From NCBI GenBank assembly GCA_027488845.1, contig JAIYBC010000030.1:124001-188000 (forward strand): a DNA stretch of 64,000 nucleotides. Direction: 5' to 3'. Shown piece by piece: positions 1-64,000 of the stretch. The translations under genes and the position numbers were made by a program. The number at the start of each line of letters is the position of its first letter. The first letter of the stretch is position 1. The notes beneath the pieces were generated by a model. The model made no database searches and was not told where the DNA came from. It saw nothing but the letters and a program-made list of their open reading frames with translations. This DNA comes from Verrucomicrobiales bacterium (GTDB lineage Bacteria > Verrucomicrobiota > Verrucomicrobiia > Limisphaerales > UBA9464).

Positions 1-1
1 T

Positions 2-709
2 CGGAAGACATGGAACTACAGCTCGCAGGGTAAACTTAAAAGGTTTCGGGGACTGATTCAGGAGTTTCGTCTGAATTCAAGAGCTAGCCTGTCGGTATTC
101 GACCAAGGCTTTGGACTTGGGCTTATGTTGTTCTCTTTTGATAAGTCCTGTCACTTGGCTGGTCTTGAACTTTCTACAGAAGTTGTACAGGAGGTTACGC
201 AATTCGGACGGAAGCAAGGTTTTGTCGACATGGATTTGCGGGTATTTAATGAAGAAAAGACGATTGCATCTTCTTGGCCGTGCAAATTTGACGTTGTGAT
301 CTCGAGTCATGTACTTGAACATATCTCCAAGCCTGAAATCGCACTGCGCGATCTTTTGACTGTCTTAAAGCCTGGTGGTATTGCGATATTGGCAGTTCCA
401 ATTAATGAGTTGCCTGGTGAGGATTTGAATCATTTCTTTTTCTTTTCCCAAAGTTCGCTAGTGGAAATTGTCCGTTCCGAGGGGCTGAAGATATCCAAGT
501 GCGTCGAGTGCGACTGCATCTGGGATCTGCTATCTCCCTTGGCTTACCGGCTACAACGAAGAAGTAATCCATTCCTGAAAATTCTAAGTTTTGGGATTAA
601 TGGGGTTACTTCAATTCTGCCGCTTTGTTTCCTTCAAGGGATTGATGCAATACTAAAGCGATGTGGTTATAAGCCTCGGCAAATCTTCTTGGTAGCCAGA
701 AAGGAGTAG
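2..709 (+). CDS. Class I SAM-dependent methyltransferase, 5'-truncated by the window edge
   Basis: The reading frame is open from base 2, so the true start lies upstream. The first ATG, at 125, falls inside the SAM-binding motif and cannot be the start. A motif-I-like glycine loop (VFDQGFGLG) is encoded around bases 95-120. It is followed by an acidic stretch, a DVVISSHVLEHI post-motif and the LKPGGIAILAVP strand typical of Methyltransf_11/23 enzymes. Such enzymes methylate sugars or lipids in O-antigen and capsule clusters, but the substrate cannot be read here. The gene is clearly richer in A+T than DNA beyond 4 kb and starts a plus-strand glycan cluster. The family call is firm; the biological role is inferred from the neighbours. 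Confidence 0.85.
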   Translation, partial: RKTWNYSSQGKLKRFRGLIQEFRLNSRASLSVFDQGFGLGLMLFSFDKSCHLAGLELSTEVVQEVTQFGRKQGFVDMDLRVFNEEKTIASSWPCKFDVVISSHVLEHISKPEIALRDLLTVLKPGGIAILAVPINELPGEDLNHFFFFSQSSLVEIVRSEGLKISKCVECDCIWDLLSPLAYRLQRRSNPFLKILSFGINGVTSILPLCFLQGIDAILKRCGYKPRQIFLVARKE

Positions 710-769
710 GTTGAGATCGCGTCTTCTCAGTCTTAAACTCTGAACGCTGTAACAATTCCAATTTATTAG

Positions 770-1960
770 ATGATGTTGCTGAGTTCGAATAAGTTTAGTT
801 CTCTCCACACTCTGCATAGTCTCGATAACAGGCTTGGGGGAGCTGTTCACGCTGGTTTAAATGTGTGTAAACACTTAGTGGAGTCTGGGCAGGCTGTTCT
901 AGTGGTAGCAACGCGAGGCCCTCAGGATGATCTCGAATATCTCAGAAGTAGCTATCATGCAGTGCCTTGCCAATTCATGCGGCGAAGGGCCCCGGCGAGA
1001 TGGTACAACGGCGAGAATCTTCTGGGGCGGTTGACTTCTGAAATACCTAGGTTCGACTTGGTCGAGCTTCACGCGGTGTTTTCCTTTGTTACAATACGTG
1101 CCGCCCAAGCCTGCCGGCGACTAGGGAAACCCTATCTGTTACGTCCGCACGGTTCGCTTGACCCATTCGATCTCTCGAAGCGGGGTACGTTGAAGCGGCT
1201 TTTGGGGCCTGTTTTTCTTCGACCGGTTTTGGCTGGGTGTGCCGGGGTCATGTGTACCTCGCAACGTGAGGCCGACTTGATCGAGACCTATGGCGCGAAT
1301 CCACGCAGGTTTGTCGTTCCGCTACCGGTGCCCAGATTGCACTGTGAGCCCAACGCAGGAGCGGAATTTCGATCAAAGCATGGGATACCTTCGAACGCAT
1401 TTGTAGTTCTATTTCTGTCGCGGATCGACTACAAAAAGGGACTGGAATTCCTACTCCCGGCTCTTGCAGCGGCTCGACGGTCCCATCGGGATCTTTGGTT
1501 TGTCCTTGCCGGTAGTGGTGAGAAGGGGTTTGTTGAAGACATCCGTCAGAGGATTGAGGTATTGGGGCTTTCGGGGATCACACGCGAAGTTGGATTTGTA
1601 TCTGGATCTGAAAAAGCGGCTGCTTTTCAGGCATGCGATCTTTTTGCGCTCCCATCGCTTAATGAAAACTTCGGCATTGTTATTGTTGAAGCGATGCAGG
1701 CTGGTAGGCCCGTGTTAATCTCCGACCAAGTCTATATAAATCCCGAGATCGTTTCAAATCGCGCTGGAGTGCTCTGTCGCCCGGACCCGGATGATTGCAC
1801 AAGAGTTCTCATGGATGTCTTATCGAATCGGACTGAAGCACGGCGAATGGGAGAACAGGCTGCCACTCTTTCCCAAGCCAAGTTTAGTCCGGAGTCTGCT
1901 ACGCGGCAGCTTTTGGAGGTGTATTCTCAAATCACTAAGCCGGGAGACAAAATGCCATGA
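770..1960 (+). CDS. Glycosyltransferase family 4 (GT-B fold)
   Basis: A 396-residue protein with the two Rossmann lobes of GT4 enzymes. The N-terminal lobe has the glycine-rich acceptor loop (NRLGGAVHAG, about 20-29). The C-terminal lobe starts near 210 with FLSRIDYKKG and carries the E-x7-E donor-binding motif at E299/E307 within NENFGIVIVEAMQAG. These enzymes are retaining and transfer a sugar from a nucleotide sugar to a lipid-linked or polysaccharide acceptor at the cytoplasmic face. There are two adjacent ATG codons at 770 and 773, and either may be used. The 3' end overlaps the DUF362 gene by 4 bp (ATGA), which implies translational coupling. The sugar specificity is not predictable. 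Confidence 0.92.
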   Translation: MMLLSSNKFSSLHTLHSLDNRLGGAVHAGLNVCKHLVESGQAVLVVATRGPQDDLEYLRSSYHAVPCQFMRRRAPARWYNGENLLGRLTSEIPRFDLVELHAVFSFVTIRAAQACRRLGKPYLLRPHGSLDPFDLSKRGTLKRLLGPVFLRPVLAGCAGVMCTSQREADLIETYGANPRRFVVPLPVPRLHCEPNAGAEFRSKHGIPSNAFVVLFLSRIDYKKGLEFLLPALAAARRSHRDLWFVLAGSGEKGFVEDIRQRIEVLGLSGITREVGFVSGSEKAAAFQACDLFALPSLNENFGIVIVEAMQAGRPVLISDQVYINPEIVSNRAGVLCRPDPDDCTRVLMDVLSNRTEARRMGEQAATLSQAKFSPESATRQLLEVYSQITKPGDKMP

Positions 1961-2949
1961 CAAAGAATTTTGCTATTCGTCGGCAATCTGGTGATCTTGA
2001 AAGCGACATAAGAACGGTTCTTTCCGACGTGGGTTATTTGAAGAACCGCCCGGATCGGGTATTCCTCAAGCCGAACTTTACCTATCCGTTCTTCAAACCG
2101 GGTGTGACCACAACTCGGGAATTGATTGAAGCCTTGATCCGCGTTTTGAAAGACGCCGGATGCTCGAGAATCACCATTGGAGAAGGCGATGGCGGCTATA
2201 ATGCGTTCTCCATGGAGGAGACGTTTCGGAACTACCGGCTAGAAGAGTTTACTGCCCGTTACGGAGTGGAGGTGGTCAATGTGAGTAAATGGCCGAGTCT
2301 TACCTTGGATATTGATGCTCGACGTGGTCGGTTTGCGGTGAACATCCCGCGGCCGATTTATGAAGAATTTGATAGCTTCATAACTCTGCCAGTCCCGAAG
2401 GTTCACGCGATGACGACCATCAGTAATGCGGTCAAGAACCAGTGGGGAATTGTCCAAGACGTATTCCGGCTTCATTTTCACGTGGCGTTTGATGAAATCA
2501 TCACAGAGGTATGTCGACGCCTGCCTAAACCGATCGCATTGGTCGATGGCACATTTGGGCTAACCCGAAATGGGCCAATGATCGAGGGAATAGAACTTCC
2601 CCTCGGGTGGGTTTCTGCCTGTGACGACTTGTGGTTGAATGACCAGCTCATCTGTGAACTGATGAAAATGCCGATGGAGCGGGTGGAACATTTGATGTTC
2701 GCCCAAAAGGCAGGACTGATGCCGTCCCGTCAGGACTGTCAATTTCATGGTGACTTCAAATCCTTTGTTGACGACCGGTTCTACCTCAAGAGGAACTTTT
2801 GGAACTATGTCGCAAAGAGCACTTGGTATTCCCGTCGGTGGAACCACTTGGTGTATTTTAGCGATATTTCCAATTTCTTGCACAAAGTGATGTATTCCGT
2901 TCGATCGAAACCGAAAGAGCTCTCGGCGAAAGGCGTGGACTGGAAATGA
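1957..2949 (+). CDS. DUF362 domain-containing protein
   Basis: A 330-residue protein matching the DUF362 pattern. It has FLKPNFTYP near 37-45, followed by VTTTRELIEALIRVL, the conserved ITIGEGDGG loop near 72-80, and a central PVPKVHAMTTISNAVKN segment. Many DUF362 proteins carry a C-terminal ferredoxin-like cluster. This one has only scattered cysteines and no CxxCxxC motif, so it is a stand-alone DUF362 domain. The function is unknown. It starts inside the stop of the preceding glycosyltransferase (ATGA) and ends inside the start of the next methyltransferase, so it is embedded in a coupled glycan operon. A role in tailoring the surface glycan is inferred from position only. Confidence 0.8.
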   Translation: MTKNFAIRRQSGDLESDIRTVLSDVGYLKNRPDRVFLKPNFTYPFFKPGVTTTRELIEALIRVLKDAGCSRITIGEGDGGYNAFSMEETFRNYRLEEFTARYGVEVVNVSKWPSLTLDIDARRGRFAVNIPRPIYEEFDSFITLPVPKVHAMTTISNAVKNQWGIVQDVFRLHFHVAFDEIITEVCRRLPKPIALVDGTFGLTRNGPMIEGIELPLGWVSACDDLWLNDQLICELMKMPMERVEHLMFAQKAGLMPSRQDCQFHGDFKSFVDDRFYLKRNFWNYVAKSTWYSRRWNHLVYFSDISNFLHKVMYSVRSKPKELSAKGVDWK

Positions 2950-3674
2950 ATACTGACAACGTGATCGAATATCGCCTCACCGACGAGGCGTGGGATGGAT
3001 ACAAGGGTTTCCTTGAGCGTTTGGTGGAGAGTAAGAGGTGTCGGACGATTTGTGAAATTGGTGGTGGGGCAAATCCGGCACTGGACCAGGATTTTGTCCG
3101 TCGTCATGGTCTGGATTATGTCATCGTCGACATTTCTGCCGAAGAATTGGCGAAGGCGCCTGCCGGCTATCGGACCCGCGTGCTCGATGTCAGCCAGCCG
3201 TTGACCGGTGAGGAAGGAACCTACGATCTGGTCTTCAGCAAGATGTTGGCGGAACACGTCGCGGATGCCCCGATGTTCCATCGCAACATGTGTCGGTTGC
3301 TTCGAGTGGGCGGAACCGCATTTCACTTCTTCCCCACACTTTATTCACCGCCTTTCGTGGTGAACATCCTTCTGCCCGAGCGCCTAACCTATTGGTTGCT
3401 CAACATCATTCAACGAGGCCGGGAGAAGTCGGGTCGGAACGCCAAGTTCCCTGCTTATTACCAATGGTGCCGCGGTCCGATTGCCGGGCAGTTTCGCCGC
3501 TTGGAGTCGGTGGGCTTTGCGGTTCGGCAGTACATCGGCTTCTTTGGTCACCCGGGATACTACAAGCGAGTGCCGCCCTTGGAGCGCATTCACCGTGCGA
3601 TTGCCGCTTGGTTTCAGCGTCACCCGATTCCTCTTCTGACCAGCTTCGCCTACGTGGTTCTCGAGAAGAGGTGA
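2946..3674 (+). CDS. Class I SAM-dependent methyltransferase
   Basis: A 242-residue protein with a SAM-binding loop (ICEIGGGANPAL, about 36-47), an acidic end of strand 2 (YVIVDIS), and DLVFSKMLAEHV followed by LLRVGGTAFHFFPT, the usual order for Methyltransf_11-type enzymes. The C-terminal third contains a hydrophobic stretch around the PPFVVNILLPERLTYW segment and many basic residues, compatible with membrane-associated substrates. The start overlaps the stop of the DUF362 gene by 4 bp. The acceptor is unknown; a sugar or lipid-linked glycan is the likely target given the cluster. Confidence 0.85.
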   Translation: MNTDNVIEYRLTDEAWDGYKGFLERLVESKRCRTICEIGGGANPALDQDFVRRHGLDYVIVDISAEELAKAPAGYRTRVLDVSQPLTGEEGTYDLVFSKMLAEHVADAPMFHRNMCRLLRVGGTAFHFFPTLYSPPFVVNILLPERLTYWLLNIIQRGREKSGRNAKFPAYYQWCRGPIAGQFRRLESVGFAVRQYIGFFGHPGYYKRVPPLERIHRAIAAWFQRHPIPLLTSFAYVVLEKR

Positions 3675-3718
3675 GCAGGTAGCTCGGAGCTTGGGGCCTG
3701 AATCCCGGCGCACCACTC

Positions 3719-3780
3719 CCTCCCAGCTCTTTGCTCCCCTGCTCCCTGCTCTTCGCTCATTCCTCTTTCTCCTTTTCCTC
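3719..3780 (+). repeat. GCTCCCTGCTC-type repeat before the FkbM gene
   Basis: Degenerate copies of the GCTCCCTGCTC family followed by a pyrimidine-rich tract run right up to the ATG at 3781, replacing any recognisable ribosome-binding site. Confidence 0.6.
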
Positions 3781-4503
3781 ATGACCGAACTTTTCCGCCT
3801 GCGTCTTGCCAAGGCTTGGTTTGCAGCCACCCATCCGGGTTGTTGGAAGGCTCTTTCACTCCGGGTGGCTCCTTCAATCGAGCATCGCGAGGTGATTGCC
3901 TCGCTCCGCATGGATCGTCTGATCGATGCCGGGGCCAACCGGGGACAGTTCTCACTGATGACTCGGATGGAACATCCCACCATTCCGATTCATGGTTTCG
4001 AACCGTTGCCGTCCGAAGGTTCTGTATACAGAACGGTTTTTGCCGGGGACTCGAATGTGACCCTGCATGAGATGGCGCTCGGTGAGTCCGCGGGTTTGGC
4101 TGAGATCCATTTAAGCCGTCGTGCTGACAGCTCCTCGCTGCTGCCAATTGGTGAGATGCAGTCGAAGCTCTTCCCGAGCACCGACGAGATTGGAACCTTG
4201 CAGGTTCGGGTGGCGACCTTGGACGAACTTCAGGATGTCTGGGGTCCCGCCCGCAAAGCGTTGTTGAAGTTGGATGTGCAGGGTTTTGAGCTCTCGGTCT
4301 TGAAGGGGGCGAAGAAGGCGCTCAAAAACTGTGCGTTCGTCTACGCCGAGTGTTCGGAGATACCGCTCTACACGGGACAGGCGCTTTTTCCCGAAGTAGC
4401 TGCGTTTCTGGCGGCTGAAGGCTTCAAGCCTGTCCGTCGTGCCAATGAACAGTTCGCAGAGGGACGCTTGGTTCAAGCAGACCATCTGTTCGCCCGAGCC
4501 TGA
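3781..4503 (+). CDS. FkbM family methyltransferase
   Basis: A 240-residue protein when read from the ATG at 3781. The upstream in-frame extension runs through intergenic CTCCCTGCTC-type repeat, so the internal start is preferred. It has the FkbM signature: LIDAGANRGQFS at 47-58, FEPLP near 73, and LLKLDVQGFELSVLKGA at 161-177. FkbM enzymes O-methylate sugars or polyketides, and in bacterial glycan clusters they typically methylate a sugar hydroxyl. The next gene begins 25 bp downstream, suggesting co-transcription. No Shine-Dalgarno sequence is visible because repeat and pyrimidine-rich DNA directly precede the ATG. Confidence 0.88.
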   Translation: MTELFRLRLAKAWFAATHPGCWKALSLRVAPSIEHREVIASLRMDRLIDAGANRGQFSLMTRMEHPTIPIHGFEPLPSEGSVYRTVFAGDSNVTLHEMALGESAGLAEIHLSRRADSSSLLPIGEMQSKLFPSTDEIGTLQVRVATLDELQDVWGPARKALLKLDVQGFELSVLKGAKKALKNCAFVYAECSEIPLYTGQALFPEVAAFLAAEGFKPVRRANEQFAEGRLVQADHLFARA

Positions 4504-4528
4504 GGGGAAATGGGAGTTGCCGAACTCA

Positions 4529-5278
4529 ATGATCCAAAACCCTGTCATTCTCGGAATCCCGTTTTTCAATGGCACCGCAGAGGAAGCCGTCTCGCGTGGG
4601 CTTTCTGGCGGCTTGGTGGTTGTGCCTTCGGCGCCGGTGCTCATCGAGTTGGATCGGAGTCCGGAGCAGAGGGAGGCCTTGCTGCGATCCGACATGGCCA
4701 TCACGGACAGCGGGTTGATGATCCTGATGTGGCGTCTCCTGAAAGGGGAGCGGATCGAGCGGGTTTCGGGTTTGGAGTATCTGGAGCGGATGTTGAGGGT
4801 GCCGTCGTTGCGTGACTCGGGATCGGTGGCTTGGGTGATGCCAGGTTCAGCGGCCCGGGATCGAAACCTCGCATGGCTCCAATCCTCGGGTTTGAAGCAC
4901 ACCGCGGAGGACTGCTACTTGGCTCCCATGTATCCCAAGGGCCCCATCGAGGATTCTGTGCTTCTTTCGTGGCTGGAGTCGCGACGTCCCCAACAGGTCA
5001 TCCTAGCCTTGGGGGGCGGAACCCAAGAACGACTTGGGTTGTACCTTCGGGACCGATTGAGTTATCGGCCTGGCATTCATTGCATCGGAGCGGCCATTGG
5101 ATTTCTCAGCGGAGATCAGGTTCGGATTCCGATGTGGGCCGATCGACTTTTCCTCGGCTGGCTCATCCGCTGTCTGTCTTCGCCTAGCCGATATGTGCCC
5201 CGCTATTGGAAGGCCTTCCGTTTGGTGGCGATGATGGTGCGATATCGGGATCAGCTTCCGCCGTTGAAGGGGAAATAG
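4529..5278 (+). CDS. WecG/TagA/CpsF family glycosyltransferase
   Basis: A 249-residue protein from the ATG at 4529, preceded by GGGAG 12 bp upstream; an earlier ATG at 4439 would overlap the FkbM gene. It shows the family hallmarks: DSG at 60-62 in place of the usual PDG, RIERVSGLEYLE (about 75-86), and LALGGGTQERLG (159-170), matching the G-x-P/G-x-QE nucleotide-binding motif. The basic C-terminus (WKAFRLVAMMVRYR) is like the membrane-binding appendage of TagA. These GT26 enzymes add ManNAc or ManNAcA to a lipid-linked GlcNAc, so this protein probably adds an early sugar to a lipid carrier. The exact sugar is unknown. Confidence 0.85.
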   Translation: MIQNPVILGIPFFNGTAEEAVSRGLSGGLVVVPSAPVLIELDRSPEQREALLRSDMAITDSGLMILMWRLLKGERIERVSGLEYLERMLRVPSLRDSGSVAWVMPGSAARDRNLAWLQSSGLKHTAEDCYLAPMYPKGPIEDSVLLSWLESRRPQQVILALGGGTQERLGLYLRDRLSYRPGIHCIGAAIGFLSGDQVRIPMWADRLFLGWLIRCLSSPSRYVPRYWKAFRLVAMMVRYRDQLPPLKGK

Positions 5279-5457
5279 GGAGCGAAGAGCAGGGAGCAAG
5301 ACCCAGCCTGAAACCCGATGCGGGTTCCTCCCTGCTCCCTGCCTCCCAGAAGTTCGTCTTGCGCTGTCACCAGCGCGTCTACTCCGTCTATCCTGAAGCC
5401 TGACGCCCGACGCCCGTCCTTCCCTGATCTTGGCTCCCTGCTCCCTGCTTCCTCACC
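5279..5457. repeat. Repeat-rich gap: GAGCAGGGAGC and GACGCCCGACGCC families
   Basis: The 5' part carries GAGCAGGGAGC (near 5287). Its inverse CTCCCTGCTCCCTGC occurs near 5331 and again near 5434-5450, and CCTGACGCCCGACGCCC lies near 5400. The opposed copies could pair as RNA. The last copy ends about 10 bp before the ATG at 5458. No gene was seen here. Confidence 0.75.
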
Positions 5458-6426
5458 ATGTCTATCTGTCTCATTCTGGGAGGATCCGGATACATCGGAT
5501 CCCGTTGGGCGAAGCGGTTGGCGGCCACGAAACGCTTCGGGCGGATTGTTGCGGCGGATCTCAAGCCCGGGACGGAACCGCTGCCACCGGGCGTCGAGTT
5601 CGTGCCCTTCGACGTCCGGAAGCCGTGGGCGTCTCAGCTGCCGGCGCTGAAGCCGGAGTGGATCTTCAATTTCGCGGCGGTTCATCGAGAGCCGGGGCAT
5701 CCGCGGCTGGCCTACTTCGAGACCAACCTTCCTGGCGCCCGCCATGCGGTCGATTACGCCGAGTCCGTCGGGTGTTCCCGGATGCTCTTCACCAGCAGCA
5801 TCGCGACCTACGGACCGACATCGGGTCCTACCACGGAGTCCAGTCCGACCACGCCGACCACGGCCTACGGCATCAGCAAGCTGACGGCGGAGTGGATGCA
5901 GAGGACCTGGCAGGGGGCGGATCCGGCGCGTCGTCTCGTGCTGTGCCGGCCCGGGGTCATCTATGGACCGGGGGATCCGGGGAATATCCTGCGGATGATT
6001 CGGGCGGTGAAGCGGGGGTACTTCGTCTTCCCGGGCGGCCGTGATCTGCGGAAGAGCTACGGCTACATCGAGGGCCTGCTGGACAGCTTCGAGTTCGCGA
6101 TGGGGCGCTCCGAACCGGTGTTGGTGTACAACTACGTCGAGCGGGAGACCCTTCCGTTGGGCGATTTGGTGGATGTCGTGAAGCGGTTCTTGGGCAAGTC
6201 GGCGCCGACCTTGGCAATTCCGTTGCCGCTGCTGACAGCCGCGGCAGGTCTGGTGCAGGTCCTGACGGCGGGAAAGAGTGCCATTCATCCGGCCCGGGTC
6301 CGAAAAGTGGCGACGTCGACCCACATCGTGCCGCAGTTCCTGACCGAAGCCGGATTCGAGTTCCGGTACGACTTCGAGGCCTCGTTGAAACATTGGGATT
6401 CGGTGAGCCCGGAAGATTTCGGATAG
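5458..6426 (+). CDS. NAD-dependent epimerase/dehydratase (extended SDR)
   Basis: A 322-residue extended SDR protein. It has the dinucleotide-binding GGSGYIG at 8-14, serines at 113/114 in FTSSIATYG, and the catalytic YGISK at 137-141. The substrate half contains the RPGVIYGPGDPGNI segment seen in nucleotide-sugar 4-epimerases and dehydratases. It probably converts a UDP- or dTDP-linked sugar for the surrounding glycan pathway; the substrate is not deducible. It is flanked on both sides by repeat-rich gaps, and a CTCCCTGCTCCCTGC run ends only about 10 bp before the ATG. Confidence 0.88.
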   Translation: MSICLILGGSGYIGSRWAKRLAATKRFGRIVAADLKPGTEPLPPGVEFVPFDVRKPWASQLPALKPEWIFNFAAVHREPGHPRLAYFETNLPGARHAVDYAESVGCSRMLFTSSIATYGPTSGPTTESSPTTPTTAYGISKLTAEWMQRTWQGADPARRLVLCRPGVIYGPGDPGNILRMIRAVKRGYFVFPGGRDLRKSYGYIEGLLDSFEFAMGRSEPVLVYNYVERETLPLGDLVDVVKRFLGKSAPTLAIPLPLLTAAAGLVQVLTAGKSAIHPARVRKVATSTHIVPQFLTEAGFEFRYDFEASLKHWDSVSPEDFG

Positions 6427-6638
6427 GAAAGCGAGGTGTTTGGCGTCAGGCGTCAGGATCTGAAGATTGGCCACGGAGACACGGAGGGCACGGAGGGAGT
6501 TGTTTGTAGTCCGTAGTCCGTTGCTCCCGACGCCTGAAGCCCGACGCCCGACGCCCTTAGCCTGATGCCGTTCTCAGGCTCCCCGCTCCCTACCCGACGC
6601 CTGACGCCTGACGCCGTTCCCTACTCCCTTCTTCCACG
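6427..6638. repeat. Composite repeat, inverted orientation
   Basis: It contains GGCGTCAGGCGTCAGG (near 6442), GGCCACGGAGACACGG (6469 on), TAGTCCGTAGTCCGTTGCTCC, CCGACGCCTGAAGCCCGACGCC and then CGACGCCTGACGCCTGACGCC. Families that read F2-F4-F3 elsewhere appear here as their reverse complement. Both arms of the GGCGTC family are present, so a long hairpin is possible. No gene was seen here. Confidence 0.75.
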
Positions 6639-8099
6639 ATGACCCCCAAACCGTATCGATGGGCCGATCAGGCGACGGGTTTTCTGCTGTTGGTTGCGGT
6701 GGTCTTCGCGCCTTGGGCGTTTGGGGCGACCCAAGGTTGGTCGATTTGGACCCTGAATGGGATCGGCTACGGGATGGGGGTCCTCTTGGTTTTCAAAGGG
6801 CTGGTCCGTTGGAAGGTCGATTTCGAACCCGCTCGGTGGAACGACGGCATCGGCCGGAAGTGGCCGGTTCGGGCCTTGGCGATCCTGACCGTGGTCGTCC
6901 TCGCCTATGTGTTGGTCTCTGCCCTGAATGCCCGCGCAAAGATCGATTACACCTATCTGCCGGGTCAGGTAGTGGCCACGGGGATCGACATCGAGTACCT
7001 CGAGCCCGTGGAGTGGCTGCCATCGAGTTACGATGGGGCGACGACGCTGTGGGCTTTTTGGAAGTACCTGGCGATGGCGTGCGCGTTCTGGTCGGCGCGG
7101 GACTGGGTCTTGGGAATGAGCCGGCGGGAGCGTCGGCTTTCGACGGTGGAACGGATCCAGGGCGCGGTTCCTTCGGACCGTCTCGCGCGTCTGCTTTGGA
7201 CCCTGGTGCTGAGCACGGCGGCGTTGTCGTTGGTGGGGATCCTCCAACGGCTCGAAGGCACGCGGAAACTGCTCTGGATCTTGGAGCATACGAACCGGTC
7301 TGAAGTGACTTTCGGACCGTTTCCGTACCGAGGAACGGCGAGCGATTACCTCAATCTCGTTTGGCCCATCGGCATTGCTTTCTGGTGGGCGTTGAGACGG
7401 CGCTTTCTCTGGGTTCAGGGGGCCGCAGCCCGCTCTGGCAGTGGTCCGCACGTGGTGATCCTGCCGCTGTTGGGCATCATCCTGATTGGGCCTTTCATGA
7501 CCTCCAGCCGGGGAGGTCTCTTCATCGAGATCGTACTGCTTGCGGTCAGCGCGCTGGTGCTTTGGTTCTCGGGCCGACTGAAGAGCGCCGTGAAATGGAG
7601 CCTCGTTGGAGTGACTATCCTGCTGATGTCCGTGGGCTGGTACCTGGGCGGAGCGCAGTTGGCCCAGCGATTCGCGACGATGGGGGACGACAAGATGAGC
7701 GGGCGGGAGGATCTCTATGCCAATGGACCGCGGATGGTGGCGGAGTTCGCCCCGTTCGGCAGCGGTGCGGAGACCTTCCCCAAGATCTACACCCTCTACC
7801 GGGCCAACCCCAACCAGCGTTGGGAGGCCTATGCCCACGACGACTACCTTGAGACGCGGATCACGTTCGGTTGGGTGGGCATGGGGTTGATCTTGTCGGC
7901 CCTGTTGTTGGTACCGCTTTGCGGTCAGCTCTCCTCGGGGATCCCGACCGGCCGTACGTTCCATCTGCTTTGGATCACGGCCTTGGGCGGCCTGATGCTG
8001 CATGCGCGGTTCGATCCGCCGTTTCAGATCTACTCGATCCATTTCACCTTCGTGATCCTGTGTGCGGTGTGGTCTTGCCTCACGCCGGTGAAGGAGTGA
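6639..8099 (+). CDS. O-antigen ligase/polymerase-like membrane protein (Wzy_C family)
   Basis: A 486-residue polytopic membrane protein with roughly ten predicted hydrophobic segments, starting FLLLVAVVFAPWAFG near 15. The region after 270 (LLGIILIGPFMTSSRGG) matches the Wzy_C signature, where a TxSRGG motif precedes a helix. It is followed by a large loop with AHDDYLETRITFG near 390, equivalent to the H-x-D-Y-L/E motif of O-antigen ligases and polymerases. It would polymerise or ligate lipid-linked repeat units at the periplasmic face. Ligase and polymerase roles cannot be separated from sequence. No other Wzy or Wzx is visible in the window. Confidence 0.85.
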   Translation: MTPKPYRWADQATGFLLLVAVVFAPWAFGATQGWSIWTLNGIGYGMGVLLVFKGLVRWKVDFEPARWNDGIGRKWPVRALAILTVVVLAYVLVSALNARAKIDYTYLPGQVVATGIDIEYLEPVEWLPSSYDGATTLWAFWKYLAMACAFWSARDWVLGMSRRERRLSTVERIQGAVPSDRLARLLWTLVLSTAALSLVGILQRLEGTRKLLWILEHTNRSEVTFGPFPYRGTASDYLNLVWPIGIAFWWALRRRFLWVQGAAARSGSGPHVVILPLLGIILIGPFMTSSRGGLFIEIVLLAVSALVLWFSGRLKSAVKWSLVGVTILLMSVGWYLGGAQLAQRFATMGDDKMSGREDLYANGPRMVAEFAPFGSGAETFPKIYTLYRANPNQRWEAYAHDDYLETRITFGWVGMGLILSALLLVPLCGQLSSGIPTGRTFHLLWITALGGLMLHARFDPPFQIYSIHFTFVILCAVWSCLTPVKE

Positions 8100-8110
8100 C
8101 AGGGATGATG

Positions 8111-8206
8111 GCGTCGGGCGTCGGGCTTCAGGCGTCGGGAGCAACGGACAACTGGCGACGAGGCAACGGACGACCCTCTGTGTCCTCCGTGTCTCTGTGG
8201 CCAGTT
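8111..8206 (+). repeat. Composite intergenic repeat, copy D
   Basis: Order: GGCGTCGGGCGTCGGGCTTC, then GGAGCAACGGACAACTGG, then CTCTGTGTCCTCCGTG and TCTCTGTGGCC. The same order recurs at 9364-9446 and, in part, at 12781-12894 and 15021-15130. Confidence 0.75.
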
Positions 8207-8213
8207 TGAATGG

Positions 8214-9293
8214 ATGAACACGGATGCGCTCCGCGATCCAGTGAAAACACTCTTGGTAACGGGTTCGTCCGGCCTGATTGGGTCGGAGGTGGTGGCGGGC
8301 TTCTCGGCGGACGGCTGGGCGGTCCATGGCGTGGACAACAACATGCGTGCGGACTTCTTCGGTCCGCAGGGTGACACGCGTTGGAACCTCCAGCGGCTGA
8401 AGGAAACCCATCCGGCGTTCCAGCATCATGAGGTGGACATCCGCAACCGAGCGGCGGTGGTGGAGCTGCTGAAGACGGTGAAGCCGGATGCGGTGGTGCA
8501 CACGGCCGCGCAACCGAGCCATGACCTGGCGGCGAGCCGTCCGTTCGACGACTTCGACGTCAATGCGGTGGGCACGTTGAACCTGCTGGAGGCGACGCGG
8601 CTGGCGTGTGCGGAGTCGCCGTTCGTGCACATGAGCACGAACAAGGTCTACGGCGACGCGCCGAACGAGATCGCGCTGAAGGAACTGGAGACGCGCTGGG
8701 ACTACGCGGATGCGGCCTACGACGACGGCATCCGGGAAACCTTCCGGATCGACCAGAGCAAGCATTCGCTGTTCGGGGCGTCCAAGGTGGCGGCGGACGT
8801 CATGGTGCAGGAGTACGGCCGTTACTTCGGGATGGGCACGTGCTGCTTGCGGGGCGGGTGCCTGACCGGTCCGAACCACAGCGGGGTCGAGCTGCACGGC
8901 TTCCTGAGCTACCTGATCAAGTGCAACCTGGAAGGGCGCACCTATCGGGTGTTCGGGTACAAGGGCAAGCAGGTGCGGGACAACATCCACAGCCACGACG
9001 TGGTGGCGTTCATGAAGCGGTTCATCGACGCGCCGCGGAAGGGCGAGGTGTACAACCTGGGTGGCGGCCGTGCGAACTCGGTGTCGATCCTCGAGGCGTT
9101 CCGACTGATCTCGGAGATCTCGGGGAAGGAGATGAAGCACGAGTACGTGGACCAGAACCGCCAGGGCGACCACATCTGCTACATCTCGAACCTGGACAAG
9201 CTGAAGGCCCACTACCCGGGCTGGGACATCACCAAGAGCCTGCGCCAGACCTTCGTGGAGATCCACGAGGCATGGTGCAGGAGGAAGGGGTAG
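8214..9293 (+). CDS. CDP-paratose 2-epimerase-like nucleotide-sugar epimerase
   Basis: A 359-residue extended SDR protein. It has GSSGLIG at 17-23, the GVDNNMR and FFGPQGD segment (39-54) characteristic of RfbE/CDP-tyvelose epimerase relatives, and STNKVYGD at 141-148. The Tyr-x3-Lys site reads SLFGASK with Lys191, so Phe187 stands where the catalytic Tyr is expected. RGGCLTGP and [10 protein letters not shown] complete the pattern. I recall relatives with the same Phe, but could not check. It probably epimerises or otherwise remodels a nucleotide sugar. The ATG lies 8 bp after a CTCTGTGGCC repeat. Confidence 0.8.
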
Positions 9294-9564
9294 GGAGCGG
9301 AGAGCGGGGTTGGGCGTCGGGCTTCGGGCTTCGGGGGAAGGGAGCGGGGAGCGACGGAGAAAGGCATCAGGCGTCGGGCGTCGGGAGCAACGGACTACGG
9401 ACCACAAACATCCCCCTCCGTGTCCTCCGCGTCTCGGTGGCCAATCTCCACCCCATTCGGGAGAGCGGATGCCGGAGAAGATCGGCAGTGTCCCCGACGC
9501 CCGAAGCCTGAAGCCCGACGCCTCCTCCTGAAGTTTCCGTGGCGGTGACCGATATCGAATCGAC
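9294..9564 (+). repeat. Repeat-rich gap with composite repeat copy E
   Basis: A 271-bp gap. It has GAGCGGAGAGCGGGG, GGCGTCGGGCTTCGGGCTTCG, then the composite GGCGTCGGGAGCAACGGAC / CCTCCGTGTCCTCCGCG / TCGGTGGCC at about 9364-9446, and the inverse CCGACGCCCGAAGCCTGAAG near 9500. No coding region or clear promoter is visible. Confidence 0.75.
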
Positions 9565-10434
9565 ATGAAAGGCATCATCTTGGCCGGGGGCGCGGGTTCG
9601 CGCCTGTATCCGTTGACGCGGGTGGCGTCGAAGCAACTGCAGCCGGTGTACGACAAGCCGATGGTGTACTACCCGCTGACGACGTTGATCGATGGCGGGA
9701 TCCGTGAGATCTGCCTGATTTCGACGCCGCAGGATCTGCCGCGGTTCCGGCAGCTGTTGGGCGATGGCGCGGACTGGGGTCTGCGGATCGAGTACCGGGA
9801 GCAGGTGAAGCCGGAGGGGATCGCGCAGGCGTTCCGGATCGCGGCGGACTTCGTGGGGTCGGACCCGGTGACGCTGATCCTGGGGGACAACATCTTCTAC
9901 GGCGGGGACTCGTTCCAGAAGGCCTTCGACACCTTCACCACCGGGGCGACGATCTTCGGGTACCATGTGAACGATCCGGAGCGGTACGGTGTGGTGGAGT
10001 TCGACGCGCAGGGGAAGGCCTTGTCGATCGAGGAGAAGCCGGAGGCGCCGAAGAGCAACTACGCGGTGCCGGGGCTGTACCTGTACGACAACCAGGTGGT
10101 CCAGATCGCGCGCGACCTGAAGCCGAGCGCGCGGGGCGAGCTGGAGATCACCGACGTCAACGTGGAGTACCTGCGTCGGGGGAGCCTGAGGGTCGAGAAG
10201 CTGGCCCGGGGATTCGCATGGCTGGACGCGGGCACGAGCACGAGCCTGCATGAGGCGAGCGCGTACGTTCAGACGATCGAGAAGCGGCAGGGGATCAAGG
10301 TGGGCTGTCCGGAGGAGGCGGCCTATCGTCGCGGCTTCCTGAGCCTCGAGGCGCTGGCCGCGCTGGTGGAACGCCTTCCGAAGTGCGAGTACCGCGATTA
10401 CCTTGACGGGGTTGTGAAGGAGCAGGGAGCTTAA
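9565..10434 (+). CDS. rfbA: Glucose-1-phosphate thymidylyltransferase
   Basis: A 289-residue protein of the usual RmlA length. It has the nucleotidyl-transfer loop GGAGSRLYP at 8-16, the lysine-containing [11 protein letters not shown] at 23-33, the metal-binding [10 protein letters not shown] at 104-113, and [12 protein letters not shown] and FAWLDAGT downstream. It joins dTTP and glucose-1-phosphate to give dTDP-glucose, the first step of dTDP-rhamnose and related pathways, and is normally feedback-inhibited by dTDP-rhamnose. The product feeds RmlB (11677-12690). Identification is secure. Confidence 0.96.
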
Positions 10435-10528
10435 GGAAAGACGGCTTTGGGCGTCAGGCTTCGGGCTTGAGGTGCTGATGCAGCCGCATCCCGACGCCCG
10501 ACGCCGGACTCCCGAAACCTGTATTCCA
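10435..10528. repeat. Short GGCGTCAGGCTTCGGGC repeat with inverted partner
   Basis: GGGCGTCAGGCTTCGGGC near 10448 is followed by CCCGACGCCCGACGCCGG near 10490. The two belong to the same family in opposite orientation and could fold into a hairpin in the leader of the RmlD-like gene. Confidence 0.65.
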
Positions 10529-11476
10529 ATGATCCTTCTGCTCGGTGGCACCGGATATGTCGGTGAAGCTTTCCAACGTGAGTTGGTGGGCCGTGGCTTG
10601 GCGTTCCGCAACCTGACGCGGGCGGAGTTGGACTATGCGCGGTTCGGGGTGCTGCTCGGGCTGTTGCGGGAGTCGAATCCGACGTTCGTGATCAACTGCG
10701 CCGGCTACACGGGGAAGCCGAACGTGGATACCTGCGAATCGGCGAAGGCGGACACCTTGGTCGGCAACACCCTGTTGCCGCAGACGATTGCCCATGCCTG
10801 CGCCGCCGCCGGGGTGCCCTGGGGACATGTCTCGTCGGGGTGCATCTACTCGGGTGCGAAGATCCTGGGCGAGGACGGCACGCTGCGGGTCGAGAAGGAC
10901 ATGACCCGGCCGGAGATGCGGGCGTTGGCGGAGGCGCATCCGGAGCGGATCCAGGGCTTTACGGAGGAGGACGCGCCGAACTTCAGCTTCCGTGATGGAC
11001 CGTGCAGCTTCTACTCCGGGACCAAGGCCCTCGGTGAGGAGGCGATCGCCGGCATCGGGACTTCGTACGTGTGGCGGCTTCGGATCCCGTTCGACGAGTT
11101 CGACGGTGCGCGCAACTACCTGAGCAAGGTCCAGCGGTATGCGAAGGTCTACGACAACCTGAACTCGATCTCGCATCGCTCCGACTTCGCGAAGGCCTGC
11201 CTGGACCTTTGGCTGATGGGTGCGCCGGCGGGGGTCTACAACGTGACCAACCCAGGCTGGGTGACGACGCGACGGGTGGTGGAACGGATCGAAGGGATCC
11301 TGCGGCCGCCGAGGCAGTTCGAGTACTGGGCGAGCGACGAGGAGTTCTACCGGGTCGCGGCGAAGACCCCACGTTCGAACTGCGTGATGGACGCCACGAA
11401 ACTGCTCCGCGCCGGCGTGAAGATCCGCCCGGTCGAGGAAGCCCTGGAACACGCCCTGAGGAATTGGGTGGCCTAA
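10529..11476 (+). CDS. RmlD-like sugar-nucleotide reductase (SDR)
   Basis: A 315-residue protein from the ATG at 10529; an upstream ATG would read through repeat DNA. It carries GGTGYVG at 6-12, [14 protein letters not shown] (54-67) resembling the RmlD segment VINAAAYTAVD, SSGCIY at 102-107 and the catalytic YSGTK at 162-166. The [18 protein letters not shown] region resembles RmlD substrate-binding loops. It lies between rfbA and rfbB, so it plausibly reduces a dTDP-4-keto sugar. It differs enough from canonical RmlD that another 4-keto sugar, or an epimerase role, remains possible. No RmlC is present in the window. Confidence 0.75.
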
Positions 11477-11676
11477 GGGAGCAGGGAGCGCCGAGCAAGG
11501 AGCGGGGAGCCCAGAGCAGAGAGCCAAGGGCAGGAAGAGGAATATTCTATCTCCGGATTCAAGGCGCCCTTCAATCGGCTCCCCGCTCTAAGCTCCCTGC
11601 TCGGTGCTCCCTGCTCGGTGCTCCCTGCTCGGTGCTCCCTGCTCCCTGCTCCCTGCTCCCTGCTCACAATTCTCAA
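11477..11676. repeat. Tandem GCTCCCT array and inverted GGAGCAGGGAGC in the rfbB leader
   Basis: GGGAGCAGGGAGC begins at 11477. From 11592 there is a tandem array: a 14-bp unit GCTCCCTGCTCGGT three times (11592, 11606, 11620), then the 7-bp unit GCTCCCT repeated up to 11665. The array ends 11 bp before the rfbB ATG. The early purine-rich and late pyrimidine-rich parts are complementary. Confidence 0.85.
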
Positions 11677-12690
11677 ATGCACCTCCTTGTCACCGGCGGA
11701 GCCGGATTCATCGGATCGAACCTGATCGCGCGGGTCATCGACGAGGCGTCGGTGGCGAAGCTGGTCAACCTGGACTGCCTGACCTACGCGGGTCACCCGG
11801 CGAACCTGCGCGGGGTCGAAAGCCATCCGAAGTACGTCTTCGAGAGGGTGGACCTTCGGGACAAGGCCGAGGTGCTGCGGGTGGTGCGGCAACATGGGAT
11901 CACCCATGTGATGCACCTGGCGGCGGAATCGCACGTGGACCGCTCGATCAGCGGTCCCGGGGACTTCATCCACACGAACATCGTGGGGACCTTCCACCTG
12001 TTGGAGGCCTGTCGGGACACGTGGGGCGGGGCGTTCGAGGGGAAGCGGTTCCATCACGTGTCGACGGACGAGGTGTATGGGTCGCTGGGGGCGGAAGGGT
12101 ACTTCACGGAAGAGACGCCCTACGCGCCGAACTCGCCGTACTCGGCAAGCAAGGCGTCGAGCGACCTGTTGGTGAGGGCCTACCACCACACGTACGGTCT
12201 GCCGGTGGTGACGACGAACTGCTCGAACAACTACGGTCCGAACCAGTTCCCGGAGAAGCTGATCCCGGTGGTGATCCAGAACGTGCTGGGGCGGAAGCCG
12301 ATCCCGGTCTACGGGGACGGACTCAACGTGCGGGATTGGCTGTACGTGGGAGACCACGCGGAGGCGTTGTGGCAGGTGTTGGGCCGGGGCCGGCTGGGGG
12401 AGACCTACAACATCGGCGGGCACAACGAATGGGCGAACATCCGGATCGTGGAGTTGATCTGCGACCTGGTGGACGAGATGAAGCCGGAGCTGGGCGGGAA
12501 CTCGCGGGGGTTGATCACCTACGTGAAGGACCGTCCGGGCCACGACCGTCGCTACGCGATCGACGCGTCGAAGATCCAGAAGGAGCTGGGTTGGGTGCCG
12601 GCGCACACCTTCGAGACCGGCATCCGCGAGACCGTGGCCTGGTACCTCGGAAATCAGGACTGGGTGGATGAGGTGAGGAAGAAGGGCTGA
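11677..12690 (+). CDS. rfbB: dTDP-glucose 4,6-dehydratase
   Basis: A 337-residue protein of the usual RmlB length. It has GGAGFIG at 7-13, [11 protein letters not shown] near 80-90, the catalytic triad STDEVYG (Thr130, Asp131, Glu132) and YSASK at 155-159, and the NCSNNYGP and [10 protein letters not shown] segments. It converts dTDP-glucose to dTDP-4-keto-6-deoxyglucose. The frame extends far upstream, but that part is antisense-like and repeat DNA; the ATG at 11677 starts directly at the Rossmann strand. Its leader holds the tandem GCTCCCT array. A hairpin terminator follows 260 bp after the stop. Confidence 0.96.
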
Positions 12691-13093
12691 GGGCCCGCGG
12701 CACGAGCAGGGAGCAAGATTGAGCCGGGAGATCTGAGCCGGGAGCAGGGAGCGGCGGCACGAGCAGGGAGCATAGAGCAGGGAGTGGGGACCGCTTGGCA
12801 GCTGCGGCTACAGGCAACGGACGACGGACAACGGACAAGGAACAACGAACATCCCCCTCCGCGTCCTCGGTGTCTCTGTGGCTGGTCTTCAGCCCTTGGG
12901 GAGCAGGGAGCAGGGAGAAAAGAGCGGCGTCGGGACATAGGGTTCGGGAAAAGGGACGAAGCGCGGCCGTTGAGCGGCCGGCTTCGTCCCTTTTTCGTTT
13001 CCAGGGCCTGCGTCGGTCCCGGCGATTCGGGGACGATCCATTTCGACGCTTTCGCGGCTTGAGTGGCGCTGGCAGCGTTGGGTTTCTTCGATC
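12691..13093. other. 403-bp gap: repeats, composite copy H, terminator
   Basis: It holds several GAGCAGGGAGC copies (12704-12783), a composite repeat at 12781-12894 that includes GGCAGCTGCGGCTACAGGC and CAACGGACGACGGACAACGG followed by TCTCTGTGGC, then the intrinsic terminator at 12951-12995. The last 100 bp, before the ABC exporter ATG at 13094, shows no recognisable promoter. No gene was seen here. Confidence 0.7.
12951..12995 (+). terminator. Strong intrinsic terminator after rfbB
   Basis: Perfect 12-bp stem AAGGGACGAAGC (12951-12962) with GCTTCGTCCCTT (12981-12992), extended by an inner CGGCC/GGCCG stem (12964-12968 with 12976-12980) and a 7-nt loop. A run of five T follows at 12991-12995. 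It closes the glycan cluster before the ABC exporter gene. Confidence 0.88.
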
Positions 13094-14911
13094 ATGGGCG
13101 TTTTCCTCCGGCAGTTGTGGCCGTTTGTCCGCACCCACCGCAGCCGTTTGATGGCCGGTGTCGGTGCCGGGCTTCTCTATGCCCTGGGCAGCGGACTGCT
13201 CATGATGGCGGTCAAGCTGGTGTTCGACGCGGTCTTCCCGACCGCCGGGGCGCGTTCCCTCGAGGAGTCCCTCGCCAAGATCCCCGAGATCGTCCGCGAT
13301 CCGATCCTCCAACTCTACGCCCGCGTGCGCATCGGCGCGGACTCGCCCGCGCTGGGCTGGATCATCGCCGGGGTCCCGATCGCCATGATGCTCCGCGGAG
13401 CCGGGGCGTTCCTGTGCGTCTATTGCATGACCTGGGTCGGTTCCGCCACGGTACACGACCTCCGGGTCCGGATCTTCGAACACCTGCAGCGTCTCTCCCT
13501 GGACTACTTCGGATCCGCACGGACCGGCGACCTGCAGTCGCGTCTGATGAACGAGACCCAAGCCATCCAGGGGTGCATCGGACAGGGATTCTCCACGGTG
13601 GCCCGGGATCCCGCCACGATCGTGGGCATCGTGCTGCTGCTGGCCTTCATGCAGCCGCGCCTGACGGCGGTGGCGCTGGTGGTGTTCCCCCTGGTGGTGG
13701 TGCCGGTGGTGGTCTACGGGCGGAAGGTGCGTCGGTCCTGGAAGGCGGCCCAGCTGCACACGGCCGAGCTGACCGACCAGTTGCAGGAGAACTTCACCGG
13801 GATCCGGGTGGTGAAGGCGTTCAACCTGGAGGCGTTGATGGCGGGACGGTTCGCGTCCACCTCGAAGCGCATCACCTCCCAGTACATGCGCTTCCTGCGC
13901 AACAGCGAGTTGCCGGGGCCGATGATCGAGACGGTCGGTTCGATCGGCGTGTGTCTGATGCTCTTCCACGTGGTGGGCCTTTCCGCCGAGCAGAGACCGT
14001 CGGCCGGCGACTTCACCTCGTTCGTGGGCTCGCTGTTCGCGCTCTACCAGCCGGTGAAGAACCTCTCGCGGCTTTGGAGCCAACTGGAGCAGGGACGGGT
14101 CGCCGGGGAACGGTTGTTCCCGATCCTGGAGACCGTCCCGGGCATCCCTGAGCCGGCGGTGCCGCGCCCATTCCAGGCGCACGGAGCCGAGATCGTCTTC
14201 GAGGACGTCTCCTTCGCCTACGGTGAGAAGACCGTGGTCCGTGGGTTCAACCTGGTGATGAGGCCGGGTTCCTTGGTGGCGCTGGTGGGCATGAGTGGTT
14301 CGGGGAAGACCACGGTGACCAATCTCCTGTTGCGGTTCCACGATCCGGCCACCGGTTCGATCCGCATCGGTGGCACCGACCTGCGTGCGGTGGGAACCGG
14401 AGACCTGAGGTCCCATATGGCGATCGTCACGCAGGAGACCCTGCTTTTCAACGACACCATCCGGGCGAACATCCGGATGGGCCGGCTGGATGCGACCGAT
14501 GCCGAGGTGGAGCAGGCGGCGCGGCATGCGAACGCGCACGAGTTCATCCTGGCCCGTCCCGGCGGGTACGATGCGGTGGTGGGCGAACGGGGTGCGGGAC
14601 TTTCCGGCGGACAACGCCAACGCATCGCCATCGCCCGGGCGCTGCTGCGGAACGCGCCGATCCTTGTCCTCGACGAAGCCACCAGCGCGTTGGACAGCGA
14701 ATCCGAGCGTCTGGTGCAGGCGGAGTTGGAGGTCCTGATGCAGGGCCGGACCACGCTGTGCATCGCGCACCGGCTTTCGACCATCCAGAAGGCGGACATG
14801 ATCGTGGTGATGGATGGCGGACGGATCGTCGAGCAGGGAACGCATGCCGGGCTGCTGGCCCGGAACGGAGCCTATGCCCGACTCCATGCGATCCAGTTTG
14901 GGGAAGGGTGA
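13094..14911 (+). CDS. MsbA-like ABC exporter, fused permease-ATPase
   Basis: A 605-residue half-transporter. The N-terminal ABC_membrane domain spans about 15-330 with six hydrophobic helices and the coupling segment LTDQLQENFTGIRVVKAFN. The ATPase domain has Walker A GMSGSGKT at 399-406, signature LSGGQ at 503-507, Walker B ILVLDE at 523-528 and the H-loop IAHRLST. Family members of this size and order flip lipid A, lipid-linked oligosaccharides or peptides as dimers. Its place directly after the glycan cluster suggests lipid or glycan export, but a terminator separates it from rfbB, so it may have its own promoter. Confidence 0.93.
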   Translation: MGVFLRQLWPFVRTHRSRLMAGVGAGLLYALGSGLLMMAVKLVFDAVFPTAGARSLEESLAKIPEIVRDPILQLYARVRIGADSPALGWIIAGVPIAMMLRGAGAFLCVYCMTWVGSATVHDLRVRIFEHLQRLSLDYFGSARTGDLQSRLMNETQAIQGCIGQGFSTVARDPATIVGIVLLLAFMQPRLTAVALVVFPLVVVPVVVYGRKVRRSWKAAQLHTAELTDQLQENFTGIRVVKAFNLEALMAGRFASTSKRITSQYMRFLRNSELPGPMIETVGSIGVCLMLFHVVGLSAEQRPSAGDFTSFVGSLFALYQPVKNLSRLWSQLEQGRVAGERLFPILETVPGIPEPAVPRPFQAHGAEIVFEDVSFAYGEKTVVRGFNLVMRPGSLVALVGMSGSGKTTVTNLLLRFHDPATGSIRIGGTDLRAVGTGDLRSHMAIVTQETLLFNDTIRANIRMGRLDATDAEVEQAARHANAHEFILARPGGYDAVVGERGAGLSGGQRQRIAIARALLRNAPILVLDEATSALDSESERLVQAELEVLMQGRTTLCIAHRLSTIQKADMIVVMDGGRIVEQGTHAGLLARNGAYARLHAIQFGEG

Positions 14912-15769
14912 GCGGAAGCAGGGAGCTTTGAGCAGGGAGCAGGGAGCGGGATTCAGGAAAACGAACATACCCCTTCGTGGCCTCGGTGTCTCTGTGGCCG
15001 GTCTTCATCCCAGTGCGGAAGCAGGGAGTGGGGACCGCGGTTTGGCAGCCGCGGCTACAGGCGACGGACAACGGACAAGGAGCAACCCACTCCGTGTCCT
15101 CCGTGTCTCTGTGGCCAAACTTCATCCCAGCGGCGGAGTGCGGAGCGCCGGGACAGGGGCAAATCGGGAATCAGGAATCTCGAATCCCGAATTCTCATCG
15201 GACGGCACCGGTTCGTGACGCCTTCTCGTGCGAGTGACCCCGGTATAGGCCTTTTTGGGAGGGTTTCCGTCGCTCAACCTCCCCGGCGCGGTCTTCCGAA
15301 CTTCTTCGGTTTGAAGGCCTACGGCCCGGGGGCTGCCGGCCCTTTCCAGGGCTCTTTCCGGTACCCTGTAGTCACCAGGCCAAGCTGTGGATATCCGCAG
15401 TTGGAAGATGCTTCCAATCAGTGGCTTGCGAACTCGGAAGGTGGAGTGTTCCGACGGGTTGGACTGGGAAAGACGTCCTCGGAAAAGGAAACGGCGGGCT
15501 TTGGGGTGACACACGGATTACACCGCCAAAGCCCGCCGGCCTTGCTCCCACTCAGGAGCAAAAGTGAAAAATTGAGAGACCAAGCCCTAGGGGCCTGACC
15601 TGTGGTATCGGGAGAACAGCCATTGGATAGTCGGACCTTGCCCAGAGGGTCAAGCCCCGACTCGTCCTTTGAATGTCGACCGGGCTCAGAGTAGGGCGGG
15701 TTGCCATCGGAGTCCACCGGTGCTGAGTGACTTCCATGTGACTGGTGGCACGGAACCGATGCCTGGGCC
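14912..15769. other. 858-bp non-coding gap with two composite repeats and a large hairpin
   Basis: 14912-15180 carries GAGCAGGGAGC copies and two composite repeats (14951-15013 and 15021-15130), each ending CTTCATCCCAG. 15160-15190 has the AATCGGGAATCAGGAATC family. From about 15200 to 15770 no convincing coding frame was found on either strand; the only structure noted is a long hairpin at 15492-15538. It does not match tRNA, tmRNA, RNase P or SRP RNA patterns by eye. Confidence 0.65.
15478..15538 (-). terminator. Possible terminator for the delta-60-repeat gene
   Basis: Left arm CGGCGGGCTTTGG plus GGTG (15492-15508) pairs with CACC plus GCCAAAGCCCGCCG (15521-15538), with one bulge and a 12-nt loop. 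Read on the minus strand the hairpin is followed by TTTCCTTTTCC, a weak U-rich tail. It lies 230 bp past the stop of the minus-strand gene. Confidence 0.4.
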
Positions 15770-18463
15770 TCATTCGGTTACCAGTCGGACGCGGAAATAG
15801 GAGGCATTGCCAGAAGCGGCGACCATGAACCGGCGTGTACCGTTGATTTCCGTGAGGGTTCCGTTGGCGGGGAGCCATCCGGTGGGGGAGGTGAGGTCGT
15901 CGATCCGTTCCACGACGACGTTGCCGGCGGTGGCGGGCCATTCGAAGCCGAGTTGTCCGCCGAGGGTGACCGGACGGAGGGGTGGAAGCGCGGGAAGCGT
16001 TCCCAGGTCGATCTTCCAAAGCGGCCGCGGGAAGGCCTCATCCAAGGCCCGGAAGCTGCCTCCGGCCCAGAGCTGGGATCCGTTCAACACGAGCTTCGCA
16101 CGGGGCGACGGGTAGTCGACCAAGGCGATGGGGCTGTTGAAGCTGCGGTCGAGCCGGCCGTTGCGGTCGATGCGGATCAGGCCGTGGACCTCGTTGGTGC
16201 CGTAGCGGTCGAAGTTGCCGGCCACGTAGATGCGGTCGAGGGCGTCACGGGCGAGCGCCAGCACCGACGGGATCCCGAACGGTTGGAAGTTCCGGAAGCC
16301 CTGGTGCTGGAAGCCGGCATTCACCTGGCCGTTGGGGGAAATCAGCGCCAGCTGGCTGGGACCGCCGCCGGGGAGGGTGCTGAAGCTGCCGCCCACCAGG
16401 ACCGAGCCGTCGGACAATTCCACGGCGGTTTCGAATTGGCTGTCGTAGCTGACGACGTTGTAGGTCACCGATGGCCCGATCGTCGGGTCCGAAAGGGTGT
16501 CGAAGAACTCCCCTCCCATGTTGGCCGGGATCGACGGCGGTTGGAAATCCGGATCATCGGAACCGTCCGGCCGGATCTTGGCCAAGGACGTCTCCCCGTC
16601 GATGCCGACGATCTCGATGTAGGCTGAGCCGTCGGAGCCGTCGGCAAGGATATGGACCGATCCGAGCTGGATCCGCAGGGCATTGCGATCCAGATGGAAC
16701 AGGGAGGAAGCCTCTTCGCGTCCACGGATCTGGAATCCGGGGGCGATGGAGCCGTCCCGGCTGCGGCGGGTGAGCCAGAGTTGGGTGTCGAGCGGTGCGT
16801 TGAACCCGAAGGGCACGGAGTCGACGCCGCCTTGGGCGTCCGTTCCGGCGTACCAGAGGGAGCCGTCCCGCGCCGGATAGATCTGGGCAACGAAGTGCTC
16901 CGGCGGGGTGAACGTGGTGTCGGGCAGGCCGTTTGTCGTGAACCGCCGCACACCGTCGAAGACGGGCGGAGCAAGAGGATCGACGCCGTGGAGACGTCCG
17001 GAAAAGTAGAGTCCGGTGGACGGAGTGCCCGTGATCTCGAGTGCGTTTTCGAGGACCTCCGGGAATGCGTCCGGAGCCACGGCATCGAGACCGGGCTGTT
17101 GGGCGGCCGGGGTTCCATCGGCCTCCAGGAGGAGCAATCCGTCCGCCGGCAGGGCTCCGACCCGGTTGAAGTTGCCGGCGAGGGCCACACGGCCGCCGGG
17201 CAGGAGCGCGAAGGAGGTGTCGACGGAAGTCCCGAAGCCTTGGACGGCGAAGGAGCGGTCCGGCACGCCATTGGAGTTCACGATCGTGACCCCCTGTTCG
17301 GGCAATCCGCCCGGCATGACGATCCGTCCGTCGGCCAAGGCCCCGACCCAGAACACCGGAGCGGAGCGGACCGCGTAGAAGGTCGGATCGGGGGTTCCAT
17401 TGGCGTTCAGGCGACGCAGCCCGTCCTGGGCGACCACGAGCCGGTCATCGGGCTGGATCAGCAGCATGCGCGGGTAGTCCGGCGCGGGGATGTCGGAGAG
17501 CTGGGTCCGGAGGGTGAGCTGGAAGGACGGATCGACCCGTCCGTCCGAGTCGAAGCGCAGGGCGACGAAGCGGTTGGTGGTGCGTTGCGTGGAAGGCACC
17601 GTCGGCGGGAGGGTCGCCGGCATCAGCATGTTGCCGACGACGACGAGTTTGCCGTCGGACTGGAAACCGATGCCGCGGACGACACCACCGAGGGTGGTGG
17701 ACAGCGAGCGGCTTCCGGCGAAGGAGGTGTCGAGCACGCCGTTGGGAAGGTAGCGGGCGAGATTGTACCGGGGGTCGGCGCCGGCGGTGATGAAGGTCCC
17801 GCCGAGGTAGAAGCGGCCCTGCGGGTCGACCAAGGGAGGGGCGAAGATGAAGTTCAGGCCGTTGGCGAGGAGGACGGGACGGTTGAAGAACGGATCGACC
17901 TGGCCGTTGGCGTAGAGCTTCACGACCGTGGCCGTCGGGGTTTCGATGGCGGAGGGATGCGGATTGCCGATCTGGTTGCCGGAAACCGCCACCAGGATGT
18001 CCCCGTTGGGCAGCGGGGTGAGGAAGCGGATGCCCTGGGTGAAGCCCTTCGCCTCGAAGCCGGTGTCCCGGGATCCATCGGCGTTGAGGCGGACGACCAC
18101 CTCGGCACCGGTGGCGGAGTACGCCACGAGCCACTTGCCGTCCTGGGTCCGGGCCACCGCGCCCACGCTGTAGGCCAGGGCTCCCGGGCGGAATTCCGGG
18201 TTCACCGAACCGTCCCCGCGCAGGAGGATCGGGGCGCCGGTCAACTGGCCGTTGGCCCGGTCCAATTGCTGGAACCAGAACATCATGCCACCGGAGCCAT
18301 CCGGGACGAACCGACTGGGACCTTGTGCGAAGGACCGGCTGGTGAACCGTTGCCAGACGTCCGGAGCCCGGAACGGGGTCAGGCTTTGGCCCGAGACGGG
18401 GGAGATGGCGTTGAAGGCGAGGGCGACACCCAGCGCTCGGAACCAGCGGGGAAACTGGAGCAT
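15770..18463 (-). CDS. Secreted delta-60-repeat protein
   Basis: An 897-residue protein from the ATG at 18463, which opens with a signal peptide (basic MLQFPRWFR, a hydrophobic core, then PVSGQ near 26). The frame stays open upstream but lacks secretion features. About twelve delta-60 repeats follow, each with a DGKxLVA-type strand and an N/DGxxDxxF turn (for example NADGSRDTGF, PNGVLDTSF, RNGRLDRSF), giving a beta-propeller-like fold. The last 70 residues form a separate module ending SYFRVRLVTE that recurs in two other proteins of this window. Such proteins are common in Verrucomicrobiota; their function is unknown. It is transcribed divergently from the alginate-export-like gene. Confidence 0.85.
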   Translation of the reverse strand: MLQFPRWFRALGVALAFNAISPVSGQSLTPFRAPDVWQRFTSRSFAQGPSRFVPDGSGGMMFWFQQLDRANGQLTGAPILLRGDGSVNPEFRPGALAYSVGAVARTQDGKWLVAYSATGAEVVVRLNADGSRDTGFEAKGFTQGIRFLTPLPNGDILVAVSGNQIGNPHPSAIETPTATVVKLYANGQVDPFFNRPVLLANGLNFIFAPPLVDPQGRFYLGGTFITAGADPRYNLARYLPNGVLDTSFAGSRSLSTTLGGVVRGIGFQSDGKLVVVGNMLMPATLPPTVPSTQRTTNRFVALRFDSDGRVDPSFQLTLRTQLSDIPAPDYPRMLLIQPDDRLVVAQDGLRRLNANGTPDPTFYAVRSAPVFWVGALADGRIVMPGGLPEQGVTIVNSNGVPDRSFAVQGFGTSVDTSFALLPGGRVALAGNFNRVGALPADGLLLLEADGTPAAQQPGLDAVAPDAFPEVLENALEITGTPSTGLYFSGRLHGVDPLAPPVFDGVRRFTTNGLPDTTFTPPEHFVAQIYPARDGSLWYAGTDAQGGVDSVPFGFNAPLDTQLWLTRRSRDGSIAPGFQIRGREEASSLFHLDRNALRIQLGSVHILADGSDGSAYIEIVGIDGETSLAKIRPDGSDDPDFQPPSIPANMGGEFFDTLSDPTIGPSVTYNVVSYDSQFETAVELSDGSVLVGGSFSTLPGGGPSQLALISPNGQVNAGFQHQGFRNFQPFGIPSVLALARDALDRIYVAGNFDRYGTNEVHGLIRIDRNGRLDRSFNSPIALVDYPSPRAKLVLNGSQLWAGGSFRALDEAFPRPLWKIDLGTLPALPPLRPVTLGGQLGFEWPATAGNVVVERIDDLTSPTGWLPANGTLTEINGTRRFMVAASGNASYFRVRLVTE

Positions 18464-18637
18464 GGAGGGTGTTAGCAAGCCGCTCACCTCCTTGCCAAGC
18501 TGCCGATGGGCACGGGTTGCCCCCTTCTGAGGCCAAGGGATCCATGGTGTGGGCGTGGAGTGCTCGATTTTGGGCCGTGGTGATTGGATCGGTTCCTTGA
18601 AGCGGGGTCGGGTTCCCGGGGATGTTCCCGGAGGCGC

Positions 18638-20008
18638 ATGAGCCCTTCGATTCGACGTCTGCGGAACCTGCTCCCTGTCCTCGGACTGGCTTCCCTGCCA
18701 TTGACCGCGGGTCCATGGAGACTGGGGGAGACCTTGGGCTTGCCGGAGTGGCTGAGGGTGGCGGGGGAACAGCGGACCCGTTATGAAACCCTCGACGGGC
18801 AGTTCCGGGCCGGACGCCAGGGTGGGGATCAGGCCTTGGCGTTGCGCACCAGCCTCACCGCCGAACTCAACACGCACCCGGTCGGGCTGTTCACCGAGAT
18901 CCTCGACGCCCGGGAGTATCTCACCGACGTCGGCTCCCCGATCGACAACACCATGGTCAATCCCTTGGAGGTGCTTCAGGCGCACGTCCGCTGGGAAGCC
19001 GGCGACCTGGTCCCGGGTGGGACCAATACGTTGAAGCTGGGGCGCGAGACCTTGGATCTGGGGAATCGCCGGTTGGTGGCCCGCAACGCCTTCCGCAACA
19101 CCATCAACGCGTTCACCGGAGCGGACTGGCTCTGGTCCGGCAACCGGGGTGATTCCGTGCGGGCATTCTGGTTCCTGCCGGTCCAGAGGCTCCCGGACGA
19201 CGCGACCTCGCTGCTCGACAACGAGATCGTCGCGGACACGCAGGATCTCGACCGGCAATTCCTCGGGATGCATGCGACCTCTCGCAAACTGGCCGCGGAT
19301 CTCCGTGCCGAGGTCTACTGGTACACCTTGCTGGAGGAGAATGATCCGACGAGTCGCGGTCGGCGTCTGCACACCCCGGGTTTCCGGACCTTCCGTCGGC
19401 CTGGCGTGGGGAAGTTCGACCTCGAGATCGAATCGGCGCTGCAGCGGGGCACCTCCAAGTCCGGGATCGGGAATCTTCCGGAACTCGACCACACCGCCTA
19501 CTTACTCCATGGATCGGCCGGGTACACGATCGATGTGCCGTGGACACCGAGGTTCGAGGTCGCCTACGACCAGGCTTCGGGCGACGGGTCCGCGTCGGAC
19601 GGGCGCAATCAGCGTTTTGACACCCTCTTCGGGGCACGCCGTTGGGAGTACGGTCCGACCGGGATCTATGGGGCCATCGCGCGGGCCAACCTGCGTTCGC
19701 CGGGGGTCTCGCTCGGCGTGCGTCCCCGGAAGGGCCTTGAGGCCTCGGGGGCATTTCGGCAGGTCTGGTTGGACTCCGCCGTCGACGCCTTCACGGCCGC
19801 GGGTGTCCGGGACGCGTCGGGAAAAGCCGGGGTGGACGCGGGACGGCAACTCGAGCTTCGTCTGCGTTGGGAGGCCTTGCCCGGGAACCTGCGGTTCGAC
19901 ACCGGTGTCACGTGGTTCCTCCGCGGCGACTTCCTGCGTCTGGCACCGAATGCCGCCCGGAACGGCGACACCACTTACGCCTACTTCGAGGCCACGATGA
20001 CCTTCTAG
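18638..20008 (+). CDS. Alginate-export-type outer-membrane beta-barrel protein
   Basis: A 456-residue protein from the ATG at 18638, with GGAGG just 3 bp upstream. It has a signal peptide with a hydrophobic core (LLPVLGLASLPLTA). The mature part begins with LRVAGEQRTRYETLDGQF, typical of the alginate_exp family. Alternating polar and hydrophobic strands follow, including LKLGRETLDLGNRRLVARNAFRN in two parts, and it ends YAYFEATMTF with a C-terminal aromatic as in outer-membrane barrels. Members include AlgE, but in Verrucomicrobiota most are uncharacterised porins; no alginate genes are nearby. A GC-rich 174-bp divergent region separates it from the delta-60 gene. Confidence 0.82.
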   Translation: MSPSIRRLRNLLPVLGLASLPLTAGPWRLGETLGLPEWLRVAGEQRTRYETLDGQFRAGRQGGDQALALRTSLTAELNTHPVGLFTEILDAREYLTDVGSPIDNTMVNPLEVLQAHVRWEAGDLVPGGTNTLKLGRETLDLGNRRLVARNAFRNTINAFTGADWLWSGNRGDSVRAFWFLPVQRLPDDATSLLDNEIVADTQDLDRQFLGMHATSRKLAADLRAEVYWYTLLEENDPTSRGRRLHTPGFRTFRRPGVGKFDLEIESALQRGTSKSGIGNLPELDHTAYLLHGSAGYTIDVPWTPRFEVAYDQASGDGSASDGRNQRFDTLFGARRWEYGPTGIYGAIARANLRSPGVSLGVRPRKGLEASGAFRQVWLDSAVDAFTAAGVRDASGKAGVDAGRQLELRLRWEALPGNLRFDTGVTWFLRGDFLRLAPNAARNGDTTYAYFEATMTF

Positions 20009-20271
20009 CGGAACGATCAGGAAGGGACCGGCACGCCAAGGCGGCCAAGCCGCCGGTGCAGGGAAAAGGTTGGCTGTTGCTGGCCGAACCGCACACCGGT
20101 CGTCGGTCGCCCTTTTCGGTTCCGGGATCGGGAAAGGAGGTGGAGTCCACAGCCTGGCCGCCGCGGCTGCCTGTGGGAAATCGGGAATCCCCGATCGGGA
20201 ACCATGAATGCCCTCGGGCGGCGGAGCGGACGGTTGCAGATTCAGGCCTGAACTCCGGAAGGAATGCGTGC
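20009..20271. repeat. Gap with AATCGGGAATC family and a GCGGCTGCCTGTGG fragment
   Basis: A 263-bp gap. GGCCGCCGCGGCTGCCTGTGG near 20157 resembles the GGCAGCCGCGGCTACAGGC family. AATCGGGAATCCCCGATCGG near 20178 belongs to the GGAATC family. GGAAGGA lies about 8 bp before the U32 ATG and is the likely ribosome-binding site. Confidence 0.55.
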
Positions 20272-22887
20272 ATGATCCGGACGTTGAGCGCGACCGAGTC
20301 CAAGTCCGAAACCGTCCCCACGGCACCGACCGCCCCGATGGCGTTGCCGGAACTGCTGGCTCCGGCCGGCGACTGGGAGTGTGCGCGCGCCGCGGTCGAG
20401 AACGGCGCCGATGCGATCTACTTCGGCCTCGACCGGTTCAACGCCCGAATGCGGGCCCGGAACTTCACCGAGGCCGACCTGCCGGCGTTGATGGAGTTCC
20501 TGCACCGGCGCGGGGTGCGTGGCTACGTCACCTTCAACACGCTCGTCTTCACCGACGAACTTCCCGCCGCGGCCGACTACCTGCGGTCCATCATCGCCGC
20601 CGGCGTGGACGCCGCGATCGTCCAGGACATCGGCATCTGCCGCCTGATCCGGAGATTGTCGCCGGACTTCCCGATCCACGGGTCCACACAGATGACGATC
20701 ACGCATCCGACCGGCGTGGACTTCGCGCGGGAACTGGGTTGCGACCTCGTCGTCTTGGCCCGGGAGAATTCCATCAAGGAGATCCGGGCCATCCGGACGG
20801 CCCTGTCCGCTCCGGCCGCCGACGGTACTCCGGCCGTCGACCGCAACCTGCCGTTGGAGGTGTTCGTGCACGGGGCGCTGTGCGTCGCCTATTCGGGTCA
20901 GTGCCTGACCAGCGAGGCCCTCGGCGGACGCAGCGCCAACCGCGGCGAATGCGCGCAGGCGTGCCGGATGCCGTATGAGCTGGTGTCGGACGGCAAGACG
21001 GTCGACCTCGGCGACCGCCGCTACCTCCTTTCGCCCCAGGACCTGGCCGGACTCGAGGTGATCCCGGAGCTGGTGGCGGCCGGAGTTTCCTCGCTGAAGA
21101 TCGAGGGTCGGCTCAAGTCGCCGGAGTACGTGGCCAGCATCACGCGCGTGTACCGGAAGGCCTTGGACGCGCTCAGGTCGGCCTCCCCGGATTCCGAATC
21201 GCGGATCGGAAACCAGAAGTACGAGTTGGAGATGGCGTTCAGCCGGGGCCTCTACACGGGATGGTTCCGTGGGATCCAGAACCAGGAACTGGCGCATGCC
21301 CGTTTCGGGAAGAAGCGGGGCGTGCTGGTGGGCGTCGTGGAGGCCGTGGGACGCGAGGCGGTGCGCGTCCGTCCCGAGGCGCCGGTGAAGCCGGGCGATG
21401 GCGTGGGCTTCGACGCCGGTCGGCCCGACCTGCCCGAGGAGGGCGGCCGGGTGTTCACCGTGCGGCCGACGCGGGAAGGGTTGGTCGAGCTGGAATTCGG
21501 CCGGGGCGCGGTGGACTTCAGCCGCATCCGGCCGGGCGACCGCATCTGGAAGACGGATGATCCGGAGCTCAGCCGCGAGCTGCGGAAGACGTTCGAGGGC
21601 GATGCGATCCGGCATCAGCAGCCCGTGGACATGGAGGTCCACGGCCACGCGGGCGCGCCGTTGACGCTGGTCGCCCGCGACCTCCAAGGGCATGTGGTGG
21701 AGGTGGCTTCGGAACTGCCGTTGGCGGTGGCGCAGAAGCGTCCGCTATCCACCGAGGGGTTGCGCGAACAGCTCGGTCGCCTGGGTGGAACGCCCTTCCG
21801 ACTCGGCCGCCTCGACAACCGGCTCGAAGGGGAGGTCATCCTGCCGGTCAGCGAACTGAACCGACTGCGCCGCGATCTGGCCGGACGTTTGGAGGCCCTT
21901 CGGGCGTCGCCCCGCCGTTGGACCCTGAACGAGGGCACGATCTCCACCGCGGTCGAGACCGCGCTTCCGGGAAATGTCTCCTCGGTCGCACCCGAGATGA
22001 TCGTGCTGGTGCGCAACCCGGCGCAGCTGGAGGCCGCACTGCGTTGCGGCATCACCTCGGTCTACTGCGACTTCGAGGATCCGAAGCGCTACCGCGAGGC
22101 GGTGGCCACCTTCCACAGTGCCCACGGATGTCGGGTCGGCGTGGACGGACGGCGTCCGGAAATCTTCGTGGCCCCGCCGCGCATCTCGAAGCCGGGCGAA
22201 GACTGGATCCTGCGCCAGGTGCTCGAGAGCGGCGCGGACGGCTACCTGGTCCGGAATGTCGAACACCTGCGGTTCTTCGGCGGACAGCGCCGTCGCGGGG
22301 ACTTCTCCCTGAACGTGGCCAATCCGCTCACGGCGGAGCATTTCGTCGTCCGCCACGGACTGGAGCGGGTGAACATCAGCTACGACCTGAACGTGGAGCA
22401 GGTCGCCAGCCTGTTGCGGGCGGCGCCGCCGGCGTGGTTCGAGCTGACGCTGCACCAGCACATGCCGATGTTCCACATGGAGCACTGCGTGTTCTGCGCG
22501 TTCCTGTCCAAGGGGAAGGACTTCACCGACTGCGGCCGTCCCTGCGAGACGCACCGGGTGTCCTTGCGGGACCGGGTCGGCATGGAGCATCCGCTGAAGG
22601 CCGACAGCGGATGCCGCAACACCGTGTTCAACGCGCGCGCCCAGACCGGTGCGGAGTACCTCGGACGCTTCCTGGAACTGGGCGTCCGGGCCTTCCGGAT
22701 CGAGTTCGTGAACGAGGGGGCGTCCGAGGTGGAGGCGGTGCTGACGCGCTACCGGGCGTTGTTCCGCGGCGAGATCGCCGGCGACCAGCTCTGGCGGGAA
22801 TTCCAGCTCCAGAACCAGCTCGGCGTGACCCGCGGGCAACTGGAGACGGCGGAATCGAGGAAGGTCTTCCCGGATCAGAAACGGTGA
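20272..22887 (+). CDS. U32 family protein with DUF3656, RlhA-like
   Basis: An 871-residue protein from the ATG at 20272. The N-terminal U32 domain starts ELLAPAGDWECARAAVENGADAIYFG (near 27-52, given here in pieces). It has the conserved cysteine set C204, C211, C227 and C231 in AYSGQCLTSE and NRGECAQACR, and a DUF3656-like middle (about 380-540). In E. coli the DUF3656-containing U32 protein RlhA is needed for 5-hydroxycytidine at 23S C2501, and the cysteines bind an iron-sulfur cluster. This protein is about 200 residues longer and has a second barrel-like part with another cysteine set (HMEHCVFC and DCGRPCETH, about 735-757). The function is likely RNA hydroxylation rather than proteolysis. 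Confidence 0.82.
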   Translation: MIRTLSATESKSETVPTAPTAPMALPELLAPAGDWECARAAVENGADAIYFGLDRFNARMRARNFTEADLPALMEFLHRRGVRGYVTFNTLVFTDELPAAADYLRSIIAAGVDAAIVQDIGICRLIRRLSPDFPIHGSTQMTITHPTGVDFARELGCDLVVLARENSIKEIRAIRTALSAPAADGTPAVDRNLPLEVFVHGALCVAYSGQCLTSEALGGRSANRGECAQACRMPYELVSDGKTVDLGDRRYLLSPQDLAGLEVIPELVAAGVSSLKIEGRLKSPEYVASITRVYRKALDALRSASPDSESRIGNQKYELEMAFSRGLYTGWFRGIQNQELAHARFGKKRGVLVGVVEAVGREAVRVRPEAPVKPGDGVGFDAGRPDLPEEGGRVFTVRPTREGLVELEFGRGAVDFSRIRPGDRIWKTDDPELSRELRKTFEGDAIRHQQPVDMEVHGHAGAPLTLVARDLQGHVVEVASELPLAVAQKRPLSTEGLREQLGRLGGTPFRLGRLDNRLEGEVILPVSELNRLRRDLAGRLEALRASPRRWTLNEGTISTAVETALPGNVSSVAPEMIVLVRNPAQLEAALRCGITSVYCDFEDPKRYREAVATFHSAHGCRVGVDGRRPEIFVAPPRISKPGEDWILRQVLESGADGYLVRNVEHLRFFGGQRRRGDFSLNVANPLTAEHFVVRHGLERVNISYDLNVEQVASLLRAAPPAWFELTLHQHMPMFHMEHCVFCAFLSKGKDFTDCGRPCETHRVSLRDRVGMEHPLKADSGCRNTVFNARAQTGAEYLGRFLELGVRAFRIEFVNEGASEVEAVLTRYRALFRGEIAGDQLWREFQLQNQLGVTRGQLETAESRKVFPDQKR

Positions 22888-23098
22888 TTCCATTCGAGAT
22901 TCGCCGATTCTTGATTCCGGATTTTCCGGGATTCCGGATCCCGAATCGTTCTCCAAGTCGACCGGCGAAAGGCGGGGCAGGAATCAGGGAGGCTGGAGCC
23001 GGGAGCGAGCCGGTCGAGAGCCCCGATTCCCTTGGCGGCTTTGCGTGAGGTCGGTTCCGCAGAATCGGAAACCAGGAGTCCGGAATCCCGAATGCCGC
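22888..23098. repeat. GATTCCGGA / GGAATC-type repeats between converging genes
   Basis: A 211-bp gap full of GATTCCGGATT, GGGATTCCGGATCCCGAATC, GGAATCAGGGAGG and GGAGTCCGGAATCCCGAATG in both orientations. No gene or clean terminator was seen. Confidence 0.55.
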
Positions 23099-24622
23099 TC
23101 ACCCCCAGATCTGCCGGTCGAGGGTCCGGTATTGGATGGCTTCGAACACGTGTTCCTGGACGACGCCTTCCCGGCCTTCGAGGTCGGCGATGGTCCGGGC
23201 GACCTTGAGGATGCGGTCGTAGGCGCGGGCCGAGAGGTTCAGGTCGGTCATGGCGTGCTTGAGCAGCGTGTGGGTCGCCTCGTCGAGCTCGACGAACTCC
23301 TTGAGTTCACGGGGTCCCATGCGGGCGTTGGCGAGGAGCCGGCGGCCCCGGAAACGCCGCAGCTGGATCTCCCGGGCGGCGATCACCCGTTCCCGCACCG
23401 TGCGGCTGGGCTCGCCCGGCGCGGCGCGGCTCATGTCGGCGAACTTCACCGCGGGCACTTCCACATGCAGGTCGATGCGGTCGAGCAGCGGACCGGAGAC
23501 GCGGCCGAGGTAGGCCTGGATCTCGCGTGGCGAGGACCGGGATTCATGGGGCATCTTGCCGTCCGGCGTCGGGTTCATGGCGGCGACGAGCATGAACTGG
23601 GAGGGAAACGTCATGGTGCCGGCGGCGCGGCTGATGGTGACGCGCCCTTCCTCCAGCGGCTGCCGCATGGTTTCCAGGACGCTGCGCTTGAACTCGGGCA
23701 GTTCGTCGAGGAACAGGACGCCGTGATGGGCGATGGAGATCTCCCCGGGAGTCGGATGGACGTTGCCGCCGAGCAGGCCGGCGTCGCTGGCGGTGTGGTG
23801 GGGTGAGCGGAAGGGCCGTCGTGTGACCAAGGCCTGGCCGGCGGCGAGGAGGCCGACGATGCTGTGGATCTGGGTGGTCTCCAGCGCTTCCGGGAGGGTG
23901 AGGGGCGGCAGGATGGAAGGAAGGCGCTTGGCGAGCATCGACTTGCCGGTGCCGGGCGGGCCGATGAGCAAGAGGTTGTGGCCGCCGGCCGCCGCGATCT
24001 CGAGGGCGCGTTTGACGGATTCCTGACCCTTGACGTCGGCCAGGTCGAGATCCTCGTCGGGCGCCTGTCGGAACAGCGCGGCGGTGTCGACGCGGACCGG
24101 CTCGATGGCCTCGGTTCCCTCGAGGAACAGCGCGGCCTCGCGGAGGTTGCGCACGGGGATCACCTCGAGCCCTTCCACCACGGCGGCCTCGGCGGCGTTG
24201 TCGGCGGGCACCAGCACGCCCTTGCAGCCGCCGGCCTTGGCGCAGACGGCGATGGCGAGGGCGCCCTTGACCGGCCGCACGGCCCCGGTGAGGGCGAGTT
24301 CGCCCACGATCAGGTAGCGGTCGAGCACGGACGACTCCATCTGCTCGCTGGAGACGAGGATGCCCAGGGCGATGGGGAGGTCGAAGCTGGGGCCCTCCTT
24401 CCGCGTGTCGGCCGGCGCGAGGTTCACCGTGGTGCGTCCCAACGGACATCGGAAGCTGCTGTTGACGAGCGCGGTGAAGACACGGTCCCGCGACTCCTTC
24501 ACCGCGGCGTCGGGCAGCCCGACGATGACGATGTTCTGGTTGCCATAGCCCGAGTCGACCTCGACCTCGATGGGTGAGGCGTCGATGCCCTGGACGGTGG
24601 CGGAGAGGATCTGCGCGAGCAT
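23099..24622 (-). CDS. YifB/ComM family Mg-chelatase-like AAA ATPase
   Basis: A 507-residue protein from the ATG at 24622, the usual ComM length. An N-terminal ChlI-type domain (about 20-145: [33 protein letters not shown]) is followed by the Mg_chelatase AAA domain with Walker A GPPGTGKS at 221-228 and [16 protein letters not shown]. Walker B is [10 protein letters not shown]. The C-terminal Mg_chelatase_C domain contains [21 protein letters not shown] in two pieces. ComM is a hexameric branch-migration helicase that helps integrate DNA during natural transformation. The neighbours give no further clue. Confidence 0.92.
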
Positions 24623-24780
24623 CCGGCCACCTTGGGGAACCCCGCGCGACCCCGGCAACTGGGCACAGAACGCCCGCGAGCCGTGGAGAGCTGATTCCAA
24701 ATGCGAAGGGGTTATCGTGACACGTCTGCCCCAATGGCGGCTTGTCGCAGCCGGGCCGAGCGGACAACGTCCGGCCCCAG

Positions 24781-26025
24781 ATGCTCAATTTGGTCAGTTT
24801 CCTCGGAATCCTCGCCATCATCGGCGTCGCCTGGGTCCTCTCCGAGCACCGTCGACGGTTCCCTTGGCGCACCGTCGCCTGGGGGGTCGGGCTCCAGTTC
24901 TTCTTCGGTTGGTTCATCCTCCGTACCGGTGTCGGCGCACGGATCTTCAATTCCTGTCAGGAAGCGGTGAACCGCTTCATCGGCTTCGCCAACGAGGGCA
25001 ACCAGCTGGTGTTCGGTCCCCTCGCCAAGGAGGAGGTGCTGGTCAAGGGCTTCGGCGAGGGCAACGGCTTCCTGCTCGCGATCGTCGTGACCGGAACCAT
25101 CGTGCTGATCAGTTCGGTTTCCTCGTTCCTCTACCACTACGGCATCCTTCAGCGGGTCGTCCAAGCCATGGCCTGGTGCATGCGCCGGCTCATGGGAACC
25201 AGCGGATCCGAGACCCTCGCCGCCGCCGCCAACATCTTCATGGGACAGACCGAGGCCCCGCTCGTCATCAAGCCCTACCTCGCCCGGATGACCCGTTCCG
25301 AGCTGATGTGCATGATGGTCGGCGGTTTTGCCACCATCGCCGGCGGTGTCATGGCGGTCTATTCGGGCGTCCTGAGGATCGACGCCGGCCACCTGCTCAC
25401 CGCCAGCGTCATGAGCGCCCCGGCGGCATTGATGATCTCGAAGGTGCTGATCCCGGAGACCGAGGTCAGCGAGACCGCCGGCGGCACCACGGCCAAGATC
25501 GAGCGCGAGACGATCAACGGCATCGACGCCCTGTGCGTCGGCGCCGGCGACGGCATGAAGCTGGCCATCAACGTCGCCGCGATGCTGCTCGCCTTCACCT
25601 CGTTCGTCGCCGCCGCCAACTGGCTCATCTCCTGGGGCGTCGGCCATGTCGGCTGGCAGACCGAGAAGCCGCTCCAGACGATCCTGGGCTACGCCAACGC
25701 CCCGTTCGCCTTCGCGATGGGTGTTCCGGTGAAGGACTGCCTCGCGGTCGGGCAGATCCTTGGGGAGCGCGTGGTCCTGACGGAGTTCATCGGCTACATC
25801 TCGTTGGCGAACCAGAAGGCCCAGATTTCCGAACGCAGCTACGTCCTCGCCACCTACGCGCTCTGCGGCTTCGCCAACTTCGGCAGTGTCGCCATCCAGA
25901 TCGGCGGCATCGGCGCGCTGGTGCCCTCCCGACGCAACGACCTCGCCCAGATCGGCCTCAAGGCCATGTTCGGCGGCCTCATGGCCTGCTACCTGACCGC
26001 CTGCGTCGTCGGCGTGCTGCTCTGA
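24781..26025 (+). CDS. Concentrative nucleoside transporter (CNT/NupC family)
   Basis: A 414-residue polytopic membrane protein from the ATG at 24781. It carries the three CNT parts. The N-terminal helices include [17 protein letters not shown]. The gate region has [14 protein letters not shown], then [13 protein letters not shown] and [14 protein letters not shown]. The C-terminal part has [17 protein letters not shown] and ALVPSRR. CNT proteins import nucleosides with Na+ or H+; the GQTEAP segment belongs to the substrate site. It is 32 bp from lpxA downstream but is functionally unrelated to it. Cation choice and exact substrate are not evident. Confidence 0.92.
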
Positions 26026-26057
26026 CCGGTCCGTACCGCTTCGTTGGCGATCCCGCG

Positions 26058-26882
26058 ATGCCCCTCCACATCCATCCCACGGCCGTGGTCGCCGCCACGG
26101 CGGTCCTCGGCGACGGCTGCTCCGTCGGCCCCCATGCCGTCATCGACGCCGAGGTCGTCCTCGGCCCCGGCTGCGTGGTCGGCCCTGGCGCCCATGTCAC
26201 CGGCCACACCGTGCTCGGTGCGCGGAACCGGATCCACGCCGGGGCGGTGATCGGCGACGCACCGCAGGACTTCAAGTACGCCGGCCAGCCGACGCGGCTG
26301 CGGATCGGCGACGACAACGTCTTCCGCGAGCATGTGACCGTCCACCGTTCGAACCGCCTGGACGAGGACACCGTGGTCGGCAGCGGGAACTTCCTCATGG
26401 CCGGCTCGCATGTCGGCCACAACTGCCACATCGGGGACCACAACATCCTCGCGAACGGCGCCCTGCTCGCGGGCCATGTCACCCTCGCCGACCGCGCGTT
26501 CATCTCCGGCAACTGCCTGGTCCACCAGTTCTGCCGGATCGGCCGTCTGGCGATGATGCAGGGCGGCTCGGCGATCTCGAAGGACCTGCCGCCGTTCGCG
26601 GTCGCCCGCGGCGACAACGGGATGTGCGGGCTCAACGTCGTCGGGTTGCGGCGAGCCGGTTTCGGCTCCGCCGAACGCCTCGCGCTCCGACGGCTCTACC
26701 ACCACCTCTTCCGCAGCCCGGGCCGCCGGCGTGAACTCGTCGAGTCGGCGCGCGCCCTCTTCGACAGCCCGGCATGCCTCGCGTTGATCGGGTTCGTCGA
26801 GGCTTCGCGGCGCGGGATCTGCACCGACACCGGCCGTGTGGCGGGTGGCGCGGAGACGACGGAGGCGGACGGTCCGGCATGA
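26058..26882 (+). CDS. lpxA: Acyl-ACP--UDP-N-acetylglucosamine O-acyltransferase
   Basis: A 274-residue protein from the ATG at 26058, close to E. coli LpxA in length. It has a left-handed beta-helix of hexapeptide repeats from residue 3, the GHNCHIG segment carrying the likely catalytic His near 121, [11 protein letters not shown] (89-99), VHQFCRIG, and the C-terminal helical region after [14 protein letters not shown] and [10 protein letters not shown]. It transfers a 3-hydroxyacyl chain to UDP-GlcNAc, the first step of lipid A synthesis, so the organism makes LPS. It overlaps the next gene by 4 bp (ATGA). Confidence 0.95.
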
Positions 26883-27757
26883 GCGCCTCCTCCCCCTCCG
26901 GCCCGGCCTACGAACTGGTCGGGCTCGCCAACGGCACCCGGAGCATCCGCTCGGTCGCGGAAGGCGAGACGTTCCATCCCGTCATCGGCCCGGTGGCCGA
27001 GGCCGAGGCGTTGTACATCCGCCAGCTGCGCCTCGTCGAACGGGTCGCCGCGGCGGCCGCGGCGGGGCGTGGCTTCGTTCTTTGGGACGTCGGGCTGGGC
27101 AGCGCGGCCAACGTGGTCACCGCGTTGCGCCATCTCGCGTCCGTCGGAGGCGAACTGCGCGTGGTGAGCTTCGACCACACCCTCGCGCCGTTGCGTTTCG
27201 CGCGGGAACATGCCGTCGAACTGGGCTACCCGGTCGGATTCGAAGCCGAGTACGAGGCGCTGGCCGAGCGCGGCTCCGTGCGGTTCCGGCACGGGGAACT
27301 CCGGGTCGTCTGGGAGGTGCACGTGTCGGACTTCCCGTCGTTCGTGACCGGGCCCGCGGTGCTGCCGGCGCCGGATGCGGTCTTCTACGACGCCTATTCC
27401 CCGGCGAGGAACGCGGCCATGTGGACGCTCCCGCTCTTCCGCGCGATCCATGCGCGCCTGGATCCGGCCCGGCCCTGCGCGCTGGCCACGTATTCCAGGG
27501 CGACGCTGCTCCGCGTGACGCTGTTGCGGGCCGGGTTCTGGGTTGGTGCCGGCGAGGCCACCGGGGAGAAGGAGGAGACGACCCTCGCGGCGAACGTCCC
27601 CGAGCTGGTGGGTCGGCCCCTGGACTCCGCCTGGCTGGGGCGCGCGTCGCGTTCGACCAGCGCTGAGCCGCTTCTGCTTCCCGCCTACCGTCAGGCGCCG
27701 CTCTCCCCGGAGTCGGCCGCCGGGCTGGCCGCGCATCCCCAGTTCGCCGGGGCCTGA
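26879..27757 (+). CDS. mnmD: tRNA 5-methylaminomethyl-2-thiouridine methyltransferase (MnmD/MnmC methylase domain)
   Basis: A 292-residue protein from the ATG that overlaps the lpxA stop. It matches the methyltransferase half of Mnm[24 protein letters not shown] motif [13 protein letters not shown], then [14 protein letters not shown] and [21 protein letters not shown] with the KEETTLA segment. No FAD-dependent oxidase domain follows, so it is a stand-alone MnmD type. It would methylate nm5(s2)U34 of tRNA to mnm5(s2)U34. The 2-thiolase mnmA lies at 39204-40292. Pairing with lpxA is positional only. Confidence 0.82.
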
Positions 27758-27879
27758 CCTGATCCCGGATTCCGTGTCCGCGTGGATTCGCCTTCCGCCT
27801 TCCGCCTTCCGACGGATCGCGTGTCGCGTCTCCTTTCTGGAATCTTCGCGGGAGACCACCCATGCTGTGCGGAGACTCC

Positions 27880-30603
27880 ATGAAGCCCGCCTATCGAATC
27901 GCGCTCGCGTTGGCCCTCGCCTGCCGCCTGGGAGCCGCGGACAACTCCGTTCCGCAGGACCTCTTCCACCTCTCCGATCCCAACCTGGAGGTCACCCTCT
28001 GGGCCTCGACCCCCCAGCTCAGGAACCCGACCAACCTCGACTTCGACCAAGACGGCCGGATCTGGGTCGCCGAGGGAGTCAACTACCGCGGCCACTACAA
28101 CCGGCAACCCGCCGGCGACCGCATCGTGATCCTCGAGGACACCGACGGCGACGGCCGGGCGGACCGCACCGACGTCTTCGTGCAGGAGCCCGGATTGCGG
28201 GCCCCGATGGGCATCGCGGTGATCGACAACCGCGTGGTGGTGTCGATGGCGCCGGACATCATCGTGTACACCGACGTGAACCGGGACCGGAAGTTCGACC
28301 CGGCGGTGGACAAGAAGGAGGTCCTGCTGACGGGCTTCAACGGCCGGGTGCACGACCACACCGTCCACAGCGTCTCCGTGGGGCCCGACGGCCAGTGGTA
28401 CTGGAACGCGGGCAACTGCGGGGCCCTGTTCACGGACCGGTCCGGAAAGACGTTCCGCGTGGGCAGCTCCTACGATCCGACCTACGGCGGCGGCAAGGGC
28501 GACCTGGGATGGCGTCCGACGGAGATCGCGGGCCAGCTGAGCGACGACGGCCATGTGTGGGTGGGTGGATTCGCGGCGCGGATGAATCCCGACGGGACCC
28601 GGGTCCGGATCATCGGCCACAACTTCCGGAACAGCTACGAGCAGACGGTGAGTTCGTTCGGCGACGTGTTCCAGAACGACAACGACGATCCCCCGGCGTG
28701 TCGCACGGCGTTCCTGCTCGAGTACGGGAACGCGGGATTCTCCTCCTTCGACGGCAAGCGTTCGTGGAACGCGGACCGGCGTCCGGGCCAGTCGGTGCCG
28801 GTGGCGGAGTGGCGGCAGGAGGATCCGGGCACGATGCCTCCGGGCGACGTTTACGGCGGCGGATCGCCGACCGGCATCGCCTTCTACGAGGACGGCGCGC
28901 TCGGTGCGAAGTACCGCGGCCTGCTGCTGAGCTGTGAGCCGGGCCGCAACGTCGTGTTCGGCTACCTGCCGCAGCCGGAGGGCGCCGGGTTCCGGCTCGA
29001 GCGGTTCGACTTCCTCACCACCAATCCGGAAGGGCAGTTCGCCGGGACCGACTTCCAGGGCGGCCGCAACGAGAAGAAGGACATGAAGACGATGTTCCGC
29101 CCGAGCGACGTCTCGGTTGGACCGGACGGTGCGGTCTATGTGACCGACTGGTTCGACGCGCGGGTCGGTGGCCATGCGGACTGGGACGAAACCACCTCGG
29201 GTTCGATCTATCGGATCGCCCCGAAGGGCTTCAAGCCGAAGGTCCCGAAGGTCGACTACGCCGGCATCGACGGTGCCATCGCCGGCCTGCGGAGCCCGGC
29301 GGTCAACGTGCGGGGCGCCGCGCAGGCGGCGTTGGCGCAGCAGGGGGCCAAGGCGACGAAGTCCCTGTCGAAGCTGCTGAAGGACGAGAATCCGTATGTC
29401 CGGGCGCGCGCGGTGTGGCTGTTGGCGAGGGACGGCGGCAAGGGTGCCCGTGAGACGGCGGCGCTGCTGGATTCGCCGGACGCCCAGACCCGCATCGTGG
29501 CGTTCCGGGCGCTGCGTCGCGTGGCGGAGCAGGGAACCGTGGACGGAGGCCGCAAGCCCGAGAAGCTGCCGGGCACGCCGGAGTTCCTGCGCGCGGCGGC
29601 CTTGAAGCTCGCTTCGGACCCTTCTCCCGGAGTGCGTCGCGAGGCCGTGTTGGCGATGCGCGACCTGCCTCTGGAACAGAGCCGCGAGGTGCTGCTCGCG
29701 GTCGCCCGGACCATCGACGGATCGGACCGAACCCTGCTCGAGGCCTGGGGTGCCGCGGCCGCGGGCAAGGAGTCCGCGGTGTACGACCTGGTGAAGCCCG
29801 TGCTCAACGACCCGGATCCGCTGAAGTGGGGACCGGGCTTCTCCTCGATCGCTTGGCGCCTGCATCCGCCGCAGTCGGTCGACGACTTCAAGAAGCGCGC
29901 CCTTTCCCCCTCGCTCGGCCTGCGTGACCGCCGCGACGCGCTCACCGCCATCGGCTACAACGAGTCCGCCGGTGCGGCGAAGGCCATGGTGGAGATCGCG
30001 GCCACGGCCGACGGCGCGGTGAAGGCCGACGCCATGTGGTGGCTGATCAACCGCAAGGACAACGTCTGGAAGGCCCACGGCCTCGGACCGGAACTGAAGT
30101 CCCGGAAGCTCTACGACCCGGAGTCCGTCGAGCTGATCTCCGCGACCATCCCCGCCGCGGAACCGGCGAAGTACACCGTGGCCGAGGTCGCCCGCCTCAC
30201 CGGCGACGTCCAGCGCGGCAAGGACCGGTTCTCGACGTTCTGCACCAGCTGCCATCGGGCCGGGGACGACGGGGTCGAGTACGCCCCGAACCTCTCGGGC
30301 TGGACCCGGCGTCAGACCGCGGAGGTGTTCTTCAACTCCGTGATCAACCCCTCGGCGGACATCGCCCACGGTTTCAACGGAACCGCGTTGAAGCTGAAGG
30401 ACGAGGTGGAGATCCACGGCATCGTCATCAGCGACGGCGACCCCGTCGTCGTCCAGAGCGCGGCCGGCGTGATCCAGACGGTCCCGCGCAACCGCATCGC
30501 CTCCCGTGGCGGGCTTGGGCGCTCCCTGATGATGAGCGCCGACCAGCTCGGCGTGCAGCCCCAGGACCTCGCGGACATCCACGCGTACCTGCGGACGAAG
30601 TAG
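27880..30603 (+). CDS. PVC-type heme-binding protein with propeller and HEAT-like repeats
   Basis: A 907-residue protein from the ATG at 27880, which has GGAG 5 bp upstream and begins a clean signal peptide; an ATG at 27862 is possible. A membrane-bound-dehydrogenase-type six-blade propeller covers about 30-450 (NPTNLDFDQDGRIWVAEG, VSVGPDGQWYW, PSDVSVGPDGAVYVTDWFD). HEAT-like helices follow (about 460-730), and a C-terminal cytochrome-c-like domain has the heme motif CTSCH near 788-792 and the family GWTRRQ and INPSADIAHGF segments. It is periplasmic. Relatives are abundant in Planctomycetes and Verrucomicrobia and are linked to carbohydrate oxidation; the substrate is unknown. Confidence 0.92.
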   Translation: MKPAYRIALALALACRLGAADNSVPQDLFHLSDPNLEVTLWASTPQLRNPTNLDFDQDGRIWVAEGVNYRGHYNRQPAGDRIVILEDTDGDGRADRTDVFVQEPGLRAPMGIAVIDNRVVVSMAPDIIVYTDVNRDRKFDPAVDKKEVLLTGFNGRVHDHTVHSVSVGPDGQWYWNAGNCGALFTDRSGKTFRVGSSYDPTYGGGKGDLGWRPTEIAGQLSDDGHVWVGGFAARMNPDGTRVRIIGHNFRNSYEQTVSSFGDVFQNDNDDPPACRTAFLLEYGNAGFSSFDGKRSWNADRRPGQSVPVAEWRQEDPGTMPPGDVYGGGSPTGIAFYEDGALGAKYRGLLLSCEPGRNVVFGYLPQPEGAGFRLERFDFLTTNPEGQFAGTDFQGGRNEKKDMKTMFRPSDVSVGPDGAVYVTDWFDARVGGHADWDETTSGSIYRIAPKGFKPKVPKVDYAGIDGAIAGLRSPAVNVRGAAQAALAQQGAKATKSLSKLLKDENPYVRARAVWLLARDGGKGARETAALLDSPDAQTRIVAFRALRRVAEQGTVDGGRKPEKLPGTPEFLRAAALKLASDPSPGVRREAVLAMRDLPLEQSREVLLAVARTIDGSDRTLLEAWGAAAAGKESAVYDLVKPVLNDPDPLKWGPGFSSIAWRLHPPQSVDDFKKRALSPSLGLRDRRDALTAIGYNESAGAAKAMVEIAATADGAVKADAMWWLINRKDNVWKAHGLGPELKSRKLYDPESVELISATIPAAEPAKYTVAEVARLTGDVQRGKDRFSTFCTSCHRAGDDGVEYAPNLSGWTRRQTAEVFFNSVINPSADIAHGFNGTALKLKDEVEIHGIVISDGDPVVVQSAAGVIQTVPRNRIASRGGLGRSLMMSADQLGVQPQDLADIHAYLRTK

Positions 30604-30642
30604 GCCCGGGCCGTCCGCCTGGGAACGGCCGGCCGGATGCGT

Positions 30643-30676
30643 CCGTCGTGTCGGGTTGAAATCCCCGACACGACGG
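30643..30676 (+). terminator. GC-rich intercistronic hairpin
   Basis: Perfect 13-bp stem CCGTCGTGTCGGG (30643-30655) with CCCGACACGACGG (30664-30676) and an 8-nt loop, 40 bp after the heme-protein stop. There is no U-tract, so it may slow or partly stop transcription, or stabilise the upstream mRNA end. Confidence 0.45.
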
Positions 30677-30722
30677 GCGGGCTTCCGTTCCCCTCGGGAT
30701 CGTTCCGGATCCGCACCTTTCG

Positions 30723-31814
30723 ATGCATCTCTTCCTCAGCGCCCCGGGCATGGAGCGGTTCCTCGGCGAGGAACTGCTCCGTGCCTGTCCCTCGGCCCAC
30801 CTGGAGCCGATCGGGGAAGGCCTGCTCGTGGCCAAGGGAATGCCCGGGGGATTCCGTGGTCCGGTCGTGTTCGCCCGTCAGTGTCTTCCGGATGCGACGC
30901 CCTTTCCGGTGACGTCGATCCGTGGTGCCGCGGAAACGTTGACGACGCGGCTGATCGGCGGGCTTCCGCTGGACGGGCCCTGGAGGCTCCACGTCGTCGC
31001 CCGCTATGGGCCCGTCGGATCGGACGCCGGTGCGCACCGGTGCGAGCTGATCCGCGAGGCGGTGGTGGAGCAGCTGCGGAAACGCCGCCGCTCGTTGCTC
31101 CGCGGACTGTCCGGGCGGAGACCTGAGGCCGGTATGCCGACAGCGAACCCGATGGACGAACCCGAAACCCCGCCGTTCCCGTCCGACGAGTCCTTCGTCC
31201 AACTGCTGCTGACCTCACCGGACTCCGGCTTCGTCTCGGTCGTCCCGGCGCCGGGGCCTTCCGGGTTGTCGGGCCTTGTCTCGCCGTTCCCGCGGGGAGA
31301 GGTGCCGGTGGCGGTGGACAAGGAGGCCCCGAGCCGCGCCTTCGCCAAGCTCGTCGAATCCGAGGCGCGGTTGGGCCTCCGCATCGCCGCCGGCGAGACC
31401 TGTGTGGACCTCGGTGCGTCGCCGGGCTCCTGGACCTATGTGCCGGCGACGCGCGGCGCGCGGGTGACCGCGGTGGACCGGTCGCCGCTGCGCGACGACC
31501 TGATGCGCCATCCGCGGGTCGGGTTCGTCCAGGGCGACGCCTTCCGCTTCGTGCCCGAGACGGCGGTCGACTGGCTTCTGTGCGACGTCATCGCGGCGCC
31601 GGAGCGGAGCATCGACCTGGTTCTGGACTGGGTCCGCGCACGGCGTTGCCGGCGATTCGTGGTGACCATCAAGTTCAAGGGCGACGGCGAGTATGCGGTC
31701 CTGGACCGGCTCAAGCACGAGATGCCGCCGATGGCCGCGCGGTTCCACCTGCTGCACCTCTGCGCCAACAAGAACGAGGTCTGCGTGTTCGGCGAGGTTC
31801 TTCGGGAGCCCTGA
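30723..31814 (+). CDS. RlmM-like 23S rRNA 2'-O-ribose methyltransferase
   Basis: A 363-residue protein. The C-terminal part carries an FtsJ/RrmJ fold with SAM motif DLGASPGSWTY starting at 229, VTAVDRSPL, LLCDVIAAPERSIDLVLDW and the FVVTIKFKG catalytic lysine region. This order matches RlmM, which methylates the ribose of C2498 in the peptidyl-transferase loop. The N-terminal THUMP-like half (MHLFLSAPGMERFLGEEL) also fits. Family assignment is good; the target nucleotide is transferred from E. coli. The gene stands alone between two hairpins. Confidence 0.82.
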   Translation: MHLFLSAPGMERFLGEELLRACPSAHLEPIGEGLLVAKGMPGGFRGPVVFARQCLPDATPFPVTSIRGAAETLTTRLIGGLPLDGPWRLHVVARYGPVGSDAGAHRCELIREAVVEQLRKRRRSLLRGLSGRRPEAGMPTANPMDEPETPPFPSDESFVQLLLTSPDSGFVSVVPAPGPSGLSGLVSPFPRGEVPVAVDKEAPSRAFAKLVESEARLGLRIAAGETCVDLGASPGSWTYVPATRGARVTAVDRSPLRDDLMRHPRVGFVQGDAFRFVPETAVDWLLCDVIAAPERSIDLVLDWVRARRCRRFVVTIKFKGDGEYAVLDRLKHEMPPMAARFHLLHLCANKNEVCVFGEVLREP

Positions 31815-31932
31815 TCCGCCGGCGTCCGGGAATCGGCACGCGGAGGCGGGGCATCGATCCCACGGAAGGGGACCGGAACCGAGGCTGCGTTCTACCCGGC
31901 TTCCCCGGTTCGTTCGTCCGCTGGGATCCCTG

Positions 31933-31966
31933 AAACGAAAAGGCCGCGGCGTGGAACGCCGCGGCC
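31933..31966 (-). terminator. Intrinsic terminator of the Gfo/Idh oxidoreductase gene
   Basis: Perfect 10-bp stem GGCCGCGGCG (31942-31951) with CGCCGCGGCC (31957-31966) and a 5-nt loop. On the minus strand it is followed by TTTTCGTTT. It lies 20 bp past the oxidoreductase stop codon. Confidence 0.85.
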
Positions 31967-31986
31967 CGGGTGGAGGGGACTCCGGA

Positions 31987-33402
31987 TCAGGAGTTCTTGT
32001 CCCAGCCGTAGGTGAGCGGCTTGAGGTCGCGTCCGCCCTTGTCGGTGACCTTGCGGGTCTTCGCGTCGAAGTAGCACATGACGCCGAGGCGGTCGGACAT
32101 CTCGGCGAGCGAGATGACGGTCTGGACCTTGGTGGCGAGGTCGATGCCGGCGTTGGGCTGCTTGTTGGCGCGGATGGACTCGTAGAAGTTCTTGTGGTGG
32201 GCCGCGACGCTCTCGCCGGGGAACGCCTCGCTGGTCTGCGGCTCGATGTCCTCGGCGAAGGGACGCTCGGGGTTCAGCTGCACCTTGTTGCCGCCCATGG
32301 TGAGGGTGGCCTTGTGGCCGCGGATCATCTCCGAGGAACCGACCTCGTTCACCGTGCTGGAGGTGATGTGCATCACGTAGCCGCTCGGGAACTCGGCGAT
32401 CAGCTGGATGATCTCCTCCACGTCGCGCACGTACTTCGTGGCCTGTTCGGGCTTGCGACCCTCCTGGTTGAGGTCGGTCTTGAAGGCCTTGCTGCCGACG
32501 GCGGCGACACGGACCGGGAACTCGGGGTTGCCGGTGGCGAGCATGTACGGATGGAGCTTGTGGGGGAACAGGTCGCCCAACAGGCCCGAGCAGTACGGGT
32601 AGTACTTGCGCCAGCGGAAGTAGTGGTCGGGATTGAAGCCCTCGCCGGTCTTGATCTGCTCGCCCATCCACATCTTCCAGTTGATGTCGTCGGGCTTGGC
32701 CCAGGGGGCGATGGTGTAGTTCCACTCGCCATGCGGGTTGTTGCGCATGTAGCTGCCCTGGCTCATGACGATCGGGCCGATCTTGCCGGCGCGGATCCAT
32801 TCTGCGGCCTTGTGCCACTTGCGGTCCGAGCAGCCCTGGGAACCGACCTGGAGCAGCTTCCCGGTGCGCTTGCAGGCGTCATGGATCTCGAACGCCTCGG
32901 CGAGGTACCGGGTCATCGGCTTCTCGACGTACACATGCTTGCCGGAATCCATGGCCTCGCAGCTGACCTTGGCGTGCCAGTGGTCGACCGTGGCGCAGAA
33001 GATCACGTCGATGTCCTTGCGCTCGAGCACGCGGCGGAAGTCGGCGTAGCCCTCGGGCTTGGTGCCGGTCTTCTCCTGGACCTTGGCGACGTTGGCGTCG
33101 ACGCGGTGCTTGGAGACGTCGCAGATCGCGGCGAGGGCGACGTTGTTCTCCTTGTAGTGCTCGAGGTTCAGGCCGACGTGGGCGCCGGAGCCCTGGCCGC
33201 CGACGCCGACGAAGCCGAGGACGATGCGGTCGTTCGCGCCGATGACGCGGCCGGCGTAGGGCGCGGCGAGCTTGGTCAGGGTCTTCGCCTCGGCGGCCTG
33301 GTTGGCCAGGATGCCGGCGATGCCGCCGGCGGCCGCGGTGCGCTTGAGGAAATCGCGCCGGCTGGAGCCGGGCACCTGGGGGATCTTGGATTCGGTGGAC
33401 AT
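31987..33402 (-). CDS. Tat-exported Gfo/Idh/MocA family oxidoreductase
   Basis: A 471-residue protein. A twin-arginine signal (SSRRDFLKRTAAAGG, residues 13-27) implies folded export. The NAD(P)-binding domain follows with VLGFVGVGGQGSG near 60-72, FCATVDHWHA, and the family EKP motif in VYVEKPMTRYLAEAF. The C-terminal domain has SGLLGDLFPHKLHP. These Tat-type Gfo/Idh proteins are characteristic of Planctomycetes and Verrucomicrobia and probably act on sugars or polyols in the periplasm. The substrate is unknown. The gene stands alone with its own terminator. Confidence 0.93.
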   Translation of the reverse strand: MSTESKIPQVPGSSRRDFLKRTAAAGGIAGILANQAAEAKTLTKLAAPYAGRVIGANDRIVLGFVGVGGQGSGAHVGLNLEHYKENNVALAAICDVSKHRVDANVAKVQEKTGTKPEGYADFRRVLERKDIDVIFCATVDHWHAKVSCEAMDSGKHVYVEKPMTRYLAEAFEIHDACKRTGKLLQVGSQGCSDRKWHKAAEWIRAGKIGPIVMSQGSYMRNNPHGEWNYTIAPWAKPDDINWKMWMGEQIKTGEGFNPDHYFRWRKYYPYCSGLLGDLFPHKLHPYMLATGNPEFPVRVAAVGSKAFKTDLNQEGRKPEQATKYVRDVEEIIQLIAEFPSGYVMHITSSTVNEVGSSEMIRGHKATLTMGGNKVQLNPERPFAEDIEPQTSEAFPGESVAAHHKNFYESIRANKQPNAGIDLATKVQTVISLAEMSDRLGVMCYFDAKTRKVTDKGGRDLKPLTYGWDKNS

Positions 33403-33617
33403 GATGGGTGCGTGCTTCGAGGTGAGGTGGAACTGGGACGAAGCCTACGCAGGGCGAATTCGACGACAAGCCGGGAGCCGGGAAGTTTCGTGCCCCGGAG
33501 CGGGACAACCGGCCGCAGGTCCCAAACAGCCGGGAGCGAAGAGCCGGGAGCCTTGGGCAACGGAGTCGGAACTCCCTGGAATCATGGATCAGGAAAGAGG
33601 AATCAGGAATCGGTCAG
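33403..33617. repeat. Gap with CCGGGAGC and AATCAGGAATC repeats
   Basis: It contains AGCCGGGAGCCGGGAAG near 33470, AGCCGGGAGCGAAGAGCCGGG near 33529, and GGATCAGGAAAGAGGAATCAGG near 33587, the last matching the AATCAGGAATC family seen near 15170. No gene is visible. Confidence 0.5.
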
Positions 33618-34976
33618 TCAGTTCCGGACGACGACGCGGAAGAAGCCGCCGGAGGCGACGGGTTCGGAGAAGGTGAGGTCGGAACCGGTTCCGGCGAGGG
33701 TCTCACGCAGGGTCCAGGCACCGCCAAGGGTCCCTTGGAACTCGACGCGGTAGTTCGTGCCGGCCGTGGTGGGGAAGCGGAAGGAGACGGTCCCGCCGGC
33801 CAAGGACGGCACGGTCAACACCGGGGCCGGGGGCGGGGTGGCGCCTCCGCCAAGGACGCCGTAGATCGCGTAGTAGGGGGTCGCGGCATTGATCCGGATG
33901 AGATACGCGACGTCGTCGCCATGGCCGTCCACCCACTCCGGGGTGGTGACGGGTTGTCCGTCCAGGGTTCCGTCGAAGCCTTCGAACAGGATGGGGTCGC
34001 CGAGCCCGAGCAGTCCCAGCGGCGGGTCCCAGACCCCGCCGGAGAATCCAGCCCAGGACATGGTCAGGGACGCGTGGTAGCGGTTGTTGCCGGCGCGGGT
34101 GACGAAGGCCCCGGTGCGCATCACCACGGAGTTCGTGCCGTCGATGGCGACCGAAGGGAAATCCGAGAAGCGGGAATGGTAGGTCCTTCCGCGCAGGAGG
34201 TCGGTGCCGTCGACCAGCTTCTGCAGAGGCCCGCCGTTGAAGGTGCGGTACACGCCGTTGGTGCCGCGTCCCTGGGGGTGGTCGGTGGCCACGAACGCGA
34301 CGTCGACGCCGTCGAAATCGATCTGGAAGTAACCGGGTTGGCCGGTGAAGGCGCCCAGGGCTCCCGGAAGGTCGTCGCCGCTGGCGATGACCTTGGTCAG
34401 GTGGGCGCCGTCCCACTTGAGGATGCCGTTCTTCAGGACGCCGCCCTCGGTGAACGCGCTGTTGCCGACGACCTGGTGCCCGGCGCGGACCGGATAGGCC
34501 AGCGCACCGAGGGTGATGCCGTCGACGGGTGTGTTCGCGTCGAACAGCCGGGTGATGGTCGTTCCACGGAGCTCGAAGAAGGCCGGTTCCGAGAAGGGCC
34601 CGCCGCCGTTGACCAGGGCGGCGAAGTTGAGGGCGCCTTCGGTCTCCTCGGTCACGAACTGCACGGTGTCGATCGTCCCGCCGGGGACCGGCGTGCCCCG
34701 GTAGAGCACCTTCTCCAGGGTGCCGTTCTTCCAACGGAACAGGCCGTGGGTGGCGCCGTCGGGTCCGCCGACGACGTTCAACGTCCCATCGCGCAGGGTG
34801 AAGTACTTGAAGTTGCGGAAGGTGGCTCCCGGAACGCCGGGGATCGGATCGCCTTCCGCGAGCAGGCGGACCATGGGACGTCCGAGCCAGGTTGGGTTGG
34901 CGGCGGTTGCGGCGGCGATTCCGCCCAAGAGGACGGCCAGGAGCTGGGCGATGAAGCGGGCGGTCGGGGCGTTCAC
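33618..34976 (-). CDS. Secreted protein of unknown function with the shared C-terminal module
   Basis: A 452-residue protein with a GTG start at 34976 and a signal peptide (ARFIAQLLAVLLGGIAAATAA). The body consists of repeated segments of the type LLAEGDPIPGVPGATFRNF, VLYRGTPVPGG, LFDANTPVDG and VIASGDDLPGALGAF: about four copies of a G-x-P-x-P/D turn, each followed by a beta-rich stretch. This suggests a repeat beta fold. The last 75 residues (from PVLTVPSLAGG to FFRVVVRN) match in layout the ends of the proteins at 15770 and 37867. I recognise no enzyme motif. Confidence 0.75.
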   Translation of the reverse strand: MNAPTARFIAQLLAVLLGGIAAATAANPTWLGRPMVRLLAEGDPIPGVPGATFRNFKYFTLRDGTLNVVGGPDGATHGLFRWKNGTLEKVLYRGTPVPGGTIDTVQFVTEETEGALNFAALVNGGGPFSEPAFFELRGTTITRLFDANTPVDGITLGALAYPVRAGHQVVGNSAFTEGGVLKNGILKWDGAHLTKVIASGDDLPGALGAFTGQPGYFQIDFDGVDVAFVATDHPQGRGTNGVYRTFNGGPLQKLVDGTDLLRGRTYHSRFSDFPSVAIDGTNSVVMRTGAFVTRAGNNRYHASLTMSWAGFSGGVWDPPLGLLGLGDPILFEGFDGTLDGQPVTTPEWVDGHGDDVAYLIRINAATPYYAIYGVLGGGATPPPAPVLTVPSLAGGTVSFRFPTTAGTNYRVEFQGTLGGAWTLRETLAGTGSDLTFSEPVASGGFFRVVVRN

Positions 34977-35013
34977 TGCCGACAGCGTGACTGCGCGGCC
35001 CTGGACACAGCCA

Positions 35014-35029
35014 TACGTGAATGTACGTA
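35014..35029. promoter_or_regulatory. Inverted repeat TACGT-N6-ACGTA upstream of the secreted-protein gene
   Basis: TACGT at 35014-35018 and ACGTA at 35025-35029 lie 38-53 bp upstream of the GTG start at 34976. It is locally AT-rich in GC-rich DNA, so it could be an operator; no regulator is known. Confidence 0.25.
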
Positions 35030-35061
35030 GGGCGTTGGAAACGGGGGAAAAGCGGTGCCTC

Positions 35062-35670
35062 CTATTCTGTCGGCGGCGGGCGGACCACGGTCTGGAACAC
35101 GTTGGTGCCCTTCCGTCGGCCGGCGGCGACCTCCAGTCGATAGAGCGTCCCGGGTTCGAGGGAGGCCGCGATGGCGTCGGGCGTGGTCGGAACCATGCCG
35201 GTCGGATTGCGGCCGTAGATCAGGCCGTTGAGGGGACGGCTCTTCCCCTTCAGGTCCCAGATGATGCGTCCACGGCTGCCGTCCGCGTCCAGTTCCATCA
35301 CGCGGAGGGAGGTGAGCGCATAGCGGTCGTCGAGGCTGAAGGTCACATGGGCGACCCCGTTGGCGGGCTCCACCACACCGGAGTTCGCGGGTGCATCGGG
35401 AGGACCGGAGGGAGGCAGCGGCCTGCGGGTCTCGGCGGCGGGAAGTTCGCCGTTGGCCGGCGTCGGGACATTGCCCCGGGCATCCGTGGTGAAGGGATTT
35501 CCCGGCACCGACTTCGAGCTCCTGCGGCCGAAGCGTGGCTGCTGGATCACGGGACGTACCTGGGAGGCGATCTGGATCGGCTCAGGGGAGATCCAGTCGG
35601 TGTAGAAGGCCACGTAGGCGAGTCCGAGGGCGGCGGTGACGCCGAGCAGGATGGCGGTGCGACGGTTCAT
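35062..35670 (-). CDS. Membrane-anchored hypothetical protein downstream of a pseudopilin
   Basis: A 202-residue protein with one N-terminal hydrophobic segment after MNRR (TAILLGVTAALGLAYVAFYT). A Pro/Arg-rich linker (about 30-95) and a C-terminal beta-rich domain follow (VAHVTFSLDDRYALTSLRVMELD, then GTLYRLEVAAGRRKG). The start is 9 bp after the stop of the pseudopilin gene, so the two form an operon. I do not recognise the family; a role as a partner or substrate of the pseudopilin-type secretion apparatus is an inference from position. Confidence 0.7.
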   Translation of the reverse strand: MNRRTAILLGVTAALGLAYVAFYTDWISPEPIQIASQVRPVIQQPRFGRRSSKSVPGNPFTTDARGNVPTPANGELPAAETRRPLPPSGPPDAPANSGVVEPANGVAHVTFSLDDRYALTSLRVMELDADGSRGRIIWDLKGKSRPLNGLIYGRNPTGMVPTTPDAIAASLEPGTLYRLEVAAGRRKGTNVFQTVVRPPPTE

Positions 35671-35679
35671 GGGGTGGCC

Positions 35680-36420
35680 TCAGGGGGTGGTGACGGCCAG
35701 GTTCCGCTCTGCGGGAGTGACGGCCCACTGGTTGATGGGGTTGAAGGACCTGCCGTAGCGGAGGAACTCGACGTGGCCATCGACCATCGCGTAGTTCGAC
35801 CCGCCGCCGCGGCCGGTCTTGGTCGAGTTGCCGTGCAGGCTCTGGTTCAGGCCGTTCAGGTCGTCGAGGGCGTCGTAGTCCATGTGGTATTGGAGCTGTG
35901 CCGAGGAATCCCGTTCGCCGAAGGCGATGGTGGCGGAGGGTTCGACGATGTCGCCTTCGCGGATGATGATCTCGCCGTTGCCGCGCCGGCGGAAGTCGGC
36001 CATCTGGGCGTTGCCGACGATGTGGCGGTAGAAGTCGTTGAAGCCGTTGATCACGTAGGTGCGGGGAGCGGTCTCGGCCACGCGGTCGCCCACGTCGGCG
36101 ACGTTGGTGGTGCCCTTGGCGCCGGAATCGGTCGGGCACTTGAGCAGCTTCAGGTCCTGGTAGTAGGGCCGCAGCGTGGTGCACCAGCGGTTGGTCTGGA
36201 TGCGGGGAGGGAAGTGTCCCTGGGACTCGCCCGCATACATGTGCAGCGCGAGGGCGATCTGCTTCTCCTGGTTCAGGCAGGCGATGCGCTTGGCGGAGCC
36301 CTTGGCGGCGGCAAGGGACGGCAGGAGCATGCTGGTGAGGATGCCGATGATGGCGATCACCACGAGCAGCTCGATGAGCGTGAAGCCTTGGCTGCGGGGG
36401 AGGCGCTGAGGGAATCTCAT
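35680..36420 (-). CDS. Prepilin-type protein (type II secretion-like pseudopilin)
   Basis: A 246-residue protein from the ATG at 36420. The prepilin signature is perfect: [20 protein letters not shown], with cleavage expected after Gly12 and the Glu five residues into the mature protein. This is followed by [29 protein letters not shown], typical of the Verrucomicrobia/Planctomycetes group of lone pseudopilins. The C-terminal part has [15 protein letters not shown], a remnant of the H-x9-DG motif. Such genes occur in many copies per genome and are not part of a pilus operon. The role is unknown. Confidence 0.9.
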
Positions 36421-36529
36421 GGTTTGGCAGGGATGGAAACCCGGTTGGGCCCGGATTGTTACGTCCCAAATTCCGGAATCGTTCGGATGGACCGCCGTCC
36501 GGGCCGGGCGTTCGACGAAGGGAAGCGAT

Positions 36530-37726
36530 TCAGGCTTCGACCGAAGGCGAGGATCCGGCCCGACCCCGTTTCCACACCGCCACGGATCCGGCCAGTCCGA
36601 TGAGCAGGGCCCCGGAAACCGCCACGGCGGGGGCGAAGGTGCTGCCGCTGAACCACAACGCGGCGGTGCTGACCGCGGGACCGGCGCCGATGCCCAGTCC
36701 GATGAACGCCTCGTGTATCCCGCCGTGCTCGCCCTTGGTCTCGCTGCCGTCGAGGGCATAGAACAGGGAGGAGTAGTACAGCAGCCCGGTGGCCCATCCG
36801 AACGCGACCTGGCCCAGGACCAGGATCCAGAGCTGCCGGGTCGTCATGATGGCGATGAAGCCGGCGATCAGCAGGACCATGGCGCCGAGGAACCAGCCGA
36901 AGCGGTAGTGCCATCCGTGCCAATGCCACAGCAGCAGGAAGGTGGCGGTGCGGACGCCGTACCAGACGGCCATGAGCTGGCCTGCCTGTTCGATGGAAAG
37001 ACCGGCGTTGGCGGCGATGCCGGGCACCACCGCGAGCAGCGTGTTCATCGCCATGTAGGCAAACGGGTTTCCGATCCAGGCCAACTGCTGGAAGAACCTC
37101 GGCTTGCGGGACTGCACCTCGGGATCCGGATGCCAGGTCTCGGCGGGAGGCGCGGTGGCCAGCCAACGGTCATGGCGTCGTTCGAGCACGAAGGTGGCGG
37201 CGAACAGCAAGAGGTGCAGGAGGATGGGCAGCCAATACAGGCTGGAGGCTCCGAGGCGTTCGAAGATCGAGCCGCCGAGGAAGTATCCGGCGGTGCCGGC
37301 TCCGGCCCAGGTGACGTTGTAGAGTCCGATCCGCTGCGGCAGTCGGTCGTGGGGCTCATGCTCCGCGACCAGGGCCTCGAGCATCGGCCAGGTGAAACAC
37401 ATGGTCACCGTCCACACCAGCATCGCCGCGACCTGGGCTGCGGCCGACGGCACGAGCCAGCCCAGGGCGATTCCCGCCGCCATGCCCCCGAAGCCGATGC
37501 GCAGGCTGGTGAAGTACCCGTGGCGTTGCCCGAACCGGCCCGCGAACCAGGAGGCGCCGACGTACAGGAACCCATGGATCGCCCCGATCCCAAGCGTGTG
37601 CAGGTTGGTGAACCCGTGGTCCCGCTGGAGCAGGAACATCAGGTAGTTGAAATAGTAGGCCGTGGCGAAGGAGTTGATCCCTTCGAGCACGTAGTAGCCG
37701 GTCTTCGCCGGCGAGCGGGACTTCAC
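36530..37726 (-). CDS. Major facilitator superfamily transporter
   Basis: A 398-residue membrane protein with about twelve hydrophobic helices. The preferred start is GTG at 37726, just before the first helix ([19 protein letters not shown]); the frame stays open upstream but only a TTG is available. Between helices 2 and 3 lies [18 protein letters not shown], resembling the MFS loop motif. The central cytoplasmic loop is [19 protein letters not shown]. The substrate is unknown. It is transcribed divergently from the C39-like secreted protein gene. Confidence 0.85.
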
Positions 37727-37866
37727 GGTGGATTCCCGGATGGGCCGGGAGGGCGGGAGTGAAGGCGGCTGCCGCCACCCGCGCAAGCCGCCTTCGCCGG
37801 ATTCCGCCGGCCGGTTGCATCCTTCGCTGGACAGCGGCGTCCGGTTGCGGAGGGTGGTGTCCGTCC

Positions 37867-39075
37867 ATGAGGATGACCCGTCGACCCTTCCTTCCCTCGG
37901 TCCTGCTCGCGGTCGGGTTGGCCTTCTCCGGCAGCGCCGCCTTGGAAAGCGTCCACATCGCCGACGTCCCCGACTACGAATGGGACTACGGCTGCTTCGG
38001 CACGGCGACCGGGAACCTGTTCGGCTTCTGGGACCGCAACGGTTTTCCCGACTTCTACACCGGGCCCACGTCGGGTGGGGTTGCGCCGCTGGACAGCCGT
38101 CGCAGCGCGGGCCACTCCGGGATCCGCTCGCTGTGGGCCTCCGCCGCCGGCGTCGACGGACGCCCCTCCAACCGGCCCGGTCATGTCGACGACTACTACG
38201 TCGCCTACGAGAGCGTCGCGGAGGATCCCTACGTCACCGCGGGTCGCGCCGAACACACGGCCGACTGCATCGGCGACTTCATCGGGCTGAACCAGAAGAA
38301 GTGGACCGACCTCAACGGCGAATGCCGTGGCAACATCGACGGGTACTCCTTCGTCTTCTGGAACGGTTCCGGAGCCCGGCGCGACGCGCGTCCGGGATTC
38401 GAGCCGTCGATCCCCAAGCGTTCCGACATCCCCTCGGGCCTGATCGACTGGACCCGTTTCCGTGGCTACGACGGCGAGGCGTTCTGCCAGTTGGCGGATT
38501 TCAACCCGGTGGTGACGGGGGGGCGCGGCTTCACCTTCGAGGACCTCAAGTCCGAGATCGACGCGGGCTACCCGGTGTTGCTGTACCTCCAGCCCACCTC
38601 GCAGCTCTCGCGGACCCTCGGTGGCCAGTCCCGGGTCAATCCGGACATCCACGGCATGCTGGCCTATGGCTACCTGATCGAGGACGACGGCACGCGGTTC
38701 GTGCGTTTCCGGACCAGTTGGGGCAGCGGCGACTTCGTCTTCGCCGTCTGGGGTCCGGAACCGTGGACGCCCCTCGGCATCCTCAACTTCCCGCTCCGCG
38801 GAGTGGTCGGGTACCATCCCAAACCCAAGATCCGCTCGGTGTCCCGCGAAGGCGCCAACCTCGTCCTGAGGTGGGATGCCTCGGACGCGAACCTCGTGGA
38901 CGACCTCACCGGCGACATCCGTGCCGCCCAACTGCATGTGGTCGAATGGGCGGATTCACCCGCCGCGTCCGTTTGGACCGCGGTCTCGGAACCGCTGAAG
39001 ACCCGGGAACTGCGCGTGCCCTTGCCGTCCACGGACCGCGTCTTCTATCGCGTCCGCTCCGTTCCCACCCGCTGA
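37867..39075 (+). CDS. Secreted C39-like putative cysteine peptidase with the shared C-terminal module
   Basis: A 402-residue protein from the ATG at 37867 with a signal peptide (RRPFLPSVLLAVGLAFSGSAA). The mature start has YEWDYGCFGTATGNLFGFWD, in which Cys is followed by a helix, as in C39/papain-like peptidases. Much later come YPVLLYLQ, NPDIHGMLAYGYL with a candidate His, and RTSWGSGDFVFAVWG. Cys-His-Trp/Asn spacing fits a papain-like fold, but activity is unproven. The C-terminal 75 residues end VFYRVRSVPTR, like the proteins at 15770 and 33618. It may be a secreted peptidase or an inactive relative. Confidence 0.65.
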   Translation: MRMTRRPFLPSVLLAVGLAFSGSAALESVHIADVPDYEWDYGCFGTATGNLFGFWDRNGFPDFYTGPTSGGVAPLDSRRSAGHSGIRSLWASAAGVDGRPSNRPGHVDDYYVAYESVAEDPYVTAGRAEHTADCIGDFIGLNQKKWTDLNGECRGNIDGYSFVFWNGSGARRDARPGFEPSIPKRSDIPSGLIDWTRFRGYDGEAFCQLADFNPVVTGGRGFTFEDLKSEIDAGYPVLLYLQPTSQLSRTLGGQSRVNPDIHGMLAYGYLIEDDGTRFVRFRTSWGSGDFVFAVWGPEPWTPLGILNFPLRGVVGYHPKPKIRSVSREGANLVLRWDASDANLVDDLTGDIRAAQLHVVEWADSPAASVWTAVSEPLKTRELRVPLPSTDRVFYRVRSVPTR

Positions 39076-39203
39076 GCCCACCACACGGGGCCGGGAAGCG
39101 TTGCCGCGGAAGTCCGATACCCGGAGATTCCGGAGGCGTATTTCGGCGACGAGGCGATGGCGCCCTGGAGCCGCGTCGCCGACGGAGCCCGTCCGGCTCG
39201 ACT

Positions 39204-40292
39204 TCAACGCCGGATCCAACCGCCGCCCAGTACGAGGTCGTCCTGGTAGAACACGCAGGCCTGTCCCGGCGTCACCGCACGTGCCGGCTCATGCATCCGG
39301 ACCGTCGCCGTTCCGTCGGGCCGGGGCGACACGGTCGCGGCGGCACCGGGATGGTTGTAGCGGATCTTCGCCGTGCAATCGAAGTCGCCGGGCGGCAGAT
39401 CCCACGGGATCCAGTTGCAGGAATCGACCGTGAACGCGGCCCTGGAAAGCCGATCCTCCTCGCCGACGACGACGCGGTTCGTCGCCGGGTCGAGCTCCAG
39501 CACGTAGAGGGGACGCGGCGACGAGATGCCGAGGCCGCGTCGCTGTCCGATGGTGTAGAACTCGATGCCGTCGTGCCGGCCCAGGACCTTGCCGTCCGTG
39601 TCCACGATGTCGCCGGCGTGCCGTTCGACCAGCTTCGACTGCTCCAGGAACTTCCCGTAGTCGTTGTCCGGCACGAAGCAGATCTCCATCGACTCCTCCT
39701 TGTCGGCGGTACGCAGGCCGCATTCCCGGGCGACGTCCCGGGTGTCGGCCTTGGTCTTCTCGCCGAGCGGGAAGAGGACGCGTTCCAGCTGGTGCTGCCG
39801 GAGCGAGAAGAGGAAGTAGCTCTGGTCCTTGCGGAGGTCGCGTCCGCGCCGGAGCAGGGTGCGTCCCTCGGGCGTGGTCTCGACCCGGGCGAAGTGGCCG
39901 GTGGCGATCCGGTCGCAGCCGAGGCGTTTGGCGCGGTCGATGAGGGTGCCGAACTTGAGGTGCTGGTTGCACATCACGCACGGATTCGGGGTGCGGCCGG
40001 CGCGGTACTCGTCGGCGAAATAGCGGATGACCTGCTGCTGGAACTCCGCCGACTCGTCGACGAGGTAGTACGGGATGCCGAGCTTGGCCGAGACGCTGCG
40101 GGCGTCCATGACCGCCTGCGGTCCGCAGCACTTGTCCTCGGCGCGGTTCACGCAGTCCTGGGGCCAGAGCTTGAGGGTCACCCCGACGACATCGTGGCCC
40201 TGTTCGAGCAGGAGCGCGGCCGTGGCGGAGGAGTCCACCCCGCCGCTCATGCCGACCAGAACCCGCGTCTTCCGTTGAACCGTCGTCGCCAT
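39204..40292 (-). CDS. mnmA: tRNA-specific 2-thiouridylase
   Basis: A 362-residue protein of the usual MnmA length. It has the PP-loop SGGVDSS at 16-22 for ATP, the catalytic cysteines C105 in TPNPCVMCNQ and C205 in EICFVPDND, KDQSYFLF, and HDGIEFYTIGQRRGLG. It thiolates U34 of tRNAs for Lys, Glu and Gln with sulfur passed from the IscS/Tus system. Together with mnmD (26879-27757) it would give mnm5s2U34. It converges with the preceding secreted-protein gene and is divergent from the RlmI-like gene. Confidence 0.97.
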   Translation of the reverse strand: MATTVQRKTRVLVGMSGGVDSSATAALLLEQGHDVVGVTLKLWPQDCVNRAEDKCCGPQAVMDARSVSAKLGIPYYLVDESAEFQQQVIRYFADEYRAGRTPNPCVMCNQHLKFGTLIDRAKRLGCDRIATGHFARVETTPEGRTLLRRGRDLRKDQSYFLFSLRQHQLERVLFPLGEKTKADTRDVARECGLRTADKEESMEICFVPDNDYGKFLEQSKLVERHAGDIVDTDGKVLGRHDGIEFYTIGQRRGLGISSPRPLYVLELDPATNRVVVGEEDRLSRAAFTVDSCNWIPWDLPPGDFDCTAKIRYNHPGAAATVSPRPDGTATVRMHEPARAVTPGQACVFYQDDLVLGGGWIRR

Positions 40293-40446
40293 CGCGGGTG
40301 GAGGCTAACCTCCGCGGGCCGGAACGCGAGCGGCGAGCGGCCGCCTTCGGTTTCGTGGCTTGGACCCGGACTCCCTCCCGTGCCGGCGGCTTCCGTCGGT
40401 GCCATGTCTTGGCGGCGGGCCCGGAAACCCCTATCCCTAGGCCGAC

Positions 40447-41745
40447 ATGTCAGCGTTCGACCGCCCGCCCCAACGTCCGTACCGGCCCTCGGGTCCTTCC
40501 GGCCCGCCGTTCCGTCCGCGCCGCTCCGACGGCCCGCCTCCGTCCGCCGCGCCCGGGCCGGCCTTGGACACCTCGCGCTGGCAGACGCCCTGGGTGTGGC
40601 TCAAGTACCACACGGCGCATCCGTCGGTGTTCCCGGCGATGATCCGCGACGCCTCGGCCGGGGCGAAGCCGGGCGACTGGGTGAACGTGTACGACAAGAC
40701 CGGCGCGCCGGCCGGCAACGGACTCTGGAACCCGCGTTCGCGGGTGCCGCTCCGTCTCTTCCACACCGGGGAGCAGTTCGTTCCCGAGACCCTCCTGGGC
40801 GAGTTGGTGGAGCGCGCCGTCCGCCACCGGACCGAATTCCTGGGTCTGCCCGCGGTGACCGACGCCTTCCGCGTGGTCCATTCGGACGCCGACGGACTCG
40901 GGGGGCTCGTCGTGGACAAGTTCGCGGACGTGCTCAGCATCCAGGTCCACAGCCTCGGGATCTTCCAGCGGATCGGGCCTTGGATCGCGCGGATGCACGA
41001 GCTGCTGGGCACCAAGCGGGTGGTGTTCGAGATCGACGACGCCGTGTCGAAGAACGAGGGGATCTCCGCGAACCTGGCGAAGTCCGACCCGGTTCGGGCC
41101 GTGAAGATCAAGGAGCACGGCATCCGCTACGAGGTGGACTTCGCCGAGGGGCACAAGACCGGGTTCTTCTGCGACCAGCGAGACAACCGTCTGAAGCTCT
41201 CGCGGTACACCCAGGGCCAGCGCGTCCTCGACCTCTGCTGCTATTCGGGCGGCTTCTCGATCTCCGCAATGCTCCTCGGCGGGGCGGCCGAGGCCACCGG
41301 CGTGGATCTCGACGAGGCGGCGATCGCCATGTCCAAGCGCAACGGGAACCTCAACCAGGTCCGGGTCAACTGGACCCATTGCGACGCCTTCAGCTATGCG
41401 CGTCAGATGCGCGACAACGGGCTGCAGTGGGACGTGGTGGTGCTCGACCCGCCCAAGCTGATCCACAGCCGGGACGACGAGGACGCCGCGGAGGGACGCC
41501 AGCGCTACGAGGACCTCAACGGACTCGGAATGATGCTGACCCGTCCGGGTGGCCTGCTGGTCACCTGTTCCTGTTCCGGGATGATCTCGGTGGAGGAGTT
41601 CGAGGACATCGTGGTGCGCATGGCGGCACGGACGCGCAGGAAGCTGCAGATCCTCGACCACACCGGCCCCGGTGAGGACCACCCGGTGATGTCCAACTGT
41701 CCGGAGAGCCGCTACCTGAAGGTGGTGTGGGCCCGCGTGTGGTGA
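40447..41745 (+). CDS. RlmI-like class I rRNA (cytosine-5) methyltransferase
   Basis: A 432-residue protein. A Pro/Arg-rich, probably disordered N-terminus (1-40) precedes a PUA-like region (WVWLKYHTAHPSVFPAMI, then KPGDWVNVYDK). The EEHD-like linker comes next, then the SAM domain with VLDLCCYSGGFSISAM, ATGVDLDEAAI, DVVVLDPPKLIHS and LLVTCSCSG. The DPP motif and the late cysteines are typical of m5C rRNA methylases of the RlmI (YccW) group, which modify C1962 of 23S rRNA in E. coli. The target is inferred from the family. The adjacent chemoreceptor gene converges on it, 17 bp apart. Confidence 0.85.
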   Translation: MSAFDRPPQRPYRPSGPSGPPFRPRRSDGPPPSAAPGPALDTSRWQTPWVWLKYHTAHPSVFPAMIRDASAGAKPGDWVNVYDKTGAPAGNGLWNPRSRVPLRLFHTGEQFVPETLLGELVERAVRHRTEFLGLPAVTDAFRVVHSDADGLGGLVVDKFADVLSIQVHSLGIFQRIGPWIARMHELLGTKRVVFEIDDAVSKNEGISANLAKSDPVRAVKIKEHGIRYEVDFAEGHKTGFFCDQRDNRLKLSRYTQGQRVLDLCCYSGGFSISAMLLGGAAEATGVDLDEAAIAMSKRNGNLNQVRVNWTHCDAFSYARQMRDNGLQWDVVVLDPPKLIHSRDDEDAAEGRQRYEDLNGLGMMLTRPGGLLVTCSCSGMISVEEFEDIVVRMAARTRRKLQILDHTGPGEDHPVMSNCPESRYLKVVWARVW

Positions 41746-41762
41746 CGGTGCGGCGGGCCGGG

Positions 41763-43082
41763 TCAGGCCGGTGACGATGCGACGGGATCCGCGGACCTCG
41801 AAGCGGAGGCGCCGCGGATCTCGACGATCGCCTGACGGAGCACCTCGGCTTCCCGTTGGATCTGCTGCAGGGCCGCGGCGCTTTCCTCGGCGGAGGCGGC
41901 GTTGCCCTGGGTGATGTTCTCGATCTGGGTCACCGCGCCCGCGATCTGGGAGATGCCCGAGGCCTCCTCCTTGGCCGCCCTCGCGATCTCCGAGATCCGT
42001 TCGTCGAGCACCTTCGCGTTCTCCAGGATGCCGGCGAGACGTTCGGTCACGCGGGAGACGAGGACGGTCGTGGATTTCGCTCGCTCGAGGTTCTGGGAGA
42101 CCGTGGTGGAGGTCTCGCGGGCGGCCTGGGCGCTGCGTTGTGCGAGGTTCCGGACCTCGTCGGCGACCACGGCGAATCCCGCGCCGGCCTCGCCGGCCCG
42201 GGCGGCTTCGACCGCGGCGTTCAAGGCGAGGATGTTGGTCTGGAAGGCGATCTCGTCGATCGCCTTGGTGATGGAGGCGATCCGGGCGCCGCTGGATTCG
42301 AGCTCGGCCATCGCCGACTTCATCGTGCCGAGTTCGCGGGAGCCCTCGTCGGCGTCCTGCCGGGTCCGTCCGGTCAGGAGGCGGACCTCCTCCACGTGGT
42401 CGGTCGTGCGGCGGATCATGCTGGAGATCTCCTCGAGGGACGCGCTGGTCTCCTCGAGCGACGCGGCCTGGTTGCTGGCGCCCTCGGAGATGCGTTGGCC
42501 TGTCACGGAGAGCTGGCCCGTTCCGGCGACGAGCGCCTCGGAGGTGGCGTCGAGGCGTTCGCGGATGACGGCCTCGGTGCGGAGGGCCCGGCCGAAACGC
42601 AGCGCGATCGGGACGCACAGCAGGGTCTCGAGCACGACGAACGCGGCATGGAGCAGGACGATGCCGAACGACGCGTCGTAGTTGAACACGCTGCGTGGAA
42701 GCAGGAGGAAGAAGGCGACATGGTGGACCGCGATGGTGGCCGCGGCGGTGACGGTCACCCAGGGGTTGCCGAAGGCGGTGAGCGCGGCCAGGGCCACGAA
42801 GACGTGGAAATGGGCCTCGATCATGCCGCCCGCGAGATGGATCAGCAGTCCGCTGAAGCACATCGAGGCCGCGGCGATGGCGTGGGAGACGACGATGGCC
42901 CCGGGGCGGAGGAGGAAGGTGCCGACCGGACCCGCGAGGATGGCTAGGGACAGCACCGCGGCGAAGGTCATGCCCTGTCCGCGAAGCCATGCCACGAGGA
43001 CGGCGATGGGAACGTGGGCGGCAAGGATGAGGAGCGCGAAGCGCTGGCTCCGTCGTAGCGTTTGCTTCAGGTGGTTGTTCAT
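41763..43082 (-). CDS. Methyl-accepting chemotaxis protein with polytopic sensor
   Basis: A 439-residue protein from the ATG at 43082. The first 190 residues contain about six hydrophobic helices and no periplasmic ligand domain. They carry histidines in and near membrane helices ([30 protein letters not shown]). The cytoplasmic part is a long coiled coil with the conserved hairpin [21 protein letters not shown] and [17 protein letters not shown]. No HAMP domain is evident between the membrane part and the coil. It would signal through CheA/CheW, which are not in the window. It shares an ATGA overlap with the upstream Cys-X-Cys protein gene. Confidence 0.9.
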
Positions 43083-43714
43083 CGTGGGGATTTCGAAGGG
43101 GATCCGAGGGTGGTGAGTCGACGCGTTGCCGAGAAACGGGTGGAGACCCCGCAGCCGTAGACGGGGAGGGCCTCTGGACGCCGTCCTGCGACGACGTCGG
43201 CGATGAGGTCGGCGTCCCGCCAGGCATCCGGTGCGCCGGGGCGGGGACCGTGGCCGCCCGCGTAGCCGGGCGAACCGTCCGGACCGAAGACGAAGAGGAA
43301 CGGACCACCTTCGGCCCCCGTTTCCCTGGAGGCCTCTTCCGGGGTTGTCACCCGGACCGTCCAGCCGGCCCCGGTGAGAGACGACTCCACGGCGGGATCC
43401 GGTTCGACGAGCAGCACCGACTCGACGACGGCGTCCGAGGGGCCCCTGCGGGCGAGGTGCTTGGCGAGGCGCCGTGAGCAGCCGCATTCCGAGACCAGAA
43501 CGTGGACCGCGGTCCACCGGGCGCCGGAAACGGGACGAGGGCCGGTCCTGTGTTCCGGTTGGGGCAGCGGGCTCCAATGCTTCGCCGCGAGCAGCGTCAT
43601 CGGAACGCCGATCGCCAGGAACCAGCCGGCAAACCAGGCGAGTGCGATGGTCCCACGGAAGGACGTCCGTTCGGATCCTGGGGTCGGGATCGAGTTGGTC
43701 GCGCGTTTGGGCAT
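43079..43714 (-). CDS. Membrane-anchored protein with a Cys-X-Cys thioredoxin-like domain
   Basis: A 211-residue protein from the ATG at 43714. One transmembrane helix ([23 protein letters not shown], given in part) follows a basic N-terminus. The exported domain has [22 protein letters not shown] with Cys-Gly-Cys near the start of a helix, as in thioredoxin-like folds, then [21 protein letters not shown] and [10 protein letters not shown] with a third Cys. The 3' end overlaps the chemoreceptor gene by 4 bp (ATGA), so the two are translated together. The sequence resembles no enzyme I can name; a redox sensor or accessory of the receptor is an inference. Confidence 0.72.
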
Positions 43715-43798
43715 GGGCCGACACCTGACCCATCGGCGGATTCCGGCGGGGATTGAGTCCGCGACCGGCAACAATGCGAAGGTGGACCTTCGGGGGCC

Positions 43799-43829
43799 TT
43801 GACAGCGGATGCGGTTGGGCGACTAGAAA
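43799..43829 (+). promoter_or_regulatory. Possible sigma-70-like promoter of htpG
   Basis: TTGACA at 43799-43804 is followed, after 19 bp, by TAGAAA at 43824-43829. This is about 80 bp upstream of the htpG ATG. The spacing is slightly long, so it is only a candidate. Confidence 0.35.
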
Positions 43830-43907
43830 TGCCGTTCCGCTCCGGTCAGGGCCCACCGGCCGCCGGGGTGGCAACGAATCCGAAACCGCGATCCGAACCG
43901 TCGAAAC

Positions 43908-45752
43908 ATGAGCCAGCCGGAACAGCATTCCTTCCAAGCCGAGATCCAACAGCTTCTCAGCATCGTCATCCACTCGCTCTACACCGACCGCGAGGTCTTC
44001 GTCCGCGAACTCGTCTCCAACGCGGCCGACGCGTGCGAGAAGATCCGCTTCCTCCGCACCAGCGGCGAGGTCGCGGGGGGCGAGGCCTCCCCTTCGATCA
44101 CCGTGACGACCGACGAGTCCGCGGGCACGTTGACCATCGCCGACACGGGCATCGGCATGACCCGGGACGAGTTGGTGAAGAACCTGGGCACCATCGCGCA
44201 TTCCGGGACCAAGGCCTTCCTCAAGGCCTTGGCCGAGCAGCAGAAGCCGGACACGCGCCTCATCGGCCAGTTCGGCGTGGGCTTCTACTCGGCCTTCATG
44301 GCGGCGCAGCGGGTGGACGTTTACAGCCGGTCCCAGCGTGAGGCCGGCGATGGCTGGCGTTGGACCAGCGAAGGGGGCGGCGGTTTCACCCTGGAACCGG
44401 CGCCCGAGGCCACTCCCGGCACGCGGATCGTCCTCACCCTCAAGGAGGACGCGAAGGACTTCGCCAAGGGCCCCACGCTCGAGCGGATCATCAAGCGGTA
44501 TTCGAACTTCGTCGCCTTCCCCCTCGAGCTCAACGGCACGCGGGTCAACACCGTCCAGGCCATCTGGGCCCGCTCCAGGAACGAGGTGAAGGAAGAGGAG
44601 TACACCGAGTTCTACGAGTACCTCGCCCACGACTCCGAGGCGCCGCTCTACCGCCTGCATTTCACCGCCGACGCCCCGATCGCGATCCAGGCGCTGCTGT
44701 ATGTGCCGTCGCGCAGCCTGGAGATGCCGGGCATGGTGCGACAGGAGTCCGACGTCCACCTGTACTGCCGCAAGGTGCTCATCGATTCCAAGCCCCGCGG
44801 ACTGCTCCCCGAGTGGCTTCGGTTCGTCCGCGGCGTGGTCGACAGCGAGGACCTGCCGCTGAACGTGTCCCGTGAGCGGATGCAGGATTCCGACCTCATG
44901 CGGAAGCTGAGCAAGGCCCTCACCAACCGCTTCCTGAAGCACCTGTCGGAGGAGGCGGAGAAGGACGCCGAGGCCTACGGGAAGTTCCATGCGGAGTACC
45001 ATCGTTTCCTCAAGGAAGGCGTGCTCAGCGACTGGGAGAACCAGGCCGCCCTGGGCAAGCTGCTGCGTTACGAGTCCTCCGCGACGGAGGCCGGGAAGAA
45101 GACCTCGCTCGCGGACTACGTGAAGCGCATGCCCGAGGGGCAGAAGGAGATCTACTACCTCCTCGCCAAGGACCGTGCGTCGGCGGAGGCGAGCCCGTAC
45201 TTCGAGGTGTTCCGCGAGCGCAAGTTCGAGGTGCTGTTCGTGGACGATCCGATCGACGAGTTCGTGATGGACCGCCTGCGCGAGTTCGAGGGCAAGGAAA
45301 TCACCGCGGCCGAGAAGGCCGAGCTGGACCTGGAGAACGCCAACAAGGACGGCGCCCTGAGCGACGACGACGCCAACACGCTGTCGGGATGGCTGAAGGC
45401 GACTTTGGGCGAAGGGGTGAACGCCGTGCGGTCGTCGAAGCGGCTGGTGGACAGCCCGGTGGTGGCGGTCGAGAGCGACAAGTTCATGACCGGCACCATG
45501 CGGCGGACGCTGAAGATGATGGGGAAGGATCCGTCGGCGGCCGGCATGGATTCCGCCCCGGACCTCGAGATCAACCCGCGCCACCCGGTGGTGGTGAAGC
45601 TGAACCAGCTGCGCCAGAGCGACGCCACGCTGGCCGGCCTGGTGGCCGAGCAGCTGTTCGACCAGGCCCGCCTCGCCTCCGGCCGCCTGGAGGATCCCCG
45701 TGCGATGCTCCAGCGCATGAACACGCTCCTGTCGAAGGTCGTGGGGGCCTGA
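43908..45752 (+). CDS. htpG: Molecular chaperone HtpG (Hsp90)
   Basis: A 614-residue protein of normal HtpG length. The GHKL ATPase domain begins [23 protein letters not shown] and has [16 protein letters not shown], the [12 protein letters not shown] lid motif, and [22 protein letters not shown], the middle domain ([24 protein letters not shown]) and the C-terminal dimer domain follow. It is an ATP-dependent cytosolic chaperone. It is preceded by a candidate promoter and followed by a hairpin shared with the converging ychF gene. Confidence 0.97.
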
Positions 45753-45796
45753 GCCGCTCCGGATGGGGTGCCCCGGGGTAGGGCGCCCAAAAGCGG

Positions 45797-45832
45797 GACG
45801 GGCGGCCGCGGAGGAAATCCGGGCCGCCCGTC
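45797..45832. terminator. Bidirectional terminator between htpG and ychF
   Basis: GACGGGCGGCC (45797-45807) pairs with GGCCGCCCGTC (45822-45832), an 11-bp stem extended by CGG/CCG over one bulged G, with a 7-nt loop. On the minus strand CGCTTTTGG follows. It lies between converging genes. Confidence 0.55.
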
Positions 45833-45858
45833 ATGCTCGTCCTGGACTGCGTTCCAAC

Positions 45859-46962
45859 TCAGACGTTGAACTTGAAGAGGAGGACGTCGCCGTCGGCCAC
45901 GACGTATTCCTTGCCTTCCATGCGGTACAAGCCCTTCTCGCGGGCCACGGCCACGGAACCGCACGAGACCAGGTCCGCATAGGCCACGGTCTCGGCCTTG
46001 ATGAAGCCGCGCTCGAAGTCGCTGTGGATGACCCCGGCCGCCTTCGGGGCGGTGTCGCCCTTGTGGATGGTCCAGGCGCGGACCTCCTTCTCGCCCGCCG
46101 TGAAATAGGTCCGCAGGCCGAGCAGGTGGTAGGTGGCGCGGATCAGGGAACCGACGCCGGATTCCTTCACGCCCATCTCGGCGAGGAACGCCTTGGCCTC
46201 CTCGTCGCTGAGATCCACCAGGTCGCTCTCGATCTGGGCGCTGATGATGGCCGTCTCGCAGCCGAGATGGGCCTTGGCGTATTCGCGGACCGCGACCACG
46301 TACGGATTGGAATCGGCGGTGGCCAGGTCCCCTTCCTTCACGTTGCAGGCGAAGATCGTCGGCTTGTCGGTCAGCAGCCAGAAGGTGCGGGACAGGACGA
46401 GGTCCTCCTTGGAGAGCTCGCAGGTCAGCGCGGGTTTGCCGGCGTCGAGGTGCGGCTTGAGCTTCAGCAACACCGCCTGCTCCGCCTGGGCGTCCTTGTC
46501 ACCCCGCTTGGCGTCCTTGGCGACCTTGTCCAGGCGCTTGTTCACCGACTCGAGGTCGGCGAGGACGAGTTCGGTGTTGATGGTCTCGATGTCGCGCACC
46601 GGATCCACGGTGCCCGCCACGTGGTGGATGTCGGCGTCCTCGAAGCAGCGGACGACCTGGACGATGGCGTCGACCTCGCGGATGTGGCTGAGGAACTTGT
46701 TCCCGAGCCCTTCACCCGCCGAGGCGCCCTTCACGAGGCCGGCGATGTCGACGAACTCGATCGCCGCCGGGATCACCACGGAGGTCTTCGCGATCTTCTG
46801 GAGGACCTGGAGGCGGTCGTCCGGGACCGTGACGATGCCGACGTTCGGGTCGATGGTGCAGAACGGGTAGTTCGCCGCCTGCGCCTTCCGGGTTCGGGTG
46901 ACGGCGTTGAACAGGGTGGATTTCCCGACGTTGGGCAAACCGACGATACCGGCCTTGAGCAT
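45859..46962 (-). CDS. ychF: Redox-regulated ATPase YchF (Obg family)
   Basis: A 367-residue protein of normal length. It has G1 GLPNVGKS at 8-15, NYPFCTIDPNVGIV, G3-like DIAGLVKGASAGEGLGNKFL, and the C-terminal TGS-like domain with GDTAPKAAGVIHSDFERGFIKAE. YchF is an Obg-family protein that prefers ATP to GTP and binds ribosomes and the proteasome or ribosome-associated factors in other organisms. It is preceded on its strand by the UreF-like gene, 67 bp upstream. Confidence 0.97.
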   Translation of the reverse strand: MLKAGIVGLPNVGKSTLFNAVTRTRKAQAANYPFCTIDPNVGIVTVPDDRLQVLQKIAKTSVVIPAAIEFVDIAGLVKGASAGEGLGNKFLSHIREVDAIVQVVRCFEDADIHHVAGTVDPVRDIETINTELVLADLESVNKRLDKVAKDAKRGDKDAQAEQAVLLKLKPHLDAGKPALTCELSKEDLVLSRTFWLLTDKPTIFACNVKEGDLATADSNPYVVAVREYAKAHLGCETAIISAQIESDLVDLSDEEAKAFLAEMGVKESGVGSLIRATYHLLGLRTYFTAGEKEVRAWTIHKGDTAPKAAGVIHSDFERGFIKAETVAYADLVSCGSVAVAREKGLYRMEGKEYVVADGDVLLFKFNV

Positions 46963-47029
46963 AATGAGGGGCGGAGGAAAGCCGGGAGTGGCTCCGCGGG
47001 AAAGGGGATTCGTGGGATCCCCGGCTCGC

Positions 47030-47650
47030 TCACTTCGCGATCAAGGACGCCGAACCCGGTCCCAGCAGTGCGTTGGCGGCTTGGGGAAGAGGTGCCAGCA
47101 GGGTGTCCAGACGGCCTGCGGCGGTGGAGTTCCCGCCCGGAACCGCGCCGAAGTGGGAACTCAGCACGGCCGTGGCGTAGTGGAGGATTCCCTGGCGGAA
47201 AGGGATCCCGAACACCGCGAGAACCACCCCGTAGACGATGGGGTTCCAGCCCTTCGCTTCCCCGGCCTCGATGGCGTCGAGGTAGCGTTGGATGGTGCGT
47301 TGGTCGCGCAGGGAGCGCAGACGTGCGAGTTGGCGTCGTCCAACGCAGCATGAAGCCTGGGCGAGATGGGAAGGCAGTCCGCGTCCGAAAGCGCGGTCGA
47401 GTTCCAGCAGTTCCCGGTGGTGGCCCAGGCGGGCGAGTTCCGCGGCGCGGAGGATCGCCGGCCATTCGAGACCGCAGACCAGGGTGTCGCGGAAACCGGC
47501 GAGATCATTCCACGCAACCCGTTCGACTCCGCTTCCGGACGCCTCGTCCGGCCCGGCTGGAAGGCCGAGTTGGACCACCAGGTTCGAGGGATCCCCGACG
47601 GCGGGGATCCCGGAACCGGAGGCGAGCGCAGCGGTCTTCATGGGAGCCAT
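47030..47650 (-). CDS. UreF-like urease accessory protein family member
   Basis: A 206-residue protein from the ATG at 47650; 47641 is also possible. It is alpha-helical. DRAFGRGLPSHLAQASCCVGRRQLARL resembles the UreF region with LxxxSxxxGRxLL, and WNPIVYGVVLAVFGIPFRQGILHYA resembles the HxxVYGVVxxxxG segment that follows in UreF. UreF helps UreG and UreD load nickel into urease. No urease subunit or other accessory gene is in the window, so it may be an orphan, a fragment of a distant cluster, or a divergent homologue. Family similarity by eye only. Confidence 0.5.
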   Translation of the reverse strand: MAPMKTAALASGSGIPAVGDPSNLVVQLGLPAGPDEASGSGVERVAWNDLAGFRDTLVCGLEWPAILRAAELARLGHHRELLELDRAFGRGLPSHLAQASCCVGRRQLARLRSLRDQRTIQRYLDAIEAGEAKGWNPIVYGVVLAVFGIPFRQGILHYATAVLSSHFGAVPGGNSTAAGRLDTLLAPLPQAANALLGPGSASLIAK

Positions 47651-47719
47651 CGTACCCGCGACGGCGTTCTGCGCCAACCCTCGGCGTGTCGCCCGAACGG
47701 TCGCTGCGGCATTGACCGA

Positions 47720-47749
47720 TTGAAAAGCCCCGCGGGGCTGAGCTACGGT
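47720..47749 (+). promoter_or_regulatory. Candidate promoter of tRNA-Val with a palindromic spacer
   Basis: TTGAAA (47720-47725) and TACGGT (47744-47749) with an 18-bp spacer, 15 bp upstream of the tRNA. The spacer holds the perfect 14-bp palindrome AGCCCCGCGGGGCT (47726-47739), an operator-like or hairpin-forming element. Confidence 0.4.
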
Positions 47750-47764
47750 TTCCCTCCGGTCCGG

Positions 47765-47840
47765 GGGCGGTTGGCGCAGTGGTTAGCGCAGATGCTTTAC
47801 ACGCATTTGGTCGGGGGTTCGAATCCCTCACCGCCCACCA
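47765..47840 (+). tRNA. tRNA-Val (anticodon UAC)
   Basis: A 76-nt cloverleaf. The acceptor stem is GGGCGGT with ACCGCCC, and discriminator A and an encoded CCA complete the 3' end (47837-47840). The anticodon loop TTTACAC carries TAC at 47798-47800, flanked by the GATGC/GCATT stem. The T-loop GGTTCGAATCC is canonical. It would read GUA/GUG valine codons. It lies 29 bp before the PIG-L gene on the same strand; no integrated element is attached. Confidence 0.97.
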
Positions 47841-47868
47841 ACCGATCCGTCCGATTCCCCGATTCCCC

Positions 47869-48753
47869 ATGCGCATCCTTTGCGTCCATGCCCATTTCGA
47901 CGACTTCGAGTTCGTCGCCGCCGGCACCTTCGAGCGGTTCCGTCGGGTGGCCGGACCCGGGTTTCGGGCGAAGGTCCTGGTCTGCACCGACGGTCGATCG
48001 GGACACCACTTCCGAACCCGCGAGGAGACGGCACGGGTCCGGCTCTCCGAGCAGGCCGCGGCGGCGGAGATCGGCGGATACGAGTTCGAGAGATTGAGCC
48101 GACCGGATGGACGCCCCTTCGGCGAGGCCCGCTTGTTGAGCACCGACCTGCTGGCGGCCCTTTGGAAGGCCATCCGGGACTTCGAACCCGACTACCTGTT
48201 CTGTCCGCCCCTGCCGGAGGATCCCCGTGCGGGCGTCCACCCGGACCACATCACCGTGGCCGAAGCCGTGCGGCGGATCGCCTACATGGTCAACGTGCCG
48301 CACGCCTACCTGGACGAGTACCCGACGGAGGACGAAACGCGGTCCAAATGGGTCAAGACACCCGTGATCCTGAACACCTACGACGGCTACATGGGTGCCG
48401 GGGGAGGTCGTGGACCCGATTTCGCGATCGGGGTTTCGGACGTGTTCGACCAGATCGTGAGGCAGTCCTGGTGCCACCAAAGCCAGATCCGGGAATGGCT
48501 TCCGTGGGTGGGACGGCACGAGATGGAACCTCCGGCGGACTTGGCCGGCTGGGAGGCGGCGTTGAGGGGAAGGTTCCGGCGTCAGCGGCTGGGACTGGGC
48601 CTCGGCGAGGGTGAACCTGTCGAGGTCTTCGCACTCACGCGTTGGGGCGAAACCGTCCCGCGCGAGGTGCTGGAAAGAGACTTTCCGGGCCTGAAATGGA
48701 TCGAAACCTTCCCGGTGTCTCCAACGTCTCCCGCTGGCCGAGAAGGACTTTGA
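47869..48753 (+). CDS. PIG-L family deacetylase (LmbE-like)
   Basis: A 294-residue protein from the ATG at 47869; longer frames overlap the tRNA. It has the family metal site VHAHFDDFEF near 6-15 (the usual AHPDDxE with Phe for Pro) and the downstream HPDH of GVHPDHITVAEAVRR. The motif CTDGRSGHH follows the first strand. Zn-dependent LmbE-like enzymes deacetylate GlcNAc-linked lipids, mycothiol or bacillithiol precursors, or act in glycan processing. The genomic context (tRNA before, polysaccharide export after) does not define the substrate. Confidence 0.88.
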   Translation: MRILCVHAHFDDFEFVAAGTFERFRRVAGPGFRAKVLVCTDGRSGHHFRTREETARVRLSEQAAAAEIGGYEFERLSRPDGRPFGEARLLSTDLLAALWKAIRDFEPDYLFCPPLPEDPRAGVHPDHITVAEAVRRIAYMVNVPHAYLDEYPTEDETRSKWVKTPVILNTYDGYMGAGGGRGPDFAIGVSDVFDQIVRQSWCHQSQIREWLPWVGRHEMEPPADLAGWEAALRGRFRRQRLGLGLGEGEPVEVFALTRWGETVPREVLERDFPGLKWIETFPVSPTSPAGREGL

Positions 48754-48823
48754 ACGTCTCCAAGCTCCAGGCGTCGGAAGGCAGATCAGGCTTGTGTCTG
48801 TGAGGAACTTGCAGGGAAACTGA

Positions 48824-48852
48824 TTGACACCGAGCCCTCACATTTTTTAGAA
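48824..48852 (+). promoter_or_regulatory. Candidate promoter of the exopolysaccharide export operon
   Basis: TTGACA at 48824-48829, 17-bp spacer, TTAGAA at 48847-48852, in a T-rich stretch about 60 bp upstream of the ATG at 48913. This is the best sigma-70-like promoter seen in the window. Confidence 0.5.
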
Positions 48853-48912
48853 CTGTCGAGCCAATCGAGCACCGCGACAATCGCCAACAGAGCTGTCACC
48901 AACGGATTTCGT

Positions 48913-50214
48913 ATGAAAAACCTCATCCCCGCCGCGAGTTTCCTGACCTTGGGTGCTGCCGGCATTGCCCTATCCACCGCCGCCCAAGCGCAGGAAGGTA
49001 AGCCTTGGGTCCTCCGCGCGGGCCTGTCTGGTTTCTACAACGACAACGTTTACACCCGCTCTGACATCCCGAAGCAGGACAGCTTCGGGTTCGAGGTCAC
49101 TCCTGGGTTCAGCATCAACCATCCGATCAACGATGGTCAGACCACGCTGAGCTTCTCGTATGACTACCTCCTCCGGTACTTCGCGGATCGCGAGAAGAAC
49201 ATCGATCACAACCATCTGGTGGATGCCCGTCTGACCCACCAGTTCAACGCGAACAACCAGTTGGCCGTTTACGACAACTTCGCCCAGGCCCAAGAGCCGC
49301 AGCAGTTGGGTGCGCTCGGTGGTGGTGTCGCCCAGCTGCTCCGCGCTGAAGGCACCAACTTCCGCAATATCGTCGGCGCCGATTGGACCTCGCAGCTCAG
49401 CGAGCGCTGGAGCTCGGTCCTGAGCGTCCGTAACAACCTCTTCCGTTTCGACGATCCCCAGTTCAAGTCTTCCTTGGACCGCGTCGAGTACTACCCGTCG
49501 CTCAACCTCCGCTACCTGTTGACCCCGACGACTTCCGTCGGTGTGTTCTACCAGTACGGCGTGGTGGACTTCGACGGCAGTGGCGCGAATGTCGGTATCG
49601 TCCGCGATTACACCAGCCACTTCATCGCCGCTACGATCGATCACGACTTCTCCCCGAACCTGAAGGCCTCGCTCCGCGCCGGTATCCAGGTCAACGACTT
49701 CGAAGACATCGTTGGAACGGTCGAGCAGGACGGCGTCGCCCCCTACATCGACGGCATGCTGACTTGGAACTTTGCCGAGAACTCCTCGGTGACCGGCGGT
49801 ATCCGCCACCAGGTCAACGTGACCGACGTCAACATCACCGGACTGCTCGGTGGTGCCGCTGCGAACGATCCGATTCGCGGCAGCGCGGCGACCACCGCCC
49901 GCCTGACGGTACAGCACTCCTTCACCCAGAAGTTGGTGGCCAGCGTCTCCGGTATCTACCAGATGGGCACCTTCATTGGCGGTGGAACGATCACCTCCGA
50001 CGCCTTCGGCAATCCGATTCCGGCCACCAAGGTCGACGGAGCCGCCGACAGCTACGCCTCCGTGGATGCGAACCTCGCCTATCGGATCACCGAGAATCTC
50101 GTTGGTCGCGTCGGCTACGCCCACGATCGCGTCGATTCCGACCTCGACTTCGCCGGAGATCTGCGCGTGTTCTCCCGCAACCGCGTGTACCTCGGTGTGA
50201 ACTTCACCTACTGA
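48913..50214 (+). CDS. Outer-membrane beta-barrel protein of an exopolysaccharide locus
   Basis: A 433-residue protein with a cleaved signal peptide (MKNLIPAASFLTLGAAGIALSTAAQAQ, in part). The remainder is a series of about 18-20 amphipathic strands (for example LSFSYDYLLRYFAD, YPSLNLRYLLTPTTSVGVFY, VGRVGYAHDRVDS) and ends YLGVNFTY with a C-terminal aromatic. It resembles the BBP2_2-type barrels found next to Wzz and Wza genes in exopolysaccharide loci. It could be a secretion pore or a structural partner of the Wza-like protein. Codon choice is more GC-balanced than that of its neighbours, as in a highly expressed envelope protein. Confidence 0.85.
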   Translation: MKNLIPAASFLTLGAAGIALSTAAQAQEGKPWVLRAGLSGFYNDNVYTRSDIPKQDSFGFEVTPGFSINHPINDGQTTLSFSYDYLLRYFADREKNIDHNHLVDARLTHQFNANNQLAVYDNFAQAQEPQQLGALGGGVAQLLRAEGTNFRNIVGADWTSQLSERWSSVLSVRNNLFRFDDPQFKSSLDRVEYYPSLNLRYLLTPTTSVGVFYQYGVVDFDGSGANVGIVRDYTSHFIAATIDHDFSPNLKASLRAGIQVNDFEDIVGTVEQDGVAPYIDGMLTWNFAENSSVTGGIRHQVNVTDVNITGLLGGAAANDPIRGSAATTARLTVQHSFTQKLVASVSGIYQMGTFIGGGTITSDAFGNPIPATKVDGAADSYASVDANLAYRITENLVGRVGYAHDRVDSDLDFAGDLRVFSRNRVYLGVNFTY

Positions 50215-50233
50215 GGTCATCCAACTCTGTTGT

Positions 50234-50270
50234 AGGAGGCTGGAACAACCATTCTAGCCTCCTTTTTTTT
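50234..50270 (+). terminator. Terminator/attenuator between the barrel gene and the Wzz/BY-kinase gene
   Basis: AGGAGGCT (50234-50241) pairs with AGCCTCCT (50256-50263), a perfect 8-bp stem with a 14-nt loop, followed by eight T at 50263-50270. The kinase ATG at 50275 is only 4 bp after the T-run, so the terminator ends where a ribosome-binding site should be. The stem itself contains AGGAGG, an exact Shine-Dalgarno match. Confidence 0.75.
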
Positions 50271-50274
50271 GCCC

Positions 50275-52446
50275 ATGGAAGTCACGAAAGCACCCCAGGT
50301 CAGCGACTCGAAGCTGCACTTCCTGGATTACTGGCGGATCATCCGTATCCGCAAGGCAGTGATCTTGGCCGTGTTCCTTCTGGTGGTCATCACGGTCACG
50401 GTGATCACCCATTTCCAGCCGGAGACGTTCGCGTCGACCGCGCGGATGAAGGTGGAAAAGGACTCGCCGTTGACGCAGCTGCTCTCAGGCGGCGCGTCGA
50501 TGAACCCGGCTTTCGACCAGTACTTCCTCCAGACCGAGTTCCAGGTCATCCGTTCGCCCAAGATCCTTTACCAGGTGATCCGCGAACTGAAGCTGGGTCA
50601 GCGTTATGCCCAGCGTGAAAAGCTGAACACCGAGATCCCGATCTTGGACGCCTACGAGGCCTTGTCCCGGGAGCTGGACATCACCCAGTACAAGAACACG
50701 GCCATCATCGAGATCACCGCGTTCAACGAGGACCGTGAACTGGCGGCCCAGGTCGCCAACAAGATCGCCGACGTCTACCGCAAGTACCGCACCGAGGGAC
50801 GGTCGGGTCGCAGCGATCAGGCGTGGGTGGCGTTGACCAACAAGTTGGCGGGTTACGAGATGGACGTGGCCAAGGCCCGCGAGTTGGTCGACAAGCTCCG
50901 TATCGACCTGAAGGTTCCCGAAGAAATCGCGGAATCCGGCCAGGTCCAAGGCTTGTCCGCCCAGGAGGTCATGCGCCTTCAGTCGGTGATCCAAGAATAC
51001 CAGACCCGAGTCACCCGCAATAGCCGCCTGCTGGAACAGTTGGCGCAACTCAAGGGCGACAGCCTGAGGAACGCCCTCGTGGTCGCCAACTCCACGACGG
51101 AGCTCAACACGCTGATCGGTCAGCTGAACTACGCTGTCCGTCAGAAAGCCAGCCTGAACCCGGATTTCGGTGCCGACCATCCCGAGGTGCTGAAGTGGAA
51201 CATCCAGGTTACCAAACTCGAGGAGCAGTTGGAGTCCACGATCCGCGGTATCCTGGACGGCATGAAGTCCACCTTGGAAGCCGACAAGGCGGCCATGGAG
51301 AACCAGAAGACCTTCCTCAGCGATGCGATCGCCAAGAATTCGCAGGATGCCCAGCGGTTCCGGCCTTACATCGTGGCCAAGAACGAGTTCGAAAGCGCCA
51401 GAAAGATTCGTGACGGCATCAAGATCCGTGTCGCCCAAGAAGACATCGACCGCGATCTCGGAAACAATTCCCCCGTCGAAGTCATCAATGAGGCCCTTCC
51501 GGGCACCAACCCGGTCAAGCCGAAGAAGGTCGTCAACATCGCCGCCGGTGTGGTGTTCGGACTCGTCTTGGGCGTGGGTCTCGCGTTCTTCATCGAGTAC
51601 TTGGATACGTCCGTGAAGACCATCGATGACGTCGAGCAGGCTTTGCAGGCGCCGGTTCTGGGCGTCATCCCGCAGAACGTCGGAAGCCTCATGTCGGAGG
51701 GCCCGGACAGTCCGCATGCGGAAGCCTATCGAGTGCTGCGAACAAACCTGCTTTTCTCGCGCAAGGATCCGAACTGGCGCACGGCCACGGTCGTCTCCGG
51801 TGGCGCTGGCGAAGGCAAGTCCACCACGATCTTCAACCTGGCGACCGTATTTGCACAGAACGGAAGCCGTGTTCTGATCGTCGATTCCGACCTTCGTCGC
51901 CCGAGCCTCCACAAGATCCTCAACGTCGCCAACAACCTGGGCTTGACCAACTACCTGCTGGGTCAGAACAAGCTCGAGGAGGTCATCCAGACGACTCCGG
52001 TTCCGTCCCTGGACTTCCTGCCTTCCGGCAAGCTTCCGAGCAGCTCGATCGGCATCCTGAACTCGGCCCGCATGAAGGAGTTCATCGCCGAGGCCAAGAG
52101 CCGCTACGACTTCGTGTTCTTCGATTCGCCTCCGATCATGGGCGTCAGCGACGCCTCGATTCTGGCGAGCGAGGTCGACATGGCATTCCTCGTCGTGCAG
52201 TACCGCAAGTACCCGCAGCAGATGACCATCCGCGCCAAGCAGATGGTCGAGAAGGTGGGCGGACGTCTGCTGGGTGTCGTGCTGAACAACATCAACATCA
52301 GCCAGGACAGCTACTACTACTACTACAGCGGCTACTACTACGACTACTACTCGAAGAACGAGGACAGCAAGCCGTCCTCCGAGGCCAAGTCCTCCAAGCG
52401 TGGCGAGGCGAAGAAGCCTGCTGCGGACTCCGAGAAGAAATACTGA
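50275..52446 (+). CDS. Polysaccharide co-polymerase fused to a BY-kinase (Wzc-like)
   Basis: A 723-residue inner-membrane protein. The Wzz region begins with a helix near 30-50 (AVILAVFLLVVITVTVITH), then a periplasmic coiled coil (about 150-400), then a second membrane helix near 425-445 (IAAGVVFGLVLGVGLAFFI). The cytoplasmic tyrosine-kinase domain has Walker A GGAGEGKS at 509-516, VLIVDSDLRRP (Walker A') and FVFFDSPP (Walker B). The C-terminus is tyrosine-rich (SYYYYYSGYYYDYY and a final KKY), the autophosphorylation cluster. It sets polysaccharide chain length and is regulated by phosphorylation. The start at 50275 follows a terminator. Confidence 0.96.
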   Translation: MEVTKAPQVSDSKLHFLDYWRIIRIRKAVILAVFLLVVITVTVITHFQPETFASTARMKVEKDSPLTQLLSGGASMNPAFDQYFLQTEFQVIRSPKILYQVIRELKLGQRYAQREKLNTEIPILDAYEALSRELDITQYKNTAIIEITAFNEDRELAAQVANKIADVYRKYRTEGRSGRSDQAWVALTNKLAGYEMDVAKARELVDKLRIDLKVPEEIAESGQVQGLSAQEVMRLQSVIQEYQTRVTRNSRLLEQLAQLKGDSLRNALVVANSTTELNTLIGQLNYAVRQKASLNPDFGADHPEVLKWNIQVTKLEEQLESTIRGILDGMKSTLEADKAAMENQKTFLSDAIAKNSQDAQRFRPYIVAKNEFESARKIRDGIKIRVAQEDIDRDLGNNSPVEVINEALPGTNPVKPKKVVNIAAGVVFGLVLGVGLAFFIEYLDTSVKTIDDVEQALQAPVLGVIPQNVGSLMSEGPDSPHAEAYRVLRTNLLFSRKDPNWRTATVVSGGAGEGKSTTIFNLATVFAQNGSRVLIVDSDLRRPSLHKILNVANNLGLTNYLLGQNKLEEVIQTTPVPSLDFLPSGKLPSSSIGILNSARMKEFIAEAKSRYDFVFFDSPPIMGVSDASILASEVDMAFLVVQYRKYPQQMTIRAKQMVEKVGGRLLGVVLNNINISQDSYYYYYSGYYYDYYSKNEDSKPSSEAKSSKRGEAKKPAADSEKKY

Positions 52447-52482
52447 TTGGCCGTCGAGAGCCCACCCCACAGAGTTCCCGAA

Positions 52483-53103
52483 ATGAGCAGCCGTTCCGTT
52501 TGTCTCCTCCGTGTTCTCGGAGCCGTGTCCGCCTTGTTCCTGGCGACCGGTTGCGAGACGCCCGTCTCCGGTTCCCGCACAAACGCGACCGCGGCGGCTC
52601 CGACCAATCTCATCAGCATCGACAAGGTCTACGTGGGGGATCAGATCCGGGTGGTGATGGACGCTCCGGCGCCCATCCCGCCCACCGAGACCACCGTGCC
52701 CGAGAGCGGTACGATCACCATCCACATGGGTGAGCGCATCCAAGTTGCCGGTCGCAGGACCGAGGAGATCGCTCAGGAGATCACCCAGATCTTCACCGAG
52801 AAGAAGCAGGTGTTTCGTCCCGGTCGACTCACGGTGACCGTTCAGGTCTTCGGTCGGTCGGTCTCCGTCGGTGGGGACGTCCGCAACACCGGTTCCTTCC
52901 AGTTCGAGGGCGGCATGACGGTTCTGAAGGCGATCAACCGCGCCGGCGGCTTCACCGAATGGGCGGACCGCACCGAGGTGCAAGTTACCCGGCTCAATGG
53001 GCAACAGCTCACCGTCGATTGCAAAGCTGCCGTCCGGAAGGCGAACCTCGACCTCCCGCTGTTCCCTGGCGACCGGATCCACGTTCCCCGCAAGAGCTTC
53101 TGA
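52483..53103 (+). CDS. Wza-like polysaccharide export lipoprotein
   Basis: A 206-residue lipoprotein from the ATG at 52483. The signal peptide ends in the lipobox LATGC, so Cys27 is lipidated. A Poly_export domain (about 45-130: VGDQIRVVM, ETTVPESGTITI) and an SLBB-type segment (about 135-205: VSVGGDVRNTGSFQFEGG, TVLKAINRAGGFTEWADR) follow, ending FPGDRIHVPRKSF. It would form or line the outer-membrane export channel. It is short compared with E. coli Wza (379 residues), so it lacks the large ring domains and may depend on the barrel protein at 48913. It is coupled to the FHA gene by a 1-bp overlap. Confidence 0.92.
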   Translation: MSSRSVCLLRVLGAVSALFLATGCETPVSGSRTNATAAAPTNLISIDKVYVGDQIRVVMDAPAPIPPTETTVPESGTITIHMGERIQVAGRRTEEIAQEITQIFTEKKQVFRPGRLTVTVQVFGRSVSVGGDVRNTGSFQFEGGMTVLKAINRAGGFTEWADRTEVQVTRLNGQQLTVDCKAAVRKANLDLPLFPGDRIHVPRKSF

Positions 53104-53492
53104 TGATCGAGCTGCGGCTTCTCTCCGGGAACCGCAAGGGGGAGTCGGTTTCTGCCCACCCTCCGTTGACCATCGGCAGGTCCCCTTCCTCCGGACTTTG
53201 CCTGCCCGAGCCCGGGGTCTGGGATTCCCATGCGCGGATCGGCTGCGCCGAAGATGGACGCCTGCATCTGACGGCAATGGGTGAGGGCGCTGTCTCCATC
53301 GATTCCAAGCCTGTTCGCGATGCCGTCCTCCGTTCCGGGGACCGCATCGGGTTGGGGTCCGTCACCTTGGAGTTCCGGCTCGCGCCCGCCCATCAACCCG
53401 GCCTTCACGGTCCCGAGCGTGTGCTGTGGTCCATGCTGGTCGCGGCGGTGTTGCTCCAGTTGGCCCTTTTGGGACTGCTAGCCGGCGCCTGA
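53103..53492 (+). CDS. FHA-domain membrane protein in the exopolysaccharide export operon
   Basis: A 129-residue protein that starts within the stop codon of the Wza-like gene (TGATG). An FHA-type domain occupies about 1-95: IELRLLSGNRKGESV, the GR of TIGRSPSS at 25-26, and the conserved Ser-His of WDSHARI at 42-43. A single C-terminal transmembrane helix (LWSMLVAAVLLQLALLGLLAGA, in part) anchors it, with the FHA side probably cytoplasmic. FHA domains bind phosphothreonine peptides. Its partner is unknown; a role in sensing the phosphorylation state of the export machine is an inference. Confidence 0.8.
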   Translation: MIELRLLSGNRKGESVSAHPPLTIGRSPSSGLCLPEPGVWDSHARIGCAEDGRLHLTAMGEGAVSIDSKPVRDAVLRSGDRIGLGSVTLEFRLAPAHQPGLHGPERVLWSMLVAAVLLQLALLGLLAGA

Positions 53493-53518
53493 TCCCGTCA
53501 GGTGCCCGGTCAAAGCCT

Positions 53519-53547
53519 TTGACGCCCCCCCGGGGGTTCCCTAGCTT
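53519..53547 (+). promoter_or_regulatory. Candidate promoter of secA
   Basis: TTGACG at 53519-53524, a 17-bp spacer and TAGCTT at 53542-53547, about 28 bp upstream of the secA ATG at 53575. The -10 fits TAnnnT only loosely. Confidence 0.4.
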
Positions 53548-53574
53548 GCGCGCCGCCTTCAAAACGCTGTACGC

Positions 53575-56622
<3,048 letters not shown>

Positions 56623-56651
56623 CCCCGGCCTCCCTTCGGAGCCACAGGGAA

Positions 56652-56684
56652 AAGGGCGGACCTTCCAAGGTCCGCCCTTCTTCG
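56652..56684. terminator. Terminator after secA, possibly bidirectional
   Basis: AAGGGCGGACC (56652-56662) pairs with GGTCCGCCCTT (56669-56679), an 11-bp stem closing a TTCCAA loop. CTTCTTCG follows on the plus strand and TTTCCCTG on the minus. It lies between the converging secA and pseudopilin genes. Confidence 0.65.
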
Positions 56685-56726
56685 TTCCCCTGGCGGGTCC
56701 ACGCCGGCCCCGTCTGCCCCCGACGC

Positions 56727-57512
56727 TCACTGGATCCCGACCTTGAAGTAGCACTTCCAGTCGCCGATGTCGCCGCCGCCGGCCCCGATCAGGACGCGGC
56801 GCCCGGCAAACCACTCGGCGTGGCCGTCCTCGAAGAGGAAGTTGCCCCCTTCCGGTGCGTTGCGGGCGATCCGATGGACCGTGGTCGGCACCGGCTTCCC
56901 GTTGAAGGTGGTCATCCAGTTCAGGCGCCCGTCCAACACGTTGGTCGCCGACGCCGGACCGAACCCCTGCAGACGGTCGATCAGGACCGGCGCTCCGCTG
57001 AACTCCCCACCCGGACGCTGACGGTAGAACCAGTCCGACGTGCCGTAGCTCCGTGCGAAGCTGTCCACCGAGCCCGCACGACGTCCCGGCAGGTAGAAGT
57101 ATCCCGTCAGGATCGGCGACGTCTCCGGCCCGGTCGTCCCGAACCGGTCGGAGTCCACCGAGCGATGCCAGTCGTCGGTCGGACAGAACAGGATGTGGTT
57201 CGCGCCCTTCTTTTCTCCCCGCGCATTCGGCTTGGTCGAACGCGTGAGGTAGTCGGTCCAGAACTTCATCATGTTGGTTCCCATCCAACTCAGGTGGAAC
57301 CCGTCGCTGTTGTCCGGGAATAGGTCCCGGTTGTCGGAGGTGTACAGGGCCAGAGCCACGCCCCACTGACGCTCGTTGCTCATGCACTGCGTGCGGACCG
57401 CCTGGCGCTTCGCCTTCGACAGCGCCGGCAGGATCATGCCGGCGAGGATGGCGATGATGGCGATCACCACGAGGAGTTCGATCAGCGTGAAGCCGGAGCG
57501 TCGTGCATTCAT
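56727..57512 (-). CDS. Prepilin-type protein (lone pseudopilin)
   Basis: A 261-residue protein from the ATG at 57512. The prepilin signal is [20 protein letters not shown], cleaved after Gly7. Then come [31 protein letters not shown] and several Trp/Tyr-rich segments, and near the C-terminus [14 protein letters not shown], which corresponds to the H-x9-DG region of the family. It resembles the gene at 35680-36420 in the signal and the CMSN/CLNQ helix but differs elsewhere. It stands alone; its role is unknown. Confidence 0.88.
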
Positions 57513-57657
57513 GGAAGGTGGGATTCGGGGTGCCTTGGATTCGGTACGCCTCCGCTGAAGGAAGGTCAATGACGTGGCCACCCGGCGGAGTGATTCCCGT
57601 TCCCGGCCAACTTCCCGTTGCACCCCCGTCGTGTGTGCGGAACATCCGTGCCTCCCC

Positions 57658-60153
57658 ATGATCCCGGCCTCCACCCCTGGCAGCCCCGCGGCCGCCATCC
57701 TGCGTCTTCTCGCCGCCGGGTGGCTTTTGGCGTGCCCGGTGGTGGCGGCGGTGCGCCCCCAGTCGGAGACGGAAGCCCGGCGCCATTGGGCTTTTCTTCC
57801 CCTGGGAAACCCTACCGTTCCTTCGGACTCCGCGGCTCCATCGGCCGCCGGTGGGCCGGTCGACGCCTTCCTGCGTCGGAGCCTTGCGGCGAAGGGTCTC
57901 GTTCCGTCACCGGTCGCACCGGCTTCGGTGGTGCTGCGCCGGCTCCATTACGCCCTGATCGGATTGCCGCCGTCCGATGCCGACCACGCCCGTTTCGCCG
58001 GGGCTTGGAAACTCTCGGAGGACCAGGCGGTGGAACGGGAGATCGACCGGCTGCTCGCCGACCCGCGCTACGGCGAACGCTGGGGTCGCCATTGGCTCGA
58101 CGTCGCGCGCTACGCCGACACCAAGGACCTCGTCCTCCAGTACGGCACGGACGCCATCCGTCCGTTCGCCTACACCTATCGCGACTACGTCGTCCGCGCC
58201 TTCAACGAGGACCTGCCTTTCGACCGCTTCATCCGGGACCAGCTTGCCGCCGACCTCGAATCCCCGCCGGTGCCGTCGTGGCGGTTGGCGGCGATGGGTT
58301 TCCTCACGCTGGGCCGCCTCTTCGACAACAACCCGCACGACCAGATCGACGACCAGATCGACACGGTCACCCGGGGTTTCCTCGGCCTCACGGTCTCGTG
58401 CGCCCGGTGCCATGACCACAAGTACGACGCCGTCCCCCAGGCGGACTACTACAGCCTCTACGGCGTCTTCGCCTCCTCGGAACGCCCCGCGCCGCCGCCG
58501 CTCATCGAGGATCCCGCCTCGGTTCCCGGCGGACCCGAGTTCGAGCAGCGGATGGAGAAGGCGCGCAAGGAACTCGAGGACCACGTCGACGCCGAGTTCG
58601 TCCGTCTCACGGGAATCCTTCGTGGCCGCATCGGCGAGTACCTCGTCCGCGCGGTCACCACGCCGCCCGACCTCACCGAAACCGCTCAGTTCGGCCTTTC
58701 GCTCACCCCCGAGGACTTCCGGCCGACGTTGATGCTCCGAACCCGCCGCTTCGTCGCGCGCCGTGCGGTGGAGACCGACCGCGTCTTCGGTCCTTGGGCG
58801 CGGCTGATGGCGCTGCCCGAAGTCGTGTTCCCCATCGCCGCTGTGGATCTGCGTCCGCGCCTGGGAAGCGACCGTGGATGGAATCCGCTCGTCGTCGGCT
58901 TCCTCGCCGGACGCGGCGTGACGAACCGCGCCGATGTCGCACGGGCGTACGGCGAACTGCTCGTCCGCGAATGGAAGGCTTCGGAAGCCACGAACGCCTC
59001 GCCCTCGACGGCGGAATCCCGTGAGCTGGTGGGAATCGTCACCGGGAAGGACAGCCCCGTCGGGTTCGCCCGCCGGGACACGCCCGACCACATGTCGCGG
59101 CCCGAGAAGGACCGTTGGGGCGGTCTCGTCCAGAACCTCGACAAGATCGCCGCCCACGCGACGAACCGTCCTCCGGCGCGCGCCATGGTGCTCCGCGACC
59201 TGCCCGAGCCGATCCAGCCCCGGATCTTCGTCCGCGGCAGCCCCGCACGTCCGGGAGATCCGGTCCCGCGTTCCTTCCTGCGTTTGCTGACGGGCGGCGA
59301 GGTGCGGCCGTTCGGCGCCGGCAGCGGACGCCTCGAGCTCGCCGCCGCCATCGCCAGCCCGACCAATCCCCTCACCGCGCGGGTCCTCGTCAACCGCGTC
59401 TGGATGGAACACTTCGGCGAACCGCTCGTGGCGACCCCCGCGGACTTCGGCGCACGCAGCGAACCACCCACCCATCCCGAGCTGCTCGACTGGCTCGCCG
59501 CGGACTTCATCCGGTCGGGCTGGAGCGTGAAGCGCCTCCATCGCGTGCTTCTCCGCAGCGCCGCGTTCCGCCAGTCGGGCGAAGACCCCGTGTCGCCGTC
59601 GCATCGGCTCGCCCGCTCTGTGGATCCGGAGAACCGTCTGCTCTGGCATCATCCGCGGCGTCGCCTCGACCTCGAGGCGATGCGCGACACCCTGCTCCAC
59701 GTCTCCGGCCGTCTCGATCCCGCACGCGGTGGACGTCCCGTGGATGTCGCTTCCGATCCCGCCAACCGTCGGCGCACGGTCTATGGATTGGTGGACCGCC
59801 AGAATCTCCCGGGCCTGTTCCGTTCCTTCGACTTCGCCGTGCCGGACCAGTGCGTGGAGAGGCGTCCCCGCACCACCGTGCCCCAGCAGGCGCTGTTCCT
59901 GATGAACTCGCCGTTCGTCCACGAACAGGTCCGCGCCCTCGCGTCGCTCCCCTCGGTCGCCGGGGAACGGGATCCGGTCCGCCGGGTCGAGGCCGTCTTC
60001 CGCCGCGTGCTCGGTCGGCCCCCGTCCGGTTCCGAATCCGCCGCGGCGCTGCGGTTCCTCGGCGGGACCGACACCGACCAGGTCGACGACTACCGGTGGG
60101 AGCAGCTGATCCAGGCCGTGCTCGCCACCAACGAACTGGTTTTCCTGGATTGA
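57658..60153 (+). CDS. DUF1549/DUF1553 protein (planctomycete cytochrome C-associated type)
   Basis: An 831-residue protein from the ATG at 57658 with a short hydrophobic N-terminus ([21 protein letters not shown]). DUF1549 (about 70-270) has [35 protein letters not shown] and the conserved CARCH at 248-252. DUF1553 (about 560-815) has [30 protein letters not shown] and [15 protein letters not shown]. The CARCH motif may bind heme or metal. Such proteins are exported and occur beside DUF1501 proteins in Planctomycetes and Verrucomicrobia; the substrate is unknown. A MOSC gene starts 17 bp downstream. Confidence 0.92.
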
Positions 60154-60170
60154 ACGTGGACCTTTTCCCC

Positions 60171-60716
60171 ATGAGCGAGGTGATTCACAGGACCCGTGCG
60201 GAACTGGATGCGGCGTTGGATTCCCTCCGTGCGTCTCCGCGCGACGCCGGCACCGTGGCCCTGATCGTCGCCCGTCCCGGCGTGGATGAGCGGCAGCCGG
60301 TCGATGCCGTGGAGCTGGCGCCGAACCGGCCGCTTCCCGGGGACCGCTGGGCCGCCAAGCCTTCCGCCGGAGCGGAGCCGCCGAAGCGCCAGCTCACCGT
60401 GATGAACGTCCGCGTGACCGGATTGGTCGCGGGTCCGCGCGAACGCTGGCCGCTCACCGGCGACAACCTGCTGGTCGACTTCGACCTCTCCGAGGACCGC
60501 CTGCCTGCCGGCACCCGGCTTCGGGTCGGGACGGCCGTGCTCGAGATCAGTCCCGAGCGTCATGCGGGCTGTTCCAAGTTCGCCGCCCGTTTCGGCAAGG
60601 AGGCCCTCGCCTTCGTGAACTCGCCCGAGGGAAGACGCGTGCGACTGCGTGGCCTGCTGGCCCATGTGGTCGAGGCGGGCACGGTGCGCGTGGGGGACCC
60701 GATCGGACTCGCCTGA
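60171..60716 (+). CDS. MOSC-domain protein
   Basis: A 181-residue protein from the ATG at 60171. It has GDRW at 57-60, RQLTVMNVRV (73-82), LTGDNLLVDFDLSEDRLP (96-112), VLEISPERHAGCSKFAARFG with the conserved Cys134, and SPEGRRVRLRG. The Cys in the HAGCSKF segment is the family's putative sulfur or molybdenum-cofactor ligand. MOSC proteins take part in molybdenum-cofactor sulfuration or detoxification. It lies between a DUF1549/1553 and a DUF1501 gene, 17 bp after the first and 4 bp before the second, so all three appear to form an operon. Confidence 0.85.
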   Translation: MSEVIHRTRAELDAALDSLRASPRDAGTVALIVARPGVDERQPVDAVELAPNRPLPGDRWAAKPSAGAEPPKRQLTVMNVRVTGLVAGPRERWPLTGDNLLVDFDLSEDRLPAGTRLRVGTAVLEISPERHAGCSKFAARFGKEALAFVNSPEGRRVRLRGLLAHVVEAGTVRVGDPIGLA

Positions 60717-60720
60717 CCGC

Positions 60721-62169
60721 ATGAATCCGGGACCTCCGCTTCCACAACGCTGCCTCACGCGCCGCGAGCTTCTCCGCGGCATGGGCACGGGACTCGGAGT
60801 GCTCGGCTTCTATGGCGTGCTCGGCGCCTCGCGCCTGCTGGGCGACGCGTCCACGCCGACCGCTGCCGCCACCTCGCCGCTCGCGGCCCGGCCGCCCCAC
60901 TTCCGTCCGCGGGCCCGGCGCATCATCCACATCTACCTGAATGGCGGTCCGTCCCAGGTCGACACCTTCGACCCCAAGCCCGCCCTCGCGAAGTGGACCG
61001 GGAAGATCCTCCCCGGTGGCAACCTCACCACCGAACGACCGCTTGGCGCCGCCCTGCCGTCGCCGTTCGCCTTCGGCCGCCATGGCGGGAGCGGCCTCGA
61101 GATCAGCGAGATCTTTCCCCACACCGCGCGCCACGCCGACGACCTCTGCGTCGTCCGCTCGATGCACGCCAACACGCCGAACCACGAGCAGTCCATGCGC
61201 CTCATGAACTGCGGCGACGAACGCCTGTCGCGGCCCAGCTACGGCGCATGGCTCACCTATGGTCTCGGCACCGAGAACGAGAACCTCCCCGGGTTCATCG
61301 CGCTCTGTCCCGGACTCCCGGTCTCGGACGTCTCCAACTGGCGCTCCGCCTTCCTCCCCGGCATCTACCAGGGCACGCACATCGACACGCGGAAGACCAA
61401 GCCCGAGGAACTCGTCGAGAACATCCGCAACGCCCGGCTCGGTCCTTCCGAACAGCGGCGACAGCTCGACCTGCTCGCGGAACTCAACGCCGAGCACCGG
61501 CGCCTCCGCGGCGACGATCCCCAGCTCGAGGCCCGCATCCAGTCCTTCGAGCTGGCCTTCCGCATGCAGATGCAGGCGACGGACGCCTTCGACGTCTCCC
61601 GCGAGCCCGAGTCCGTCCGCGCGATGTACGGCAACTCCGTGCAGTCCCGTCAGCTGCTCATCGCCCGACGCCTCGTCGAACGCGGCGTGCGGGTGGTGCA
61701 GTGCTACCACGGCGACGTCCAGCCGTGGGACAGCCATGACTTGATCGCCGACGCCCACCGGAACCTGGCCCGCGAGGTCGACCAGGGCATCGGGGCGCTG
61801 TTGACCGACCTGAAGCGGCTCGGATTGCTCGAGGATACGCTGGTCGTCTGCGGCGGTGAGTTCGGCCGGACGCCCGCGGTCGAGATGCCGGCCCCGGGCA
61901 CGCCGGGCAACGGCAAGGGCCGCGACCACAACCACCATGGCTTCAGCGTCTGGCTGGCCGGCGGCGGCGTGAAGGGCGGCCAGGCCTATGGAGCCACCGA
62001 CGAGTTCGGGTTCCGCGCGGTCGAGAAGCCGGTCCATGTCCACGACCTCCACGCCACGATGCTCCACCTGATGGGCTTCGACCACGAACGCCTCACCTAC
62101 CGCTATGCCGGCCGTGACTTCCGTCTCACCGACGTCGCGGGCGAAGTCGTCCACGGATTGCTGGCCTGA
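60721..62169 (+). CDS. DUF1501 protein with Tat signal
   Basis: A 482-residue protein from the ATG at 60721. A twin-arginine signal (LTRRELLRGMGTGLGVLGF) implies export of a folded protein. The DUF1501 core follows: RRIIHIYLNGGPSQVDTFDPKP, DDLCVVRSMHANTPNHEQSMRLMNCG, and late VVCGGEFGRTP with GRDHNHHGFSVWLAGGG and TYRYAGRDFRLTDVAGEVV. These resemble sulfatase/alkaline-phosphatase-superfamily metal sites. It is the normal partner of DUF1549/1553 proteins in PVC bacteria; the substrate is unknown. Confidence 0.93.
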   Translation: MNPGPPLPQRCLTRRELLRGMGTGLGVLGFYGVLGASRLLGDASTPTAAATSPLAARPPHFRPRARRIIHIYLNGGPSQVDTFDPKPALAKWTGKILPGGNLTTERPLGAALPSPFAFGRHGGSGLEISEIFPHTARHADDLCVVRSMHANTPNHEQSMRLMNCGDERLSRPSYGAWLTYGLGTENENLPGFIALCPGLPVSDVSNWRSAFLPGIYQGTHIDTRKTKPEELVENIRNARLGPSEQRRQLDLLAELNAEHRRLRGDDPQLEARIQSFELAFRMQMQATDAFDVSREPESVRAMYGNSVQSRQLLIARRLVERGVRVVQCYHGDVQPWDSHDLIADAHRNLAREVDQGIGALLTDLKRLGLLEDTLVVCGGEFGRTPAVEMPAPGTPGNGKGRDHNHHGFSVWLAGGGVKGGQAYGATDEFGFRAVEKPVHVHDLHATMLHLMGFDHERLTYRYAGRDFRLTDVAGEVVHGLLA

Positions 62170-62492
62170 ATCCCTGCGGCCACCGGACGTGGATCCGCAG
62201 ATGTCGCAGAGGAACGCAGATGGGGACGGGTTCTGGCATGGGCGACAGGAACCGGGGTTTTTTGCGGGCGTGGGCCCGTACCGGGTGCTGACCTGAACCG
62301 TGGTCTGAGCCTGCCGTCGGTCGTGTGTGCGTTTCTCCATCCGCGGAAATCGGCGTCATCTGCGGATGGATTCCCTTCGTGGACTGGCTCGAGGGCACCG
62401 GTTGCCTGGTGAACGCCATGAAGGTATTTCTGCGGTGTCCTTCGCGGGACATCCCGGACCGGAACCGTCCGTCGGTTGTCCCCGCGGGTTTG
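62170..62492. other. 323-bp gap with CGCAGATG-type inverted repeats
   Basis: It contains GGATCCGCAGATGTCGCAG near 62191 with GGAACGCAGATGGGG near 62211, and the opposite-facing CATCCGCGGAAATCGGCGTC and ATCTGCGGATGGATT near 62337-62372. These form a separate inverted-repeat family. No promoter or small gene was recognised; the rlmN ATG follows at 62493. Confidence 0.55.
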
Positions 62493-63641
62493 ATGATCTC
62501 CGATTCCAACACCCCTCTGTCGCCCGCGGCGCCCGCGGCCCGGCCCCATCTCCTGGGCCTGACCCGCGAGCAGTTGGCCGCATGGGCCGTGGAACGCGGC
62601 TTCGCCCGGCTCCACGCGCTGACGTTGTGGCATGAGATCCACCAGAAGGGCAGAACCACCTTCACGCCGCGCGATCGGATGCCGCCGCGCTTCCTCCAAC
62701 GCGTCGACGAAGAGCTGGCGCAGGACCGTCCGACGGTCGCCAAGGAAACGCATTCCTCGGACGGCTTCACCCGGAAGTACCTGCTCGCCCTCGCCGACGG
62801 CCGTCTCGTGGAGACCGTCCTGATGCGTTACCACGGGCGCACGACCGCCTGTGTCAGCTCGCAGGTCGGCTGCGCCATGGGATGCACGTTCTGTGCGACG
62901 GGCCAGATGGGCTACGTGCGGCATCTCTCCGCCGCGGAGATCGTGGCGCAGGCGCTGCACGTGGACGCGGTGCTGCGCGAGACGGCTCCGTCCTCCGAAG
63001 GCGCGCCGACGCCAGCGCCGGCGCTGGCGAAACCGGAGCATCCGTCCGCGTACCACCGCCACGAACGCCTGCGGAACATCGTGTTCATGGGCATGGGAGA
63101 GCCCCTGCACAACTACGACGCGGTGATGCAGGCCGTGGACATCCTCCGTGAACCTTCCGGTCTGGCGATGGCCGGTGAACGCCTGACGGTGTCCACCGTC
63201 GGCGTCGTCCCGGGAATCCGACGGCTGGCCCGCGAGGGACGTCCGGTGAGCCTCGCCGTCTCGCTCCACGGCGCCACCCAGGAGGAACGCGCCACGCTCG
63301 TGCCCGCGGCGCGTCGCTGGCCGTTGGACGAGCTGATGGACGCCTGCCGTGAGTACACGGCGATCACCGGCCGCCGGATCTTCTTCGAGTGGACCCTGAT
63401 CGACTGCCGCAACGACCGTGTCGAGGACGCCCGGGCCGTGGCGGCGCTGCTCCGCGGTATCCCGGCCCAGGTGAACTTGATTCCGCTGAACCCGACCGGC
63501 GGCTACGACGGACGTCCTGGCGGTGCGGAAGGGGCGCGGCGGTTCCAGGACACCCTGAAGGCCGCCGGCATCCCCAGCACCGTCCGCCAACGCCGCGGCA
63601 TCGACATCGCCGCCGGCTGCGGCCAACTCGCCGTCGGCTGA
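62493..63641 (+). CDS. rlmN: Dual-specificity 23S rRNA/tRNA m2A methyltransferase
   Basis: A 382-residue protein from the ATG at 62493; the frame stays open further upstream into the repeat gap. The radical-SAM cluster is CAMGCTFC with C127, C131 and C134. The resolving Cys is C376 in GIDIAAGCGQL, and the m2A substrate loop has VSSQVGCAMG. MGMGEPLHNYDAV and SLHGATQEERATLVPAARRWPL are present. An Ala/Pro-rich insertion (about 168-190, APTPAPALAKP) separates the core strands and is unusual. RlmN methylates A2503 of 23S rRNA and A37 of some tRNAs. Confidence 0.95.
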   Translation: MISDSNTPLSPAAPAARPHLLGLTREQLAAWAVERGFARLHALTLWHEIHQKGRTTFTPRDRMPPRFLQRVDEELAQDRPTVAKETHSSDGFTRKYLLALADGRLVETVLMRYHGRTTACVSSQVGCAMGCTFCATGQMGYVRHLSAAEIVAQALHVDAVLRETAPSSEGAPTPAPALAKPEHPSAYHRHERLRNIVFMGMGEPLHNYDAVMQAVDILREPSGLAMAGERLTVSTVGVVPGIRRLAREGRPVSLAVSLHGATQEERATLVPAARRWPLDELMDACREYTAITGRRIFFEWTLIDCRNDRVEDARAVAALLRGIPAQVNLIPLNPTGGYDGRPGGAEGARRFQDTLKAAGIPSTVRQRRGIDIAAGCGQLAVG

Positions 63642-63771
63642 GCCGCCGGAAGCCCGGAGCAGGGAGCAGGGAGCAGGGAACGCCGCAGGGAGCGTGCGGC
63701 AGCGCCCTTACCCCTTCACCCCTTCAACCTTTCAACCTTTCAACCTTTCAACCTTTCAACCTTTCAACCGG
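63642..63771. repeat. GAGCAGGGAGC repeats and an 8-bp TTCAACCT tandem array
   Basis: AGCAGGGAGCAGGGAGCAGGG at 63659-63679 is followed by a tandem array of the 8-bp unit TTCAACCT, six copies at about 63723-63770 (starts 63723, 63731, 63739, 63747, 63755, 63763). It lies just past the rlmN stop and before the converging membrane-protein gene. Confidence 0.8.
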
Positions 63772-64000
63772 TCACCTCTTCAACCCCTCCCCAGCTCCAC
63801 TCGCACCCGGCACCGGAGGCGGCGTGGGTCCTGGGGTCTGGGTGGGGGCGGCCGTAGGAACGACCGCTTCCTTCCGCGGCGCGCGGACCGGGAAGGAACG
63901 GAACAGTCCGCCTTCGGCGAAGGCCTTCCAGCCCGAGGCGAGCCAGCGGAGCAGGCCGGAGGCGAGCCACAGGGCCCAGAGCAGCATCAGGAAGCGGTAC
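63772..64000 (-). CDS. C-terminal end of a membrane protein, cut by the window edge
   Basis: The frame is open to the window edge; only the last 76 residues are seen. A hydrophobic segment (FLMLLWALWLASGLLRWLASG) precedes a basic loop (FRSFPVRAPRKE) and a Pro/Thr/Ala-rich tail (AAPTQTPGPTPPPVPG) ending GEGLKR. The function cannot be determined. The stop is a few bases from the TTCAACCT array. Confidence 0.6.
   Translation of the reverse strand, partial: YRFLMLLWALWLASGLLRWLASGWKAFAEGGLFRSFPVRAPRKEAVVPTAAPTQTPGPTPPPVPGASGAGEGLKR

Follow-up and report, generated by a model that had tools for sequence, protein, structure and literature searches.

Our analysis suggests that the small FHA-fold protein encoded behind a BY-kinase and a Wza-like export lipoprotein in the window, i.e. 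the whole stretch of 64,000 nt of DNA that was analysed, is a membrane adaptor of envelope-glycan export acting independently of phosphorylation, a reading to which we assign a probability of about 0.5. In one order of Verrucomicrobiota the protein usually closes the operon for exporting a sugar polymer, and since key phosphate-contacting residues of its FHA domain are lost, it more likely serves the exporter structurally or as a regulator than reads threonine phosphorylation. An FHA gene is easily labelled a phosphothreonine reader, and the present case shows that such a label can fail at the residue level despite a very strong gene linkage. If the adaptor reading is true, BY-kinase exporters, whose known machine structures are Wzc and Wza, would have an extra component throughout the order, with Trp40 and a buried Gln or Glu at position 119 as its testable signature.

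The operon and its conservation

The BY-kinase, the short Wza-like lipoprotein and the small FHA protein with a TGATG overlap, which an earlier note on this DNA had pointed out, are all present in the sequence (Table 1), the TGA of the lipoprotein gene (53101-53103) overlapping the ATG of the FHA gene (53103-53105). A kinase domain above cut-off, a Wzz domain and a tyrosine-rich tail, whose motif YYYY-SGY is nearly invariant across the order, identify the kinase as a BY-kinase (PCP-2a). The lipoprotein corresponds to a short OPX protein with a partner barrel, as its Poly_export and SLBB domains both score above the curated cut-offs, a barrel gene lies in synteny upstream, and SLBB, ending at residue 188-213 of 218, leaves no C-terminal spanning segment. 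Judged by eye from the lipobox, its start is likelier to be the ATG at 52483 than the TTG at 52447, which opens the longest reading frame. The porin gene, which precedes the kinase in relatives too, is a member of the operon, one gene before the kinase. A PIG-L gene (47869-48753) was excluded, since matches of at least 59% identity are confined to loci from the genus of the window, the one further match (L289) having 28% identity. No Ser/Thr kinase was recognised within the operon.

Table 1. Parts of the export operon. Coordinates are positions in the 64,000-nt window, and all parts lie on the + strand.
Feature	Position	Strand	Evidence
BBP2-type beta-barrel porin gene, first of operon	48913..50214	+	PF10082 47.9 bits vs cut-off 23.7; precedes kinase in relatives
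Terminator-like hairpin, 12-bp stem, then T-run to 50271	50234..50263	+	Between porin and kinase; no Rfam match
BY-kinase / polysaccharide co-polymerase gene	50275..52446	+	TIGR01007 174.9 bits (cut-off 108.05); Wzz and GNVR domains
Tyrosine-rich tail codons, kinase residues 680-692	52312..52350	+	Tyr 681-684 and 687 in 119/119 aligned distinct kinases
Short OPX (Wza-like) lipoprotein gene	52447..53103	+	SLBB 54.3 bits; Poly_export 34.8 bits
Gene for FHA-fold membrane protein of 129 aa	53103..53492	+	FHA 32.4 bits vs curated cut-off 20.7 (Pfam)
Trp40 codon, site of phosphate-contacting Ser	53220..53222	+	Ser in none of 117; Trp in 113, Ala in 4
C-terminal helix codons, residues 102-128	53406..53486	+	Helix in model; Gln119 at 53457-53459

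In loci drawn by the FHA protein, the OPX gene was adjacent to the FHA gene in all 43 loci of the family, and the linkage was also found in 20/20 loci from other families of the order. A second sample was drawn by the kinase and comprised the best 80 of 572 matches, thus leaning to close kinases; three of its loci were cut by contig ends, and the FHA gene lies directly behind the OPX gene in 76 of the 77 loci with room. This kinase-drawn sample rules out both a chance neighbourhood and a bias from selection for FHA, and it supports the conservation of an FHA gene at the end of these Wza/Wzc-type operons in Verrucomicrobiota, which the earlier note had proposed to check. Related FHA genes that do have a Ser/Thr kinase gene as neighbour occur at L154 and L159, loci from another order. 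The tree, for which every second row of the family was taken, had a backbone without resolution, so that the direction of context change is not readable from it.

Two families of the order (f7 and f24) retain the FHA protein without a detectable BY-kinase. Their FHA gene lies between lptF/G and accA and, in 6/6 loci, is at most 1 nt from the lptF/G stop or overlaps it. The kinase can therefore not be the sole partner of the FHA protein, and these families count against the adaptor reading. They would fit an alternative explanation in which the protein works in LPS export or in the general upkeep of the envelope and rides the polysaccharide operon merely for co-expression. We consider this explanation unlikely, because elsewhere the gene is tied to the kinase operon (76/77 loci among the best 80 of 572 kinase matches) and because an accA match was not found in L210, the single matched lptF/G locus of the window genome.

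The absence of the FHA gene was examined in 16 FHA-poor genomes. Two of them have lost it with porin, kinase and OPX kept, as no FHA gene was found in 826 nt behind the OPX gene of G008, in 4289 nt at its locus L227, or in about 1000 nt behind the OPX gene of G013. The same is probably true for G006, where none was found in the about 365 nt between OPX and the contig end. The best matches to the FHA model anywhere in the genomes of G008, G013 and G006 had E values of 6.5e-9, 2.6e-9 and 8.1e-9, respectively. This persistence of porin, kinase and OPX without an FHA gene also counts against an adaptor. In G079, G105, G140 and G157, and in G083 with its kinase fragment, the contig ends too soon, the beginning of an FHA domain being visible in the translated contig end of G105; in the other FHA-poor genomes a diverged kinase only, or no kinase, was found. 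No kinase column changed together with the FHA loss, a comparison that has no power, since random triples average 0.06 columns.

Fold, membrane helix and phosphothreonine site

The AlphaFold model of the FHA protein (mean pLDDT 92.8) consists of an FHA sandwich and a single helix, behind which no further domain follows in this protein of 129 residues, and on this model the label "membrane FHA" appears reasonable. Best matches among solved structures were the FHA proteins GarA and OdhI (GarA: Z 16.8, 94 residues, rmsd 1.4). Within the helix, position 119 is Gln or Glu in 99% of the sequences by weight, and the polar fraction by weight is 0.00 at positions 108-118 and 120-123 and 0.99 at position 119. 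Conservation along the helix has a period of 100 degrees (40 of 5000 shuffles were equally high), and the Gln/Glu is buried on the conserved face. The same residue also occurs in 8 of the 11 FHA relatives from other orders, an observation that counts against the adaptor.

From 172 best matches, 136 distinct FHA homologues remained after removal of duplicates, namely 117 from the operon, six beside lptF/G, 11 from other orders and two paralogues; L162-L165, likewise from other orders, were excluded as FHA-domain-only or weak matches. With residue roles assigned as given for FHA phosphopeptide binding in PMC6468809, the phosphate-contacting Ser is missing from all distinct operon homologues and is replaced by Trp, the sixth most conserved column, except for four Ala that all belong to the genus of G006 and G008 (g3). 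The peptide-contacting Asn of the beta6-beta7 loop is likewise missing at position 62 in 117/117, an Asn one position off, at 61, being found in 13/117. Retained are the Gly-Arg and the structural His; at the phosphate-contacting position 26, Arg is kept in 110 of the 117 homologues, with Gln in four and Lys in three. Judged from this alignment, the FHA domain is remodelled, with a phosphothreonine site that lacks Ser and Asn and has gained a nearly invariant Trp. The kept Arg26 may still allow an anion to be bound, which, like the displaced Asn, counts against the adaptor reading.

The earlier note had proposed a second, phosphothreonine signal layered on polysaccharide export and had named a loss of the phosphopeptide-binding residues in close relatives as what would refute it, a loss that the operon homologues do show. 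Because Ser and Asn are gone, this signal has to be demoted, even though the Thr kinase that was expected elsewhere has 14 candidates among the Pkinase matches of the genome. It is improbable that one of these Ser/Thr kinases phosphorylates a threonine on the BY-kinase or on some other protein of the export system and that the domain still recognises it, Trp and other residues substituting for Ser and Asn. While the FHA fold, the Gly-Arg and the His would agree with such binding, the loss of both residues in every operon homologue does not, nor does an operon without a recognised Ser/Thr kinase, and the two other FHA proteins of the genome keep both residues (STNG by eye). Very improbable is phosphotyrosine binding, in which Arg26 would hold the phosphate and Trp40 stack on the ring so that the phosphorylated tyrosine tail of the BY-kinase is sensed, since, despite the kept Arg, the gained aromatic residue and the near-invariance of the tail, the Trp is present in 6/6 proteins from lineages without a detectable BY-kinase and the tail is unaltered in the three FHA-less kinases.

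As an adaptor of envelope-glycan export, the FHA protein would have its FHA domain on the cytoplasmic side, no longer reading phosphothreonine, and would bind a partner via the remodelled face and the helix. Candidate partners are the kinase/co-polymerase, the FHA protein itself or a component common to LPS export, and the outcome would be that the protein sets exporter assembly or polymer chain length.

A terminator-like hairpin before the kinase

A hairpin just upstream of the kinase start codon was found in 101/104 distinct intergenic regions, and the same rule applied to mononucleotide-shuffled controls gave 9/520. Its G+C-rich stem followed by a U-run matches the form of an intrinsic terminator, and the stem shows compensatory base changes. 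In 70-nt stretches at the kinase end (0/103), between OPX and FHA (0/102) and at the FHA end (0/102) the rule yielded no hairpin. A plain consensus scan found three terminator-like sites vs 3.3 in shuffles and no promoter-like site vs 0.8, and taken alone is no evidence for a terminator. Rfam returned no match for the hairpin up to an E value of 5, and a genome-wide repeat was not supported as its explanation. From 99 of the 101 hairpins, 65 dissimilar ones were kept. A first alignment, on which model R1 was built, used 49 of these that were picked as more regular; since they were hand-picked, all 65 were then aligned and recounted. As every hairpin row had been preselected for a stem, the rows overstate the proportion of paired cells.

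Since the genes behind this conserved hairpin are those for the kinase, the OPX lipoprotein and the FHA protein, their expression probably depends on read-through past the putative terminator, and all three proteins would be made after such read-through. The hairpin would be a direct handle on the balance of porin and kinase levels in polysaccharide export. More tentatively, the FHA protein might belong to a new class of FHA-derived membrane modules with a Trp-rebuilt site, forming a phospho-independent subunit common to capsule-type and LPS-type exporters order-wide, in an operon split by a terminator-like RNA where kinase, OPX and FHA protein are made only after read-through that is possibly linked to porin translation.

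Comparison with known systems

GarA and OdhI of Actinomycetota are soluble phosphothreonine switches and share the FHA fold, the Gly-Arg and the structural His with the window protein, which differs by WDSH and EGA in place of the SRRH and LNGT of GarA and, from both, by the membrane helix after the FHA domain. The short OPX protein without a spanning segment and the barrel gene in synteny resemble EpsY/EpsX and WzaX with its partner in Myxococcus as described in PMC9601211 and PMC9603273, in whose main texts the terms FHA and Verrucomicrobi are absent. Similarly, the hairpin resembles the intrinsic terminators of LoaP/RfaH-type systems, which have antitermination or attenuation, in its G+C-rich stem and U-run within an operon, as outlined in PMC12691694.

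An FHA fold with an eroded phosphothreonine site in an export machine is also found in the cytoplasmic domain of SctD/YscD/PrgH. According to the account in PMC3635987, PrgH keeps the FHA fold, and altering the proposed phosphothreonine-contact residues left secretion unaffected. The window protein stays below the cut-off of PF16697 (27.5 vs 33.2 bits) and lacks the periplasmic domains beyond the helix, whereas its relative L196 scores above the cut-off with 43.6 bits. A further likeness is to RmpD of Klebsiella, which binds Wzc and controls chain length. As characterised in PMC10294653, RmpD too is small, has one membrane helix and a portion in the cytoplasm, as predicted here for the FHA domain, and is tied to a Wzc-type exporter. 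RmpD differs in its N-terminal helix, its basic C-terminal part and the absence of an FHA fold, and Wzc binding is demonstrated for RmpD only. By analogy, the FHA protein of the window could act in the manner of RmpD on Wzc or of the FHA-like collar domain in type III secretion.

Layout of the operon and linkage of the FHA gene

The window's FHA protein belongs to an exporter operon and is a conserved, remodelled membrane protein; an unexpected RNA element lies next to it. The BY-kinase, the OPX lipoprotein (short and Wza-like) and the FHA protein are encoded where the earlier note had placed them, and the positions of the OPX stop and FHA start codons make the TGATG overlap real. Upstream of the porin gene are a tRNA-Val gene and then a PIG-L type deacetylase gene (window 47765-48753), the latter being retained upstream of the porin in loci from the genus of the window. 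The kinase tail is rich in Tyr (window 52312-52350), with Tyr 681-684 and 687 in 119/119 distinct aligned kinases, and by sequence it is nearly invariant across the order.

Features of the exporter operon in the window
Feature	Position	Strand	Basis or remark
BBP2 beta-barrel porin gene, first in operon	48913-50214	+	Profile match
Terminator-like hairpin, 12-bp stem	50234-50263, T-run to 50271	+	Between porin and kinase genes
BY-kinase gene	50275 (ATG) to 52446	+	TIGR01007 174.9 bits, cut-off 108.05
OPX lipoprotein gene	Stop TGA 53101-53103	+	SLBB and Poly_export, both above cut-offs
FHA gene	Start ATG 53103-53105	+	FHA profile 32.4 bits, cut-off 20.7

Among relatives picked via FHA, OPX adjoined FHA in 43/43 loci of the family, and the order porin, kinase, OPX, FHA was found in 20/20 loci of other families in the order, two of which have the porin or kinase interrupted by a contig end. 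Genomes were also scanned with an alignment of 12 kinases, so that loci were not picked via FHA. Within the best 80 of the 572 matches, three loci were left out where the sequence stops 17, 69 and 103 nt past OPX or kinase, and FHA was present behind in 76 of the 77 loci with enough sequence, including two (L228, L234) in which the OPX was not called by the filter. Both OPX and FHA were called in 74 loci of these best 80; their profile matches were no more than 15 nt apart in 53 of them and never more than 126 nt apart. These kinase-based loci are labelled Limisphaerales, Pedosphaera, Verrucomicrobia subdivision 3 and Akkermansia, the last label being probably wrong. A locus labelled Candidatus Omnitrophota (L276) also has the kinase operon, and its FHA groups among sequences of the order; it is probably a mislabelled bin.

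Porin, kinase and OPX are kept in two genomes (G008, G013), and probably likewise in G006, where FHA was not found beside them; the FHA gene can therefore be lost. In ten loci with diverged kinases (L178, L180-L187, L209) no FHA was found in the stretch examined, and OPX precedes the kinase in L180-L187, which are of the same order. At E 1e-6, 286 of 293 genomes from the order gave a match to the FHA alignment, and the weaker matches probably come through ordinary FHA domains. In a sample of the class, 58 of 237 genomes matched at 1e-12. Of these, 42 belong to the order and 16 to other orders, where no match was better than 4.8e-20. Among 240 genomes in a sample of the phylum, only the window's own genome and G542 (9.9e-21), which by eye has Ala instead of the key Trp, passed 1e-20.

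Fold, ligand site and C-terminal helix

In the structure model of the FHA protein (44 homologues; mean pLDDT 92.8) a beta sandwich is accompanied by a single helix (102-128). Among solved structures, OdhI and GarA gave the top matches with their FHA domains (Foldseek E 4.5e-9), and to these the structural comparison (VIA) gave Z 16.8 and rmsd 1.4-1.5 over 92-94 residues. In canonical FHA domains, as described in PMC6468809, Arg and Ser bind the phosphate, Gly and His hold the site, and Asn touches the residues flanking pThr. Across 117 distinct homologues, all from the operon, Gly is kept in 117, the His position has His in 115 and Gln in 2, and the Arg position has Arg in 110, Gln in 4 and Lys in 3. 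Two of the three pThr contacts are lost: the Ser position has Trp in 113 and Ala in 4, and the Asn position has Asn in 0 and Ala in 86, with Asn one position earlier in 13. These two positions do not support the phosphothreonine signal layered on polysaccharide export that had been proposed. FHA folds working without pThr are known from PrgH and afadin, according to PMC3635987 and PMC9355967.

Since Trp is absent from 11 relatives of other orders (Ser in 7, Asn in 6), it marks the family. Two of these relatives that were examined adjoin a Ser/Thr kinase gene (L154:1882-4040, L159:2642-5589); these membrane FHA proteins, from another order, have C-terminal parts that are longer. Three BY-kinases of the window's genome exceed the cut-off, one on contig C51 and two on C65. 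Of its three FHA genes, on C21, on C33 and in the window, only the window's adjoins a BY-kinase; the two other FHA proteins keep Ser, with STNGT or STNGS by eye. One of the genome's FHA genes other than the window's (L078:5236-6625) has, by eye, the canonical residues and codes for a hydrophobic stretch at the C terminus; the product of an adjoining gene carries a PEP-CTERM-like tail at its end.

Weighted over 123 sequences, polar residues have a share of 0.99 at helix position 119, which is Gln or Glu, and of 0.00 on either side of it (108-118 and 120-123). Two further conserved residues are Glu105 and Trp109, and the conservation shows a 100-degree period (40/5000 shuffles equally high). This polar residue in an apolar stretch, together with Glu105, Trp109 and the period, points to contact with another helix. 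Because 8 of the 11 relatives of other orders share Gln or Glu at position 119, this residue may serve self-association.

The hairpin between porin and kinase genes

The hairpin lies 19 nt past the porin stop and 11 nt ahead of the kinase ATG. A stem with T-run was found in 101 of 104 distinct intergenic regions, compared with 9 of 520 mononucleotide shuffles, and two of the three regions failing the rule still resemble one by eye. The stem is 6-21 nt from the start codon in 99/101 and 14-56 nt (median 22) from the porin stop. The same rule gave 0/103 at the kinase end, 0/102 at the OPX-FHA junction and 0/102 at the FHA end, and Rfam gave no match for the hairpin. Across 65 dissimilar hairpins, paired cells make up 88.9%, compared with 39.0-64.7% when slid, and 58 cells are changed on both sides, compared with 27.2 (sd 3.9) in shuffles (0/500 as high). 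Pairs with two-sided changes (7 versus 5.9; 118/500 as high) and further pair types (61/500) were unremarkable, and 49 selected hairpins gave a similar outcome. On these alignments the hairpin is conserved over the order with compensatory changes.

The best match of R1, a model built from these 49, was the porin-kinase region in six of seven kinase-bearing genomes and the third-best in G098. The model contains sequences from three of these genomes (G000, G008, G059), and G144 is almost identical to G059, leaving G070 and G119, both ranked first, and G098 as independent. Since scores in G098 and G119 (25-28 bits) are not above the best matches of kinase-less genomes (24.6-28.2 bits), R1 alone cannot recognise diverged members.

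A promoter scan was uninformative (0 sites, 0.8 expected). Kinase expression seems to need read-through past the hairpin, because there is no room for a kinase-only promoter clear of both the stem and the porin gene. Since an E. coli terminator several base pairs past a gene was almost fully repressed, as PMC4824070 describes, the analogy suggests that the hairpin, at its longer distances from the porin stop, may be linked to porin translation.

A second gene context and a possible role

In two families (f7, f24) no BY-kinase was detected in 11 genomes at E 1e-40, and none of 6 genomes passed the TIGR01007 cut-off, which 6/6 comparison genomes did; all 6 genomes of the two families gave weaker ATPase matches. 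An OPX domain was found in 1/10. These families retain the FHA protein, with Trp in 6/6, and the kinase therefore cannot be its sole partner. In all six loci (L168, L169, L194, L195, L196, L197) the FHA gene lies at most 1 nt from, or overlaps, the lptF/G stop and is upstream of accA, a Pfam check having covered three lptF/G and two accA genes. The tree gives no order of appearance for the two settings.

The fold, the helix, the loss of two pThr contacts, the linkage to the exporter and the second linkage to lptF/G form the basis on which a role may be proposed: the FHA domain would be cytoplasmic, and the protein would make a phospho-independent contact and act on exporter assembly or chain length. 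In the open-licence literature, none of the matches listed dealt with an FHA protein in a BY-kinase/polysaccharide-export operon. The nearest precedent for this proposed role is RmpD, described in PMC10294653 as a Wzc-binding protein of 49-58 aa with one helix that evens out chain length. Wzc has been proposed, in PMC8285477, to alternate between octamer and phosphorylated monomer, and a protein of the RmpD type would thus have something to act on.
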